Source of the DNA: Parahalioglobus pacificus
GTDB taxonomy: Bacteria; Pseudomonadota; Gammaproteobacteria; Pseudomonadales; Halieaceae
Direction of reading: 5' to 3'
Length of the DNA stretch: 64,000 nucleotides
NCBI RefSeq assembly: GCF_014652275.1
Contig: NZ_BMYM01000002.1
Span: 310,001-374,000, forward strand
Shown: positions 1-64,000 of the stretch, piece by piece
How positions within the stretch are numbered: the first letter of the stretch is position 1
Layout: every line of letters starts with the position of its first letter
Program-made: the position numbers and the translations under genes
Notes under the pieces: model-generated
What the model was told of the DNA's origin: nothing
What the model saw: only the letters and a program-made list of their open reading frames with translations
The model's database searches: none

Positions 1-563
1 GGTAGTAGGGAGGCACCAAGGCGCTCGGTTAGCGCTACCGACAACTTGTCCATCTCAAGCGCCTGCAGTCTCAGCGGCCACTGGCCAGTCAAATCCTGCT
101 CAGCTAATAAATACGGGTCGCCGGGCGCCACGTAAACATGCCCCGATACGGTCACAGGCCCTGTCAGTTCAGGGATATCCGGCAGGGCTCGTCGCGCGGG
201 ATCACCGGCAATCCAGCCGCGATTAACCAGCAACAGCTGGTTAGTTGGCAGCGACATAACAGAGACGACTTCATAGCCGTAGCGGCCACCTTGAATCCGG
301 TTATCCAGCAGAATGTGGCGCTCCGGCAGAAACTGCCCCTCAGCAACCACGGGCAAATAGGCCAATAACTCTGGATCGCCCTCCATAAGCGTACTGGATA
401 CTACCTGCGGAGGTGCAGCGCTGCGCTGTTCAAAGGCAGTCGCGAGTGCCTCTTTCTCGTCTGCACGCTCCAGCTGCCAAAAGCCCAGGCTAACAAACAC
501 GGGTAACAGAACCGCTGTAAACACCGCGGTGCGCCACTCTACATCCAGCTTCAGCGTTGCCAT
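1..563 (-). CDS. SURF1 family cytochrome oxidase assembly protein (partial)
   Basis: SURF1 is an inner-membrane protein that helps insert heme a into cytochrome c oxidase subunit I. The reading frame starts at ATG 563 and runs off the left edge of the window, leaving 187 codons and no stop. Residues 13-28 form a transmembrane helix, followed directly by the family hallmark GFWQLERADEK (27-37). Further on, ILLDNR and LLLVNRGWI match the conserved periplasmic core. It lies beside the cox operon and is divergent from the DUF2909 gene, the arrangement seen in Pseudomonas. Identity is clear; the C-terminal end is outside the window. Confidence 0.93.
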   Translation of the reverse strand, partial: MATLKLDVEWRTAVFTAVLLPVFVSLGFWQLERADEKEALATAFEQRSAAPPQVVSSTLMEGDPELLAYLPVVAEGQFLPERHILLDNRIQGGRYGYEVVSVMSLPTNQLLLVNRGWIAGDPARRALPDIPELTGPVTVSGHVYVAPGDPYLLAEQDLTGQWPLRLQALEMDKLSVALTERLGASLL

Positions 564-641
564 TGTGACCATCCTGAAGGGTCCGCTCTCCGGCTTTTAC
601 GCCGCCTCGCGGTTATACTAGGCGCGACAAGGAGACCCGTT

Positions 642-884
642 TTGCTAAAAGTACTGATCGTAATCTTTATGCTGGCGTTAGTAGCCAGCCTGGGTAGCGG
701 CTTTTTCTTCCTGATGACCGATCAGGGAGATAAGCGTAGCCGCCGCTTATTCCACTCTCTGGGTGTACGTCTGGGGCTGGCCCTTGGCCTGATCTTCCTG
801 ATTACCTATGGCGTTGCATCCGGACAGCTGGGCAACAGAAACCCCTGGGACGCTGGCCCGATACCGCAGTCTGAATTGGAGTGA
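642..884 (+). CDS. DUF2909 twin-transmembrane protein
   Basis: This is an 80-residue membrane protein with two hydrophobic helices (about residues 2-26 and 42-61) joined by a short basic loop (DKRSRR). This is the pattern of the DUF2909 / twin transmembrane family that sits next to cox genes in many gammaproteobacteria. The start is TTG at 642, supported by AAGGAG at 629-634. It reads opposite to both SURF1 and the cox operon. Its function is not established; location suggests a link to oxidase assembly. Confidence 0.82.
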   Translation: MLKVLIVIFMLALVASLGSGFFFLMTDQGDKRSRRLFHSLGVRLGLALGLIFLITYGVASGQLGNRNPWDAGPIPQSELE

Positions 885-910
885 GAGTGGCCGGAAGACG
901 GCGGAGGGCA

Positions 911-929
911 GGGCGGCATTACGCCGCCC
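911..929. terminator. GC-rich hairpin between convergent genes
   Basis: A 7-bp perfect stem (GGGCGGC / GCCGCCC) with a 5-base loop lies between the stop codons of the DUF2909 gene and coxC, which converge here. There is no T-run on either strand, so intrinsic termination is only a guess. Confidence 0.35.
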
Positions 930-942
930 GCGTGAGCAGTAC

Positions 943-1917
943 TTACAGGATGTAGACGAACAGGAACAGGAACACCCACACCACGTCAACGAAGTGCCAG
1001 TACCAGCTGGACGCTTCAAAGCCGAAGTGATCATCGGCGGTGAAATGACCGCCGCGCACACTGCGCAACCACTGAATCAGCAACATGGTCATCCCCATCA
1101 ATACGTGGAAACCATGGAAGCCTGTCAGCATGAAGAAGGTTGAGCCGTAAATACCGGAGTTCAGCGTCAGACCGAAGTGTGCGTACGCTTCGTAGTACTC
1201 ATAGGCCTGCACGAAAACGAAGATAATACCCAGCAGTACCGTCAGGCCCAGCCACAGGTTGAACTTCTTCTTGTTACCGTCCAGCAGACCCATGTGCGCG
1301 ATGTGTACAGTGAAGCTGGATGACAACAGAATGATGGTGTTCCACAGGGGCAGCCACTTGTACCACGCCGCGGCATCGCCAAAGGCCATCGTGGTTTCAG
1401 CACTCTGATAGGTGCCGTTGTTGGCTGTGATCTGGTTCGCTACGCCACCAATGGCTTCCTGAGGCGTCTGCAGCATAGGCCAGGTGTACTCAAAGCCTTC
1501 CCACAGCAGGTAGTTCATGCGACCGCCTTCACCTTCACTGGCCAGCCAGGGACCAGCCAGGTTGCGCACATAGAACAGGGCGCCAAAGAAGGCGAAGAAG
1601 AACATCACTTCCGAGAAGATGAACCAGAACATGCCCAGCACATAGGATTTTTTCAGCTGAGCACTGTTGAGCCCTTCGATGTTCTCCTTGATGGCAATGC
1701 GGAACCAGTTGAACAGCGTTGCTGCAAAGAAGAACAGGCCGATCCAGAATATGGACCATGAGCTGGTGGCTGCTTCTGGGTCGCCAAACGTCATGTCGTT
1801 CATGATGCTGGCGGCACCAAAAATACTGAGCATCAGACCTATAGTGGCGCAGACCGCCAACTTGCTTTTGTCCGGTACGTAATACGTTTCGTACTCTGTG
1901 GATGTCTGACTTGTCAT
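943..1917 (-). CDS. ctaE: cytochrome c oxidase subunit III
   Basis: Subunit III of the aa3/caa3 oxidase, an integral membrane protein that stabilises the catalytic core. The 324-residue product has about seven hydrophobic helices and the conserved C-terminal block FHGFHVLMG ... WYWHFVDVVW, ending FLFLFVYIL. The start at 1917 has GGAG about 8 bases upstream. It is the last gene of the coxB-coxA-ctaG-coxC operon, 44 bp after ctaG. A hydrophilic loop after the third helix (SEGEGGRMNYLLWEG onward) is longer than in mitochondrial forms, as is common in this bacterial branch. Also called coxC. Confidence 0.96.
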   Translation of the reverse strand: MTSQTSTEYETYYVPDKSKLAVCATIGLMLSIFGAASIMNDMTFGDPEAATSSWSIFWIGLFFFAATLFNWFRIAIKENIEGLNSAQLKKSYVLGMFWFIFSEVMFFFAFFGALFYVRNLAGPWLASEGEGGRMNYLLWEGFEYTWPMLQTPQEAIGGVANQITANNGTYQSAETTMAFGDAAAWYKWLPLWNTIILLSSSFTVHIAHMGLLDGNKKKFNLWLGLTVLLGIIFVFVQAYEYYEAYAHFGLTLNSGIYGSTFFMLTGFHGFHVLMGMTMLLIQWLRSVRGGHFTADDHFGFEASSWYWHFVDVVWVFLFLFVYIL

Positions 1918-1961
1918 TGTGTTTCTCCGATTAACTCACGCAGGTTCCCCTGCACTGCGTG

Positions 1962-2522
1962 TCAGCGAGCGGCGACTGCGCCGTTCACCATATCTGTAAC
2001 ATCAAAAATCGTGTAGGACAGTGTGATGGTCTTGATATCACGGGGTAACTCCTGGTCCACGATAAACTGGAGGGGCATTTCTGCTACGCCGCCACCTTCC
2101 AGTGGCTGCTGATTAAAACAGAAGCACTCCGTTTTATGAAAATACTCTGCCGCACGAGAGGGCGATACGCTGGGTATAGCCTGGGCAACCATATCCTGGG
2201 GCAATGGGTTGCGCGCCAGGAAAATCGTATCGTTGGAAGCGCCGGGATTCACCTTCATCGCCGTAACGTCAGGGCGAAACTCCCAGGGCATACCGTCATT
2301 GTTAGTTGCCACAAACTGAATGGTGATCTCGCGAGACTCATCCACACCGGCCTGCACCGAGGTGTAGGCGGTGTCAGACGTTTTACCGTTGATCCCCAGG
2401 GCATCACATAGCACGTCGTACAAGGGCACCATGACGACAAAGACGAAGGCGAACATCCCGATAGCAACCACAACCAGCTTGGCAGCGGTATCGATCGCGG
2501 GGTTGTCACTCACTCGAATCAT
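1962..2522 (-). CDS. ctaG: cytochrome c oxidase assembly protein CtaG (Cox11)
   Basis: A copper chaperone anchored in the inner membrane that delivers copper to the CuB site of oxidase subunit I. The 186-residue protein has one N-terminal helix (about residues 14-34) and a periplasmic Ig-like domain. The copper-binding CFCF motif is present in KTECFCFNQQPLEGG. The start at 2522 is preceded by GAGG at a normal distance. The gene lies 18 bp after coxA, the usual place in gammaproteobacteria. The small DUF2970 gene often found next to ctaG is absent here, because only 44 bp remain before coxC. Confidence 0.95.
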   Translation of the reverse strand: MIRVSDNPAIDTAAKLVVVAIGMFAFVFVVMVPLYDVLCDALGINGKTSDTAYTSVQAGVDESREITIQFVATNNDGMPWEFRPDVTAMKVNPGASNDTIFLARNPLPQDMVAQAIPSVSPSRAAEYFHKTECFCFNQQPLEGGGVAEMPLQFIVDQELPRDIKTITLSYTIFDVTDMVNGAVAAR

Positions 2523-2540
2523 GGTCAGCAGCCTCCGAAC

Positions 2541-4121
2541 TTATGCGTGTGCGGGCTTGGCATCCAGCGTGGGCGGTGTTTCAAAGGTGTGGTAGGGCGC
2601 TGGTGTTGCAACCGTCCACTCCAAACCTTCCGCGCCGTCCCATACTTTCTCATCGGAAACCGGCTTACCGGCTACGATGGTCGCAATCACGTTGTACAGG
2701 AACAGGATCTGCGAGGCGCCATAGATGAAGGCGCCGATGCTGGACATCATATTGAAGTCAGCAAACTGCAGCGCGTAGTCCGGGATACGACGGGGCATAC
2801 CTGCCAGACCCACGAAGTGCTGCGGGAAGAAGGTCACGTTAAAGCCGATGAACGAGATCCAGAAATGGGTCTTACCCATGGTCTCGTTGTACATACGACC
2901 ACACCACTTGGGCAGCCAGTAGTAAACAGCAGCGGTCATTGAGAATACCGCGCCTGCCACCATCACGTAGTGGAAGTGGGCAACCACGAAGTAGCTGTCG
3001 TGGTACTGGAAGTCAGCCGGCGCAATGGACAGCATCAGGCCAGTGAAGCCACCGATAGTGAACAGCACCAGGAAGCCGATACAGAACAACATGGGCGTTT
3101 CAAAGGTCATGGCGCCACGCCACATGGTAGTAATCCAGTTGAAAACCTTCACACCCGTGGGCACGGCGATCAGCATGGTGGCGTACATGAAGAACAGCTC
3201 ACCTGCGATGGGCATGCCTACTGTGTACATGTGGTGAGCCCACACGATGAACGACAGGAAAGCGATAGACGCTGTCGCATACACCATAGAGTCATAGCCG
3301 AACAGCGGCTTGCGGGAGAACGCAGGTATGATCTGCGAAACCACACCGAAGGCGGGCAGAATGATGATGTACACCTCGGGGTGACCGAAGAACCAGAAGA
3401 TGTGCTGGAACAAGACGGGGTCACCGCCACCGGCTGCACTGAAAAAGCTGGTGCCGAAGTGGATATCCATCAGCATCATGGTGACCGCGCCTGCCAGTAC
3501 CGGCATTACAGCGACCAGCAGGAAGGCCGTGATGAGCCATGTCCATACGAACAGGGGCATCTTCATGTAAGTCATGCCGGGCGCACGCATGTTCATTACC
3601 GTGGCAATGATATTGATGGAGCCCATGATGGAAGACAGGCCCAGCACGTGAACCGAGAAGATGAAGTAGGTGACTGACGGCGGCGCGTAAGTCGTGGACA
3701 GCGGCGCATAGAAAGTCCAACCAAAGGCCGGTGCACCACCTTCCATGAACAGCGAGGAAGCCAGAAGCAGGAATGCCGGTGGCAAGATCCAGAAGCTCCA
3801 GTTGTTCATCCGCGGCAGCGCCATATCGGGCGCGCCAATCATCATTGGAATCATCCAGTTAGCCAGGCCTACAAAGGACGGCATGATGGCACCAAACACC
3901 ATCACCAGACCGTGTAGCGTGGTCATCTGGTTGAAAAATGCGGGGTCTACCAGCTGCATTCCAGGCTGAAACAGCTCCGCGCGGATAACCATCGCGAAGG
4001 CGCCACCCATGATGAACATGGCAAACGAGAACCACAGGTACATGGTTCCGATGTCTTTGTGGTTGGTGGTAAATAGCCACCGGGAAAGGCCCTTGGCGGG
4101 GCCGTGGTGATGATCTCCCAT
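2541..4121 (-). CDS. ctaD: cytochrome c oxidase subunit I
   Basis: The catalytic subunit that binds heme a, heme a3 and CuB, reduces oxygen and pumps protons. The 526-residue product shows the heme-copper signature WFFGHPEVY, with His247 (CuB ligand) and Tyr251 (the cross-linked tyrosine), the AHHMYTVG histidine pair, and HFHYVMVAGAVF. The N-terminus (MGDHHHGPAKG) leads into a conserved TTNHKDIGTMYL. I chose ATG 4121 because GGAGGAG lies 6 bases upstream (4128-4134). An in-frame TTG at 4136 would put that ribosome site inside the gene. It begins 15 bp after coxB. Also called coxA. Confidence 0.98.
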   Translation of the reverse strand: MGDHHHGPAKGLSRWLFTTNHKDIGTMYLWFSFAMFIMGGAFAMVIRAELFQPGMQLVDPAFFNQMTTLHGLVMVFGAIMPSFVGLANWMIPMMIGAPDMALPRMNNWSFWILPPAFLLLASSLFMEGGAPAFGWTFYAPLSTTYAPPSVTYFIFSVHVLGLSSIMGSINIIATVMNMRAPGMTYMKMPLFVWTWLITAFLLVAVMPVLAGAVTMMLMDIHFGTSFFSAAGGGDPVLFQHIFWFFGHPEVYIIILPAFGVVSQIIPAFSRKPLFGYDSMVYATASIAFLSFIVWAHHMYTVGMPIAGELFFMYATMLIAVPTGVKVFNWITTMWRGAMTFETPMLFCIGFLVLFTIGGFTGLMLSIAPADFQYHDSYFVVAHFHYVMVAGAVFSMTAAVYYWLPKWCGRMYNETMGKTHFWISFIGFNVTFFPQHFVGLAGMPRRIPDYALQFADFNMMSSIGAFIYGASQILFLYNVIATIVAGKPVSDEKVWDGAEGLEWTVATPAPYHTFETPPTLDAKPAHA

Positions 4122-4136
4122 CTTATACTCCTCCAA

Positions 4137-5294
4137 TTAACCTTTCTTGTGATTGAACACATCAATGGGCTGAACCATATCGCCCATATTGTTGCCAAAT
4201 GCGTTGCGCTGGTAGGTAATAACAGCCGCCATTTCGACGTCGTTGATCTGGCCACCGAAAGCCTGCATGGCCGTGCCAGCTACGCCGTTGATGCCGACGT
4301 CAAGGTGGCCCGCCAGATCGCCTGTAGCGATCGCGCTTGCAGCAATTGCCGTTCCTACACCGCCTTCACCGTTGGCGCCGTGACAAGCGAGGCAGTTGCG
4401 GTCGTAGACGGCTTTACCGCGCTCCATCAGCTCGTCCATGGTAAAGGTCTGAGCCATCAGCTCTTTGATTTCAGCAGCTTCAGCTTTTTTGCCAGACAGC
4501 CACTCGTCGTATTCGCCTTGGCTGACAACGTTGACGACCACGGGCATGAACCCGTGGTCCTTGCCGCACAGTTCGGCACACTGGCCACGGTAGATGCCTT
4601 CTTCTTCAGCCAGCGTCCAGGTTTCATTGATGAAACCGGGAATTGCGTCTCTCTTGACGGCCAGCTCAGGCACCCACCAAGCGTGGATAACATCGTTTGC
4701 GGTAACGAGGAAGCGCACTTTGGTGTCTACGGGAATCACCAGCGGTTCGTCGACTTCAAGCAGGTAATGCTGGCCCTTGTCTTCGGAGTTGTAAATTTCG
4801 CTCTGGGGAGTGCGCAGATTCGAGAAGAAGCTGACGTTTTCACCGTCGTCGCTGAGGTACTCATACTTCCACTTCCACTGGTATCCCGTGATGAGGATGT
4901 CCATCTCGGCATCTTCTACGTCGTAAATCTCCAGCAGCGTGGAGGTGGCCGGTACAGCCATGCCGATAAGAATGAGGAATGGGACCACTGTCCAGGCAAT
5001 CTCTACCTTGGTGCTCTCGTGGAAGGTCGCGGGCGTAACGCCGCGTGATTTGCGGTGATAAATAATGGAGTAAAACATCACCCCAAATACCAGCAGGCCG
5101 ATAATGACGCAGATCCAGAAGATGGTCATGTGCAGGTCAAAAATGTTCTGGCCTACCGCGGTGACACCGGGGGCCATGTTGACCTCATTCACCTTTTCGC
5201 CAGCAGCCATTACGCCAGCACTTACCATGCTCAAAAGCATCAGCACAGGACCGAGCGCCAGCTTTGCCAGCCGCTTCGCTTCAAAACACATTTC
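4137..5294 (-). CDS. ctaC: cytochrome c oxidase subunit II with fused cytochrome c domain (caa3 type)
   Basis: Subunit II accepts electrons at the CuA centre. With the start at 5294 the protein has 385 residues: a signal peptide (ending near VMAAGEK), two membrane helices, and a cupredoxin domain with CuA ligands Cys239, Cys243, His247 and Met250 (CAELCGKDHGFM). A C-terminal cytochrome c domain follows with CLACH (Cys301, Cys304, His305). The fusion makes this a caa3-type oxidase. The frame stays open to 5600, but the extra N-terminus resembles no family member. ATG 5294 has GGAG 9 bases upstream; ATG 5309 is possible but lacks a ribosome site. First gene of the operon. Confidence 0.95.
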   Translation of the reverse strand, partial: EMCFEAKRLAKLALGPVLMLLSMVSAGVMAAGEKVNEVNMAPGVTAVGQNIFDLHMTIFWICVIIGLLVFGVMFYSIIYHRKSRGVTPATFHESTKVEIAWTVVPFLILIGMAVPATSTLLEIYDVEDAEMDILITGYQWKWKYEYLSDDGENVSFFSNLRTPQSEIYNSEDKGQHYLLEVDEPLVIPVDTKVRFLVTANDVIHAWWVPELAVKRDAIPGFINETWTLAEEEGIYRGQCAELCGKDHGFMPVVVNVVSQGEYDEWLSGKKAEAAEIKELMAQTFTMDELMERGKAVYDRNCLACHGANGEGGVGTAIAASAIATGDLAGHLDVGINGVAGTAMQAFGGQINDVEMAAVITYQRNAFGNNMGDMVQPIDVFNHKKG

Positions 5295-5487
5295 CCGTGT
5301 CTCCATTTGTTGTCTAGAAAGTTTCCAACTGGCTCTGCCCAATGCACCACCTCGTTGATAGCAGGGCTTTTCGGGTGCTGCCGCACCTTCTATGGGGCGG
5401 TCAAACTCGTCCGAACGCAGCCGTGGCAGGACAGTTGATACGCTTTCCCTGCAGCCAGCAAAAATCACCGCGCAGAGAAGCGGCGGG

Positions 5488-5493
5488 ATTATA
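5488..5493 (-). promoter_or_regulatory. possible -10 box for the cox operon
   Basis: A perfect TATAAT on the minus strand lies in the 299-bp gap between coxB and the MATE gene. It would give a leader of nearly 190 bases before coxB. I see no good -35 box at the right distance, so an activator or another promoter may be involved. I recognised nothing else in this gap. Confidence 0.35.
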
Positions 5494-5593
5494 GCGAATG
5501 TAGGCAGGAAAAACACTAAAGCGCAGGTTTCACAAGGGCTTAGCCACCGCAACTTAACCGGATTTGCACCGGGGATGCTGATATCCTCAACAT

Positions 5594-6922
5594 ATGGCAC
5601 AGCTTAGGCCAATAGACCGCAAGATATGGGGCATCGCCTGGCCCGCGATCCTGTCAAATCTCTCCATTCCGTTGCTCGGTCTGGTGGACGGGGCCATCCT
5701 GGGCAATCTCGGGGATGCGCGGTACCTGGGCGCCGTTGCTCTCGGTGCCGCCCTTCTCTCCTTCCTCTACTGGGGATTCAGTTTTCTCCGCATGGGCACA
5801 ACGGGGCTGGTAGCCCGGGCTGTGGGCGCTGAGGACCAGGAAGAGGCCTTTCTGGTACTGGCCCGCTCCATGGCCCTGGCCCTGGGCCTGGCGCTGCTTG
5901 TCGCGCTCGCTCACCCCCTCTGGCTGGGCGCAGGCTTCGCCCTCATGCAGCCCTCGCAGGAATTACTGCCGTTGGCCAACAGCTATGCCAGCCTGCGTAT
6001 CATTAGCGCGCCAGCGGTATTGCTGACCTATGCCATCGTAGGCTGGTTTATTGGCCACCAGAACACACGCTGGCCCATGGCCATTATGATCACCACCAAC
6101 CTCATCAATATCGGTTTGGACTTCCTGTTCATCATCGGCCTGGGATGGGGCAGTGATGGCGCGGCTATTGCCACAGTCGTTGCAGAGTACATGGGCCTGG
6201 CCCTCGCACTCACACTGGTAGCCAGGGATGTTGCGCCCGACAAGTGGCGGGCGGCGCTGCCACAGCTGATGAACATCAGTGGTTACGGGCGTCTTCTGCA
6301 AAGCAATCGCGACTTGTTCCTGCGCACTGTGTGTCTACTGGCCAGCTTCGCCTTCTTCACCAGCATGGGCGAAAAGCTTGGGCCGGAAGTATTGGCGGCG
6401 AATGCATTACTGCTGCAGCTGCTGATGCTGGCGGCTTACGGGCTGGACGGATTTGCCTTCGCGGCTGAAGGCCTGTGCGGAACGGCACTGGGGGCGCGGC
6501 AGCTCGATGGATTCTATGCCGCCGTGAGGCGCTGCGCCTTTTGGACCTACCTCACGGCTATCGGGCTGAGTATCAGTTTCGCCTTACTGCACCCAGTGCT
6601 ATTCCCCTGGCTGACTAACCTTCCCGAGATTTCCACACAGCTCTACCGGCATGTGCCCTGGCTGATTGCGCTCCCGATTCTTGCAGCACCCAGCTACCTG
6701 CTGGACGGGGTCTTTATCGGCAGCGCACAAACGCGACCCATGATGTGGACCATGCTAGCCAGCGCCGCGCTGGTCTACCTACCGCTGTGGTACTTCACAC
6801 AAGCGCTCGGAAACCATGGACTTTGGCTGTCTTTCAGCCTGTTTAACGCCGCTCGGGGAGTAAGCCTCTGGGCTTACTACCGCCATTACAACGCCACCGG
6901 CCGCTGGCTTCAGACCCGTTAA
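5594..6922 (+). CDS. MATE family efflux transporter (DinF-like)
   Basis: A 442-residue inner-membrane exporter with about 12 hydrophobic helices arranged as two similar halves, the MATE fold. MATE proteins expel cationic drugs or metabolites using a sodium or proton gradient. The N-terminus (IWGIAWPAILSNLSIPLLGLVDGAILG written in pieces: IWGIAWPAILSN, PLLGLVDGAILG) and the FLRMGTTGLVARA segment match the DinF branch. The gene stands alone, divergent from the cox operon. The substrate cannot be told from sequence. Confidence 0.9.
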   Translation: MAQLRPIDRKIWGIAWPAILSNLSIPLLGLVDGAILGNLGDARYLGAVALGAALLSFLYWGFSFLRMGTTGLVARAVGAEDQEEAFLVLARSMALALGLALLVALAHPLWLGAGFALMQPSQELLPLANSYASLRIISAPAVLLTYAIVGWFIGHQNTRWPMAIMITTNLINIGLDFLFIIGLGWGSDGAAIATVVAEYMGLALALTLVARDVAPDKWRAALPQLMNISGYGRLLQSNRDLFLRTVCLLASFAFFTSMGEKLGPEVLAANALLLQLLMLAAYGLDGFAFAAEGLCGTALGARQLDGFYAAVRRCAFWTYLTAIGLSISFALLHPVLFPWLTNLPEISTQLYRHVPWLIALPILAAPSYLLDGVFIGSAQTRPMMWTMLASAALVYLPLWYFTQALGNHGLWLSFSLFNAARGVSLWAYYRHYNATGRWLQTR

Positions 6923-6931
6923 AAAGCCCTG

Positions 6932-6957
6932 CCAACATGGCCAAATCCCCATGTTGG
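6932..6957. repeat. 9-bp inverted repeat after the MATE gene
   Basis: CCAACATGG and CCATGTTGG are separated by 8 bases and form a perfect 9-bp stem. It lies 10 bp after the MATE stop codon and about 50 bp before the next start. It could be a weak terminator (there is no T-run) or an operator for the downstream gene. Confidence 0.5.
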
Positions 6958-7006
6958 TCTAGCCTAAACACTAACCGGGGTAGGGGCTGTATCGGCAGGA
7001 GGCTCC

Positions 7007-7651
7007 ATGACAGCGGTAAACATTCGAGAAATGGTTAATCGTGCGCTGGCGCAAGAGCAGCGTAGCGGGGAACTTCGCTCCCGTCTGGAGCGTGCAATGC
7101 CCCAATTGCACCAGCGCCTGGATATTCACGGCGAAGAACCCGCCGAGACGCTGCTTGCCTTTGTATCCAGCTATATCGCCAGTGTGCCCGGCTGCCTGAT
7201 GCTGGTAACGGCGGCCAGCAAACGTCTGGGTTTCTATGACTATGCCGCGCCTTTCCTGGCGGTTGCGGAAGACTTCTTTCTCGCACCACCCAGTGAGCTC
7301 GATGAGGATGGGGGTCTAATGGCATTGTTGGACGAGGCCTTTCTGGCGCACCGCCTATTGGAGGAGATCAACGACCGACACCTACAACACCTCGGTAGAC
7401 CACTGCTGCCGCTGGATATGACCGAAGCCAACACCATAGCGCACCATCTGATTGGGGATACCAAAGCCACGAGGCTGGAGCACCTGATTCAGTTCACTGC
7501 AGACCGTCTGCTGCACAAGGAGCACCTTTGGGAACCGCTGAAAGACTTACCGGGTAGTCAGGCGGGTGGCGGTGCACATTTCGATGGCGAGAGTTTGGGA
7601 GCCCCGGGCAGGGCAGTGAGACTACGTCTGGCGGAGGCGCGGCCCGTTTAG
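7007..7651 (+). CDS. hypothetical protein
   Basis: A 214-residue soluble protein with no signal peptide and no clear membrane helix. I do not recognise the family. It is rich in leucine and alanine and looks mainly alpha-helical. Residues near 60-95 (SVPGCLMLVTAASKRLGFYDY) are the most hydrophobic part, and the last 30 residues are Gly/Arg-rich and probably disordered. The start is well supported: AGGAGG at 6997-7002, four bases before ATG. The gene ends 4 bp from the stop of the convergent yheV gene. Codon use matches its neighbours, so recent transfer is not indicated. Confidence 0.75.
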   Translation: MTAVNIREMVNRALAQEQRSGELRSRLERAMPQLHQRLDIHGEEPAETLLAFVSSYIASVPGCLMLVTAASKRLGFYDYAAPFLAVAEDFFLAPPSELDEDGGLMALLDEAFLAHRLLEEINDRHLQHLGRPLLPLDMTEANTIAHHLIGDTKATRLEHLIQFTADRLLHKEHLWEPLKDLPGSQAGGGAHFDGESLGAPGRAVRLRLAEARPV

Positions 7652-7655
7652 CGAT

Positions 7656-7904
7656 TCAGTCTTCGTTGGGATCCAGTAGCCGAACCGGTTGGGCGTCAGT
7701 TTCAACGCGCCTGGCGGCGGCGCGATTCACACGGGTGGGCACTTCGCCAGGGGTCGGGCCCTCGGGGCGCTCATCCGTGAACCCACAGGCCACGCACTCT
7801 CGGGTATCCGTATCGAGATTAACCACCAGCTTGTCCATCTCGCCACAGCGCGGACAAACTGCACCTGCGATAAAGCGACGGCGGGTGTGATCGGGACGGT
7901 TCAT
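7656..7904 (-). CDS. yheV: YheV family putative zinc-ribbon protein
   Basis: An 82-residue protein with two CxxC pairs (CPRCGEMDKL and CVACGFTDERP) that form a zinc ribbon. The N-terminus RRRFIAGAVCPRCGEMDK is typical of the YheV (DUF2387) family, small proteins of unknown role widespread in gammaproteobacteria. The C-terminal 30 residues are charged and probably disordered. It reads in the same direction as aroE, 45 bp downstream of it, and may be co-transcribed. Confidence 0.88.
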   Translation of the reverse strand: MNRPDHTRRRFIAGAVCPRCGEMDKLVVNLDTDTRECVACGFTDERPEGPTPGEVPTRVNRAAARRVETDAQPVRLLDPNED

Positions 7905-7949
7905 GCTATTCGCTCTAACTTGACTTGCTTGAGTGTAACAACTTCCGGC

Positions 7950-8789
7950 TCAGGCCGCGGCGAGCGCCTCGCGTAGCTGCAGTATTACTGCACCCGTATC
8001 TGGCCTTTCACGCCGCCAAAGATAGAAAGACTCGGCCGCCTGCTCCACGAGCATGCCCAGGCCATCGGCCACTGCCCAGGCGGCGTTCTGGGCTGCCCAG
8101 CGCATAAACACCGTGGGCTCACTGCCGTACACCATGTCGTAGCAGCAGCTTCTCTCTGTCAGCAGCGACGGGGGTAGGTCCGGCATTTCCCCACTTAAAC
8201 CGGCACTGCTGGCATTGATAATCAGGTCGAACTGCCGACCCTCCCAAAGATCATAGCCACCCCCGGTGATGGCATCGCTAAGATCGACAAACTCCTGCGC
8301 GAGCGTCACTGCCTTATCGGGGGTCCGATTAGCAATCACCAATTCGCGCGGTTTTTCCCGCAGCAGCGGCTCCAGCACACCGCGAACGGCACCGCCCGCG
8401 CCAATCACCAGTACCCGCGCCCCATTAATACTCCAACCGTGATTGGCAATCATGTCGCGCACAAGGCCTACGCCGTCCGTGTTATCGCCCAACAGCTCAC
8501 CCTCATCCGAGAGTGCCAGGGTATTCACCGCACCGGCGCGCATTGCCCTGCGAGAAAGCGAATCCGCTAACCGGTGGGCCTCATGCTTGAACGGCACCGT
8601 GATATTCAGACCCTTGCCGCCGCCCTCAAAGAAGCGCCCGGCCGCTGCAGCAAACTCATTCATCTCAACCAATACTGCGCGGTATTGAATAGCGTGCCCA
8701 AACTGCTCGGCAAAGGCGGCATGAATCAGGGGTGATTTGCTGTGCTTAATGGGGTTACCAAACACAGCGTATTTGTCGACGTCAGTCAC
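7950..8789 (-). CDS. aroE: shikimate dehydrogenase (NADP+)
   Basis: Reduces 3-dehydroshikimate to shikimate in the aromatic amino-acid pathway in the cytoplasm. The 279-residue length is normal. The shikimate-binding block NPIKHSKSPLIH is near the N-terminus, followed by LNITVPFKHEA (catalytic Lys), the glycine-rich nucleotide loop VIGAGGAVRGVL and NRTPDKA, the usual NADP-selecting segment. The start is GTG at 8789 with GGAG just upstream. It is followed by yheV and preceded by hemF on the same strand. Confidence 0.97.
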   Translation of the reverse strand: MTDVDKYAVFGNPIKHSKSPLIHAAFAEQFGHAIQYRAVLVEMNEFAAAAGRFFEGGGKGLNITVPFKHEAHRLADSLSRRAMRAGAVNTLALSDEGELLGDNTDGVGLVRDMIANHGWSINGARVLVIGAGGAVRGVLEPLLREKPRELVIANRTPDKAVTLAQEFVDLSDAITGGGYDLWEGRQFDLIINASSAGLSGEMPDLPPSLLTERSCCYDMVYGSEPTVFMRWAAQNAAWAVADGLGMLVEQAAESFYLWRRERPDTGAVILQLREALAAA

Positions 8790-8817
8790 GACACTCCTAC
8801 AGACGAACGGAGACGGC

Positions 8818-9741
<924 letters not shown>

Positions 9742-9755
9742 TCAAAAGGCGGGGC

Positions 9756-9761
9756 ATTATA
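9756..9761 (-). promoter_or_regulatory. -10 box upstream of hemF
   Basis: TATAAT on the minus strand, 30 bases from ATG 9726. The -35 region is weak. The box lies in the 51-bp gap between tsaC and hemF, so hemF probably has its own promoter. Confidence 0.45.
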
Positions 9762-9792
9762 GCGGTCAGCGTCCAGAGGCCGTTGATCTGGG

Positions 9793-10350
9793 TCAGGCCC
9801 GGATCACGCGGTCGGTGGCAAGATCACGGATAACCGACGGCCGTGTCCCCGGCCCGGTTTCACCCGGTGCGATCGCATCCAGCGTACCGCCAAAGTAACG
9901 CACAACCTGAAAACGGCGCCGGGGCGCTTGCTTGCCCGCAGGATTGGCCGAGGTTGAAATCAAAGGAGCGCCCCAGGCCTGACACAAGGCTTGCACCACC
10001 GGATGACTGCTTACTCTCACCGCCACCGTATCGTGCTGGCCGCTTACCCATTGGGGAATACGCCCCTGGTGTGGCACCAGCCATGTGTTGGGACCAGGCC
10101 ATGAGGCCTCCAGCTTCTTGCGCTGCGCTGGCGTAATGCCCGCCAATAGACCCTCCAGCTGCCCAATATCTGCAGCAACAATTATCAGGCCTTTCTCGAC
10201 AGGCCGTTGCTTGAGCTCCAACAGACGAAGGACCGCCTCGGCATCAAGCGGGTTGCAGCTCAGACCCCAGACAGCCTCTGTAGGACAGGCAACAACGCCG
10301 CCGAGGCCAAGGATGTCTGCCACTGACTGCACTCGAAACGTTGTCTGCAC
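9793..10350 (-). CDS. tsaC: L-threonylcarbamoyladenylate synthase (YrdC/Sua5 family)
   Basis: Makes threonylcarbamoyl-AMP from threonine, bicarbonate and ATP, the first step of t6A37 modification on ANN-decoding tRNAs. The 185-residue single-domain form matches TsaC of E. coli (YrdC, RimN). Signature segments include ACPTEAVWGLSCNP, KQRPVEKGLIIVAAD, WPGPNTWLVP and ISTSANPAGK. The start is GTG at 10350. It sits between dprA and hemF on the same strand, the usual dprA-tsaC neighbourhood of this bacterial group. Confidence 0.95.
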   Translation of the reverse strand: MQTTFRVQSVADILGLGGVVACPTEAVWGLSCNPLDAEAVLRLLELKQRPVEKGLIIVAADIGQLEGLLAGITPAQRKKLEASWPGPNTWLVPHQGRIPQWVSGQHDTVAVRVSSHPVVQALCQAWGAPLISTSANPAGKQAPRRRFQVVRYFGGTLDAIAPGETGPGTRPSVIRDLATDRVIRA

Positions 10351-10450
10351 CGAACACCTACTGCTGTGAATAAAGCCTGCGACTGCGATTCGCTATCGTC
10401 GCGGTCGCGGGGCGCAGAGTGTATCAGTGCCGTAGCAGCGAACCAACGGA

Positions 10451-11575
10451 TTACGCCCTGGCCAGTCCACCGTGACTTCTCACCAGGAAACCCTCCAACT
10501 CCAGCTGCGTCGCCAACGCCTGCAGCTCCGACGCTGACAGGCCCGTATCAGCTGCCAGCTGTTCAGAACTGACCGCGCATTCACTGAGGTGATCAAACAA
10601 ACGCCTGGCTTTGGCGTCTAGCGCCTCGGGGTCACAGCCACTGTTCTGCTCCGGGACCGGCGCAGCAAGGTCGGAAAACCAGCCCAGACCGTCCAGTACG
10701 TCCTGCGCATCTCTGACCAGCGTGGCGCCATCCTTAAGCAGTTGTAAACACCCTGCGCCGCCAGCATGAAGCACCGACCAGGGTACGGCGCAGACATCGC
10801 GGCCTTGCGCGGCAGCCGAAGATGCCGTGAGCAGTGAACCACTGGGTAGCGCCGCCTCTACTACCACCGTAGCGAGTGACAAGCCGCTGATAATCCGGTT
10901 TCTGCGGGGAAAGTGGTGGCGCATGGGCGCAGTGCCTGGCGCGAACTCCGTGACAAGTGCGCCGTGCGCGACAATGTCCTGGGCAAGCGCTTCGTGCCGT
11001 CGTGGGTAAATGGTGTCGATACCACTGGCCATGGCAGCAATGGTTCTACCACCTGCAGCTATCGCTCCCCGGTGACACTGCCCATCGATTCCAAGCGCAA
11101 GGCCACTGGTGACAACCACACCGGAATAGCTCAACTGTTCCGCCAGCTGATGTGCGACCTTCCGCCCTGCCGGACTGCTACTTCGACTGCCAACCATCGC
11201 AACCTGACTCAGTGCCAGGGTGGCGGGGTCTCCACGCACATAGAGCAGCGGCGGTGGGTCAGGGATCACGCTCAGTAGGGGTGGGTAGTCATCGCTGCAA
11301 GGTTCCAGAATGTGAACACCCAGTCGCTGTACAACAACCAAAGCACGTTCCACATCAAACTTAGGTTGCCGCGCCACCCCCGTCTCTCTGGCAAACGCCA
11401 GCGCAGCCAGCTGCACTGGCGTCAAACCTGCGTCCAGCCAGTGAGATTCTGGGGCGCTAAGCGTAGTCAGGGCCGGGCTGCGATTCAGCAGTGCCAGCAA
11501 GGCCTTATCGTTCAGTTCAGGAATGCTGTGAAGCAGGAGGCAGGCGCGCAGCTGCGCCTCGTCGGGTATGAGCAT
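10451..11575 (-). CDS. dprA: DNA-processing protein DprA
   Basis: Loads RecA onto incoming single-stranded DNA during natural transformation; it also occurs in species not known to be competent. The 374-residue protein has an N-terminal helical (SAM-like) region, a Rossmann core with VGSRSSSPAGRK, TSGLALGIDGQCHRGAI and GIDTIYPRRH, and a C-terminal winged-helix domain (about residues 305-370, LSASELQALATQLELEGFL). All three parts are intact. It follows the LysM gene on the same strand and precedes tsaC. Confidence 0.96.
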   Translation of the reverse strand: MLIPDEAQLRACLLLHSIPELNDKALLALLNRSPALTTLSAPESHWLDAGLTPVQLAALAFARETGVARQPKFDVERALVVVQRLGVHILEPCSDDYPPLLSVIPDPPPLLYVRGDPATLALSQVAMVGSRSSSPAGRKVAHQLAEQLSYSGVVVTSGLALGIDGQCHRGAIAAGGRTIAAMASGIDTIYPRRHEALAQDIVAHGALVTEFAPGTAPMRHHFPRRNRIISGLSLATVVVEAALPSGSLLTASSAAAQGRDVCAVPWSVLHAGGAGCLQLLKDGATLVRDAQDVLDGLGWFSDLAAPVPEQNSGCDPEALDAKARRLFDHLSECAVSSEQLAADTGLSASELQALATQLELEGFLVRSHGGLARA

Positions 11576-11630
11576 TGTCTGTCTTCCTTGACATTGGGGT
11601 TTTTGCCAGCACTTCCGGGAAGTGTCAGCC

Positions 11631-11651
11631 GGCCCGGCATCCTGCCGGGCC
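11631..11651. terminator. GC-rich hairpin after the LysM gene
   Basis: GGCCCGGC and GCCGGGCC form a perfect 8-bp stem around a 5-base loop, 11 bp past the LysM stop and before dprA. No T-run follows on the minus strand, so it may act as a weak terminator or an RNA-stabilising hairpin. Confidence 0.4.
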
Positions 11652-11661
11652 GCGAAAATCT

Positions 11662-12696
11662 TTAGGGGTTCTTTACCTTGTCCCCGACCTTGAGAACACG
11701 ATTCGCCTTCAGTACAAGCGCATAGCTCGCCTTTTCAAACGTTTCGAACACCATCAGCAGGCCGGCACGAGAGTCGGGTAGCACCACGTTATCCCCCGCG
11801 ACTTTGTCGGCCACCAGACCGCCTGACTGATAAATCGCCAGCACGTGACCAGTTTCCAGACCGTCGCGCTTTCCTTTATTTAGCACCACCACATCAGTAG
11901 TGCCGATCTGCGTGATACCGCCGTCAACCGCGATCATAAAGCCATCGGTAATGGTTGTTTCGGGTGCCCTGGGCTGGAAAGTGGCATCGATGACGCGCTC
12001 TTCCAGAGGCAACAACCGGTCTGCAATGCGAACCTCTTCAGTGACACGTGTGATTTCGAGCTCGGTCACCGGGTCGCTGTTGCTGCTGAGCAGCTGCGCG
12101 GTACCGATATCCTGCGCCTGATAGCCCAGCAGCTCTTCGGTAATGGGGTCAACGTAGGTGTCGCTTGAACGGTAAATGCCGTAGGTGCGTTCGTCCGCCG
12201 GGAAAGGGCCTCGACCATACACTCGGTCACCCGGTGAGCTAATCAAAGCACCCTGATCGCCCGCGACCACGTAGGCAGAATTGTTGAGCTCATCTGCGCC
12301 CATAATGCGGTGGCCACGCAAAAATGCGCCAATCTGATCAAGCGGGATCAGTGGAATGGCCAGATCCAGCGGTGTCACCCGCATGTTCGGTGTCAGTTTT
12401 ACGTCGCGTCCGCGAGTGAGACGCAGACGGGGCTGCCCGTCTACCCAAACTATATTGAGTACGTCGCCAGGGTAGATGAGATGCGGGTTATCTATCTGCG
12501 GATTAACGTCCCACAACTCGGGCCACAGCCAAGGCTGCTGCAGGTACATGCCCGAGATGCCCCAGAGGGTGTCGCCCTTCTTGACGGTGTAGGTTTCCGG
12601 ATAATCTTCATTCAATGCGACCTGCGCCTGCAGCGTTGCACTGAAAATCACAGACGATGCCAGTAGCAGGCATGCGGTGAGTGACCTAATGTTCAT
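11662..12696 (-). CDS. LysM peptidoglycan-binding domain protein
   Basis: An exported protein of 344 residues. A signal peptide (MNIRSLTACLLLASS ... LQAQ) is followed at about residues 35-85 by one LysM domain (YTVKKGDTLWGISGMYL), which binds peptidoglycan. The remaining 260 residues are a conserved unknown region with no visible catalytic motif. ATG 12696 starts exactly at the signal peptide and has AGGGG upstream; the frame is open to 12765 but the extra part looks non-coding. This LysM gene beside dprA and divergent from def is a common gammaproteobacterial arrangement. It probably acts at the cell wall. Confidence 0.9.
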   Translation of the reverse strand: MNIRSLTACLLLASSVIFSATLQAQVALNEDYPETYTVKKGDTLWGISGMYLQQPWLWPELWDVNPQIDNPHLIYPGDVLNIVWVDGQPRLRLTRGRDVKLTPNMRVTPLDLAIPLIPLDQIGAFLRGHRIMGADELNNSAYVVAGDQGALISSPGDRVYGRGPFPADERTYGIYRSSDTYVDPITEELLGYQAQDIGTAQLLSSNSDPVTELEITRVTEEVRIADRLLPLEERVIDATFQPRAPETTITDGFMIAVDGGITQIGTTDVVVLNKGKRDGLETGHVLAIYQSGGLVADKVAGDNVVLPDSRAGLLMVFETFEKASYALVLKANRVLKVGDKVKNP

Positions 12697-12840
12697 TCTT
12701 GTGCCCCTATCATGGTCTTTCTTATTCTCTGCCCGTAACGTAAAAGCATAGCAGCCTCCCTGCAAATTGCCCCGGCAGATCTGGCATGCTGCCTTTTCAG
12801 GTACGTCCCCTAGCGCTTAGCGCCGCTACCCCAGCAGCTG

Positions 12841-12846
12841 TATAAT
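12841..12846 (+). promoter_or_regulatory. possible -10 box for the def operon
   Basis: TATAAT about 100 bases before the def start, in the 252-bp divergent gap between the LysM gene and def. There is no convincing -35 box at 16-18 bases. I saw nothing else of note in the gap. Confidence 0.35.
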
Positions 12847-12948
12847 AGACACAGTTTGCGGTTGCCATACGCCACTGGCAAGCCAAATGTGACTAATTCA
12901 CCAATGCCTGATTCACCCGATCCGGCCCCTTACTGAGCGTCTGTATTC

Positions 12949-13455
12949 ATGGCTGTACTCGAGATACTGGAATTCCCCGACCCCAGGCTGCGCACCGTTG
13001 CCAAGCCGGTAAAGGTCGTAGACAACGCCATGCGCGCTCTGATCGACGACATGTTCGACACCATGTACGACGCACCCGGTATTGGTCTGGCAGCATCACA
13101 GATCGATGTGCATCAGCGCCTGCTGGTCATTGATGTGTCTGAGGATCGCTCTGAGCCCCTGGTGTTCATCAACCCGCAGGTTGAAGTGCTGGACCCTGAA
13201 CTGGGCGAGTACGACGAGGGCTGTCTCTCAGTGCCCGGGTTTTACGAAACCGTTAACCGCCCTCGGCGCATAAGGGTGAACGCGCTGGACCGCAACGGCG
13301 AGCCCTTCACACGGGAACTGGAAGGCCTGCTGGCGATTTGCCTGCAGCATGAAATCGACCATCTCGATGGCAAACTGTTTGTGGATTACATCTCACCACT
13401 TAAACGCCAGCGAATTCGGCGCAAGCTGGAAAAAGCGCACAAGAAAAGGGCATAA
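12949..13455 (+). CDS. def: peptide deformylase
   Basis: A metalloenzyme that removes the formyl group from the N-terminal methionine of new proteins. The 168-residue length is standard. All three family motifs are present: GIGLAASQ (motif 1), EGCLSVPG (motif 2, metal-binding Cys) and QHEIDHLDG (motif 3, two metal-binding His and the catalytic Glu). It is the first gene of the def-fmt-rsmB cluster; fmt begins 6 bp after its stop, which couples formylation with deformylation. Confidence 0.98.
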
Positions 13456-13461
13456 CAGAAA

Positions 13462-14430
13462 GTGAGCGCCAACAAACTGCGAATCATCTTCGCAGGCACC
13501 CCCGAGTTTGCAGCCCTTCATCTGGACGCCCTCTTAGACAGCGCTCACAATATCGTGGCGGTGTACACACAGCCTGATCGGCCGGCCGGCCGCGGCAAAA
13601 AGCTGCAGGCAAGCCCGGTGAAACAACGCGCAGTGGCAAGGGGCATTCCTGTGCTGCAGCCGCCTTCACTGAAGGACCCCGAGGTACAGAAGGTACTCAG
13701 CGATTTCGAAGCCGATGTGATGGTTGTGGTGGCCTACGGGCTGATACTGCCGCAGGCTGTGCTCGACGCGCCTCGCCTGGGGTGCATCAATGTGCACGCC
13801 TCACTGCTGCCGCGCTGGCGCGGTGCTGCGCCTATACAACGCGCAATTGAGGCGGGCGATGCCAAAACAGGCACCACCATCATGCAGATGGAGGCCGGGC
13901 TGGATACCGGGCCCATGCTCGCCATGGCCGAATGCCCCATAGAGTCTGAAACAACCGCCGCGGAACTGCACGATACACTGGCCTCCCTTGGTGCCCCACT
14001 GTTGGTGTCCACGCTGGGCTCTGTGGAACAGCATCTGCGTGACGCGGTTACTCAGGACGATTCCCTGGCCTGTTATGCCGAAAAAATTCTCAAGCCCGAA
14101 GCCCGCATCGACTGGCGGGAAAGCGCTGAGGAAATTGCACGCAAGGTTGCCGCTTTCAATCCCTTTCCCGTGTGCTTTACTGAACTGGGCAACGACCGCC
14201 TCAAGCTGTGGCGAGCGACAGCGCAGCCATCAGCAAACCACGAAGCGCCGCCGGGAACACTGCTGGCCAGCGACAACAACGGGATCCTGATTGCCTGTGG
14301 CGAAGGCGCACTGTTGGCCACAGAGTTGCAGCTGCCCGGCGGTCGCGCCATGTCCAGTCAGGACCTGCTCAACGCCCGCGCCCAGTCGTTTTCCCCCGGG
14401 CAGAGGTTGGGTAACAACGCCCAACAATGA
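13462..14430 (+). CDS. fmt: methionyl-tRNA formyltransferase
   Basis: Transfers a formyl group from 10-formyltetrahydrofolate to Met-tRNA(fMet) for translation initiation. The 322-residue protein has the N-terminal formyltransferase domain with IIFAGTPEFAA and the catalytic segment NVHASLLPRWRGAAPIQRAI (Asn, His, with Asp in LDTGPM), and a C-terminal OB-like tRNA-binding domain from about residue 205. The start is GTG at 13462. Its stop overlaps the rsmB start by 4 bp (ATGA), so the two are translationally coupled. Confidence 0.98.
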   Translation: MSANKLRIIFAGTPEFAALHLDALLDSAHNIVAVYTQPDRPAGRGKKLQASPVKQRAVARGIPVLQPPSLKDPEVQKVLSDFEADVMVVVAYGLILPQAVLDAPRLGCINVHASLLPRWRGAAPIQRAIEAGDAKTGTTIMQMEAGLDTGPMLAMAECPIESETTAAELHDTLASLGAPLLVSTLGSVEQHLRDAVTQDDSLACYAEKILKPEARIDWRESAEEIARKVAAFNPFPVCFTELGNDRLKLWRATAQPSANHEAPPGTLLASDNNGILIACGEGALLATELQLPGGRAMSSQDLLNARAQSFSPGQRLGNNAQQ

Positions 14431-15737
14431 GTAAGCCTACGGCCAGGAACACTCGCGCCCTCGCAGCCACCACCGTCGCGCGGGTTATGGCGGGGGATTC
14501 ACTGAATCACTGCCTGCAGACAGCCATCTCGCAATGTGCGCCCGAGAGCCGCGGGCTGCTGCAGGAGTTGTGCTACGGAACACTCCGCCTCTCGCCCCTG
14601 TTGGATGCCGTCATGCAACAGATGCTGAACAAACCGTTAAAAGCTAAAGACAACGATGTTCGGGCCTTGATTCTGATGGGGCTCTACCAGCTGCATGCGA
14701 TGCGGATACCCCCACATGCAGCGGTTTCAGAAACCGTCGCTGCAACCCGCGCCCTCAAAAAACACTGGGCAAAGGGCATGTGCAATGCGCTACTGAGGCG
14801 TTTCCAACGGGACGCTGACGCCCTACTGGATGGCGTAAGTTCTGCCGAACGCAATGCGCACCCCCGCTGGCTATTCGATGCTCTACACAGCCAGTGGCCC
14901 GAGCAGGCGGGGACGATTGTTGCGGCAAATAACGAACGTCCGCCTATGACGCTGCGAATCAACCCCCAGCAGACCTCCCGGGATGCTTACCTTCAGTTGT
15001 TATCTGATCACGACATTGCTGCCTCCCCGGGGGTGGTGAGTGCCGCTGCCGTGCGACTGGAAGACCCCTGTGACGTTGAACTACTGCCTGAATTCGATTC
15101 CGGCTACTGCAGCGTGCAGGATGAGGCAGCGCAATGCGCCGCGGAACTGCTGGATGCGCAACCGGGTGAGTACATTCTTGATGCCTGCGCGGCGCCTGGT
15201 GGAAAAACCTGTCATATCGCAGAGTGCACACCCGGGCTGGAAGCACTGGTCGCGATGGACGTTGACGCAGATCGCCTGCTCAAAGTGCAAGAAAATGCAG
15301 AGCGCCTTCAGCTGGCGGTTGATTGCCGACAAGGCAATGCTGCGCAGCCGGATGATACGCTTGACGGCATGACCTTCGATCGCATCCTTGTGGATGCGCC
15401 CTGCTCCGCCACCGGCGTTATCCGCCGCCACCCGGACGTAAAAATACTTCGGCGCAGCAGTGACGCCCGCGGATTTGCGGCGCAACAACTCGCCATTCTG
15501 CAGGGGCTGTGGCCAAGGCTACGAGACGGCGGAGTCTTGCTGTACGCCACCTGCTCGGTGCTGAAAGAAGAAAACGATGACACGGTTCAGGCTTTCCTGG
15601 GATCGCAACCGGAGGCCTCCATCGAAACCATCTCTCGCAACGGTGGTTACAACACAGAACACGGCTGGCAGCTGCTGCCTGATCCGAATGGGACTGACGG
15701 TTTGTACTACGCGCGGCTGCGCAAAACCCGCGCTTGA
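14427..15737 (+). CDS. rsmB: 16S rRNA (cytosine(967)-C(5))-methyltransferase
   Basis: Methylates C967 of 16S rRNA using S-adenosylmethionine. The 436-residue protein has an N-terminal NusB-like RNA-binding domain (about residues 1-140) and a C-terminal Rossmann methyltransferase domain. The SAM-binding DACAAPGGKT, the PCSATGVIRRHPD motif and the catalytic TCS (YATCSV) are present; the two cysteines are those expected for a C5-methyltransferase. It overlaps fmt by 4 bp and closes the def-fmt-rsmB operon. A gap of 89 bp separates it from trkA. Confidence 0.97.
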   Translation: MSKPTARNTRALAATTVARVMAGDSLNHCLQTAISQCAPESRGLLQELCYGTLRLSPLLDAVMQQMLNKPLKAKDNDVRALILMGLYQLHAMRIPPHAAVSETVAATRALKKHWAKGMCNALLRRFQRDADALLDGVSSAERNAHPRWLFDALHSQWPEQAGTIVAANNERPPMTLRINPQQTSRDAYLQLLSDHDIAASPGVVSAAAVRLEDPCDVELLPEFDSGYCSVQDEAAQCAAELLDAQPGEYILDACAAPGGKTCHIAECTPGLEALVAMDVDADRLLKVQENAERLQLAVDCRQGNAAQPDDTLDGMTFDRILVDAPCSATGVIRRHPDVKILRRSSDARGFAAQQLAILQGLWPRLRDGGVLLYATCSVLKEENDDTVQAFLGSQPEASIETISRNGGYNTEHGWQLLPDPNGTDGLYYARLRKTRA

Positions 15738-15826
15738 GCTTTGTGCATAATTCCCTCTGGTGCGACTTACATTCGCCGGGTCTTTTCTTTAATGTGCCAA
15801 GCAGTTTCTGACGGGGTCGCCGGGCC

Positions 15827-17203
15827 ATGAAAATCATTATTCTCGGCGCCGGCCAGGTTGGCGGCACTTTGGCCGAGCATCTGGCTGACGAGCAAAACGA
15901 TATCACTGTGGTAGATACCAGCAGCGACAAGCTGCGTGCGCTGCATGACCGACTGGATATTGGCACCGTTACCGGTGAAGCCTCCCACCCCAATACCCTG
16001 TTCAAGGCCGGCGCTGACGACGCCGACATGCTCATTGCCGTCACCAATAGCGACGAAATCAACATGATGGCCTGTCAGGTAGCTCACTCGCTGTTCAATA
16101 CGCCCACCAAGATTTCACGCGTGCGCTCGCCGAACTATCTGGCACATCAGGAGCAGTTGTTTAACAGCGGCAACATTCCGGTAGATGTCATCATCGGACC
16201 AGAGCAACTGGTCACCAAGAACATCCGTCAGCTCATCGCCAATCCCGGGGCACTACAGGTATTGGATTTCGCCGACGGTCGCGTGCAGCTCGTCGCGGTG
16301 CGCGCTTATTACGGCGGGCCTATCGTCGGTCAGGCCTTGCAGGAAATCCGCAAACACATGCCCAAGGTCGATACCCGAGTGGCCGCTATTTTCCGGCAGG
16401 ATCGTCCCATTATTCCCGAGGGCGATACGGTTGTAGAAGTCGATGACGAAGTCTTCTTCATTGCGGCCAGGGAAAACATTCGCGCGGTAATGGCAGAGCT
16501 GCGTAAAATCGACAAACCCTACAAGCGGGTGATGATTGCCGGTGGCGGCAATATCGGTGCGACTCTGGCCCAGAGCCTGGAAAACGACTACCAGGTAAAG
16601 GTCATCGAAACCTCCTACGCCCGCTGTCGCGTGCTGTCAGAACGACTGAAGCATTCCATCGTACTCAATGGCAGCGCGGCTGAGCCAAAGCTGTTGACTG
16701 AAGAAAACATTTCATCGACAGATGTCTTTTGCGCGCTGACGAACAACGACGAATCCAACATTATGATGTCAATGTTGGCCAAGCGTCTCGGTGCGAAAAA
16801 GGTGATTACACTGATCACCAATTCCGCCTACGCAGATCTGGTGGGTGATGAAATTGATATCGCCATTTCTCCCCAGCAAATCACCATCGGAAGCTTGCTG
16901 ACGCACGTGCGCCGTGGAGACATCAGCAATGTGCACGCTCTGCGCCGTGGTGCCGCCGAGGCGCTTGAAGTCATCGCGCACGGCGACGCCTATTCATCCA
17001 AGGTGGTCGGTCGGCGACTTGATGAGATTACCCTGCCCGAGGGAGTGAGCATCGGCGCGATCGTGCGCGGCGATGAAGTGCTCATCGCACACCGGCATAT
17101 CGTTGTAGAAACTGATGACCACGTGATCCTGTTCCTGGTTGATCGCCGTAAGATCTCAGCCGTGGAAAAGCTATTTGCCGTCGGCTTCGGCTTTTTTTCC
17201 TAA
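15827..17203 (+). CDS. trkA: Trk system potassium uptake regulator TrkA
   Basis: The cytoplasmic NAD(H)/ATP-binding subunit that gates the TrkH channel. The 458-residue protein shows two tandem RCK repeats: the first starts with [16 protein letters not shown], the second near residue 233 with [16 protein letters not shown]. Each has a Rossmann fold with its own TrkA_C domain. It lies 6 bp upstream of trkH. The def-fmt-rsmB-trkA-trkH order is ancestral in gammaproteobacteria. Confidence 0.97.
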
Positions 17204-17209
17204 GACGCC

Positions 17210-18658
17210 ATGCACCTTTCCGTATCACTTCGAATTCTCGGCATCTTGCTGATGCTTTTCAGCAGCACCCTGTTGCTGCCTCTGGTGATTGCCGTTCTCG
17301 AGGATGACAACACCATCACCGGTTTTCTCACGGCGCTTAGCATTACGTTTATTTCTGGACTGGCCTGTTGGCTGCCTGTGCGAAATGCGCGCCACGAGCT
17401 GCGTATCCGCGATGGTTTTCTGATTACCTCACTTTTCTGGACGGTATTGGGTGTGTTCGGCGCACTGCCGCTGGCATTGACCGATGCGCTCAACCTCACC
17501 CCCGCCGAAGCAATCTTCGAATCTATCTCGGGGCTCACCACCACCGGCGCTACCGTTATTTCGGGCCTGGATGCCTTGCCGCAATCCATACTCTTTTACA
17601 GGCAGCTGCTGCAGTGGCTAGGGGGCATAGGGATCATTGTCGTCGCGGTCGCCGTACTGCCGATGCTTGGTATCGGGGGCATGCAGCTCTACAAGGCAGA
17701 AACGCCGGGGCCATCAAAAGACAACAAGCTCACACCGCGCATTACCGAAACCGCAAAGGCCCTGTTTGTTGTCTATCTGGCGCTAACGGTGTGCTGTGCT
17801 CTGGCCTATTGGGCGGCGGGCATGAGTGGTTTTGACGCGGTGTGCCATGCGTTCTCCACAGTAGCCATTGGCGGGTTCTCAACCCATGACGCCAGTATGG
17901 GTTACTTCGAGAGCAACACCATTTTGCTGATCTGCAGCCTGTTCATGGTGGTATCCGCAGTTAACTTCGGCCTGCATTTCACCGTGTGGCGGGCACGCAC
18001 AGCCAAGGCTTACCGCCGAGATTCGGAAACCCGCTTTTTCCTCAGCGCACTGCTGGTGTGTATCGCCGTTACCTGCAGCTACCTGATTCTTACCGATACC
18101 CTGGCCCCCACGGACGCTGTGGTACACGGCCTATTTCAGGCCATCTCTATCTCCACCACCACCGGCTTTACCACACAGGACTTCGCCGGATGGCCCGGCT
18201 TTCTCCCCGTGATGCTACTGATCTTTGCCTTTATGGGCGGTTGCGTGGGCTCTACCGGCGGCGGCATGAAGGCCATGCGCGTGATGCTGGTGTTTAAGCA
18301 GGCAGTCCGTGAGCTGAAGCAGCTGATTCATCCCCATGCCATCATCCCATTGAAGGTAGGCAAGCGTAGAGTAGAGGCCAGCGTTGTGAGCGCGGTGTGG
18401 AGTTTCTTTGCCGTCTACATGCTGGCCTTCGTGACAATTATGTTGGCGCTGATGGCCACTGGGCTGGATTTCACCACCTCTTTCTCTGCTGTCGCTGCGT
18501 CCCTGAATAACCTCGGGCCCGGTCTCGGTCAGGTAGCGGCAAACTACAGCGGCATCAGCGAGCTCGCCAAGGCGATTCTGTGTTTCGCCATGCTTTTGGG
18601 TCGACTGGAAGTCTTTACGTTGTTGGTGTTGTTTACACCGATGTTCTGGCGACTCTGA
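17210..18658 (+). CDS. trkH: Trk system potassium uptake protein TrkH
   Basis: The membrane channel subunit of the Trk potassium uptake system. The 482-residue protein has the four-repeat membrane-pore-membrane fold. Selectivity-filter loops are visible as SISGLTTTGATVI, STVAIGGFSTHDAS, SISTTTGFTTQDF and AASLNNLGPGLG. The GGCVGSTGGGMKAMR loop, thought to gate the pore, is intact. It is co-transcribed with trkA. Its stop is 5 bp from the stop of the convergent djlA gene. Confidence 0.97.
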   Translation: MHLSVSLRILGILLMLFSSTLLLPLVIAVLEDDNTITGFLTALSITFISGLACWLPVRNARHELRIRDGFLITSLFWTVLGVFGALPLALTDALNLTPAEAIFESISGLTTTGATVISGLDALPQSILFYRQLLQWLGGIGIIVVAVAVLPMLGIGGMQLYKAETPGPSKDNKLTPRITETAKALFVVYLALTVCCALAYWAAGMSGFDAVCHAFSTVAIGGFSTHDASMGYFESNTILLICSLFMVVSAVNFGLHFTVWRARTAKAYRRDSETRFFLSALLVCIAVTCSYLILTDTLAPTDAVVHGLFQAISISTTTGFTTQDFAGWPGFLPVMLLIFAFMGGCVGSTGGGMKAMRVMLVFKQAVRELKQLIHPHAIIPLKVGKRRVEASVVSAVWSFFAVYMLAFVTIMLALMATGLDFTTSFSAVAASLNNLGPGLGQVAANYSGISELAKAILCFAMLLGRLEVFTLLVLFTPMFWRL

Positions 18659-18663
18659 TCGAC

Positions 18664-19455
18664 TCAGCGCAAGCCGCGGGATTTGCGCACCATGTCATAG
18701 GCCGCCTGAATCTCCTGCGACTTTTCGGTTGCGAGCTTGACCATATCCTCCGGCACCCCCTGGGCGATGAGCTTATCCGGGTGGTTTTCACTCATCAGCT
18801 TTCGATAGGCGCGCTTTAGGTCTTTGTCACTGATCGACGCATCCACGCCGAGTGCTGTGTAAGCGTCCTCAAGATTGCTTTGGCCGGTGTTGCCGGCACC
18901 CGCGCCACCGTGAAACTGTCCCTGGGCCTGAGCCATGCGCAGCAGCTGGTCAATGGCAGCTCGGCCCATGCCGAAGGACTGAGCCACCCGGTAAAGTACG
19001 TTCCGTTCGCTGTCATGCAGCTGGGAATCTGACAGAGCCAGAGACACCAAAAACAACAATAGCGTTTGCTGCATTTGTGGCTGGCGACCACAGGCTTCGG
19101 TGAAGCTCCGCACTGCAATATCAGGTTCAAACTCAGGCTTTGCACCTTCCTGAAACAGTTCGATAGCGCGCTTGCGTTGAGCCGCATCCAGACCCATTTG
19201 CCCGAATAGCATTCGCGTGTGGGCGATTTCCTCTTCGCTGATACGGCCGTCTGCCTTCGCCATGTGTCCCAGCAGTCGGAAGGTAGTTTCGAAAAACGTT
19301 TTCTTTATGCGCGCGATTTGCTCTGGCGAGCCAAACTGGGCAGTTCGCGCCATACCACGATCGAAGGCATGGCCCACAAACACGCCCAGCAACAGGCCGG
19401 GAATATTCCCAACGATCAACCCCAATGCGCCGGCGATTAACTTGCCAAATATCAT
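18664..19455 (-). CDS. djlA: co-chaperone DjlA (TerB-like and J domains)
   Basis: A membrane-anchored DnaJ-type co-chaperone that stimulates DnaK ATPase and in E. coli affects the Rcs envelope-stress pathway. The 263-residue protein has an N-terminal glycine-rich helix (ALGLIVGNIPGLLLGVFVGHAFD in two parts: ALGLIVGNIPGLLLG, VFVGHAFD), a TerB-like helical domain (about 50-165), a Gly-rich linker, and a C-terminal J domain with HPD in SENHPDKL. Its start overlaps the upstream acyltransferase gene by 4 bp, so the two form an operon. Confidence 0.93.
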   Translation of the reverse strand: MIFGKLIAGALGLIVGNIPGLLLGVFVGHAFDRGMARTAQFGSPEQIARIKKTFFETTFRLLGHMAKADGRISEEEIAHTRMLFGQMGLDAAQRKRAIELFQEGAKPEFEPDIAVRSFTEACGRQPQMQQTLLLFLVSLALSDSQLHDSERNVLYRVAQSFGMGRAAIDQLLRMAQAQGQFHGGAGAGNTGQSNLEDAYTALGVDASISDKDLKRAYRKLMSENHPDKLIAQGVPEDMVKLATEKSQEIQAAYDMVRKSRGLR

Positions 19456-20396
19456 TCCGCTTTTCCTTCGGAGCCCGTCGATTTACGTCGGCGGCTGTGT
19501 TTTTTCAGATCACTGTAAACATCATCAGCACCCGCAGGGCGCTGCTTGAACCGCTTGTATTCCCACTGGTACTGCTCGGGGCAGTAACCAAGACAGGCCT
19601 CAACGCCGCGGTTGAGGGCGGCCAGCGAGGTGGCATCATCATCACTGTAAATATCATCCTCGGCGGGCAGGTAACGGACGATAAAGCCATCATCAATTCG
19701 CTGCGCAAATCCAAATACGGCCAGCGCACCGGTGCGACGAATCATGTTGTTCGCCAATGTGGGTGTAAAGCAGGAGATCCCCATAAAAGGCGCATTCTGC
19801 CCCGAGGCCAAATCACGGGGCACCTGATCGGGCAAGATGCCAGAGATTCCTCCTTGCTTAACACTACGCAGAAGTCGTGCCAGACCGCGGCTGTCGGTGG
19901 GCACCAACGTGGCGCCGCTGCGCTGTCGGCCTGTTTCGATCAGTGGCCCTAAACCTGCCAGTGCCGGCGGCGAATACAGCGAGACCGTATCGCCCAACTC
20001 CCCCAGGTGTAAGCCCAACACCTCCCAGTTGCCCAAATGGGGCGCCAGAACAATGACGCCGCGTTTTGCCGCCAATGCGTTGGTGATTTGCTCAGCTCCG
20101 TGCACCTGCACAATGTACTTTCGCGACTGTGACCAGGGCCGCAACCAGACATGCCCCATCTCAGAAATCAGCTCAGCCGTTGACGCTATGCTGCGACGCG
20201 CCAGTGTTTTGCGCTCTGCCAATGGCAGTTCCGAGTAGGCCAGCTCGATATTCCGCAGGGTGACCACTCGACTGCGACCGCCCAGTGGCCAGTAAAGAAG
20301 TGAGAGCCCACGGCCGGCGGCGCGAGCCCAGGAGAGCGGAAGACGGGAGCAGACGGTCAGCGCCAGTTTAATCAGAGCAACTTTCAGCGAGTCCAT
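19452..20396 (-). CDS. lipid A biosynthesis-type lysophospholipid acyltransferase (LpxL/HtrB family)
   Basis: A 314-residue inner-membrane enzyme of the LpxL/LpxM family, which transfers a secondary acyl chain to lipid A. An N-terminal hydrophobic segment precedes the HX4D/E active-site region (APHLGNWEVLGLHLG: His and Glu) and the ILPDQVPRD block. The start at ATG 20396 gives a normal family length; the frame is open to 20840, but that part lies over glyQ. The last 25 residues are very basic. Whether it adds laurate, myristate or another chain cannot be said. Operon with djlA. Confidence 0.9.
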   Translation of the reverse strand: MDSLKVALIKLALTVCSRLPLSWARAAGRGLSLLYWPLGGRSRVVTLRNIELAYSELPLAERKTLARRSIASTAELISEMGHVWLRPWSQSRKYIVQVHGAEQITNALAAKRGVIVLAPHLGNWEVLGLHLGELGDTVSLYSPPALAGLGPLIETGRQRSGATLVPTDSRGLARLLRSVKQGGISGILPDQVPRDLASGQNAPFMGISCFTPTLANNMIRRTGALAVFGFAQRIDDGFIVRYLPAEDDIYSDDDATSLAALNRGVEACLGYCPEQYQWEYKRFKQRPAGADDVYSDLKKHSRRRKSTGSEGKAE

Positions 20397-20460
20397 CGGT
20401 CGGTGTCTGGTTCCGGGTGAGGAGGTGCAACGGCGCATATTATGCCGCCAAAAGAGTCGG

Positions 20461-20466
20461 TATAAT
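20461..20466 (+). promoter_or_regulatory. possible -10 box for the glyQ operon
   Basis: TATAAT lies 48 bases before the glyQ start, in the 117-bp divergent gap with the acyltransferase gene. The -35 region is poor (TATTAT at 17-base spacing). Confidence 0.4.
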
Positions 20467-20513
20467 ACTGGGCTTTTTTGCAGGCGGGTCTGCCAGGGGC
20501 AGCGGGTTAACAA

Positions 20514-21449
20514 GTGAAGAAATTGACGTTTCAAGCGCTCATTCTTGAGCTGCAGCAGTTCTGGGCGAAACAGGGCTGTGTGCTGTTGCAACCACTGGAT
20601 ATGGAAGTGGGTGCGGGCACCTTTCACCCGGCGACGTTCCTGAGGGCCGTAGGGCCAGAGAGCTGGAATGCCGCCTATGTACAGCCCAGCCGCCGCCCCA
20701 CCGACGGCCGCTATGGCGAAAATCCCAATCGACTTCAGCATTACTACCAGTTTCAGGTAGTGATGAAGCCCTCGCCGGCGGATTTCCAGGCCCTGTATCT
20801 GGAATCCCTGTCGGCACTGGGGATAGACACCGATATTCACGACGTACGTTTTGTCGAGGACAACTGGGAATCACCCACACTGGGCGCCTGGGGGCTGGGC
20901 TGGGAAGTCTGGCTGAACGGCATGGAGGTCACCCAGTTCACCTACTTCCAGCAGGCGGGAGGGCTTGAGTGCTACCCGGTAACCGGAGAGATCACCTACG
21001 GCCTCGAGCGTATCGCCATGTACCTGCAGGGCGTCGATTCCATCTACGACCTGGTATGGGCGGAAGGTCCCGCAGGTACAGTGACCTACGGCGATGTGTT
21101 CCATCAGAACGAGGTGGAGATGTCGCGCTACAACTTCCAGGAGGCCGATGTGCCGTACCTCTTCGGCCAGTTCGATCACTGCGAGTCAGAAGCGCTGCGT
21201 CTGGTGGAAAAGGATCTACCGCTGCCCGCTTACGAGATGGTCATGAAAGCGTCACACACGTTTAACCTCCTGGATGCGCGCCACGCGATCTCGGTGACCG
21301 AGCGTCAACGCTTTATTTTGCGGGTGAGAACGCTCGCTAGAGCCGTCGCCCAGTCGTACTTCGATACCAGAGCAGCGCTGGGTTTCCCGCTGGCCGAGGA
21401 GGCCGCGCGTAATGACGTGTTGGCCAAATTGCAGGCGGAGGCAAGCTAA
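20514..21449 (+). CDS. glyQ: glycine--tRNA ligase alpha subunit
   Basis: The catalytic subunit of the alpha2beta2 glycyl-tRNA synthetase. The 311-residue protein contains class II synthetase motifs, seen as [39 protein letters not shown] and [14 protein letters not shown]. The start is GTG at 20514; the N-terminus [17 protein letters not shown] is the family norm. Its stop shares one base with the glyS start (TAATG), giving tight coupling in equal amounts. Confidence 0.98.
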
Positions 21450-23527
21450 TGGCAACGCGAGATCTACTGATAGAAATCGGCACCGAAGAGCTGCCACCCA
21501 AGAATCTTCGAACTCTAGGTATCGCGCTACGCGATGGCGTCATCTCAGGACTTGCCAATCACGCACTCACCCACGGCGAGGTTAAGTGGTTCGCAGCACC
21601 GAGGCGTCTGGCGGTATTGCTTCGTGATGTGACTGAAAAGGCAGAGGATAAAGCGGTGGAAGTGCTGGGTCCGCCAGCTGACCGCGCCAAGGATGATGCG
21701 GGTAACTGGACACCCGCTGCGCAGGGTTTCGCCCGCAAGCAAGGAGTGGAACCCGAGGCACTGCAAGCCATCGACACGCCGAAGGGCATTCGCCTGGGTC
21801 TGAAACAGACCGTTGCCGGAGCCAGCACCGCCGAGTGTTTGAACGGCATTATTCACAGCGCGGTCACCGACCTGCCTATCGCAAAACGTATGCGCTGGGG
21901 CGCCAGCCGGGAAGAGTTCGTCAGACCCGTTCACTGGGTGGTGGCGCTGTTCGGCAGTGACTGCGCTTTCGGCGAAGTGCTGGGCATCGCTACAGGCAAT
22001 ACCACCTACGGACACCGATTCCACAGCAGCGGTCCGCTAACGTTGGAGCAGCCCGGCGACTATGAGGCACTGCTGGAGGGCCATAAGGTCGTGGCAGACT
22101 TTGAGCGTCGCCAGCAAATGATTCAGGAGCAGGTTGCCGTTGAGGCCAGCGCACTGAATGCGCAGGCTGTGGTGGACCCGGACCTGCTTGATGAAGTTAC
22201 TGGCCTTGTGGAGTGGCCGGTCGCACTGACGGGGGGCTTCGAAGAACGATTCCTGGAGGTTCCCGCGGAGGCACTGGTCTCTTCTATGAAGGAGCACCAA
22301 AAGTACTTCCACCTGGTGGACAGTGACGGAAAGCTGCTGCCCAACTTCATCACTATCAGCAATATCGAGAGCAAAGACCCGGCCCAGGTAATCAACGGCA
22401 ATGAACGGGTTATCCGGCCGCGACTCAGTGACGCAGCGTTTTTCTTTCAGACCGACAAGCAAACCACACTTGAAGCTCGCCGTGAGAGCCTGAAGAACAT
22501 CGTATTCCAGCAAAAACTGGGTACGGTCTATGACAAGTCAGAGCGCGTCGCCGCGCTGGCAGCCAAGATTGCCGGCGCCATTGGCGCCAATGTCGACGAA
22601 GCCAGTCGTGCCGGCCAGCTGTGCAAATCGGATCTGGCCACCGACATGGTCCTCGAGTTTTCCGACATGCAGGGCGTGGCGGGTTATCACTACGCGCTTA
22701 ACGACGGTGAGCCTGCAGCCGTTGCTCAGGCGCTACAGCAGCAGTATTGGCCCCGATTTGCCGGCGATAATTTGCCCTCAGGGCCCGTAGCCACCTGCCT
22801 GGCACTGGCCGACAGGCTGGATACCCTGGTAGGCATCTTCGGCATTGGCCAACCACCGTCAGGCTCACGGGATCCCTTCGCCCTGCGGCGCGCCTCTTTA
22901 GGCGTATTACGCATTTTGGTGGAAGGAGAGCTACCACTGGACCTGGCGCAATGGGTTCACACGGCAGCACAAGGCTTTGAGCCCGGCGTTATTGCACCAG
23001 ACAGTGAAGGCGACGTTGTCGCCTACATGATCGAACGATTCCGGGCCTGGTATGAAGACGAAAACATTGCGCCGGAAGTGTTTCGTTCCGTTGCGGCCCT
23101 GGGGCTCACCCAGCCACTGGATATCCAGCACAGGGTGCACGCAGTAGCGCGCTTCACCCAGATGTCTGAAGCCAGCTCATTGGCCGCAGCGAATAAGCGG
23201 GTATCCAACATTCTTGCCAAGCTTGAGAACAACCACAGTTTAGGCGAAGTGAATACGGGCCTACTGGCAGAGGGTGCGGAAAAGGCGCTCCATAGCGAGT
23301 TGCAGAACGTCAGCCAAGGCGTTGAAGCCCTTCTCGCAGACGACAATTACGCTGAAGCACTGGCGGCGATGGCGGTATTGCAACAGCCCGTGGACGCGTT
23401 CTTCGATGATGTCATGGTCAACGCCGAAGAGGAAGCACTGCGCCATAACCGGCTCAACCTGCTCAAGATATTGAGGGACTTGTTCTTACAGGTAGCTGAC
23501 ATTTCGCAACTGGTTGTCAGCCGCTAG
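21449..23527 (+). CDS. glyS: glycine--tRNA ligase beta subunit
   Basis: The tRNA-binding subunit of glycyl-tRNA synthetase. The 692-residue length is standard. The N-terminus DLLIEIGTEELPPKNL and the central KEHQKYF, with VIRPRLSDAAFFFQTD following, are diagnostic. The HD-like domain and the C-terminal anticodon-binding (DALR-like) domain, ending FFDDVMVNAEEE ... ILRDLFL, are intact. It sits between glyQ and gmhB with single-base overlaps at both ends. Confidence 0.98.
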   Translation: MATRDLLIEIGTEELPPKNLRTLGIALRDGVISGLANHALTHGEVKWFAAPRRLAVLLRDVTEKAEDKAVEVLGPPADRAKDDAGNWTPAAQGFARKQGVEPEALQAIDTPKGIRLGLKQTVAGASTAECLNGIIHSAVTDLPIAKRMRWGASREEFVRPVHWVVALFGSDCAFGEVLGIATGNTTYGHRFHSSGPLTLEQPGDYEALLEGHKVVADFERRQQMIQEQVAVEASALNAQAVVDPDLLDEVTGLVEWPVALTGGFEERFLEVPAEALVSSMKEHQKYFHLVDSDGKLLPNFITISNIESKDPAQVINGNERVIRPRLSDAAFFFQTDKQTTLEARRESLKNIVFQQKLGTVYDKSERVAALAAKIAGAIGANVDEASRAGQLCKSDLATDMVLEFSDMQGVAGYHYALNDGEPAAVAQALQQQYWPRFAGDNLPSGPVATCLALADRLDTLVGIFGIGQPPSGSRDPFALRRASLGVLRILVEGELPLDLAQWVHTAAQGFEPGVIAPDSEGDVVAYMIERFRAWYEDENIAPEVFRSVAALGLTQPLDIQHRVHAVARFTQMSEASSLAAANKRVSNILAKLENNHSLGEVNTGLLAEGAEKALHSELQNVSQGVEALLADDNYAEALAAMAVLQQPVDAFFDDVMVNAEEEALRHNRLNLLKILRDLFLQVADISQLVVSR

Positions 23528-24093
23528 TGTCCAGACTGGTGATTCTGGATCGCGATGGTGTCATCAATGAGGACTCTGATGACTACATTCGTAACCTTGA
23601 TCAGTGGCACCCGGTGCCGGGCAGCATCGACGCAATCGCTGCACTGCACCGCGCCGGGTATACCGTGGCCATTGCCACTAACCAAAGTGGTTTGTCTCGG
23701 GGATATTTTGGGCTTGATGAGCTAGAAGCTATTCACCAGTATTTGTTGGCGCTGGTGGAACAAGCTGGTGGCGAAATCGCCATGATCGCCTATTGCCCAC
23801 ACCTGCCGGACGAGGGGTGTGACTGCCGCAAGCCCGGCACGGGCCTGTTGGAAGCCATAAGCCGGGAGCTGGACATGCCTCTTGAAGGGGCCCACTTTGT
23901 CGGCGATAGCCTCAAAGATCTGCAGGCTGGCGAGGCCGCGAATTGCATCCCGTTATTGGTTGAAACCGGCAAAGGTCAGCGCACGATTACAGCGCTTGAC
24001 GATGCACTGGCCGCGCACAGCCTAGGGCAACGCCCGATCATCTATCCCAGCCTCGCCGAGGCGGCCAAGGCGATCATCGCTGAAGGCGGTTAA
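23527..24093 (+). CDS. gmhB: D-glycero-beta-D-manno-heptose-1,7-bisphosphate 7-phosphatase
   Basis: A HAD-family phosphatase that removes the 7-phosphate in ADP-heptose synthesis for the lipopolysaccharide inner core. The 188-residue protein has the nucleophile motif LDRDGVINED, ATNQSG (motif 2), the zinc-binding loop CPHLPDEGCDCRKPGTG (three Cys and one His) and VGDSLKDLQAG (motif 4). The start is GTG at 23527, which overlaps the glyS stop by one base. The glyQ-glyS-gmhB order is common in gammaproteobacteria. Confidence 0.95.
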   Translation: MSRLVILDRDGVINEDSDDYIRNLDQWHPVPGSIDAIAALHRAGYTVAIATNQSGLSRGYFGLDELEAIHQYLLALVEQAGGEIAMIAYCPHLPDEGCDCRKPGTGLLEAISRELDMPLEGAHFVGDSLKDLQAGEAANCIPLLVETGKGQRTITALDDALAAHSLGQRPIIYPSLAEAAKAIIAEGG

Positions 24094-24166
24094 CCGGCTT
24101 GATTAAGCGACAGGTGCGGCGCATAGCGCGACACCTGCGCGGCACATTGCTTTACACTGCATCCTC

Positions 24167-25687
24167 ATGAATGACCTAATGTCCTACTTCTCAGATCCAG
24201 CCGTTCTGCTGGGTCTGGGCGCCGCTGTTGCCCTACTGGTGGGTATTGGCCTGGGCCTGGCACTGCGCCAGCCACTGGTAACACGCCTGTCAAAGGCGCT
24301 GGACGAAGAGAAGGCACGTGCAGAAGATCATCTCGCAAAACTGGGGCCTGCACGGGATGAACGGGATGCTGCCATTGCCGCGCAACATCAGGCGGTGCTG
24401 GAGACGACAAAGGTCGAGGAAGCGCTGCGCGGTGCCGAGATCCGGCTCACTGATTCGAACGCCGACGTCGCCCGGGTCAGGGAAGAGCGTGACGCGCTCA
24501 GTCGCCAGGCCCAGGAGCTACGCACTGCGCTCAGCCGGCTCGAAGCCCAGCAGGCTGAACGCGAGCAACAACATGAAAGCCAACTTACACTGCTGAATGA
24601 GAATCGTGAGAACCTGAAAAAGGAGTTCGAGAATCTCGCCAACCGGATCTTTGACAGTAAAGGCAAGCAGTTCTCCGACACCAGTAAGGCCTCTGTTGAG
24701 GCCATGCTCAAACCCTTTCGGGAACAAATTGCCGGTTTTCAGGCGCGAGTCAATGAAGTGCACAGCGAATCGCTGAAGGGCAATACTGCGCTGGAGGCCG
24801 AAATCCGCAAAGTGCTGGATGTCGGGCTGGCAATGAATGATCAGGCTTCCAACCTCGCACAGGCCCTGAAAGGCGACAAGAAGACCACGGGTAACTGGGG
24901 CGAGACTCAACTGCAGCGAACGCTGGAATTCGCGGGACTGGAGAACGGCGTCCACTACGAATTACAGGCCGCATTCAAAGATGGCGAAGGCAAACGTAAA
25001 TTGCCGGACTGCCTCATTAAATTGCCTGACGGCAAGCACATGGTGGTCGACAGCAAGGTATCGCTGGTGGACTACGATCGTGCAACATCGGCAGAGACTG
25101 ATGAAGAGCGCAAGCAAGCGCTCACTTCGCATGTGCGGGCGGTGCGCAATCACATCGATGATTTATCGTCCAAAGGCTATAGCGACCTCCCCGGTATCGA
25201 GAGCCCCAGCTTTGTTTTGATGTTTATGCCCATTGAGCCGGCCTACATCGAGGCCATGAAGAACAGCCGGGAGCTGTTTGACTACGGCTATAAACGCAAC
25301 GTGGTCATGGTATCCCACACCACATTGCTACCCATCCTACGTACCGTTTCCAACCTGTGGATGGCAGAGCGCAGTAACGCCGAAGCCCGGGCTATCAGTG
25401 AGTCTGCGGGCGAGATCTACAACCAGGTATGCCTGGTTGCGGAACGCCTCCAGAAGCTGGGCGGCACATTGCACACGGTGAGCAACCACTATAACGATGC
25501 GGTGACCGGGCTGGTGGGCAAACAGGGCCTGTACGGCAAGGTCGACCGCTTTCAGCAATTGTCTGCTCGCGCCAGTAAAACGCTACCGGATCTGGAACCG
25601 CAGCACCCCCAACTGGATGACGACCGCCTGGGTATCGCCCTGGGAACAGACAAACCCGGGAAACTGGGGCATAAACCGGGCGAATAA
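24167..25687 (+). CDS. rmuC: DNA recombination protein RmuC
   Basis: RmuC limits recombination between inverted repeats in E. coli and is related to nucleases. The 506-residue protein begins with one transmembrane helix (about residues 11-32), then a long coiled coil (about 40-165, rich in Glu, Arg and Ala) and the conserved RmuC domain (about 200-420), with TTGNWGETQLQRTLE, DGKHMVVDSKVSL and FVLMFMPIEPAY. It follows gmhB by 73 bp and may be its own unit. Confidence 0.94.
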   Translation: MNDLMSYFSDPAVLLGLGAAVALLVGIGLGLALRQPLVTRLSKALDEEKARAEDHLAKLGPARDERDAAIAAQHQAVLETTKVEEALRGAEIRLTDSNADVARVREERDALSRQAQELRTALSRLEAQQAEREQQHESQLTLLNENRENLKKEFENLANRIFDSKGKQFSDTSKASVEAMLKPFREQIAGFQARVNEVHSESLKGNTALEAEIRKVLDVGLAMNDQASNLAQALKGDKKTTGNWGETQLQRTLEFAGLENGVHYELQAAFKDGEGKRKLPDCLIKLPDGKHMVVDSKVSLVDYDRATSAETDEERKQALTSHVRAVRNHIDDLSSKGYSDLPGIESPSFVLMFMPIEPAYIEAMKNSRELFDYGYKRNVVMVSHTTLLPILRTVSNLWMAERSNAEARAISESAGEIYNQVCLVAERLQKLGGTLHTVSNHYNDAVTGLVGKQGLYGKVDRFQQLSARASKTLPDLEPQHPQLDDDRLGIALGTDKPGKLGHKPGE

Positions 25688-25733
25688 CCCTCAAATCGGC
25701 GTTTTTCCGTGCACAGTCCACAAAACAGGCGCA

Positions 25734-25756
25734 AAAAGCCCAGAAAGTGGGTTTTT
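25734..25756 (+). terminator. likely intrinsic terminator after rmuC
   Basis: An A-run, then CCCA-GAAAG-TGGG and TTTTT. The G/C part of the stem is only 4 bp but is extended by A-T pairs and followed by the T-run. It lies about 50 bp after the rmuC stop. Confidence 0.45.
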
Positions 25757-25837
25757 CACGGATTTTTTGTTGCCTGAAACGCTCTCAAACGCAAAGCTTT
25801 CACCCACAACGCGGAAACACGCAACAGGCCGAAGCCA

Positions 25838-27130
25838 ATGAAAACATTGATAAAACAACTGTGCCTCACTGCGGGGCTGCTGAGTGCATGGACAATGCCT
25901 GCACTGGCGGTCAGTGATGACTTACGCCTGGTTGGACTGGCCGTTCACCAGGAAACCGGACGCGAGATTTATCTGGGTGCGATTCACGTCGACAAGCTGG
26001 TACCCAAGCCAGACGATATCCAGAACTTTACCGGCCCCAAGGCCATGGAATATCGCGTTGTCGCACGTCGCACCAGTATAAGGAGCCTTTTGGGCGGTAT
26101 GCTGCTGCAGGCCGAGCTGGCGACTGGCCAGCCAGCCAATGAGGCCACTGCAAGCTTTATTGACAGCATCATGCGCCAGGTTAAGGGCAGTCTGTATGCC
26201 GGCGACAGCTTCGACATCATGCTCACAGAAGCTGATGAAGCGGTCGCTTCCCTGAATGGCCAGGAACTGGCGCAGTCCAATGACGGCACCGTGTTTGATT
26301 ACCTCTTAATGAGCTGGCTGGGCGAGAAAGGTGCCACCGCCGATTTTCGTCGCACACTCACAGCGCCTGATGTCGATGTCACATTGCTGAGCGTCTACAA
26401 CGCGAACGAACCCTCCGCTGAACGTATTGCAGCAGTCGCCGAGTGGACTGGTGGCAGCGAAGAACCCGAAGCAGCAGAGCAGGTAGCCGCAGCAGCACCG
26501 GCAGTACCCGCCGCGGCAGAAATTTCTGCCGCGCAGCCCGAGCCCATCAGCACACCCGAAACCGGGGCTGATGAGACACCCGTGCCCGCCGTAGCAACCG
26601 TCGCCGCACTGTCATCCACCCCCAGCACGCCAGCAGCTGATCCCGTTGCGCAGGCGATTGAGCAAACAGCACCCGCAGCTGCAGAAGAAGCAGCACCCGA
26701 GGCACCTGCGGAGGAAGCAGAGGCGGTTCAACTGGCGGCAATAACCCCCCAGAATAGCCCGGTAGAACCGGACCGCAGCATCAGTGATGCGCTGTCGCTC
26801 ACCGACTACTCCCAGCAGCTGCTGGAGTTCAATGCCATGGTGCTGCGCGAAGTGAACAGCAATATCAAGTACCCACGTTCAGCGGTACGTCGTGAGCTGG
26901 AAGGCACATTGGAACTGGATCTGCGCCTGTCGCAATCGGGTGAGCTTCAGGAAATCGTGGTAGCGCGTAGCTCTGGCCACTCCTCATTGGACTCAGCTGC
27001 TATACGGGCCGCCAGTGCCGCCTTTGAAGACGGCTTCCAGGTGACCATCAACGAGGTGGCAACGACCGAATACGGTACTGAGAGCGGCGAAGTGATTGTG
27101 CCGGTACCCGTTATCTTCAGGCTGCAGTAA
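25838..27130 (+). CDS. exported protein with chalcone-isomerase-like domain and C-terminal TonB domain
   Basis: A 430-residue exported protein built from three parts. Residues 1-24 are a signal peptide (cleavage after ALA). Residues about 25-190 resemble the bacterial chalcone-isomerase-like fold (YLGAIHVDKLVPKPDD, GPKAMEYRVVAR, then YAGDSFDIMLTEAD and YLLMSWLGEKG). A linker of about 110 residues rich in Ala, Pro and Glu follows. Residues about 325-430 are a TonB C-terminal domain (NSNIKYPRSAVRRELEGTLE, ending VPVPVIFRLQ). Canonical TonB has an N-terminal membrane anchor instead, so this protein may be freely periplasmic. The TonB assignment is firmer than the N-terminal one. Role unknown. 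Confidence 0.8.
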   Translation: MKTLIKQLCLTAGLLSAWTMPALAVSDDLRLVGLAVHQETGREIYLGAIHVDKLVPKPDDIQNFTGPKAMEYRVVARRTSIRSLLGGMLLQAELATGQPANEATASFIDSIMRQVKGSLYAGDSFDIMLTEADEAVASLNGQELAQSNDGTVFDYLLMSWLGEKGATADFRRTLTAPDVDVTLLSVYNANEPSAERIAAVAEWTGGSEEPEAAEQVAAAAPAVPAAAEISAAQPEPISTPETGADETPVPAVATVAALSSTPSTPAADPVAQAIEQTAPAAAEEAAPEAPAEEAEAVQLAAITPQNSPVEPDRSISDALSLTDYSQQLLEFNAMVLREVNSNIKYPRSAVRRELEGTLELDLRLSQSGELQEIVVARSSGHSSLDSAAIRAASAAFEDGFQVTINEVATTEYGTESGEVIVPVPVIFRLQ

Positions 27131-27147
27131 TCGCCAGAGACGCTGAT

Positions 27148-27672
27148 ATGTCCGAATTTCAACTCACACACATCGCACTGGTAGGCGCTCGTATGAACGC
27201 CTTCCATCCTTATGGCTTTCATAAGCGCACCGACCTCGCACTGCGTCGCGTAGTGCCTGAGCTGAACGTGACCGAAGTAGAGATGTTGGGTCGGCGTGAG
27301 CTTATCGCGCGACTGAAGACACAGCTGCCGCTATGGATTCACAACATTATTGTGGATGAGGCTTTTCCCCAGCGCGGGCATCTTTTGATGCCTATTCGAC
27401 GTTTTGAGGGCGAGTTGAAAGACAGTCGAGAGGACGAAGTGATCTCGGCGGTACTGAGTAATGGTTTCCGCAACGAGCCCTTCGACCCGCTAAACCTGCC
27501 TCATAGCATGCCCATGAGCCAGCGTTGCGCAGTGGTTGTACACGCCAGGGTGTGGCAGGACGCCTATAAGCGCTTGGAGCAGGATGTGCTGGGTATACTG
27601 GCCGACAATGCACAGGAGCTGTTGCGCTGGTGCAAAGACGCCGGCCGACCTGAATACGAGATGGTGGTCTAA
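27148..27672 (+). CDS. hypothetical protein
   Basis: A 174-residue soluble protein of no family I recognise. There is no signal peptide or membrane helix. It has a mixed composition with several conserved-looking stretches: NAFHPYGFHKRTDLALRR, WIHNIIVDEAFPQRGHLL and QRCAVVVHARVWQD. It starts 17 bp after the TonB-domain gene on the same strand and is probably co-transcribed with it. A weak terminator follows. Base composition matches its neighbours. Confidence 0.72.
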   Translation: MSEFQLTHIALVGARMNAFHPYGFHKRTDLALRRVVPELNVTEVEMLGRRELIARLKTQLPLWIHNIIVDEAFPQRGHLLMPIRRFEGELKDSREDEVISAVLSNGFRNEPFDPLNLPHSMPMSQRCAVVVHARVWQDAYKRLEQDVLGILADNAQELLRWCKDAGRPEYEMVV

Positions 27673-27684
27673 ACCCACCGACCT

Positions 27685-27704
27685 CGGTGTCAGCGCACCG
27701 TTTT
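27685..27704 (+). terminator. short hairpin between convergent genes
   Basis: CGGTG-TCAGCG-CACCG followed by TTTT. A 5-bp stem that could end the TonB-domain operon. It touches the stop codon of the convergent gene. Confidence 0.4.
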
Positions 27705-28047
27705 AGATGCGCTGAATCTCATCTTCCAGCGGCGCACGTGTGCTGTTACGAGCCACGACGCGGACAGTGCGCTGACAGGTATCCAGCCAGGGTACTGAAG
27801 TCTCAGTCTTCAAAGCACGCACGTACCCACCATCGGTGAAGCAGGAGATGCTGGTCTTGTTGGGCGTCCAATCGCCTTCGCTGGTGCGCGGCTTGCGCTT
27901 GCAATAGAACCAGATACCGCGACGGTCCTGCATCACATACTTGGCGTCTGCCGGAAGAAATACTTTACGGCCGTTAATAACGGCATAAACCTCTAGGTCC
28001 TGACCGGCATCCTGTTCCAGTGTTGCCGTGGGGGTAATTGTCAGCAT
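27703..28047 (-). CDS. hypothetical protein
   Basis: A 114-residue protein I do not recognise. It looks soluble and beta-rich (DLEVYAVINGRKVFLP, YVMQDRRGIWFYCKRKPR), with three Cys and no signal peptide. The start at 28047 has AGGAG at a good distance. It stands alone on the minus strand, between a convergent operon and the terminator of the chemosensory cluster, with a 190-bp AT-rich region upstream that probably holds its promoter. No function can be inferred. Confidence 0.7.
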   Translation of the reverse strand: MLTITPTATLEQDAGQDLEVYAVINGRKVFLPADAKYVMQDRRGIWFYCKRKPRTSEGDWTPNKTSISCFTDGGYVRALKTETSVPWLDTCQRTVRVVARNSTRAPLEDEIQRI

Positions 28048-28237
28048 GGCGAACCTCTCCTTTATGGTGTTGTGTTCTGCTGTAACCCGATACTGCAGGG
28101 CGTGTCCCTAATCCGCTTTATGGCGGCACACGACCTTTATAGACAGGAGGAATATCTGTCTCAATGGGAATATCCCCAAAATTTCATGAAGTTTTAAAAA
28201 ACTGGATTTTTCGTGCCAATTTTTTACAATCAACCAT

Positions 28238-28265
28238 AAAAAAGGCCCCTAAGGGGCCGTTTTTC
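28238..28265 (-). terminator. strong intrinsic terminator of the chemosensory operon
   Basis: GGCCCC-TAA-GGGGCC with A6 on one side and GTTTTT on the other. On the minus strand the hairpin is followed by TTTTTTA, directly after the last gene of the pil-chp operon. It can also work on the plus strand. It lies 14 bp past the stop at 28280. Confidence 0.85.
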
Positions 28266-28279
28266 TCGCCAATTTTTAA

Positions 28280-28699
28280 TCAGCGCTGAGGAATGAGTTC
28301 CAACTGGGGAGGGGATCCGGGCACGGGCCTAAGCACTTGTAGGCTGCCCTCACCGCATTCCTGGGCCAGATTCCAGGCCTCTTCAACCGAGCGCATAATC
28401 ATATGCAGGGCCAGTACGGCGCGACCCTCAAACGAGGCCGCTCGATGCAGAATTTCCTCTAGCTGATCTTTATCGATAAAACCCAATATGCGGGCATTCA
28501 GCAGATAATCCCTGATGACCTGTCGGTTGATCTGGTCCTGCAGATAGTCCTGATACCCGTCATCACCAAAGACCTTCGCCAGAACCTGCTTCTCGGGTTC
28601 AGACACCGGCTCGGCAGTAAACGCACTCTCGGGACCAAACGCCTGCTCTATACCGGCAAGCACATCGTTCATTTGCAGTGTGTCGTTGGCGTCTGACAT
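28280..28699 (-). CDS. hypothetical protein, last gene of the chemosensory operon
   Basis: A 139-residue acidic, mostly helical soluble protein. I do not recognise it. The middle (DYLQDQINRQVIRDYLLNARILGFIDKDQLEEILHR, seen as two helical blocks) looks like a helical interaction domain, and the tail after residue 118 is Pro-rich. It follows chpC by 9 bp and ends just before a strong terminator, so it is certainly transcribed with the chemosensory genes. A role as an adaptor or partner in that pathway is inference from position only. Confidence 0.75.
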   Translation of the reverse strand: MSDANDTLQMNDVLAGIEQAFGPESAFTAEPVSEPEKQVLAKVFGDDGYQDYLQDQINRQVIRDYLLNARILGFIDKDQLEEILHRAASFEGRAVLALHMIMRSVEEAWNLAQECGEGSLQVLRPVPGSPPQLELIPQR

Positions 28700-28708
28700 A
28701 GACCCACC

Positions 28709-29134
28709 TTAGCCGTTGAGGCGGCTCTCCAGGGCCTGGAGATCCGGCACCTGATACAGTTCTTCGCCCTGGCGGAAGGCGCCCACGGCGTACTCAGCCG
28801 CATTCGCACTGGCGTCTTCGGCCTCCTCGGTTAGGACTTCGATACGCAGACCCAGCTCACGCAGACAAACCCCCCAGAATTCGGGGCCCGAGCTGCTGAG
28901 CCCGCGCAATACCGCAATAAGGCCGGTGCCCCCGTGACGCTTACCCCAGTGGTCGGCATCACTGCCCAGATCGAGCACGGGGATCTCCCTGCCACGCCAC
29001 TCCACTGTCGCCGGTGGATGCTGGCCTTCGGCAGGAAGCGTGAGAATTTCAGCCAGTGCATTTTCCGGCACCGCCCAAAAATCGTCGGCAGTGCAGGGCA
29101 AGATAATGCATTGTTGTGGCGCTGCGTTTTCCAT
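28709..29134 (-). CDS. chpC: CheW-domain protein, ChpC-like
   Basis: A 141-residue single CheW-like domain: QQCIILPCTADDFWAVPENALAEIL at the start (shown as QQCIILPC ... ALAEIL), VEWRGREIPVLDLG in the middle and a C-terminal FWGVCLRELGLRIEVL. CheW proteins couple receptors to the CheA-type kinase. Pseudomonas twitching clusters also have a second CheW, ChpC, downstream of chpA, and the position here (13 bp after chpA-C) fits that name. Sequence similarity to CheW is modest, so the identification relies partly on context. Confidence 0.75.
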   Translation of the reverse strand: MENAAPQQCIILPCTADDFWAVPENALAEILTLPAEGQHPPATVEWRGREIPVLDLGSDADHWGKRHGGTGLIAVLRGLSSSGPEFWGVCLRELGLRIEVLTEEAEDASANAAEYAVGAFRQGEELYQVPDLQALESRLNG

Positions 29135-29147
29135 GATCAGTCCTGTA

Positions 29148-32100
29148 TCAAGCCACGCTCAGCTGACGGCCAGTGAGTTTGTTAATGTCCTGCACCAACA
29201 GGGGGAAGTTAAACGGCTTACCCATGTAGCCATTACAGCCGGCTTCTGCAGCGAGCTTGCGGTGCTTGGCGCCGGTACGTGATGTCACCATGATCACTGG
29301 AATATCCATGTATCGGGGCGACTTACGCAAATCCTTGAGCGTCTGAATACCGTCTTTCACCGGCATTTCCACATCCAGCAGGATGATATCCGGCAGGCGA
29401 TGCGAGGCATTCAAAAGGTCGATTGCAGCCAGACCATTCTCTGCGGTGATGGTTTCCACACCCAGAGAGTCAAACTTGCTGGTCGCCACCAATCGCTGGG
29501 TTCGGGAATCATCCACCACCATGACCAGGAGCTCATCCTGCTGTCCTTCAGACATGGCAACACGATCAGCACCGTGCTTGGCCAGGCTGGACACCAGCAA
29601 GTTAAGGTCAAGTGCCACGATAGCGCGGCCGTCGGCAGTGGTTGCACCGCCAGCCAGACCGGGCACCTGAGCGAACTGGCTACCCAGAGTTCGAATAACA
29701 AGTTCCAGTGCCTGCTCAACATCATCGATGGCAATCGCCATCACGTTTTCGTCGCGCCCTGCCACAATCACCGGAATGGTGCTCGTCCAGGCCTTGCGCT
29801 CAGGCATGGTTTCGCCATGACACAGTGTCGCCAGATAAGCGGGCTCACAGTCAAAGCCGAACAATGCCAGAGTGCCATCGTTTTCAATGGCGTCGAAGAA
29901 TTCATCAACGGGTACGTACTCAACCGCGATCAATCCATCCAGGGGAATTGCGTAGCTGTGATCACCCGCTGACACTAACAGTGCACCGTTAGCCGTTACA
30001 TTCGATGGAATCCGAATCATAAAGGTCGTACCGACGCCCACCGAAGACTCAATATCGATATCACCGCCGATGGCCTGCAACTCGCTGAGCACGATGTCCA
30101 TACCGACACCTCGACCAGAGATTTCACTCACCGTGGAGCTGGTAGAGAAGCCCTTGTGGAAAATCAGGCGCATAACGTCGGATTCACTCATCCGCGATAC
30201 GTCCACATCCAGACCCTTGCGATACACCGTTTCGCGGATCACGCTGGGATCGATGCCGCGACCATCATCATTGAGCTTGATCAGGTAATCCGAGCCATCC
30301 TTACCGATGTCGATACTGATACGGCCAGCTGCGGGCTTGCCCGCCTCCAGTCGTGTCTGGGCGTCTTCAATGCCGTGATCCAGGGCGTTACGCACCATGT
30401 GCTCAAGAACAACCTGACAGCGGCTGTAGTTGTCGCGATCCAGCTTGCCAGTTTCGTTGAGAACGCGGAATGACACATCCTTGCCCAGATCAGCACCAAC
30501 CGTGCGCACTATACGACGCAATCCCGGCATGAGTCGGGACACGGGAATCACTCGCGCTGACTGGATCGAGGAACGCAGTGAAGACACAATGCTGTTCTGC
30601 TGCTTCAGCAGGCCTTCAACCAGCGCGTTCTGGCGACTGGAGAGCTGGATCAGCTCACTCAAATCCTCCACACCTTCGCGCAGGATGTTTGCCGCTTCCT
30701 GCAGCTCCGAGTACTGGTCCATTTCCAGTGCATCGAGCTCGGCGCTACTTTGCTCACCGCCGCGTGCCGTCACGTTCATCAGTGCGCGGTCTGCAATACG
30801 GGAAATATGCGACCGCACCGATGACAGACGACCCTGCAGTTCCGCCAGCGCCATCTTGCCGCGCACAGTACCCTGCGAAGAACGCACACCCAGCTGCTGT
30901 GCCTGATTGGTCAGGTTCATCAGGTGGTCTACCGCTTCAGCGGTAAGGCGAATAGTCTGCTGGGCAGCCAGAGCCTTGGCCCCTTCATCAGCCAACTGCT
31001 TGTCATTGTCTTTGTCTGTGATCGCCTGCCGCTGCGCTGCGGGCTTAGCGGTCACAACCGCAGCTGGCAGCTCATCGCCCTCTGCAGTGGGCAGCTCTGA
31101 ATCGATGTCTGTGCGCTGATCCTGAATTTTCTCGAACCCGCGTACAGCAGCATCCAGCCATGTGTTCACGATACGGAAGTAGGGGCCGCTGGCTGACGCC
31201 TCAGGTTTGTCGACACCTTCGAGCAGCGTTTCAAAATTATGGATCAGCGTGCCGTAGCGCTGCAATCCAACGCCCTTGGCAATGCCCTTAAGCGTATGCA
31301 GGATGCGGGGTACGGGCGCGAACGCGTCCTCGGATTCAACATCCTGCTCCCACTCACTGATGGCATCTTCGAGCTTTTCGATCTCTAGGGCACCCTCTTC
31401 GATAAAAGCATCCAGGAAGTCATCAAATAGCTCGGCACTGCTGGAGGAGGTGTAGCTGAACTCGATGTTTTCGGGCAAATACCATTTGCCCGAATGGTCC
31501 AGACTGGCGGCCACTGCGGCCGGAGCAGCTGGCTCTGCGGCCACGATCGGCGCTGTATAATCAGCCTCACTCTCTGCATCCACCGAAGGCAGCGCAGCGT
31601 CCAGTTCCTTGTCGCTGTCAGCGCCCAGCGCGCCCAAGCTCTCAAACAGCGCCTCAACATCGGACTCAGAGTCGGCGGCGACAGTAAAGTCATCACTGTC
31701 GAGATCATCACCAAAGATGTCTTCAAGCGATTCGCCCGAGGCCACAAGCTCATCAGCATCTTCATCTGCGGCAGCATCGAAGGCCTCATCCAAGGCATCC
31801 AGCTCCGCGTCGACAAGGAGAGGCTCATCGACAGCTTCGGCTTCCAGATCTTCTTCAACCGCGGCCAACAACACTTCATCGCTGGCATCTACCGCAGTTG
31901 CATCGTCCTCGTCCGCTTCTACAAGCGCACCGATGTCCACGTCATTCAGTGCGGAGATAGACTCCAGGGCATTTGATTCGTTACCGGAGGTCTCCCCGGC
32001 CTGATCGAGAAACTCGTCAAAGTCCAGATCAGTGTCACCCGATGCAGTGGTCAGCTCAGCCGCAGCGGCATCGCTCAAAGACCAGTCATCATCTTCATCC

Positions 32101-35100
32101 AGGCTGCCAAAGGGATCTTCGCTATCCGTGGTTTGATCGCTATCCAGACCGGCTTCAGCCGCGGCCATATCGGCCTGGCTTTCATCCTCAAATACCTCGA
32201 TTTCATTGTCTTCTACTTCAAGGCCAGTCAGCGAAGTCTCTGGCTGTTCAAGCTCCGTGTTGCCCAGGGCTGCGATAGCATCATCCGTGCTCACAGTGTC
32301 TGAGGTGTTCTCGTCGGAGTCAGCTTCAGTGTCAGCGTTTTCAAAAGACACTGCCTCGCCAATCGCTACAACACTGAGCGATTCATCTCCCAGCGCCTGC
32401 TCGTCTGCGCCAAAGTCAGAGACATCGAAGTCATCGTCCATCAGCGCATCTACTGCAGAAGTATCTGCAGAGAGCTCATCGGTTTCTATGCCGAAATCAA
32501 TGTCATCAGCGTCAAAACTAATGGTCTCATCCGTCAGTGCGTCATCGAGACCCGCGTCTGTGTTCTGCACCTCAGCGTCCTCACCTGACTCAACTGCCAG
32601 TCCCAACGCGGACGGGTCGATATCGGGCACTGCGGCCAGACTTGTTTCGGTCGTTTCTGAGTCGGTCTGCTCAGGCGCAAAATCATCCTGCAACAAACGG
32701 TTCCAGTGACGAGACCCCTCACTGTCCTGCAGACGCACACGAATAGCCGTCAAGGATTCCTCGCTGAGGTGCTCCACTGCAGAGGGCAAAGGTTCTGCAA
32801 ACTCTGTGAGCGACACATAGCCTTTTGCAAGGCTGTCATTCAGTGTGACAGTGTCAGGGGCCAGCGTGCAGTCGACTTCCAGTGGTTCGCCAATCAACTC
32901 CAGGTCGAGCAAACGGTCGTCCACGCGATTCTGTAGCTCGTTGACCATAGCTGCCAGCAAAGGCGTCACAGTGACGACCACCGCTGACGCTTGCTCGCGG
33001 GGTGTAATAAAGTCCTCGTGGTAGTCGCTGTTAGAGGCTTCAACTTCATCGAACTCGGTGTCAAAAACGCCGTCGTTCAATGACGCCTCAAGTGCTTCCG
33101 CAGAATTCATGGATGCGGCAAGGGCGTCTTCTTCAGGCTGCAGATCTTCATCCAGCACACCCAAAGGTTCATCCGAGCCAGGCTCTTCCGAGCCGGACTC
33201 ATCTACGTCGTCCGCCAAGCTGGCATCTTCATCTGACAAACCGCCAACAATCACAGCGACGCTTTCGTCTGCGCCACAAGACACTTCGGCTTCTTGCCCG
33301 GCCTCAGTATCCATGTCGACGCTATCTGCTGAAACTACCGCCAGCGCCGAATCATCGCTGTCTTCAACTGTGATGCTATCCGCATCATCAGTGAGGTCTG
33401 AATCAGTGGTGTCACCGAGAAAAGTGACTTCCTCATCAAAGGCGGCAACATTACCGTCAGGGCTGTCTTCGCCCTCGAGATCCTCACCAGCAACAGTGGT
33501 GAAATCTACTTCCAGCGCCGAGGCAAGACCGCCTTGAGTAGCGCCTTCATCCGAGTCATCAGACTGTGATTCGCCGGCGACGTCGCCGAGAAACACCGCA
33601 TCATCCTCTGCGTTAGCACCCTCCGTATCGAGAGTCTCGTGCAGCTCGATATCATCTGCGCTGTCTTCTATGTCTCTTATGTCTTCGCGGTCAGCAACTG
33701 TCGCAGCCTCTACGAGCAGCTCGTCTTCAACACTGAAAGCCGTATCGTTTTCGATACTGTCCTGCGTCGCGCGGCCCAGCTCCACCTCTGGAGCGGGTTC
33801 TGTTATCGATTGAGCAGCGTCACTGAGGAATCCTGTGGACTCAGAGGAGAGCTCACCAGATTCGGCGTCCCCGGCACTGAGTGACAGCTCACTGGCTTCC
33901 TGGGCAAACGAGCCCGAAGTACCCAAATCATCGCCATCAAAGTCTGTGAGCTCAGGCCCATCGAGCGCTCCAAGGAAATTCGATTCTTCAGTTGTCGCAC
34001 TGACGGTGCTGTCGGCTGTGTCATCCAGCGTCAGCGCATCATTCTCGGCGGCGAGGTCGGATAGGAAGCCATCATCAGCACCCTCGGACTCATCATCTGA
34101 AAGCGACAGGGAGCCTGCCAGATCAGACAGTGTCTCTTCGGCGCCAGCAACTTCATCATCGGCTTGGCCGCCCAAGTCCAGTTCGTCCGCAAGATCGCCC
34201 AGAAATTCTGATGATGACTCCGAATCGTCGTCTGCCAGAGACTCCAGAGACAGTTCGCCTTCGAACTTGAGGTCGTCAGCCAACCCTAGTTCATCGTTGT
34301 CAGCACTGTCTTCCGTGTCCAGGGCTTGCTCCAAAGACGCGCCCAGGGACTCAGGCTCTTCAACGTTAAAGCTGGAGAGATCGAGATCCAGCGACTCATC
34401 GGCGCTGTCATCATCGAGCGGCGCCAGTGACAAGCCACCGAGATCCTCATCGTCAGCATCGATCGCAAGAGGATCGCTCGCACTGTCCGTGGATTCAGGA
34501 ACATTAAGGTCGGCTATAACTTCTTCGCTAGAAGTCACATCGGGGGCAGCATCTGCCTCAGACGGAACTCGGGTTTCTACCTGCACCAAGGGCTCGGCGC
34601 TGCCCAGCAACCCGCTTTTAACAGGTTCGGATGTTTTCGGGGCCGAAGACTCTGCAACAGGAGCCTGCACATCGTTCGTCTCAGGCGGCTGTTTTACATC
34701 CGCTGGCTGCGTCTGCACAGAGGCTTGAGCTGACTTGGCACGGCGCTTGATGACAAGGAACCGCTCGCCAATATCATCTTCATCGCTCAAGCCGAGAATA
34801 TCGCCAGAGACAGCGTCACTGTCTGCACTATTACCGCCGTCTACTCGGCCACGAGCAACAATCATTGTGTCCTGGGCCGCTGCTTCTGCCTCGGCAGCAG
34901 CTTTCTCTGCAGCCCTGTCAGCGTAGATATCGCTGCTCTCGCCCACGGAAGAAACAACAATCTCTTCTTCTACGAAGGCACTAAGCACATCAGTATCGTT
35001 GCTGCCGCGAACCAGAGGCCTCGCGGCCATCTGCGCTTCAGCCTGGGTCAGGCCCTGATCTTCAGACTCGTCGTGTGTGACCGAAAACAGGCTATCAGAG

Positions 35101-35213
35101 CTTTCACTCAAGTCCTGGTCGAGTAACCAGCTCAGGTTTTCGTCCTGAGACTCGTCGCTACCCATCACTTCATCATCCGGGTTCACGGATTCTGGCCTTT
35201 CATCACTTTGCAT
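29148..35213 (-). CDS. chpA: ChpA-like hybrid histidine kinase, catalytic half (HPt-kinase-CheW-REC)
   Basis: A 2021-residue CheA-type kinase of the twitching pathway. Residues about 20-1240 are a very acidic, Asp/Glu/Ser/Ala-rich low-complexity stretch, broken by a more ordered segment near 740-840. Then come an HPt domain with phospho-acceptor His1306 (ILHTLKGIAKG), a dimerisation region (about 1390-1560), the ATPase domain (N box EHMVRNALDHGIED near 1605, DDGRGID, GRGVGMDIV near 1700), a CheW-like domain (about 1760-1890) and a receiver domain with Asp1947 (ILLDVEMP). The start at ATG 35213 follows GGGAGAG. Pseudomonas ChpA is one protein; here the N-terminal HPt part is a separate gene 41 bp upstream. 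Confidence 0.93.
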   Translation of the reverse strand: MQSDERPESVNPDDEVMGSDESQDENLSWLLDQDLSESSDSLFSVTHDESEDQGLTQAEAQMAARPLVRGSNDTDVLSAFVEEEIVVSSVGESSDIYADRAAEKAAAEAEAAAQDTMIVARGRVDGGNSADSDAVSGDILGLSDEDDIGERFLVIKRRAKSAQASVQTQPADVKQPPETNDVQAPVAESSAPKTSEPVKSGLLGSAEPLVQVETRVPSEADAAPDVTSSEEVIADLNVPESTDSASDPLAIDADDEDLGGLSLAPLDDDSADESLDLDLSSFNVEEPESLGASLEQALDTEDSADNDELGLADDLKFEGELSLESLADDDSESSSEFLGDLADELDLGGQADDEVAGAEETLSDLAGSLSLSDDESEGADDGFLSDLAAENDALTLDDTADSTVSATTEESNFLGALDGPELTDFDGDDLGTSGSFAQEASELSLSAGDAESGELSSESTGFLSDAAQSITEPAPEVELGRATQDSIENDTAFSVEDELLVEAATVADREDIRDIEDSADDIELHETLDTEGANAEDDAVFLGDVAGESQSDDSDEGATQGGLASALEVDFTTVAGEDLEGEDSPDGNVAAFDEEVTFLGDTTDSDLTDDADSITVEDSDDSALAVVSADSVDMDTEAGQEAEVSCGADESVAVIVGGLSDEDASLADDVDESGSEEPGSDEPLGVLDEDLQPEEDALAASMNSAEALEASLNDGVFDTEFDEVEASNSDYHEDFITPREQASAVVVTVTPLLAAMVNELQNRVDDRLLDLELIGEPLEVDCTLAPDTVTLNDSLAKGYVSLTEFAEPLPSAVEHLSEESLTAIRVRLQDSEGSRHWNRLLQDDFAPEQTDSETTETSLAAVPDIDPSALGLAVESGEDAEVQNTDAGLDDALTDETISFDADDIDFGIETDELSADTSAVDALMDDDFDVSDFGADEQALGDESLSVVAIGEAVSFENADTEADSDENTSDTVSTDDAIAALGNTELEQPETSLTGLEVEDNEIEVFEDESQADMAAAEAGLDSDQTTDSEDPFGSLDEDDDWSLSDAAAAELTTASGDTDLDFDEFLDQAGETSGNESNALESISALNDVDIGALVEADEDDATAVDASDEVLLAAVEEDLEAEAVDEPLLVDAELDALDEAFDAAADEDADELVASGESLEDIFGDDLDSDDFTVAADSESDVEALFESLGALGADSDKELDAALPSVDAESEADYTAPIVAAEPAAPAAVAASLDHSGKWYLPENIEFSYTSSSSAELFDDFLDAFIEEGALEIEKLEDAISEWEQDVESEDAFAPVPRILHTLKGIAKGVGLQRYGTLIHNFETLLEGVDKPEASASGPYFRIVNTWLDAAVRGFEKIQDQRTDIDSELPTAEGDELPAAVVTAKPAAQRQAITDKDNDKQLADEGAKALAAQQTIRLTAEAVDHLMNLTNQAQQLGVRSSQGTVRGKMALAELQGRLSSVRSHISRIADRALMNVTARGGEQSSAELDALEMDQYSELQEAANILREGVEDLSELIQLSSRQNALVEGLLKQQNSIVSSLRSSIQSARVIPVSRLMPGLRRIVRTVGADLGKDVSFRVLNETGKLDRDNYSRCQVVLEHMVRNALDHGIEDAQTRLEAGKPAAGRISIDIGKDGSDYLIKLNDDGRGIDPSVIRETVYRKGLDVDVSRMSESDVMRLIFHKGFSTSSTVSEISGRGVGMDIVLSELQAIGGDIDIESSVGVGTTFMIRIPSNVTANGALLVSAGDHSYAIPLDGLIAVEYVPVDEFFDAIENDGTLALFGFDCEPAYLATLCHGETMPERKAWTSTIPVIVAGRDENVMAIAIDDVEQALELVIRTLGSQFAQVPGLAGGATTADGRAIVALDLNLLVSSLAKHGADRVAMSEGQQDELLVMVVDDSRTQRLVATSKFDSLGVETITAENGLAAIDLLNASHRLPDIILLDVEMPVKDGIQTLKDLRKSPRYMDIPVIMVTSRTGAKHRKLAAEAGCNGYMGKPFNFPLLVQDINKLTGRQLSVA

Positions 35214-35254
35214 TCTGGCTCTCCCTGATCAACTACCGCCGTTCCCTGGCGCTA

Positions 35255-37681
35255 TCAGTGGTGACCGAAAGGCTGCGATGCAGCACTTCCAGAAGCAGTT
35301 GTTGAACCGGCTTCACTGTCCATGTCCTCGTCGCTGTCGGGCAAATCCTCCGCCAGACCTTCGATGGACTCTGCTGCGCGGAAGCAACGATTAGTCAGTT
35401 CGCGGGTCAGGCTGTCATCAAACTCGCCGGGGTCCTTATACGACTGGACCAAATCGGGCAAAGCGGCGATCACATCAGACAGCAGCGATTCCAAACGTGC
35501 ATCAGGCTCTAACTCACCTTCGAGTACACGGTCCAGCAAGTCCTGCGCCGACCAACCCAGCTCGCCCAGAACGTTCGCTCCCACTGCTCGGCCATTACCC
35601 TTAAAGGTATGGAAGTGCCGGCGCATTTCCCGGAGGTTGTCGTTAACCGCGGGCTCTTCTCTCCAAACCGAAATCAGGCGCTGCAGTTCTGTGACAATCT
35701 CTTCAGATTCTTCAATAAACACCTCGCGGAACTCTGCTGGGATGTCCGTATCCTGCACATAGCTGGGTGCAGCCGTCGCTGCGACCGGCGAAGCGGCGGC
35801 AGATCCGGGAGACAAGGTGCTTGTCCACTGGTCCAGTTCAGCCACGCGCTGCTCAGCAAGTGTTACCAGGTGAGAGGTGTCATCCAGCGGATCGATGATT
35901 GAGCGCTGCAGGTGCAATTCGATCTGCGCGAACGCATCAGCAAAACAGCGGAAGGCGTCGTCTTCACGCACGCTGCCGGCTTTGCTGGCAGCTTCCAGCC
36001 AGCTGGAGCAACGCTCAATGATGTTGCCCTCACGCTCCATGCCCGCGAAGGACAGAGCACCCGCGATTTCAGACAGAAGCTGCAGTGAGAGGCGAATGCC
36101 CTTGCGCTCGGGCGTATCGTCGAGTTCATCGAGGAATGATTGCGCCAGTTCCAGCAGTTCGTCGGTATTTTCACTGCCGCGATCAGCCGCAGCAACGGCT
36201 TCACGCAGCGCCTCATTACCGCGGTCGCTTTTGTTCAGGTAACGGTGCAGCGCCATGGTCAACTGCAATACGCCTTCCTGATCTGTAGGACGGTTTGTCA
36301 GTGCCTTGGTCAGCGCCTTGCGACGAAGAATCGCGTGCAGATAACTCTCCACCAGCGACATCTGTGCAAAGGTCGCGTTAACAACACTCTCGCGCAGCTC
36401 GAAATCGCGGCTGGAGAAAGAGCTTGTCACGCCGTGCTCCAGCTTGTATTCCACATCCAGTTTTACATCGACAATGCTACGAACAATCGCAGTCACAGCT
36501 GTTTCCAGGCGATCAGGCTCGTCACGGTATTCACCTTCAAACAGGCGCTGGAGCTGGCCGGACACCTCAACCAGCGAGTCTGCGTGAGCATCCTGACCCG
36601 CGGCGTACAACCGGTGCTGCGCACGCTCAATGCCATCCAGCGCGACGTTGGAATCAGAGTCATCCTGACCCGCGGCAATAGCGAGGTCGTTCGAGGTGAT
36701 GTAGTCCACCACCTGGTTAAGATTATCGAGAGCACCGGACAGCGCCGTGATCAGCGCATCCATGTGCACCAGACCGCTTTGGGCTTCTTCCAGAGTGCTG
36801 GCGTCGATTTCAAAAACCTTGCGGATATTCGCGATGTGGACGGGCTGAGACTTCACTGCTGCCATGTAATAAAGCATTTGCAGCTGGCAGTCTTCATAGT
36901 CCACGGCATCATCAAGCTCGGCCCCGTGTTCACGGGCAAACTTGATCTGGAAGGCGCCAGACTTGAACAGCTGGGCAATGCACTCGTCAGGCGCGATCAA
37001 GCCACCAGCCATGCCTTCGCAGACACCAATCATGGTGAACCAGAAACGCTCGGCGACGGTGCCAGCAAACAGCGTCTGCATTTTGCGGGCAATGCGGGCG
37101 ACGGTTTTCATGCTTTCGCGTGTGTTCTGCTTGCGCAACGCGCTCTTGGCCATCTCCAGGTACAGCGCCAGCATGACATTGGCACGGCTCTTGATCTCCT
37201 CATCGGGAGCGGTGGTTCCACCCTCCGTGATGCCGGCTCCCTCAGGGATGTCCATGTGGAAGAACAGGGCCTGGGGCTTGGGTCGCTCACCCAACCAGCG
37301 GCGCAGGTCGTTCACATACTGCTCAAGGCCACGGCCAGTATCACGACGCGCACTCTGAACATGCGCCAGATAAGCGGGCAAAACCTTCAGCGCCTGCATC
37401 AGTCCGCCCATAGTGAGCTTGCTCCGCTCACCCTGAACCTTGTCTTTGTACAGGTAGTTGAGGCTGCGCTCCATTTCGATCGTGAGCATTTCCGCCTTGC
37501 GGATGCCCAGCGCGCGCAGGGTAGAGGTGATCTGATGGATCGCCCACATGCACTGCAACAACGGCTGCTTTTGGCTGGTATCCCGGCTGTACTCGACCAG
37601 GGCTTGCTCAGCGTTTTCAGCCTGCTTGTTCATCAGGCCGACCACCCACTTGAGCGATACGATGTCCGTCTTTTTAGCCAT
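35255..37681 (-). CDS. ChpA-like protein, N-terminal HPt half
   Basis: An 808-residue protein that matches the N-terminal part of ChpA, without kinase or receiver domains. The first domain (about 1-140) resembles the first ChpA HPt module, with His49 in WAIHQITSTLRALG. The middle is a long helical array. A second HPt at about 650-740 carries a canonical site, His691 in HTFKGNGRAVGA. The C-terminus is disordered and acidic, ending in FGHH. I use ATG 37681 because GGGAGG lies 8 bases upstream; TTG 37687 is unlikely. It overlaps pilK by 8 bp. It probably exchanges phosphate with the downstream kinase. Confidence 0.88.
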   Translation of the reverse strand: MAKKTDIVSLKWVVGLMNKQAENAEQALVEYSRDTSQKQPLLQCMWAIHQITSTLRALGIRKAEMLTIEMERSLNYLYKDKVQGERSKLTMGGLMQALKVLPAYLAHVQSARRDTGRGLEQYVNDLRRWLGERPKPQALFFHMDIPEGAGITEGGTTAPDEEIKSRANVMLALYLEMAKSALRKQNTRESMKTVARIARKMQTLFAGTVAERFWFTMIGVCEGMAGGLIAPDECIAQLFKSGAFQIKFAREHGAELDDAVDYEDCQLQMLYYMAAVKSQPVHIANIRKVFEIDASTLEEAQSGLVHMDALITALSGALDNLNQVVDYITSNDLAIAAGQDDSDSNVALDGIERAQHRLYAAGQDAHADSLVEVSGQLQRLFEGEYRDEPDRLETAVTAIVRSIVDVKLDVEYKLEHGVTSSFSSRDFELRESVVNATFAQMSLVESYLHAILRRKALTKALTNRPTDQEGVLQLTMALHRYLNKSDRGNEALREAVAAADRGSENTDELLELAQSFLDELDDTPERKGIRLSLQLLSEIAGALSFAGMEREGNIIERCSSWLEAASKAGSVREDDAFRCFADAFAQIELHLQRSIIDPLDDTSHLVTLAEQRVAELDQWTSTLSPGSAAASPVAATAAPSYVQDTDIPAEFREVFIEESEEIVTELQRLISVWREEPAVNDNLREMRRHFHTFKGNGRAVGANVLGELGWSAQDLLDRVLEGELEPDARLESLLSDVIAALPDLVQSYKDPGEFDDSLTRELTNRCFRAAESIEGLAEDLPDSDEDMDSEAGSTTASGSAASQPFGHH

Positions 37682-38540
37682 TTTCAAAGCCTCCCAATTT
37701 CCTGTAAGTCGTCACGCCGTCCTGCGAAATTCTTTCCGCCTGATCGGTGTGCCAACCAATGTCTTCACCTGCACCCAAAACCAGCAAACCACCTGCCCGG
37801 GTACGGGTCAGCAACTGATCGATAACGTGTAAGCGCGTTATGCGGTCGAAGTAAATCAATACGTTCTGGCAAAACACGATGTCAAACTTTGCAAAAGGTG
37901 CGTTCTCTACATGCATCAGGTTGCTGTGAAAGAAGCTGATGCGATTGAAGATGCGATCACAAACCCAGTACTGGTCCTTGTCCTCGCACCGTATGTATCG
38001 GCTGCGATAAGCCAGCGGGATATCGTTGATTGAGCGCTCCGGGTAACGGCCAATTTTGGCTCTGGCGACGGCGCCGAAACTGACGTCTGTACCAATGCCA
38101 TGCCAGTTGGTCGCGCATCCACTGTCGCGCAGGGCATGCTCTACCACCATCCCCAGGGAATACAGCTCTTCACCGGTGGAGCAACCCACACTCCATACCG
38201 AAAACTCAGGGCCAATAGTGTCGGCCTGTGCGCGCGTGCACACTTCCTGCCTAACCTGCTGAAACGCGGCGGGCTGGCGAAAGAAACGCGTTTCCTTCAC
38301 CGTCAACAAATCCACCAGGGCCAGCCATTCGGCACGAGAGCCCAGGTCGTCCTTCAGACTATCCAGATAGCCCTGGACGCTGGACATGCCCAACTCCGCA
38401 CTGCGCTCGCCCAGGTATTCCTCGAGTAGCCAGCGCGGCGTCTCGACGGTGATACCTGTGCGCTGCTGCAGCTCGTGGAGCAGCTGCTGGAGCTGCTCGT
38501 CACTGAGCTTAAACATAGCTTGTGCGGATCGCTGGATCAT
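37674..38540 (-). CDS. pilK: CheR-type chemoreceptor methyltransferase PilK
   Basis: Methylates glutamates on the receptor PilJ using S-adenosylmethionine. The 288-residue protein has an N-terminal helical CheR_N domain and a Rossmann domain with the SAM loop VWSVGCSTGEELYSLG, TVKETRFFRQP (substrate side), DVSFGAVARAKIGRYPER and FCQNVLIYFD. Its start overlaps the pilJ stop by 4 bp (ATGA), and its end overlaps chpA-N. PilK is named from the operon position. Confidence 0.92.
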   Translation of the reverse strand: MIQRSAQAMFKLSDEQLQQLLHELQQRTGITVETPRWLLEEYLGERSAELGMSSVQGYLDSLKDDLGSRAEWLALVDLLTVKETRFFRQPAAFQQVRQEVCTRAQADTIGPEFSVWSVGCSTGEELYSLGMVVEHALRDSGCATNWHGIGTDVSFGAVARAKIGRYPERSINDIPLAYRSRYIRCEDKDQYWVCDRIFNRISFFHSNLMHVENAPFAKFDIVFCQNVLIYFDRITRLHVIDQLLTRTRAGGLLVLGAGEDIGWHTDQAERISQDGVTTYRKLGGFENG

Positions 38541-40630
38541 ACGGAGGCCCGGTTGTCCTCAGCGTCTTCCAGTGCCGTCATTTCCGCCTCATCGAACTGG
38601 CTGGGTGAGCCATTCACATGCTCTACTTCACCGCTTGTCTTGAGATCGAAGGCAGCATTGGCAACACCCTCTTCAATACGGAACTGGCTGAGGTTGTCCG
38701 CCACGTCGCGCATTGACGACTGCAGCTGCGATACACCCAACTGCGTGAACTCACTGTACTCGGCAATATCCACGTTACGCTCGCGAATCTCCGCCATGGA
38801 GTTATTCATGTGCTGCGCGCTGACAGCAGACTGTCCCGCAGCATCATCCACCGAGCGAATGATGGAGGAAATCGAGCTTGAGCCGTCGTTGATTTCCTCA
38901 AGTGCCGCATCCAGGCGCTCGATATATTCCAGAATGGTTACAACCGTTCCTACGGTGTTTTCCATACTTTCCATGTTCTCGGCGGACATGTTCTGCAGCA
39001 TGCGTACTTCAGAAATAATCTTACGACCCTCTTCCTCCGCTTCACGCAGCAAGTCACCAATCGCTTCCGCAATCCCGAGGAAGGGTCGGCCGTATTCACC
39101 GGCTTTCTCCGCCTCAATACGGGTGTTAATCGCAACAACCGAAATCTTGGTGTTCAGCGCCTGAATATATTCCGCGGCGTTGGTTACCGACTGGATCAAT
39201 TCACCCTGTCGCTTTGCAGATTTCGACGTTTCCTGTACTGACTCACGCACGTCAGCTGAGGCCGATGACATGTCCTTGGTCAGTTCATAACCGCGCTCAA
39301 CTCGAGAACGGTTTTGCTCGGACGACTTGGCCGCCTCTGCTGTGGAGTGCTTGATCTCCTCACTGGTACGTACCATTTCGGTAGCAGCGGTGGTGGAATC
39401 AACAACCGAGCGAGTCAGCTGCTTACCCTTATCTACCTGGCCACGTGCGGTCTTACCAATCTTGTTAATCTCGTCGACCGAGACTTCAAACGGCGTGCGA
39501 ATGTTCTGAATCAGTTCGCGCTGGCGACGAGTAGAAGCGTTAATTTCCCGCGCAATGTCTGCGGTCACTTCGTTGTCTTCAGGTACCTTCACGGTCAGGT
39601 CACCTTCCGCGATTTTCACCAGAGCACCGTTAATGTCTTCTACACCGGCCTCGGTGTATTCAACCCGGCGACGCTGGCCACGGAACATGACGATCAATAG
39701 GCCAACCGCCAGCAGCGCTGGCGCACCGAACAACACCAGCAACGTGGTGCGATCGAAGAACCGCGCATTGTTCAGGCGGTCAAGCGCCGGAACAATGTTG
39801 GAGATCGCTGCCGTCAGCTCGGGGCTGGACTCAATGATGGCTTCTCGCGCACCCGCCACTTCACGCATCTGCTCAGAGGAGCTCGCGATCTGGTCAATCG
39901 ACGCTGAAATCACCGAGAACAGTGCAGACGCTGTGTTGATAGAGTCCAGCGCGTCTGGGTCAGTCAACTGCTGAACACCCATCACGCGATCGCCGTTTTT
40001 CAAAGAGTCAACCGTGCGGTTAAAGTTTGCAGCATCCTGGCGGAACTCATCCGCGGCAGCCTGGCTCTCTTCACCGCCGGCCAGGATCTTGTCGATGTTC
40101 CTGGCGATACGCTCAGTCAACCATAAGGTCTTCTGCGCGGCCGCAATAGTATCTACCGATACATTTTCATCCCGCAGAATGTCGACAACGGCAGCAAACT
40201 CGCTCTGGATTGGGCGAATGTTGCTTTCCAGATCCACCGACACACCACGAATGAAGGTAATGTCATCACCGGCGGCGACCAGAAGCTGCGCGCTGTCTTT
40301 GATCGGTTGCCAGTTACCCTGAATGCGAGATACCTCGCCATCAATGCCTGCGCCATCGAGATCACCCAGCATGGCGTCGAAGTTCGATACATCCTGAGCC
40401 AACTGCGCAAAAGTCGCTGCATCACCACGCGTTGTTGCGCGCGCACGCGCCACCACGTCGTTCTGCGCAACGCGCATATCATTAGCCAGTACGCGGAATT
40501 GACTCTCTGTACCAGCCTCCTGCTGTGCCACGTAGAAGGTGTAAACCACCCCCGCCAGACACGCCAGCATGCCGACAATAATCACTGTCACCCATACTGA
40601 AGAAGTTCCTGCCGTTTTAGGTTTAGACAT
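38537..40630 (-). CDS. pilJ: methyl-accepting chemotaxis protein PilJ
   Basis: The membrane receptor of the twitching chemosensory system. With the start at ATG 40630 (GAGG upstream) it has 697 residues: a first membrane helix (about 12-35), a periplasmic region of about 270 residues with PilJ-type helical repeats (FRVLANDMRVAQNDVVARA), a second helix (TTLLVLFGAPALLAVGLLIV), a HAMP region (about 320-390) and the signalling domain, whose tip is QALNTKISVVAINTRIEAEKA (two parts: QALNTKISVVA, INTRIEAEKAG). The tip is PilJ-like and differs from flagellar receptors. It overlaps pilI by 8 bp. Confidence 0.94.
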   Translation of the reverse strand: MSKPKTAGTSSVWVTVIIVGMLACLAGVVYTFYVAQQEAGTESQFRVLANDMRVAQNDVVARARATTRGDAATFAQLAQDVSNFDAMLGDLDGAGIDGEVSRIQGNWQPIKDSAQLLVAAGDDITFIRGVSVDLESNIRPIQSEFAAVVDILRDENVSVDTIAAAQKTLWLTERIARNIDKILAGGEESQAAADEFRQDAANFNRTVDSLKNGDRVMGVQQLTDPDALDSINTASALFSVISASIDQIASSSEQMREVAGAREAIIESSPELTAAISNIVPALDRLNNARFFDRTTLLVLFGAPALLAVGLLIVMFRGQRRRVEYTEAGVEDINGALVKIAEGDLTVKVPEDNEVTADIAREINASTRRQRELIQNIRTPFEVSVDEINKIGKTARGQVDKGKQLTRSVVDSTTAATEMVRTSEEIKHSTAEAAKSSEQNRSRVERGYELTKDMSSASADVRESVQETSKSAKRQGELIQSVTNAAEYIQALNTKISVVAINTRIEAEKAGEYGRPFLGIAEAIGDLLREAEEEGRKIISEVRMLQNMSAENMESMENTVGTVVTILEYIERLDAALEEINDGSSSISSIIRSVDDAAGQSAVSAQHMNNSMAEIRERNVDIAEYSEFTQLGVSQLQSSMRDVADNLSQFRIEEGVANAAFDLKTSGEVEHVNGSPSQFDEAEMTALEDAEDNRASV

Positions 40631-41186
40631 CGCCCGTTTCCTCACTGTGTTGCTCTGAGGCGACTGCGGCATTTGCCAGCTCGCCTTCGTTTATTAATTT
40701 GTCGAGATCGAGAACTGCGCAAAAGTCGTCATCGAGGACGAATCCACCCAGGGTGTAGCCGTGAACGGCCGGATCAACGTCGCGCTCCATGTCGCGTTCG
40801 TCGATTGGGAATTTAGTGCTGCGGCGCACATCGCTAAGCGTAATCGCGAAATGCATCCCGGGGCGACGGATTACCATGCAGTAGTCCCGCACTCGTCCGG
40901 AATAGGGTTCGCGACGCAGTAAGACATCGCCACTGATCACAGGAATCAAACCACCGCGATGGGTTGCAAGACCCATCACCCACTGACGGGTACTGGGAAT
41001 TGGCGTCACCTCAGGCATCTCGATGATCTCATCGAGTTCGCCTTCACCCACCAGCAGGGGAATGCCAGCCACGCCAAGCGCTGTCCCCGCCCAGTAGATG
41101 CAGTGATCCACCGGCGTCGGCGGGGCCTCAACGGCCTGGCCGAAACGCTGTTGCAGATCCTGCAGTGCCTGAATCGCAGAGGTCAT
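40623..41186 (-). CDS. pilI: CheW-like adaptor PilI
   Basis: The 187-residue adaptor links PilJ to the ChpA kinase. The CheW fold is seen in YWAGTALGVAGIPLLVGEGE, GLATHRGGLIPVISGDVLL and VHGYTLGGFVLDDDFCAVLDL. It follows pilG by 3 bp and overlaps pilJ by 8 bp. The acidic tail after residue 165 (EGELANAAVASEQHSEETGDV in part) is probably disordered. Confidence 0.92.
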   Translation of the reverse strand: MTSAIQALQDLQQRFGQAVEAPPTPVDHCIYWAGTALGVAGIPLLVGEGELDEIIEMPEVTPIPSTRQWVMGLATHRGGLIPVISGDVLLRREPYSGRVRDYCMVIRRPGMHFAITLSDVRRSTKFPIDERDMERDVDPAVHGYTLGGFVLDDDFCAVLDLDKLINEGELANAAVASEQHSEETGDV

Positions 41187-41189
41187 CGT

Positions 41190-41600
41190 TTACGCCGCCT
41201 TGTGTGCGCCGGTGTAATCGAAGATAAGCTTGCGCAACACACTCTCGGGCGGAATCTTGGTCACATGAGCGGTCGCGCCCCGTGCCTGGCCCTTGGCAAT
41301 GTCAAAGATGCCGTCGGACGACGACAGCATGATCACCGGTGTGTTCTTGGTATCTTCGGCATTCCGTATCAGTGTGCAGGTCTGGTATCCGTCCAGTTCC
41401 GGCATCGTGATGTCGAGAAATATGATGTCCGGCTTGAAGCGGCGCAGCATGCTCAACGCCTTGTAGCCGTCTTCGGCCATCTCAACCTCGCAGCCCATAC
41501 CCTTGAGTGTATGAGACATCATCATGCGAATCGTCTTGGCATCATCAATGATGGCTACCTTGACGCCGCTTACGTCCATTTCCTCGGTCTGTTCTGTCAT
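41190..41600 (-). CDS. pilG: CheY-like response regulator PilG
   Basis: A 136-residue single receiver domain. Acidic residues are in VAIIDDAKTI, the phospho-acceptor Asp in IIFLDITMPELDGYQTC, the conserved Ser/Thr in VIMLSSSDG and the Lys in HVTKIPPES. The LDGYQTC-LIRN segment is typical of PilG. The usual Lys-Pro pair is replaced by Lys-Ile. The start ATG 41600 has GAGGG upstream; the frame is open to 41684 but that part holds the promoter region. First gene of the main operon. No second regulator (PilH) follows it. Confidence 0.92.
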   Translation of the reverse strand: MTEQTEEMDVSGVKVAIIDDAKTIRMMMSHTLKGMGCEVEMAEDGYKALSMLRRFKPDIIFLDITMPELDGYQTCTLIRNAEDTKNTPVIMLSSSDGIFDIAKGQARGATAHVTKIPPESVLRKLIFDYTGAHKAA

Positions 41601-41655
41601 GTTCACCCTCTTAAAACGTACGCTACGCCAACGCGCAGCCGTGAAAGACGGGTTC

Positions 41656-41684
41656 AGTATTTGAATTGGCAAGCCCCGCATCAA
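41656..41684 (-). promoter_or_regulatory. possible promoter of the pilG operon
   Basis: Read on the minus strand, TTGATG and AATACT are separated by 17 bases, 56 bp before the pilG start and just after the terminator of the upstream unit. Each box has 4 of 6 consensus bases. Confidence 0.45.
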
Positions 41685-41687
41685 GCG

Positions 41688-41707
41688 AAAACTGGAGTTT
41701 TCTCCAG
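41688..41707 (-). terminator. intrinsic terminator after chpB
   Basis: On the minus strand CTGGAG-AAAA-CTCCAG is followed by TTTT. It lies about 110 bp after the chpB stop and ahead of the pilG promoter, so it separates the regulator-unknown-chpB unit from the pil-chp operon. Confidence 0.65.
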
Positions 41708-41815
41708 AATCAGGACTTATGTCTCAGAACGTGAAAAGTCCGTATTTATGCGTGCTTCAGGGGTTTTCGAAGATGGCAATAGCTCAACTGCCAGAAAGTC
41801 GAGAAAAAGTGTGAA

Positions 41816-42718
41816 TCAACTCACATATCGATGACTGAGAGCCTCGGCGAGGCCCTCCGGGGTGCTGGTGAGGGAAACAAGGCCAGTATCGATCGCCGCC
41901 TGGGGCATGGCGGCACATACGGCGCTTTCTGGCGACTGCGCCCAAACCACACCCCCGTGTGAGGTGTATGCAGGCAGCGCTTCGGCGCCATCTTCACCCA
42001 TACCGCTGAACACAATGACCCCGGTATGTGCCACATTTGCGCCACCGAGAATGGCAATAGCCTCAGAAAGGGATGGGGTGTAGCGACTCTTCCAGGGCTG
42101 CTCGGGCAGGGAAATGATGATCGGCGATGACAGCGCAAACCGGCAGGACGGTGACAGGATCACAACGGAGCCTCCGGCGAGGCGTGCGTGGGTGTCCAAT
42201 AGCGTCATATCAATCGAGGGGTTGTCGGAGACCATCTCCGCAAGCTGGGCTCGTTTGGCCACGTCATAGTGCTGCGCGTAGACGAACGCCACGGGCACAT
42301 CATCATCGAGGGCATTGAGGAATGACTGTATAGCAGGTGTAGCCCCTGCCGACCCGGCTAGCAGCCAGACCGCGGGGTCTTGCACCGTAGGTCGAGTGAG
42401 TACTTTTCTGCCTTTGCCCACCTGGCGGATGCGTTGAATCTGCGCGCGGCACCAGCTTTCCAACGCCTCGGGATTACGATGATCGGGCAAGCTTTCCACC
42501 GGCAACAAGGCTGTGCCCCCCTTGGCCAATGCTTCAAAGGCTGTGCCGGGGGTGTCATCAAATACCCAGAGGCGGCAGTGCCCCTCGCGCACCAGCGCCT
42601 TAACCAGCGCCGGCGTGGTTGCAACTTCCGCTCTGAGACCCGCCGCCGCCAGCGCCCTTGAAAGGGGCAGGGCGTGAGCGGGTGGCAGGGCTACTCCGAT
42701 GGTGTCGTCGTCAGTCAC
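41816..42718 (-). CDS. chpB: CheB-type protein-glutamate methylesterase, ChpB-like
   Basis: Removes methyl groups from the receptor, opposing PilK. The 300-residue protein has a C-terminal methylesterase domain with the catalytic triad seen as Ser in LLAGSAGATPA, His in YAQHYD and Asp in GMGEDGAEAL. The first 110 residues look like a decayed receiver: the fold pattern remains (VALPPAHALPLSRALAAAG) but the acidic pocket is not complete, so regulation by phosphorylation is doubtful. Its start overlaps the upstream unknown gene by 8 bp. In Pseudomonas chpB lies after chpA; here it is in a separate upstream unit. Confidence 0.87.
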   Translation of the reverse strand: MTDDDTIGVALPPAHALPLSRALAAAGLRAEVATTPALVKALVREGHCRLWVFDDTPGTAFEALAKGGTALLPVESLPDHRNPEALESWCRAQIQRIRQVGKGRKVLTRPTVQDPAVWLLAGSAGATPAIQSFLNALDDDVPVAFVYAQHYDVAKRAQLAEMVSDNPSIDMTLLDTHARLAGGSVVILSPSCRFALSSPIIISLPEQPWKSRYTPSLSEAIAILGGANVAHTGVIVFSGMGEDGAEALPAYTSHGGVVWAQSPESAVCAAMPQAAIDTGLVSLTSTPEGLAEALSHRYVS

Positions 42719-43307
42719 TCGGGAACAGATAGTTGCGGAAAGGTTCCAAGTGCCCTGGCTGAAAGTCCTTCAGTTCATAAATATTGAACTTGTGCATCAG
42801 TGCCAGGCAGCGCTGGTACACGCGATCCGCATCATAAGCCGAAGGCGGAATCTGATACTTGTCGGTTATCTGGGCGAAAATCATGGTCGCAATGTTACGC
42901 CGCATCTCGTCCTCGCGGTACATCATCTGGTCAACCGGCGATGACACAATCGGTGCACCGTAGATCAGAAACGCCTCCCAGCGCCGAACATCCTGTTGGT
43001 CGGGGAGTTGATGCACCAAAAACCTGACCATATTACGCAGCTCAACCGGTGGCGGCACCACGTCCCGCTGCAGCCAATCACGAACATCGCTTTCTTTCCA
43101 ATCATGGTTGATCGCCAGCAGGCTAAGAACTCGGCCGTCTGTTTGCGGCAAGGCAGCACCCGCCAGGTCCCACAGCAGGTTAAGGCGAGCTGAAAACCCT
43201 AGGCAGGGTTCCAGCTCTTCCAGGTGCAAATCCTGATATTCGACGGCGTAGTCGTGCACCGATTTCTGTGCACGCTCTCTGGCGCTGTTTTGCGATGGAT
43301 CACTCAT
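42711..43307 (-). CDS. hypothetical protein between the AAA+ regulator and chpB
   Basis: A 198-residue soluble protein of no family I recognise. Residues about 35-100 (SARLNLLWDLAG ... WLQRDVVPPPVELRNMV) have the helix spacing and the closing Pro-Pro-x-x-Leu that many phage-repressor-type HTH domains show, so DNA binding is possible but unproven. The C-terminal half is helical with many aromatic residues (YDADRVYQRCLALMHKFNIYEL). It overlaps both neighbours (4 bp and 8 bp), so the three genes are translated together. Confidence 0.75.
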   Translation of the reverse strand: MSDPSQNSARERAQKSVHDYAVEYQDLHLEELEPCLGFSARLNLLWDLAGAALPQTDGRVLSLLAINHDWKESDVRDWLQRDVVPPPVELRNMVRFLVHQLPDQQDVRRWEAFLIYGAPIVSSPVDQMMYREDEMRRNIATMIFAQITDKYQIPPSAYDADRVYQRCLALMHKFNIYELKDFQPGHLEPFRNYLFPSD

Positions 43308-44668
43308 ACTGCGGTTCCTGCTGCATCGTTATCGCCCGAGGAATCGCCAATGTCATAGTGCTTTAGCCTTTTTTGGTAAGTTGGCACTGACACACCTAGA
43401 AGCCGAGATTTTTCCCGGCTAGTTACGTTGTCTCCCGAACGCTCAAGCTGGATGAGCAGCAATTTTTCCAGTGTCGCTGGCGGTGACGGCGGCTCCGCTG
43501 GCAGGGCACGAACCCAGTCCCTGACCAGACGTGCCACCTCACGCCAGTCGCGATAGGCATGTCGAGTAGCCGTGCGCTCTGCGATGCGGGGCGCCCAACG
43601 GCCAAGGTTGCGTGCCTGCGTACACAAAAAGCTGGCCGCCCGGCCCTGCTCTCCGTCATAGCGCTCCAGTGTTGCAGTGACCAGCTCATCCTGCAGCCAG
43701 GTGCCAAGTGGCGCGCCGCTGGGCGATGCCACTTCCCGGGCCACCATGGCGGCCACGAGGGACTCCAACTCTTCCAGTGCCGTGGGTGTATACACCTCCT
43801 GCGTGTCTGCCCCCTCGCTGGCCCAATCCAGAAAGGCTGCGCCGTTGGTTGTGGGCTCAGTAGCAGTGTCCCCTGCATCGTGTAGGCCGATATCTGCCGC
43901 GGTTATCCATTCATGATCGCTGTAGTCCAACGCTTCAATAATGCGCTCACGCACTTCCGTGATATTGCCCGTCCACTTGTGTGCCAGCATGGCGCGCTCA
44001 GCATCCGGGGTTAGACCCTTAATTGACCGATTGCGCCGCGCCGCCTCCTGGCCAAGTATCTTCTCTCCCCAGCGCAACACAGCCTTTCCGCGGTCTTTCA
44101 GGGGAGGGACGACAATGGGGTAACCGGCAAATGCACTGGCGAGCTTGCGTGACAGTCGCTCCTGCGCCACCAGCTTCTCCAGCGTTTCGGGGAATACGGC
44201 CAACAGGCGCACGCGCGGTAAGTAGCGCGGAGGCTTTTCGTTAAAGAAGGTGCGTGTACTCACCATGCGCGCGACCCGGTCCTGCGTATCGGGGTGCATC
44301 AGGTGCGGCGACTTGAACACCAGCGTCTGGTCCTTACAGTGATCGACCAGCGCACAGATTTTTCGGAACGACTGCTCACGGCTGCGCAATTCGTGGCAGT
44401 CCAACACAATCATATCTTCGGGTGAGCCGCCCGCAGCCTCGTGCACAACTTGTGCGATATACATCTTACCTGTGCCTCTTGCACCGATAATGGCAACGGG
44501 CATATCAACTTTGGCGAGGAACACGGCTTGATCAACCGCGCCTTCCATGTTGTCGACAACATAGCCCGGATCACCGTCAAGCGTGAACAGGTCTACCTGG
44601 CTGGACAGAATCGGCTGCTGCTCCGCGTTTTCAGCGGACTCCACTTCCCTAGGCTGTGCCCTGTTCAT
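43304..44668 (-). CDS. AAA+ protein related to sigma-54 activators, with degenerate motifs
   Basis: With the start at ATG 44668 it has 454 residues. The AAA+ domain (about 35-290) has a Walker A GARGTGKM (62-69) and a layout like NtrC-type activators (IVLDCHEL, then KWTGNITEVRERI in place of WPGNVRELRN). It lacks the GAFTGA loop that contacts sigma-54. At the Walker B position it reads LVFKSPHL, without the acidic pair. A Fis-type HTH closes the protein (SREKSRLLGVSVPTYQKRL). There is no receiver or sensor domain. It is thus a DNA-binding member that may not activate sigma-54. ATG 44707 and the frame start 44743 are weaker options. Confidence 0.82.
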   Translation of the reverse strand: MNRAQPREVESAENAEQQPILSSQVDLFTLDGDPGYVVDNMEGAVDQAVFLAKVDMPVAIIGARGTGKMYIAQVVHEAAGGSPEDMIVLDCHELRSREQSFRKICALVDHCKDQTLVFKSPHLMHPDTQDRVARMVSTRTFFNEKPPRYLPRVRLLAVFPETLEKLVAQERLSRKLASAFAGYPIVVPPLKDRGKAVLRWGEKILGQEAARRNRSIKGLTPDAERAMLAHKWTGNITEVRERIIEALDYSDHEWITAADIGLHDAGDTATEPTTNGAAFLDWASEGADTQEVYTPTALEELESLVAAMVAREVASPSGAPLGTWLQDELVTATLERYDGEQGRAASFLCTQARNLGRWAPRIAERTATRHAYRDWREVARLVRDWVRALPAEPPSPPATLEKLLLIQLERSGDNVTSREKSRLLGVSVPTYQKRLKHYDIGDSSGDNDAAGTAV

Positions 44669-44837
44669 CGCTTCCTGAGTCTGGGCTCTCACACAATTTT
44701 TGAGCATAAACGGCCGCGAGAGCTGCCGCAATCGAATCAACAACCTTTCTTTTTTATCGAATTATATTGCCCTTTTATTGCGATTTTTATTCGTCTTTTC
44801 CGGAACTATTCTGAGGCCAGTCACTGAGGAGGCCAAG

Positions 44838-45686
44838 ATGACTAACCGATCTATCGTGGAGATTAGAAACGCACACAACAGCCGCGACGGCGATGGCGTC
44901 GCGATACAGCGCATCGCTGGCATGCAACATGCGGGTATGGACCCGGTACTGATGATTGACGAGCTTCGCTCGGACGACCGACAAGATTTCATTGGCGGTT
45001 TTCCACCGCACCCGCACCGGGGAATGCAGACGCTGACTTACATGAAACAGGGCGGGATTGTTCACGAAGACAGCGAGGGGAACCGCGGTGAAATTCGCAG
45101 CGGCGGAGCCCAGTGGATGTCTGCCGGGCGCGGCATCATTCACTCCGAAATGCCCACACAAGACAGCGACGGCCTCCACGGGTTCCAGCTTTGGGTCAAC
45201 CTTCCGCGTGCACAAAAAATGTCGGCGCCCCAGTACCGTGACGTACCCCTGGCAGGCTTAGCGCACTGGGCTGAGGGGAATACATCGGTGACCGTGATTG
45301 CCGGTGACTGGTCGTTCAATGGCAGCCCGATGACAGGACCGTTGGAGAAACTGGCCGAGCAAGCCGGCATCGCCGATGCGCAACTCGCACCCCAGGCACA
45401 ACTTACGGTGGTCACAAAACCACAGGCTGCTGTGCTGGGCTATGTTTACGATGGCGATGCGCAGGTAGGGGAGAGGTCCATCACTCACCAGCAGCTATTC
45501 ATCACCTCACAGGGAGAGCAATTGACACTGTCAGCCGGTGAGCAGGGCGCAGGGGTTTTGCTGTTTCAGGGAATGCCACTTAAAGAGCCGGTCGCTCACT
45601 ATGGGCCCTTCGTGATGAACACGGCCGAGGAGATTGAGCAAGCGATTGAAGATTATCAGTCGGGTAAGTTTCCGGGAGGAGCCTGA
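44838..45686 (+). CDS. pirin family protein
   Basis: A 282-residue bicupin of the pirin family; bacterial members include quercetin dioxygenases and metabolic regulators, and the specific role here is unknown. The metal-binding N-terminal cupin is seen in FPPHPHRGMQTLTYM (two His) and GGIVHEDSEGNRGEI (His and Glu). The C-terminal Pirin_C domain ends GPFVMNTAEEIEQAIEDY. The start at 44838 has GAGGAGG at 44826-44832; the frame is open to 44700 but the N-terminus there is not pirin-like. It is divergent from the AAA+ gene and lies 1 bp before the next gene, so the two are co-expressed. Confidence 0.92.
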   Translation: MTNRSIVEIRNAHNSRDGDGVAIQRIAGMQHAGMDPVLMIDELRSDDRQDFIGGFPPHPHRGMQTLTYMKQGGIVHEDSEGNRGEIRSGGAQWMSAGRGIIHSEMPTQDSDGLHGFQLWVNLPRAQKMSAPQYRDVPLAGLAHWAEGNTSVTVIAGDWSFNGSPMTGPLEKLAEQAGIADAQLAPQAQLTVVTKPQAAVLGYVYDGDAQVGERSITHQQLFITSQGEQLTLSAGEQGAGVLLFQGMPLKEPVAHYGPFVMNTAEEIEQAIEDYQSGKFPGGA

Positions 45687-45687
45687 C

Positions 45688-47232
45688 ATGGCACAGCCTA
45701 TTGTCTTTGACAACAAACCTGTCCCCATTGAGCTAAAGGAGGGGGAAGAGTACTACTTCTGCCGCTGCGGTCTCTCCAACAACCAGCCCTTCTGCGATGG
45801 TTCGCACGTGGGCACAGAGTTCACGCCGCAGGCATTTACCGCGCAGGAGACCGGCGAATCCTATCTGTGCCAGTGCAAGCACTCGGCAAACGCGCCTTAT
45901 TGTGATGGTACGCACAGCCGTTTCAGCGACGATAACATCGGCAAACCTGGCGACGGCGTGATTGCGTCTGGTAACGCGCAGCCAGAGGCGGTCGCAACAC
46001 CCGAAGAGCCCACCGTTGCGCTGATACATCAGTTAGCAAATACCGGCCTGGACCAGGTCGGCCATCACGGCCCTATGGCAGCAATGGGGGTACCCAGAAG
46101 GACCTTGCCCGACTGGGATGACATTCAGCTATTGGTGGCACAGATGGCCACTTCTCCTTTGATGGAGGATGTGTCCGTCGGTAGCAAACTGGTCATCGGG
46201 CCAGAGGCAAAACAGCCCTTACAGCTGGATATTCCCCTATTTGTGTCAGACATGAGTTTTGGTGCCTTATCGGAAGAGGCCAAGACGGCCATGGCCAGAG
46301 GTGCCGATATCGCTGGCACGGGAATCTGCAGCGGTGAAGGTGGCATGCTACCGGAAGAACAGTTGGCCAATAGCCGCTATTTCTATGAACTCGCAAGTGC
46401 AGGTTTTGGTTACGACGAGTCTTTACTCACTCGTGTACAGGCCTTCCATTTCAAAGGTGGTCAGGGGGCAAAAACCGGCACTGGCGGCCACCTGCCGGGT
46501 GCGAAGAACATTGGCAAAATCGCTGAAGTCAGGGGCATCGAACCGGGAATGCCAGCCATCTCACCGCCAACATTTTCTGAACTGAACAGCGTCGCCGACT
46601 TCGCACACTTCGCTGATCGTGTTCGAGAAATCAGCGGCGGCATTCCCGTGGGTTTTAAGCTGAGCGCCAACCACATAGAGCGCGATATTCAATTTGCCCT
46701 TGATGCAGGGGCTGATTACATCATTCTCGATGGTCGTGGCGGGGGAACCGGCGCAGCACCGGAAATGTTCCGGGACCACATCAGCGTACCCACAATTCCT
46801 GCGCTCGCCAGAGCTCGGCGGTACCTCGACAGTCAAGGTGCCAGCGGCGGAGTCACCCTCATTATTACAGGCGGACTGCGAACCCATACGGATTTTGTTA
46901 AAGCACTGGCTCTGGGCGCGGACGGTATTGCTCTGGCCAATAGCGCTATGCAGGCCATTGGGTGCGTGGGCGCGCGCATATGCAATAGCAATAACTGCCC
47001 CGCGGGTATTGCTACGCAGAAGCCTGAGCTACGCGCCCGTCTGGATGTTGAACTCAGTGCTGAAAAGCTGGCGCGCTATCTCGACGCCAGCGTCAATTTA
47101 ATGAAGGTATTGGCCAGGGCCTGCGGCCACAGGCATCTCTCCGACTTCAATCCCGGTGATTTGGGAACGTGGAAGGAGAGCATGGCGAGACTGTCCGGCG
47201 TGACATTTACCGGAGCAGGCCCTTTACCCTGA
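45688..47232 (+). CDS. twin CDGSH iron-sulfur and glutamate-synthase-like FMN domain fusion protein
   Basis: A 514-residue fusion. Residues about 18-90 carry two CDGSH-type iron-sulfur motifs (CRCGLSNNQPFCDGSH and CQCKHSANAPYCDGTH), each binding a [2Fe-2S] cluster through three Cys and one His. After a linker, residues about 130-500 match the FMN-binding domain of glutamate synthase (DMSFGALSEEAK, GQGAKTGTGGHLPG, ILDGRGGGTGAAP, CNSNNCPAGIATQ). There is no glutamine amidotransferase domain. It probably carries out an FMN-linked redox reaction with electrons passed by the CDGSH part; the substrate is unknown. GGGAGGA at 45674-45680 sets the start. Confidence 0.92.
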   Translation: MAQPIVFDNKPVPIELKEGEEYYFCRCGLSNNQPFCDGSHVGTEFTPQAFTAQETGESYLCQCKHSANAPYCDGTHSRFSDDNIGKPGDGVIASGNAQPEAVATPEEPTVALIHQLANTGLDQVGHHGPMAAMGVPRRTLPDWDDIQLLVAQMATSPLMEDVSVGSKLVIGPEAKQPLQLDIPLFVSDMSFGALSEEAKTAMARGADIAGTGICSGEGGMLPEEQLANSRYFYELASAGFGYDESLLTRVQAFHFKGGQGAKTGTGGHLPGAKNIGKIAEVRGIEPGMPAISPPTFSELNSVADFAHFADRVREISGGIPVGFKLSANHIERDIQFALDAGADYIILDGRGGGTGAAPEMFRDHISVPTIPALARARRYLDSQGASGGVTLIITGGLRTHTDFVKALALGADGIALANSAMQAIGCVGARICNSNNCPAGIATQKPELRARLDVELSAEKLARYLDASVNLMKVLARACGHRHLSDFNPGDLGTWKESMARLSGVTFTGAGPLP

Positions 47233-47274
47233 TCGACAATCCGTGGCCTCGCAACAGCTGCAAGGCCTAAGGAC

Positions 47275-47616
47275 TCAGAACGGAATATCGTCATCGGGAA
47301 TATCCTGCGGCGGTGGCGGAGGAGGGGGTGCGTACTCTTCCTGCGCTGCCGAGGCAGGCGCCACTTTCCAAGCCTGTAGATTGTTAAAGTAACGCCCGTT
47401 GTACTCACGCCCGCGAATATCAAAGGTCACCGTCACATCCTGACCAGTCTGGAGGCTATCAAGTAGTGCGACCTTGTCCTGTACAAATTCCAGGTTGATA
47501 TCCTGTGGGTAGCGACCATCCTCTACGGTGACCACCATTTCGCGCTTGGTAAAACCACTGTCGAAGGTCTTGGCGTCCTGAATCAGCTTGATGCGACCCG
47601 TCAACTCATAGGCCAT
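47275..47616 (-). CDS. DUF3127 OB-fold protein with SSB-like C-terminal tip
   Basis: A 113-residue protein. Residues 1-85 match the DUF3127 family, a predicted OB fold (MAYELTGRIKLI, FTKREMVVTVEDGRYPQDIN, FDIRGREYNGRYFNNLQAWKV). A run of seven prolines leads to the end, IPDDDIPF. The last six residues are identical to the tip of E. coli SSB, the docking site for many repair and replication proteins. Binding of DNA and of SSB partners is inferred from this. It lies between gyrB (76 bp downstream on the same strand) and the convergent fusion gene. Confidence 0.88.
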   Translation of the reverse strand: MAYELTGRIKLIQDAKTFDSGFTKREMVVTVEDGRYPQDINLEFVQDKVALLDSLQTGQDVTVTFDIRGREYNGRYFNNLQAWKVAPASAAQEEYAPPPPPPPQDIPDDDIPF

Positions 47617-47651
47617 GACTTAACTCCAATCGATGATGGGGCGGGCTAATG

Positions 47652-47675
47652 CCGCATTGCCCAATGGCAATGCGG
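47652..47675 (-). terminator. 10-bp hairpin after gyrB-side gene boundary
   Basis: CCGCATTGCC and GGCAATGCGG form a perfect 10-bp stem with a 4-base loop, 18 bp after the gyrB stop and before the DUF3127 gene. No T-run follows on the minus strand. It may end gyrB transcription or separate DUF3127 expression from gyrB. Confidence 0.5.
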
Positions 47676-47692
47676 ACAGGTTCGGTGTTAAT

Positions 47693-50131
<2,439 letters not shown>

Positions 50132-50195
50132 TTACGGGTGCCGGCCAGGTCCTACAGCCCTTGCCGGTGCATCACATGGCGCCAAGCGGCGCATG

Positions 50196-51281
50196 CTATG
50201 CGAGTTTTCCTTGTTCCACGTGGAACACTGTTGGTGATGAGCCTTCTGGCCACACCGATACAATATCTACGGCGTCTACACAGGTGATAAACACCTGGGC
50301 CCCCAGTTCATCCAGGCTCCGGCATACACGCCGGCAGTGCTCTGAATCCAATTCCGAAGGTAAGTCATCCACCAGATACACACTGTTCGACGCTTTCTTC
50401 TCTGTCAGCAGGCGACCTTGTGCAAGTTTCATGGCACACACCACCAGCTTCTGCTGCCCACGCGAGAGCGTATCTGCTGCCAGATGTTGACCGACCATTA
50501 CGCGGACATCACCACGCTGTGGTCCACTATGGGTATAACCCTGCTCCATATCGGCCTGACGGGTCTTCTCGAGCGCATCACGTAAAGACATGGACTTATC
50601 CCAACCACGTCGATAGCTGAGGCTCACACCGTCCAGACCCGAGCTCAGACTGGCCAACACGTCCTGAAAGCATGGCTCAAGGGCTTCAAAGAAAGCCGAT
50701 CGTAAAGCATCGATCGCTTCACCCGCCTGAATCAACTCATTGGTCCAGGGGGCCAATGCATTGTCGTCGATTTTATCACGGCGGAGGAGGTTGTTGCGCT
50801 GTTTAAGTGCCCGTTGATAGCGCTGCCAGACACCAAGGAACGCATGTTCCACGTGGAACACTCCCCAATCGAGATACTGGCGTCGCGTTTTGGGCGGGCC
50901 CACCAGTAGGTCAAAGCTATCGGCATTGATGACTTGTAAGGGAAGCTGTTCAGCGAGCGCTGCCACTGTTTTCAAAGGCTCGCCGTCGCACTTCAGAATC
51001 AGCTCACCATCAGTGGTACGTTGCACACCCAAAGGCACTGAGCGCTGTGAGCCTGCCGCTGCCACTTCACCAAACACCGTGAGTGAGGGCTGGCCATGCT
51101 GAATGACAGTTTTTACTCGTGTACTACGAAAAGAACGAGCAAGCCCTAATAGGTGGATTGCCTCCAATAGGCTGGTTTTTCCACTGCCATTGGGGCCTGC
51201 AAATACCGCAACCCGGGGCAGACTGCTTAATCGCGCCGTCGAAAGATTCCGTACGTTATGGATCTCGAGGCGACTAAGCAC
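50196..51281 (-). CDS. recF: DNA replication and repair protein RecF
   Basis: An SMC-like ATPase that helps load RecA at single-strand gaps. The 361-residue protein has Walker A in AGPNGSGKTSLLEAI and the ABC signature region TLSRGQQKLVVCAMKLAQ followed by VYLVDDLPSELD (Walker B). The start is GTG at 51281. The gene contains two parS palindromes; both encode Val-Phe-His-Val-Glu, one near residue 145 and one at the C-terminal tail. It lies 65 bp after dnaN. Confidence 0.97.
   Translation of the reverse strand: MLSRLEIHNVRNLSTARLSSLPRVAVFAGPNGSGKTSLLEAIHLLGLARSFRSTRVKTVIQHGQPSLTVFGEVAAAGSQRSVPLGVQRTTDGELILKCDGEPLKTVAALAEQLPLQVINADSFDLLVGPPKTRRQYLDWGVFHVEHAFLGVWQRYQRALKQRNNLLRRDKIDDNALAPWTNELIQAGEAIDALRSAFFEALEPCFQDVLASLSSGLDGVSLSYRRGWDKSMSLRDALEKTRQADMEQGYTHSGPQRGDVRVMVGQHLAADTLSRGQQKLVVCAMKLAQGRLLTEKKASNSVYLVDDLPSELDSEHCRRVCRSLDELGAQVFITCVDAVDIVSVWPEGSSPTVFHVEQGKLA
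50212..50227. other. parS centromere-like site 1
   Basis: TGTTCCACGTGGAACA, a perfect 16-bp palindrome inside the 3' end of recF. It is the same sequence as the Pseudomonas chromosomal parS. ParB, encoded at 62.3 kb, should bind it. Confidence 0.9.
50845..50860. other. parS centromere-like site 2
   Basis: A second perfect copy of TGTTCCACGTGGAACA, 633 bp from the first and also inside recF. Such closely spaced origin-proximal sites are normal for ParB loading. Confidence 0.9.
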
Positions 51282-51346
51282 AGGAAACCGTCTGGCAGCG
51301 CGACTTTACCAACCCGTATCGTATCGGGTGCACCGTTAACAATGCA

Positions 51347-52450
51347 TCACAGACGCATTGGCATAACAACGTAAACAGAGTCACCGCTATCTGATTCTTC
51401 CAGTAAGGCGCTACTGTTAGGGTCGGATAAAGAAAGCTTGATGGTTTCGCCGCTAAGGACGCCGAGCACATCCAACAAATAGCTTACGTTGAATCCAATT
51501 TCCAGACCGTCACCGCTGTACTCCACAGGAACCACTTCTTCGGCCTGTTCCTGCTCCGGGTTGTTGGCGACGATATCCAGGTTGTTCTCACCCAGCTTCA
51601 GGCGAACACCTCGGTACTTTTCGTTGGACAGAATCGCTGTTCGCGTAAAGGCTTGGCGCAGTTCTAAGCGTGAGCCGCTAACTATCTTGTCAGGGTTGCG
51701 CGGCAACACGCGCTCGTACTCGGGGAACTTGCCGTCTACCAACTTGGAAGTGAAGGTAAAACGCTCCGTTGTCGCACGGATATGATTGCTCCCAATCACG
51801 ATTGATACATCCGCATCCTCATCTCCCAACAGGCGGCCCAGCTCCAGAACGCCTTTACGGGGAAGAATAACTTGAGCATCAGAATCTGTTTCCAGGGAAG
51901 ACTGCAGGGTACACATGGCCAGGCGGTGGCCATCCGTGGCTACAACACGTAGCTGTCCGCCTTTAATTTCCCAGAGCATACCGTTCAGGTAGTAACGCAC
52001 ATCCTGCTGGGCCATGGCAAAACTGGTTCTATCAATAAGCCGGCGCAGGTCGCGTTGTTTGAGCGTGAATTGGTGCGTTCCCAAGCCATCTTCAACGCTG
52101 GGGAACTCACGCGGGGGTAGGGTTGAGAGTGTGAATCGGCTGCGTCCGGATTTGACTGTCACCTTGCCTTCTTCCACAGAAAACTGGATATCACTACCTT
52201 CCGGTAGCGACTTGCAGATGTCCACCAGCTTACGCGCGGGAACCGTCACTTCACCGTCTCCGTCGGCGCTGGCGACCGCAACGCGACCGATAAGTTCGAC
52301 CTCGAGATCGGTGCCAGTCAGAGACAGGCGTTCACCCTCTAGCACCATCAATACGTTTGCCAGTATGGGCAGCGTTTGGCGGCGTTCAACCACACCGGCT
52401 ACCTGGTTGAGGGGGGTAATCAGTTCATCTCTGGCAACGGTAAACTTCAT
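51347..52450 (-). CDS. dnaN: DNA polymerase III subunit beta (sliding clamp)
   Basis: The ring-shaped clamp that holds DNA polymerase III on DNA. The 367-residue protein is built of three similar domains, each about 120 residues. Typical segments are MKFTVARDELITPLNQVAGVVERR at the start (in part), LPPREFPSVED, VATDGHRLAMC, LPRKGVLELGRLL and the C-terminal VYVVMPMRL. It lies between dnaA (100 bp upstream) and recF. Confidence 0.98.
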   Translation of the reverse strand: MKFTVARDELITPLNQVAGVVERRQTLPILANVLMVLEGERLSLTGTDLEVELIGRVAVASADGDGEVTVPARKLVDICKSLPEGSDIQFSVEEGKVTVKSGRSRFTLSTLPPREFPSVEDGLGTHQFTLKQRDLRRLIDRTSFAMAQQDVRYYLNGMLWEIKGGQLRVVATDGHRLAMCTLQSSLETDSDAQVILPRKGVLELGRLLGDEDADVSIVIGSNHIRATTERFTFTSKLVDGKFPEYERVLPRNPDKIVSGSRLELRQAFTRTAILSNEKYRGVRLKLGENNLDIVANNPEQEQAEEVVPVEYSGDGLEIGFNVSYLLDVLGVLSGETIKLSLSDPNSSALLEESDSGDSVYVVMPMRL

Positions 52451-52550
52451 GGTTTCCGACGGTCCTTACAGTGGTCTTTGTGCACACAGCATTCACACCA
52501 CTTACCGCGGGTGTGCGCACATATGAGAAATTATGTTTTATAAGCCGTGA

Positions 52551-53999
52551 TCAGGTGGTCAGTGATCTCAACAGGTTTTTGTAATCTTCGCTGATATCCG
52601 AGCTTGTTTCACGAAGCTCTTTGATTTTACGACATGCGTGAAGAACTGTCGTGTGGTCTCGACCACCAAAGCTATCACCAATTTCAGGCAGACTATGGTT
52701 GGTCAATTCCTTGGACAGCGCCATGGCCATTTGCCTGGGCCTGGCCACAGAACGACTGCGCCGCCGCGACATAAGGTCCGCGACTTTTATCTTGTAGTAC
52801 TCAGCAACCGTACGTTGGATATTGTCCATACTGACCTGCTTATCCTGTAGGGCCAGTAGATCCTTCAAGCTATCCTTGATCAGGTCGATATCGACATCTC
52901 GCCCAGTGAAGCGAGCGCTTGCTATCACTCTTTTGAGCGCGCCCTCTAGCTCTCGCACATTTGAACGGATTCTCTGTGCGATAAAAAAGGCGGCATCCGG
53001 GGGCAGGTCTATTTGTGCCTCGGTGGCCTTTTTCATCAAGATAGCCACTCGAGTCTCTAACTCCGGCGGCTCCACGGCAACCGTCAGGCCCCAGCCAAAA
53101 CGGGACTTCAGGCGTTCTTCGAGACCGTCAATCTCTTTAGGATATCGGTCGCAGGTCAGAATCATCTGCTGCCCACCCTCGAGAAGGGCATTAAACGTGT
53201 GGAAAAATTCTTCCTGCGAACGATCTTTCTTGGCAAAAAACTGAATATCATCGATCAACAGCGCGTCAACAGAGCGGTAAAATCGCTTGAACTCATTAAT
53301 GGCGCCCAGCTGCAGCGCCTTTACCATGTCGGCAACAAAACGTTCTGAATGCAGATACACCACTCGAGCATCAGGGTTTTCCTGCCTCAAAGCATTGCCT
53401 ACTGCATGCATAAGGTGCGTCTTACCCAATCCTACTCCACCGTATAAGAACAGCGGGTTGTAAGAATCGCCAGGGTTTTCAGCCACTTGCCGCGCGGCTG
53501 CCAGTGCCAGCTGATTGGACTTACCTTCCACAAAGCTGTCAAAAACGTAGTTTTCAACCAGATTATGTTTGTGCTGTGGCGTCTGCACGGATGCGGGTGC
53601 GGGAGAAGCCCCAGCCGGCGACCCTTTGAAAGGATCTGTAGCTATGGCTACCGGTGAAACCTGGCCGAAACTCTGTGGTCGTAGCCCTGACACCGCATCC
53701 CCCGATAACCCGGGAGTCACCGAAGGGGGTACTGGGCTGGGCGGGGGGCTGACATCACCATTACCGATCTCAAGAAGTACGCCGGGGCTACCTGAGCCCT
53801 GCAGTTCCTGAAGTATTTCGTTGATGCGCTGCGAGAACTTGTCCGCAACAAAATCCTTAATAAATCGATTGGGCGCAAAAAGCATGATTTGCTCGCCCTG
53901 CTCGTTGGCTTGTAAGGGTCGAATCCAGGTATTGAATTGCTGTGAGGGCAGCTCATCCTGGAGCCTATCGATACAATGTTGCCAAATTACACCTGGCAA
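52551..53999 (-). CDS. dnaA: chromosomal replication initiator protein DnaA
   Basis: Binds DnaA boxes at oriC and opens the DNA. The 482-residue protein has domain I ([20 protein letters not shown] in part), a Pro/Ser-rich domain II (about 85-150), the AAA+ domain III with Walker [14 protein letters not shown] and Walker [10 protein letters not shown], and DNA-binding domain IV with [16 protein letters not shown]. The start is TTG at 53999, which places Pro2-Gly-Val before the conserved Trp and has GGAGGGG just upstream; no ATG is nearer. TTG may keep expression low. It reads left from the AT-rich gap. Confidence 0.97.
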
Positions 54000-54423
54000 A
54001 ACTTTCCCCTCCGGCCATCTGGCGGTGATGGCTAGTGACTATTCATGTTGTTATCAAATTTTGGAGTGTCGACCGCGCTTCCCCCGACCGACAGCACGAA
54101 TCATACTACCGGGATTCAGACTTATCCACAAAAATATTAAACAGAGAATAATATTATTATTCTTTATTTATCAAATAGTTATAGATTTTTCGTTCACTTC
54201 ATAACCATATAAACAAAAAATATTTTCGGGGTGTCTTTCTGTGGATATCTTGTCGTCAAATTGAAGAAAATCTGTGGAAAACCACTCGAAGACCGCATAA
54301 TACCTAGCCTCTCAGCCTTGAATAAAAACCCGCGTCGGATACGTACGATAGGGGCGAAGAAAAGGCTGCCTGTGCCGCCTGTTGTGTCTTATGGGCAGGC
54401 ACAAAAAATAGGCGAGCTAGAGA
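54000..54423. other. probable oriC / dnaA-rpmH intergenic region
   Basis: A gap of 534 bp separates the divergent dnaA and rpmH genes. It has a perfect DnaA box TTATCCACA (54122-54130), two near-matches in reverse orientation (TGTGGATAT 54240-54248; TGTGGAAAA 54273-54281) and a strongly AT-rich stretch between them (54131-54230) suited for unwinding. Genes on both sides read away from it. This is the same place as oriC in Pseudomonas. The remaining part, 54282-54423, shows nothing I could identify. Assignment is by box content and gene orientation only. Confidence 0.7.
54122..54130 (+). promoter_or_regulatory. DnaA box, perfect match
   Basis: TTATCCACA, the consensus high-affinity DnaA box, beside the AT-rich stretch and about 120 bp upstream of the dnaA start. 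It may serve origin firing, dnaA autoregulation, or both. Confidence 0.8.
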
Positions 54424-54452
54424 TTGAAACCCATGGTCCGTTTCAATAGAAT
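54424..54452 (+). promoter_or_regulatory. promoter of rpmH-rnpA
   Basis: TTGAAA, 17 bases, TAGAAT. Each box matches 5 of 6 consensus bases. The predicted transcript starts near 54459 and leaves a leader of about 75 bases before rpmH. Confidence 0.72.
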
Positions 54453-54533
54453 AGCCCACCTTTTTTCGCCCCCTCCCGGCGCCGCAAGAATCGGCAGGGT
54501 AGGGCATCGATTTGCACAATATGGACAATTGTC

Positions 54534-54668
54534 ATGAAAAGAACATTTCAGCCCAGCGTACTTAAGCGCAAGCGCACTCACGGATTCCGTTCACGCATGG
54601 CTACCAAAAGTGGTCGCCAGGTACTGAACCGCCGCCGTGCCAAAGGTCGCAAGCGTCTCGCAGCCTAA
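54534..54668 (+). CDS. rpmH: 50S ribosomal protein L34
   Basis: A 44-residue, very basic ribosomal protein of the large subunit. The sequence [19 protein letters not shown] ... KGRKRLAA is the almost invariant L34 pattern. ATG is at 54534 and stop TAA at 54666-54668. It is followed after 3 bp by rnpA, the universal rpmH-rnpA pairing. Because of its size it can easily be missed. Confidence 0.98.
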
Positions 54669-54671
54669 TTA

Positions 54672-55082
54672 ATGTCGCGCCGGGTGGGCGGTGCGACAGG
54701 CACTCGCGCACCCGCGACTTTCGGCAAGTCACAGCGCTTGCTCAAAGCCGCGGACTTCAAACAGGTTTTCGACCATAACGAAGCCCGGGCGTCTCACCGC
54801 TACTTTCTCCTTCTAGCCAAACCAGCCGCTGACAACCAACAGCGTCTGGGGCTTGTTGTCGCCAAAAAAAATGTTCGCCTGGCTGTACAGCGGAACCGTA
54901 TCAAACGCGTGGTGAGGGAAACTTTCAGACAGTTACCTGAACAGCAGCCTCCGCTGGATACGATCTTCCTCGCCAGACGCGGCATCGACCAATTGGATAA
55001 GCGCGCACTATCCTCTATATTGCGCGAGCAATGGTCGAAGCTGGCCAAACAGATTGCAGCCACCCCTACATCGGAATCGTGA
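54672..55082 (+). CDS. rnpA: ribonuclease P protein component
   Basis: The protein subunit of RNase P, which matures the 5' ends of tRNAs. The 136-residue protein has the signature [16 protein letters not shown], rich in Arg, and the preceding [14 protein letters not shown]. The N-terminal 15 residues vary between species. It is 3 bp after rpmH and runs into yidD. Confidence 0.96.
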
Positions 55083-55090
55083 ACACAGTT

Positions 55091-55324
55091 ATGCGCCGCC
55101 TGCTGATAGCACTGATCACTGTGTACAAAGCCTGCCTGAGTCCGTTCCTTGGACATCATTGTCGCTTCCACCCAACCTGTTCCAGTTACGCCATTGAGGC
55201 CATCGAAGAACACGGGACAATAAAAGGAAGCAAGATGGCGCTGAGGCGCATCGGTAAATGCCACCCCTGGCACGAAGGCGGCGTAGATCCGGTTCCTACT
55301 AAACACGATATTTCACAGACCTGA
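55091..55324 (+). CDS. yidD: membrane protein insertion efficiency factor YidD
   Basis: A small membrane-associated protein that assists YidC-dependent insertion. With the start at ATG 55091 it has 77 residues: an amphipathic N-terminal helix ([21 protein letters not shown] in part), then [19 protein letters not shown] and the closing [13 protein letters not shown], the family signatures. A GTG at 55079 overlapping the rnpA stop (GTGA) is an alternative. The chosen start matches the N-terminus of Pseudomonas homologs. It is followed 7 bp later by yidC. Confidence 0.93.
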
Positions 55325-55331
55325 CACTCTT

Positions 55332-57032
55332 ATGGATTTGCAACGCTCTTTGCTAATAGGCGTCATCGCCGTACTGTCATTCATGCTACTCACCGAGTGG
55401 GTAGCCTTCACGGGTGAACGGGAAGCTCAGGCGGTAACGCCACAAACGCGACTCACCGATAGCGGCACGGGCATAGCTTCAGCATCCGGACAAGCCGATA
55501 TTCCGGTCACGCTCGACGCACCGGCGGTTGAAAGCTCTGATGACCTGCCAACGTTGGAACCGGAAACTACCGAAGCTGCACCGCAATCAAGCAGCAATGC
55601 CGGGCGCATCGTTCAGGTATATACCGACGTGCTGCAGCTCGCTATTGATCTGGACGGCGGTGACATCGTAGAGGTCGCGCTGCCCAAGCATCTGGCAGAA
55701 ATCGACAACCCCGATGTGCCTTTTGTTCTGTTAGAGCAGAACGCCAACCGGGTTTACGTGGCTCAGAGCGGCCTGATTGGCCCAGACGGCATCGACAGCA
55801 ACGGCCGGGCCACGTTCAGCGCTGCTCAAACGCGCTTCGACCTGGTTGAAGGCACCAACGAGCTGCAAGTCGATCTCAGCTATACCCAGGCAGGGGTCTC
55901 AGTGACTAAACGTTTCACTCTGCGCAGAGGCGATTATCTGGTCGATGTGGACTACCTGATCGAAAACAACAGCGGCGCGCGCTGGCAGGCTAACTTGTTC
56001 GGGCAAATCAAACGCGACAGCAGCCCCCAGCCCGCTGGTGATAGCGCGGGCATGGGTCTCAACCCCTTCCTTGGCGCTGCGCTAACACAACCGGAAGAGC
56101 GGTTCACCAAGTTCGATTTTCAGGACATGCGTGAAGACCCGTTCCGCGCGCAACTGCCCGGCGGCTGGATTGCTATGATTCAGCACTACTTCCTCAGCGC
56201 CTGGATTCCCAATGCCGAGCAAAGCCATACCTACACCACGCGGGTGACCAATACAGGATTCAATATTGCTGGATTTACCAGCCCACCGCTAACGCTGGAC
56301 AGCGGACAGAGTGGGTCTGTGGGCGCAGGCTTTTACGCGGGACCCAAAGATCAATATCGCCTGGAAGAGATATCCCCTTATCTGGACCTCAGCGTCGACT
56401 ATGGCTGGCTGTGGTGGATCGCGCAGCCCCTGTTCTGGTTGCTCAACCAAATTCATGAACTGGTAGGCAACTGGGGCGCTGCCATCATCCTGCTGACCGT
56501 CCTCATTAAAGGTGCCTTCTTCAAGTTGTCCGCAACCAGCTATCGATCAATGGCTAACATGCGCCGGGTGCAACCGAAGATCGTTGATATTCGTGAGCAG
56601 TATGCCGATGACAAACAGAAGCAGTCTCAGGCGATGATGGATCTCTACCGCAAGGAAAAGATCAACCCGATGGGTGGCTGCCTTCCCATCCTGGTGCAGA
56701 TGCCCGTATTCATCGCTTTGTACTGGGTGCTCATGGAAAGTGTCGAACTTCGGCATGCGCCCTTCGCCTTGTGGATTGATGATCTGTCTGTGATGGATCC
56801 CTACTTCGTGCTGCCGCTCATTATGGGCGCCAGCATGTGGTTTATGCAGAAACTGAATCCGCCACCGCCGGACCCCATGCAGGCAAAAATCATGCAGTGG
56901 ATGCCGGTAATCTTTACCTTCTTCTTCCTGTGGTTCCCCGCCGGGCTGGTGCTGTATTGGGTAGTGAACAACCTGCTGTCCATGGCTCAACAGTGGTATA
57001 TCACGCGGCAGATAGAGAAGGCCGCTGCCTGA
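55332..57032 (+). CDS. yidC: membrane protein insertase YidC
   Basis: Inserts and folds inner-membrane proteins, alone or with SecYEG. The 566-residue protein has the gram-negative layout: an N-terminal helix (about 6-22), a large periplasmic beta-sandwich domain (about 90-345) and the conserved Oxa1-like C-terminal part with five helices ([21 protein letters not shown] in part, [29 protein letters not shown]). The extended acidic/Ser region after the first helix (40-90) is probably a flexible linker. It is downstream of yidD and 4 bp before mnmE. Confidence 0.97.
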
Positions 57033-57036
57033 CCCT

Positions 57037-58410
57037 ATGTCGGCCACAAGGGCATCAGACAACGACACTATTGCCGCGATAGCGACGGCGCCGGGTCGAG
57101 GTGGTGTTGGCATTGTTCGTCTTTCCGGTTCGCAGGCTTTGCGGATCGGGGAGACCATTTGTGGGCAATCGCTCACTAACCGACACGCCCACTACACGCG
57201 GTTCAATCACCCGGACAAGGGAGCCGTCGACACGGGTTTGGGGCTGTACTTTCACGCGCCACACTCATTTACCGGGGAGCACGTCGTAGAGCTGCAGGGG
57301 CATGGCGGCCCTGTGGTGATGGATTTATTGTTATCGGCCTGTATCCGCCTTGGCGCCCGACTTGCCAGACCCGGTGAGTTTTCGGAGCGCGCCTACCTCA
57401 ACGGCAGAATGGACCTGGCGCAGGCAGAGGCCGTTGCCGATCTCATCAACAGCACCACAGAACAGGCGGCCCTTAACGCAAACCGATCACTGAGCGGTGC
57501 CTTCTCTGACGCCATTCAGAGTCTTGTTGAAGCGGTTACCCATTTACGCGTCTACGTTGAAGCGGCCATCGACTTTCCCGAGGAAGAGATCGATTTTGTG
57601 ACCGACGGAGAAGTCGCGTCACAGCTACAAAATCTCATTACCCAGTTGGATGAAGTGTTCGAGCACGCCCGCCAGGGATCATTGGTTCAGGAAGGTATGA
57701 AGCTCGTTATCGTGGGAAAGCCCAATGCAGGAAAGTCGAGCCTATTGAATGCGCTAGCGGGGCAGGACAGTGCGATCGTGACGGATATCGCCGGCACTAC
57801 CCGGGATGTTCTTCGCGAGCACGTTCAGCTTGATGGCCTCCCTCTGCACATAGTGGATACCGCGGGTCTGCGGGACGCTGGTGATGCGGTAGAGAAAGAA
57901 GGCATACGACGCGCTCTGGCAGAACTGGATTCAGCAGATCGCATTCTGCTGGTTGTCGACGGCACCGAGCCCGGCATTATCCATGCTGGCTACGATGATC
58001 TCTGGCCCACCAAGGATCACACCTTCGACCGCAAGAAGGTCACTGTAGTTTTCAATAAATGCGACATCAGTGAATTGAGAGCAGGCTTCGCTGAGGACAG
58101 CCACCACATCAACCTCAGCGCGCGCACAGGCGAAGGGTTGGACGTACTCCGGGATCATTTGAAGCAGTGCATGGGTTACACCGAGAACACTGAAGGCGTA
58201 TTCAGCGCCAGACGACGCCATCTGGATGCGCTGACACGAGCGCAAGAAAGCTTGCAGAACGGTCAGGCTCAACTCCTAGGAGCAGGCGCAGGAGAATTAC
58301 TGGCGGAAGATCTGCGTCAGTGTCAGCAACACCTGGGTGACATCACGGGACAGCTGAGCAGTGACGACTTGCTGGGGGAGATTTTCTCGAGTTTTTGCAT
58401 CGGCAAGTAA
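57037..58410 (+). CDS. mnmE: tRNA modification GTPase MnmE
   Basis: With MnmG it makes the 5-carboxymethylaminomethyl group on U34 of tRNAs. The 457-residue protein has the N-terminal tetrahydrofolate-binding domain (about 1-120), a helical domain and an inserted G domain: [14 protein letters not shown] (G1), DIAGTTRD (G2), DTAGLRD (G3), NKCD (G4). It ends with the conserved CIGK, whose Cys is needed for activity. Its stop codon overlaps a near-match DnaA box. mnmG follows after a 528-bp gap. Confidence 0.98.
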
Positions 58411-58938
58411 TCCACAACATACTCACTGTTGTTCCCGATGCTCCTCACAGATTCCTGAAGCGTTCGTTCTCCTAAGCTGGCTTATGGAGCCATGCGCTGA
58501 CTTTTTCTAACCGCCAGCTGCCGACGTGTGGATGAAAGCCTGCAAAAGTTCGTTGATTAACGTGTACAACTTCGCTAGCCGTGACGATGTAATGCCTGGT
58601 GTTTGACGACGCGAGCATTTACGCACAATCGATACAGGGATTATTGCCTGATAAGGCAACACATTTAACAGCACTTATCATTCGTGTAAGTCACTAATAC
58701 GAAAGCAGAAAAGGGATTTATCCAGCGGATAGCGAGTCCTTAATAGTAGTAACAATAATTCTATATACCTTCATACAGATAATATTTATTTATTAATAAA
58801 AGATAGGATGAGAGCAGCGAACAACTCGGCAAGTACTGACAAAAGCCCTTACGGGATCAGCGGTTGAATTTTGTACAGCCTCCCATTGGATGCGTATAAT
58901 CGCCCACCCCGTTAAATTAGGTAGCAGAGAGCAGTCAC
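58411..58938. other. AT-rich intergenic region before mnmG, alternative origin candidate
   Basis: A gap of 528 bp in an otherwise tight plus-strand gene row. It has no open frame I believe in. It holds near-match DnaA boxes (TAATCCACA 58408-58416, TGTGGATGA 58527-58535, TTATCCAGC 58718-58726), a strongly AT-rich stretch (58741-58808), a short hairpin (TTGCC-TGATAA-GGCAA, 58644-58659) and the mnmG promoter. In E. coli oriC lies beside mnmG (gidA). None of these boxes is perfect, so this is the weaker of the two origin candidates; a small RNA is another option. Confidence 0.45.
58871..58900 (+). promoter_or_regulatory. promoter of the mnmG-rsmG-parA-parB operon
   Basis: TTGTAC, 18 bases, TATAAT. 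The -10 box is perfect, the -35 keeps TTG. The start would be near 58907, about 32 bases before GTG of mnmG. Confidence 0.6.
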
Positions 58939-60834
58939 GTGGAATACCCACAGCACTTTGATGTGATAGTCATTGGCGGCGGCCATGCCGGCACCGAGGC
59001 CTGTCTGGCGGCTGCTCGTATGGGCTGCCGTACACTGCTGCTCACTCACAGTGTTGATACCCTGGGGCAAATGTCCTGCAATCCAGCGATTGGCGGTATC
59101 GGTAAAAGTCATCTCGTCAAAGAGATTGATGCCCTGGGTGGCGCAATGGCGCGTGCGACGGATGCGGCGGGCATCCAGTTCCGGGTGCTCAATGCTCGAA
59201 AAGGTCCCGCCGTGCGCGCTACGCGAGCGCAAGCAGATCGCGTGCTCTATAAAAATGCGATCCGCGGCATTCTCGAAAGCCAGCCTAATCTCTTGATTTT
59301 CCAACAGCCCGTTGATGACCTTCTGCTAGAGCAAGGGAAAGTCGCCGGTGCGATCACGCAGATGGGGCTAGTGTTCAGGGCTCCTCGAGTTGTCTTGACG
59401 ACAGGCACCTTTCTGGGTGGTCGCATACATATCGGGCTGGATAACAGCGCGGGTGGTCGGGCAGGCGATCCGCCGTCCATCGCTTTAGCGCAGCGCTTGA
59501 GGGATATGCCTTTCCGCGTGGAGCGACTGAAAACCGGCACGCCTCCGCGCATCGATGCCCGCTCTGTGGATTTCACCCATCTCGAAGAGCAATGGGGAGA
59601 TTCGCCAGAGCCGGTTATGTCCTTCATGGGCAGCGTTCAGGAACACCCTGAGCAACGTTGTTGTTGGATTACCTACACCAACGAGAAAACGCACGCCCTG
59701 ATTCGCGGAGGTCTCGACCGATCACCCATGTACTCGGGTGTCATCGAAGGCGTGGGTCCGCGCTATTGCCCCAGCATTGAAGACAAGATTCACCGGTTTG
59801 CTGATAAGACCTCGCACCAGGTCTTTATTGAGCCCGAAGGTTTGAACACACCGGAGCTTTACCCCAACGGCATTTCCACCAGCCTGCCGTTCGATGTGCA
59901 GATAGCGATGGTGCGCTCGATAGCTGGATTCGAGAACGCGCATATCACGCGACCCGGCTATGCCATCGAGTACGACTTTTTTGACCCCCGCGACCTGCAG
60001 TACTCATTGGAAACGCGCGCGGTGCCGGGTCTTTATTTTGCCGGTCAGATTAACGGGACCACGGGCTATGAAGAGGCGGCAGCTCAGGGCCTGCTCGCTG
60101 GCATGAATGCCGCACTGGCTGTTCAGGAAAAAGACCCCTGGTGCCCCCGCCGCGATGAAGCCTATATCGGTGTTCTGGTCGATGACCTGATCTCCATGGG
60201 AACCCTGGAGCCCTACCGAATGTTTACTTCGCGTGCCGAGTACCGATTGTTGTTGCGTGAAGACAACGCAGACCTGCGCTTGACAGAATCGGGTCGTGGT
60301 TTTGGTCTTATCGACGATGAACGCTGGCAGCGCTTTGAGGCAAAGCGCGAGGCCATCGCTGTGGAAACCCAGCGGCTGGCAACGACGTTTGTGCACCCGG
60401 GCACCGAGCCAGCGGCAGCGCTGGAGACGAATCTGGGCAAACCAATTACGCGCGAGTATTCGCTAGCAGATTTATTGAAACGGCCTGAGCTGGACTATGC
60501 CGATGTGGCCTCTTTGAAAGGTGAATCGATATCCGATGAGCAGGCGGCTGAGCAGGTGGCCATTCAAGCGAAGTACGCGGGCTATATCGACAGGCAGCAG
60601 GACGAGATCGAGCGCCTGCGCCGACATGAGGGCATGGCCCTGCCACAGGACCTGGATTACTCGGCAGTGGATGGGCTCTCCAATGAGGTGTGCCAGAAAC
60701 TGTCCGAGGCCAGACCGGAGACACTGGCCCGTGCGGGTCGAATTCCCGGTGTTACGCCGGCAGCGGTTTCCTTGCTGCTGATCTACCTGAAAAAGCGCGG
60801 GCGAGATGGCGTCGGTGCACGGCAATCTGCCTGA
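58939..60834 (+). CDS. mnmG: tRNA uridine-5-carboxymethylaminomethyl modification enzyme MnmG
   Basis: The FAD-binding partner of MnmE in U34 tRNA modification; also known as GidA. The 631-residue protein has the FAD loop [12 protein letters not shown], the conserved [22 protein letters not shown] (in part) and [21 protein letters not shown]. The C-terminal helical domain that binds MnmE and tRNA is intact. The start is GTG at 58939. It is the first gene of an operon with rsmG, parA and parB. Confidence 0.98.
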
Positions 60835-60835
60835 C

Positions 60836-61483
60836 GTGAGCAACACAGCAATGGCGCTCCAACGGGGAGCGCAGGCACTGGGCCTGACGCTGTACGACAA
60901 ACAGCTTGAGGCCTTGTTGGCCTACCTGGATCTACTGGTTAAGTGGAACCGGGCCTACAACCTCACGGCGATTCGCGATCCCGGCGATATGGTGATTCGT
61001 CACCTGCTGGATAGCCTGGCGATTCATACCTATCTGGAACCGGAGTATCACCGTCTTATTGACGTGGGAACCGGCGGTGGCCTGCCGGGCGTACCGCTCG
61101 CTATTCTGAACCCACAACGGACTTTTTCCCTGTTGGACAGCAACGGGAAAAAGACCCGATTTCTTTTTCAGGTGAAAACGGCGTTGGGCTTGGATAACAT
61201 GGCCGTGCATCAAGCGAGAATTGAGTCGTTCCAGCCCGACGAACCCTACGACGCGGTATTGTCACGCGCCTTTGCGTCCCTTGCAGATATGATTGCCGGT
61301 TGTCGCCACCTGCTGCAGCCTGCCGGTCATTTCCTGGCCATGAAGGGCCAATACCCAGAGGCAGAGCTCGTGGCAATGGGTGACGGCGTGAGGCTTTTAC
61401 AGTCGCATAAGCTTGCGGTTCCCGGTCTGACCGAAGAGCGGCATTTACTGGATATTCAATTGCTTGATGCCACCAGTAATTAA
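60836..61483 (+). CDS. rsmG: 16S rRNA (guanine(527)-N(7))-methyltransferase
   Basis: Methylates G527 in the 530 loop of 16S rRNA; loss gives low-level streptomycin resistance in other bacteria. The protein contains the family blocks KWNRAYNLTAIRDP, HLLDSLAIHTYL, the SAM loop DVGTGGGLPGVPLAI and VLSRAFASLADM. I start it at GTG 60836, 1 bp after the mnmG stop, giving 215 residues and an N-terminus like Pseudomonas RsmG. ATG 60806 inside mnmG is the longer option. Confidence 0.95.
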   Translation: MSNTAMALQRGAQALGLTLYDKQLEALLAYLDLLVKWNRAYNLTAIRDPGDMVIRHLLDSLAIHTYLEPEYHRLIDVGTGGGLPGVPLAILNPQRTFSLLDSNGKKTRFLFQVKTALGLDNMAVHQARIESFQPDEPYDAVLSRAFASLADMIAGCRHLLQPAGHFLAMKGQYPEAELVAMGDGVRLLQSHKLAVPGLTEERHLLDIQLLDATSN

Positions 61484-61512
61484 GTAAGCCCGAACCAACA
61501 GAGAACAATAAC

Positions 61513-62307
61513 GTGGCCAGAACAATCGCAATTGCTAACCAGAAAGGCGGCGTAGGTAAGACCACCACCTGCGTCAATCTGGCCGCGTCCCTTGCCGCTA
61601 TGCGCAAACGGGTACTCCTTGTGGATCTGGACCCACAAGGCAATGCCACCATGGGCTGCGGTGTGGATAAGCATGCGCTAGAGCGCAGTATTTACGATGT
61701 GTTGGTCCATCGCGACCTGATTAGCGAAGTGGTGCAACCCGCCGGGGAAGCTGGGTTTAATGTGTTACCCGCAAACGGCGAACTCACTGCTGCGGAAGTC
61801 GAACTGCTCGAGGTGGACAACAGGGAGCGTCGTCTTCGCGCCGCCCTGATTGAAGCCGATGCTGACTACGATTATGTGTTGGTGGATTGTCCGCCCTCGC
61901 TGAACATGCTGACGTTGAACGGGTTAGTGGCCGCGGATGGCGTCATCATTGCCATGCAATGTGAGTACTTCGCGCTGGAAGGGCTCTCGGCGCTCATCGA
62001 CACGATCACCCGCGTGTCTGAGTCTGTGAATCACCGGCTACAGATAGAGGGTATTCTGCGCACCATGTACGATCCGAGAAACAGCCTCACCAACGAGGTC
62101 TCATCCCAATTACATGCGCACTTTGGCGACAAGGTGTATCGCACGGTAGTGCCGAGAAATGTGCGCTTGGCAGAGGCGCCCAGCCACGGTATTCCCGCCT
62201 TGCTTTATGATCGCTATTCGCGCGGTGCGAAAGCCTACATGGCGCTGGCCGGTGAAATTGTCCGGCGAGAGGAACGCACCGTGTCCGGTGGTCAGGAACA
62301 GGAGTAA
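61513..62307 (+). CDS. parA: chromosome partitioning ATPase ParA
   Basis: A deviant Walker-type ATPase that moves the ParB-parS complexes during chromosome segregation. The 264-residue protein begins directly with the P loop, NQKGGVGKTTTCVNLAA, followed by LLVDLDPQGNATMG (Walker A', DNA-bound state) and VLVDCPPSLNML. There is no N-terminal HTH, as in chromosomal ParA/Soj. The start is GTG at 61513. It forms an operon with parB, 5 bp downstream. Confidence 0.97.
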   Translation: MARTIAIANQKGGVGKTTTCVNLAASLAAMRKRVLLVDLDPQGNATMGCGVDKHALERSIYDVLVHRDLISEVVQPAGEAGFNVLPANGELTAAEVELLEVDNRERRLRAALIEADADYDYVLVDCPPSLNMLTLNGLVAADGVIIAMQCEYFALEGLSALIDTITRVSESVNHRLQIEGILRTMYDPRNSLTNEVSSQLHAHFGDKVYRTVVPRNVRLAEAPSHGIPALLYDRYSRGAKAYMALAGEIVRREERTVSGGQEQE

Positions 62308-62312
62308 TCAGC

Positions 62313-63197
62313 GTGTCGAAAAGACGAGGATTGGGTCGCGGCCTGGATGCCCTGTTGGCGGGTTCCAGCCCGGATTCCGCTGTAGAGAAGGCACCGACAG
62401 ACAAGGCGGATGCGCAGGATTCCCCGCTTAAGGAATTGCCCGTTGATTTGATTCAGCGGGGCCAGTACCAGCCGCGCAAAGATATCGAACCAGAATCGTT
62501 GCAGGAGCTGGCTGACAGTATTAGGGCCCAGGGCGTGATGCAGCCCATTGTTGTGCGACCGATCTCCGACACCCGTTATGAGATTATCGCCGGCGAACGT
62601 CGTTGGCGGGCAACACAGCTGGCGGGCCTGCACACTGTGCCGGCGCTGATTAAGCCTGTCCCCGACGAAGCCGCCATAGCGATGGCACTGATTGAGAATA
62701 TCCAGCGGGAAAACCTCAATCCCATGGAAGAGGCTGTTGCGCTGCAACGTCTGCAACAGGAATTTGAGCTCACACAACAGGAGGTTGCCCAAGCGGTGGG
62801 CAAGAGCCGCTCAACTGTGGCAAACCTGTTGCGGCTGATGAGCCTGCAGGATGAGGTAAGGACATTACTTGAGCGCGGCGACCTCGAAATGGGTCACGCT
62901 CGGGCCCTACTGGCCCTCGAAGGTCAGGTCCAGGTGTCGGCGGCGCGCACCGTGGTGTCGAAAGCCATGTCTGTACGCGAAGCCGAGGCTTTGGTTAGGC
63001 GTACACTCAAAGGTGATGACGCCAAAATCAAGCCGAACAAGACCGTTGACCCGAATATTCGTCAATTACAGGATGATCTGGCGCAAAAGCTGGGCGCCAG
63101 TGTTGAAATCCAGCACGGGCAGGGCGGTAAGGGCAAATTGGTGCTCTCCTACAACAGCCTGGACGAGTTGGACGGTATTCTCAGCCACATCAAGTAA
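62313..63197 (+). CDS. parB: chromosome partitioning protein ParB
   Basis: Binds parS, spreads along DNA as a CTP-dependent clamp and recruits ParA and SMC. The 294-residue protein has the N-terminal CTPase domain (QPIVVRPI, GERRWRATQLAG, ENIQRENLNPMEEA), the central HTH (TQQEVAQAVGKSRSTVANLLRL in part) and a C-terminal dimerisation domain ending LDELDGILSHIK. Two parS sites lie about 12 kb away, in recF. The start is GTG at 62313. Confidence 0.97.
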   Translation: MSKRRGLGRGLDALLAGSSPDSAVEKAPTDKADAQDSPLKELPVDLIQRGQYQPRKDIEPESLQELADSIRAQGVMQPIVVRPISDTRYEIIAGERRWRATQLAGLHTVPALIKPVPDEAAIAMALIENIQRENLNPMEEAVALQRLQQEFELTQQEVAQAVGKSRSTVANLLRLMSLQDEVRTLLERGDLEMGHARALLALEGQVQVSAARTVVSKAMSVREAEALVRRTLKGDDAKIKPNKTVDPNIRQLQDDLAQKLGASVEIQHGQGGKGKLVLSYNSLDELDGILSHIK

Positions 63198-63213
63198 CGC
63201 ATGCGCTGCGGTG

Positions 63214-63240
63214 AAGCACTGTATGTAGTGTTTGTTTTTT
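63214..63240 (+). terminator. likely intrinsic terminator after parB
   Basis: AAGCACT-GTATGT-AGTGTTT followed by GTTTTTT. The 7-bp stem (one G-T pair) and T-run lie 17 bp past the parB stop. Confidence 0.55.
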
Positions 63241-63354
63241 AAACAGGCACCATATTTGGGTATATCCCTCATCACGTTGGCATATGGTCCCAAATGGACT
63301 GAAACGTGCTGCTAACGGCCGTTAAATTCCCGCTAAATTGGCCTGTTCATTTGG

Positions 63355-63383
63355 TTGAACCGCCCCCCTAATGCCCCTATAAT
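63355..63383 (+). promoter_or_regulatory. sigma-70 promoter of the atp operon
   Basis: TTGAAC, exactly 17 bases, TATAAT. It is the best-looking promoter in the window. The transcript would start near 63390, so any atpI start upstream of that point is excluded. Confidence 0.78.
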
Positions 63384-63411
63384 GCGCGCGCCTGAATCGA
63401 GGAAGAAACCC

Positions 63412-63825
63412 GTGTGGCACGGCAAGGGGAGTACGGCGCGGCAGCCAGAAGCGGCCGCCAGCATCGCCAAACCTCCAGTCCATCGCATCACTGTGGCGCA
63501 ATTTGCTGTTCTGCTACCGCTGGGTCTTGGGACCTGGGTTTTCACCAATGGTGTAAGCGCACTGTCGCTGATATGTGGTGCACTTGTGGCGATTGGGCCA
63601 CAGGCATGGTTCGCAGCGGTTGCCTTTCGCAAACGTGGTGCTTGCCAAGCTGAGGAAGCGGCCCGTATGGGCTATGTCGGAGGTATGCGCAAGTTTGTGC
63701 TTAGCGCTGCCGGGTTCGCAGTGGTGTTTGCACTGCTCAGGCCCATCGACGCGATGGCAGTATTTGCAGGCTATATCTGCATGCTGATCGTACAAATTAT
63801 AGGGAGTTGGCGTTTGCTTCGATAA
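63412..63825 (+). CDS. atpI: ATP synthase subunit I
   Basis: A small membrane protein encoded at the head of atp operons that helps assemble the c ring. With GTG 63412 it has 137 residues, with GAGG 9 bases upstream. The frame is open to 63355 but the promoter -10 box (63378-63383) lies inside that part. Four hydrophobic helices are seen: FAVLLPLGLGTWVF, ALSLICGALVAIGPQAWF, FVLSAAGFAVVFALL and MAVFAGYICMLIVQIIG. Low overall conservation is normal for AtpI; the position before atpB supports it. Confidence 0.9.
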   Translation: MWHGKGSTARQPEAAASIAKPPVHRITVAQFAVLLPLGLGTWVFTNGVSALSLICGALVAIGPQAWFAAVAFRKRGACQAEEAARMGYVGGMRKFVLSAAGFAVVFALLRPIDAMAVFAGYICMLIVQIIGSWRLLR

Positions 63826-63860
63826 CGCCACACCGAGACAAGACTCAAGAGTTGCAATAG

Positions 63861-64000
63861 ATGGCTGGCGAAAACCGAACGGTTTCTGAATACATTGTCC
63901 ACCACCTGACGAACCTGACGTACGGCAAATTGCCGGAAGGGTACGAGCGCCTGGATTACGATGGCAATTTAGTGTCCGTCGTTCCCGAAGGCGGAGTCTG
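63861..64000 (+). CDS. atpB: F0F1 ATP synthase subunit A (partial)
   Basis: The start of the membrane subunit a of ATP synthase, which forms the proton path next to the c ring. Only 46 codons are in the window. ATG is at 63861, 36 bp after atpI. The visible N-terminus (SEYIVHHLTNLTYGKLPEGY) is that of gammaproteobacterial AtpB before its first helix. The rest of the gene is beyond the right edge. Confidence 0.92.
   Translation, partial: MAGENRTVSEYIVHHLTNLTYGKLPEGYERLDYDGNLVSVVPEGGV

Follow-up and report, generated by a model that had tools for sequence, protein, structure and literature searches.

In the window analysed here (the whole 64,000-nucleotide stretch of Parahalioglobus pacificus DNA), a large chemosensory kinase of the ChpA type, which controls type IV pili, is divided between two adjacent genes, which we term chpA-N and chpA-C. 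The reading that we favour, with somewhat more confidence than doubt, is that their products are the halves of a Tfp-class ChpA whose gene underwent an ancient fission in the Halieaceae, a family of marine bacteria, and that the detached N-terminal half, ChpA-N, would act in trans as a hub relaying phosphate to the response regulator of the cluster. The most informative result, and the part worth following, is that ChpA-N has been kept in genomes whose own kinase core was lost.

Both genes lie on the minus strand, chpA-N at 35255..37681 (808 aa) and chpA-C at 29148..35213 (2021 aa), with a 41-nt intergenic gap (35214..35254, minus) that holds the ChpA-C ribosome binding site, GGGAGA. The ATG of chpA-N is preceded by GGGAGG, and its start overlaps the stop of cheR by 8 nt. 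The frame of chpA-C is offset by 2 relative to that of chpA-N, and a TGA lying 15 nt before the chpA-C ATG closes it; a single-frame read-through of the pair is therefore impossible. The initial annotation, made from the sequence alone, had described two adjacent, non-overlapping genes, the second with its own start and ribosome site and not the product of a frameshift, and these observations bear it out. By Pfam, ChpA-N lacks a kinase domain and has a single HPt (650-741, E 6e-15). ChpA-C consists of a conserved N-terminal segment (1-160), a long acidic linker, one HPt (1266-1344, His1306), a dimerization region, HATPase_c (1602-1737), CheW (1745-1876) and a receiver (PF00072, 1897-2010), and its catalytic kinase motifs are intact, in agreement with the domain content first proposed for this protein. 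His49 and His691 of ChpA-N and His1306 of ChpA-C each fall within an HPt-like motif.

The acidic low-complexity linker of ChpA-C (residues about 160-1249; 31467..34736, minus) dominates a region, residues 1-1250, with 29% D/E and 2.4% K/R. Over most of these ~1250 residues there is little conservation; the exceptions are a stretch at about 1-160, moderately conserved among homologs, and another at about 721-840. Intact homologs range from 1053 to 2021 aa, the present protein being the longest. Six FL[GS][DA] repeats occur at residues 333-607 of the linker (33393-34217, minus); as a motif array these FLGDL/FLSDL repeats were rejected, being almost absent from homologs, and they are probably low-complexity drift.

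The two genes sit within a recognizable pil-chp cluster on the same strand. Upstream of chpA-N are genes for a CheR methyltransferase (the PilK counterpart, 37674..38540), a PilJ-like chemoreceptor (38537..40672), a CheW-like adaptor (the PilI counterpart, 40623..41186) and a PilG-like single-domain response regulator (41190..41684), the only one in the cluster; a CheB methylesterase domain protein (the ChpB counterpart, 41816..42718) lies upstream of the cluster, and a second CheW-like protein (the ChpC counterpart, 28709..29134) follows chpA-C. The order regulator-PilI-PilJ-(CheR)-ChpA-N-ChpA-C-CheW2 is conserved among split loci and matches the pilG-pilI-pilJ-pilK-chpA-chpC-like order of P. 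aeruginosa, and genes for PilB/PilT-type ATPases are present in the genome. Unlike the P. aeruginosa Pil-Chp system, the cluster has one regulator gene with no PilH-type second regulator alongside, and the acidic linker of its kinase is very long. Fused clusters often carry two single-domain regulators (PilG and PilH), and a candidate second one is found in the window's genome at G000:C1:461225-461578.

We examined the distribution of this arrangement in 78 Halieaceae genomes, each at least 90% complete. ChpA-N is present in 40 of them and never in the frame of the kinase; 38 of these 40 have a separate kinase-core gene and two a reduced ChpA-C. A different, fused ChpA of 1.8-2.1 kaa occurs in 7 of the 78, four of which lack ChpA-N, and 34 have neither. 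Named matches, where a taxon is given, are Halieaceae (Parahaliea, Pseudohalioglobus, Seongchinamella, Mangrovimicrobium, Halioglobus and MAGs), while elsewhere in the order ChpA kinases occupy long fused frames, save at contig ends and at one run of N. That run of N, in G052, accounts for an apparent second split in the order outside the Halieaceae, which was rejected; where kinase frames are short in further genomes of the order or the class (G048, G056, G208, G256, G266, G330 and G375 among them), they lie at contig ends. We give practically no credence to an assembly or sequencing artefact or a recent frameshift, which the false split in G052 and the broken frames of G032 might bring to mind, given separate frames with their own ATG and ribosome site in place of one continuous frame, the same arrangement in 40 of the 78 family genomes and 25 named loci from many projects, isolates included. 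Nor can the two-gene arrangement and the conservation of both ChpA-N histidines, seen across dozens of genomes, be attributed to chance.

In a tree of the kinase core (dimerization-HATPase-CheW), the split kinases without exception fall into a single clade (100/100) that joins the fused ChpA proteins of type IV pilus systems and stands far from the CheA outgroup, which points to an old gene fission and not to an artefact; that the split is shared by a clade is what the initial annotation would lead one to expect. One fission within the Halieaceae is the simplest reading of these sequences. When the fused Halieaceae clade is included it is sister to the split clade (100/98), both on long branches; when that clade is left out, the split kinases keep a place among the order's fused ChpA proteins, at an unsupported position. 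The exact sister group is insecure because of these long branches.

Alignment places ChpA-N residues 1-749 in colinear register with a 1941-aa fused ChpA of the same order (25% identity, E 8e-43), and identities to fused ChpA proteins range from 25 to 30%, the comparison set being fused ChpA proteins drawn from that GTDB order in place of a named Pseudomonas ChpA. Of 27 ChpA N-termini, fused or partial, 24 have a histidine at the position equivalent to His49. This colinearity, the match at His49 and the kinase-core tree uphold the proposal that the pair is a ChpA-type kinase divided into two genes, and support the assignment of ChpA-N as its detached N-terminal part. The low identity would also suit an unrelated HPt protein recruited beside a kinase, but such an origin is very improbable for a protein that aligns colinearly with ChpA over most of its length, shares the histidine at position 49 and occupies ChpA's place in the pil-chp gene order. 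An identification of ChpA-N as FimL was likewise rejected: the protein has 808 aa and an HPt, and scores 93 bits against the FimL profile versus 800+ for true FimL. Like P. aeruginosa ChpA, the two proteins together comprise N-terminal HPt-like domains, an HPt, dimerization, HATPase, CheW and receiver domains, and the receiver in cis at the ChpA-C C-terminus and a cluster encoding PilJ, PilI and a PilG-type regulator are those of the Tfp class. The N-terminal domains are, however, on ChpA-N, and ChpA-C has one HPt instead of several HPt-type domains preceding the kinase on one polypeptide, so that neither protein alone is a standard ChpA. The two Halieaceae polypeptides have about three detectable HPt domains in total, whereas Pseudomonas ChpA has at least nine Xpt domains (PMC12632253).

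The HPt-like character of ChpA-N was assessed from an AlphaFold2 model built with 26 homologs (mean pLDDT 73.8; whole-chain pTM only 0.39). In this predicted model, residues 648-775 form a CheA-P1-like bundle (Z 19.0 to 1i5n) and residues 6-133 another (Z 17.5 to 3kyj, the CheA3 P1), both Z-scores exceeding what unrelated helical bundles commonly reach; a possible third, weaker bundle lies at about 302-422. The His691 domain matches the Pfam HPt profile and keeps the full HxxKG motif, as an HTFKG that is invariant in the 26 homologs. The His49 domain is under the detection level of Pfam; in the model His49 lies in helix 39-58, in keeping with the HPt pattern of a four-helix bundle with an exposed histidine on helix 2. 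His49 and His691 are themselves invariant in the 26 homologs. The initial annotation had given this 808-residue, kinase-less protein two HPt-like sites, and motifs, Pfam and the predicted folds make both well supported.

Two Pseudohalioglobus-group genomes (G033 and G199), out of eight from one genus, carry a reduced locus (L081 6462-13104 and L160 4030-14130, respectively). PilJ, both CheWs and the ATPase and CheW domains of ChpA-C are gone, while ChpA-N, the regulator, an HPt-receiver remnant of ChpA-C and the flanking genes are kept; the remnant, of 896-920 aa, has an HPt, a vestige of the dimerization region and the receiver. Each of the two genomes also carries a complete fused ChpA cluster, and the six sister genomes lack a fused copy and have the split locus intact. 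When G033 is compared with G199, ChpA-N is 92% identical with a dN/dS of 0.028 and the PilG-like regulator 98.5% identical with a dN/dS of 0.012, these ratios being rough as dS is near or above saturation. The ChpA-C remnant, by contrast, is only 60% identical in its HPt and 54% in its dimerization region, compared with 88-91% and 93-94% in intact pairs whose ChpA-N is 89% identical. The His691 HPt of ChpA-N is 92% identical between the two genomes, against 73-88% in intact pairs. Constraint on ChpA-N and the regulator despite loss of the receptor, the CheWs and the ChpA-C ATPase suggests a function independent of the cognate receptor and ATPase, and ChpA-N thus appears to have a role apart from its own kinase. 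Its retention without a kinase core, as would be expected of a protein acting in trans, is supported by these comparisons.

These patterns bear on how the freed N-terminus might work. In Pseudomonas, ChpA and FimL have homologous N-termini, and each of them brings PilG to the pole (PMC10519157). FimL resembles ChpA-N in being a stand-alone protein homologous to the ChpA N-terminus, and acts as a PilG-recruiting polar hub (PMC10519157), but at 550-605 aa it has no C-terminal HPt, whereas the 808-aa ChpA-N has the extra His691 domain and resembles FimL less closely than it does the N-termini of ChpA. Most of the order's other families yield true FimL to a search with a FimL profile; the same search of 36 Halieaceae (within G000-G036) detected no stand-alone FimL, the matches being only ChpA-N or fused ChpA N-termini. 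Halieaceae with only a fused ChpA also lack FimL, so the loss of FimL is not tied to the split. ChpA-N could be a phosphorylation-independent scaffold, equivalent to FimL, that recruits the PilG-like regulator and leaves its HPt histidines unused. The shared ancestry and polar recruitment of PilG, the undetected FimL and the retention of just ChpA-N and the regulator as a unit in the kinase-less loci all speak for this reading, yet we hold it to be unlikely in view of the invariance of both histidines, the preserved HxxKG motif and the higher conservation of the His691 HPt in the kinase-less pair than in intact pairs.

A stronger competitor, which we nevertheless doubt, is that the two proteins reassemble into a stable complex working like a single-chain ChpA, the split being functionally meaningless. 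Wherever an intact split locus has both genes on one contig, they are neighbours with the same orientation; the moderately conserved first 160 residues of ChpA-C could be a docking segment; and a two-hybrid assay shows an interaction between the halves of the Synechocystis kinase, Hik36 and Hik43 (PMC7656254). Such a complex is hard to reconcile with the strong constraint on ChpA-N in two genomes where the ATPase and CheW domains of ChpA-C are missing and what is left of its HPt and dimerization region is decaying. We accordingly rank the relaying hub first, reassembly second and the pure scaffold third.

In the relaying-hub reading, ChpA-C, held in a PilJ-PilI/CheW array, would autophosphorylate its own HPt at His1306 and pass phosphate to its own receiver and to the PilG-like regulator. 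ChpA-N, outside the array, would serve that regulator in trans as a hub for docking and phosphotransfer, by way of its two conserved HPts (His49 and His691), and would also fill the polar-hub role that FimL has elsewhere. A hub that also relays phosphate is favoured because ChpA and FimL recruit PilG in Pseudomonas and FimL is undetected in the Halieaceae searched; phosphotransfer to ChpA-N, its binding of the regulator and its polar localisation are steps that we infer, and it may possibly cover for FimL. The earlier suggestion that a separate HPt protein could serve as a diffusible relay or sink is a plausible hypothesis, and a scaffold of the FimL kind would suit the observations as well. 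Against the hub, any phosphate reaching ChpA-N in G033 and G199 would need to come from another kinase, for which the fused ChpA is a candidate by putative cross-talk, and many Xpt domains of Pseudomonas ChpA stay unphosphorylated and may do no more than scaffold (PMC12632253), which counts against a relay by ChpA-N. A bolder reading, to which we give less than even odds, is that the freed ChpA N-terminus has become a signalling component in its own right, an HPt hub that acts in trans on the PilG-like regulator and can take its phosphate from a non-cognate kinase. In G033 and G199, where ChpA-N persists without its own receptor array or ATPase domain, that kinase might be the second, fused ChpA, and two chemosensory systems would then be joined. 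A question in Pil-Chp signalling is why ChpA has so many HPt-like domains, and what the unphosphorylated N-terminal ones do (PMC12632253). Since the Halieaceae have cut ChpA in two, and two genomes have dropped the kinase core and kept ChpA-N, this part can be tested as an isolated protein, which could tell whether it works as a relay, as a sink or as a PilG hub.

Fission of a ChpA-type kinase is not itself new, Synechocystis PilL-N (Hik36, slr0073) and PilL-C (Hik43, slr0322) having already been published as the cooperating N-terminal and kinase-receiver parts of a Tfp-class kinase (PMC7656254). These halves are far apart in the genome of a distant phylum; we set them beside the Halieaceae pair by description and assume a separate origin. 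CheA functions are also partitioned over two adjacent genes in Rhodobacter sphaeroides CheA3-CheA4 (PMC10542144), but that pair belongs to the flagellar class and arose by duplication and decay, in contrast to the proposed fission of ChpA. A survey notes separate Hpt genes as neighbours of CheA genes (PMC10542144), and a search of the available literature for chemosensory work in the Halieaceae found no report. Another gammaproteobacterial split, in two genera of family f68 (G232 and G348; L171 1073-6497 and L172 5756-11419), likewise has an N-part gene adjoining the kinase gene in a pil-chp cluster, and G263 is similar. The breakpoint differs from that of the Halieaceae: the f68 N part is just 556-558 aa long and has a single, weak HPt at its N-terminal end, and three HPts remain on the 1210-1229-aa kinase. 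A single origin for all splits was rejected by an AU test (p 0.0025, with groups partly chosen after seeing the data), and the f68 split would thus be independent of that in the Halieaceae.

Several further genes around the locus are conserved. Three small uncharacterised genes (28280-28699, 27703-28047 and 42711-43307, all minus; 139, 114 and 198 aa) accompany the split locus and are also kept in the reduced loci of G033 and G199. A sigma-54 activator-like ATPase gene (43304-44743, minus), in which no receiver domain was found, is conserved upstream of the cluster across the Halieaceae; its annotated product length varies between about 420 and 900 aa. At another site in the window's genome (G000:C3:116699; L158 500-4972) lies a gene for a 1490-aa HPt protein with a region similar to the response regulator of the cluster, which is probably a hybrid sensor kinase.
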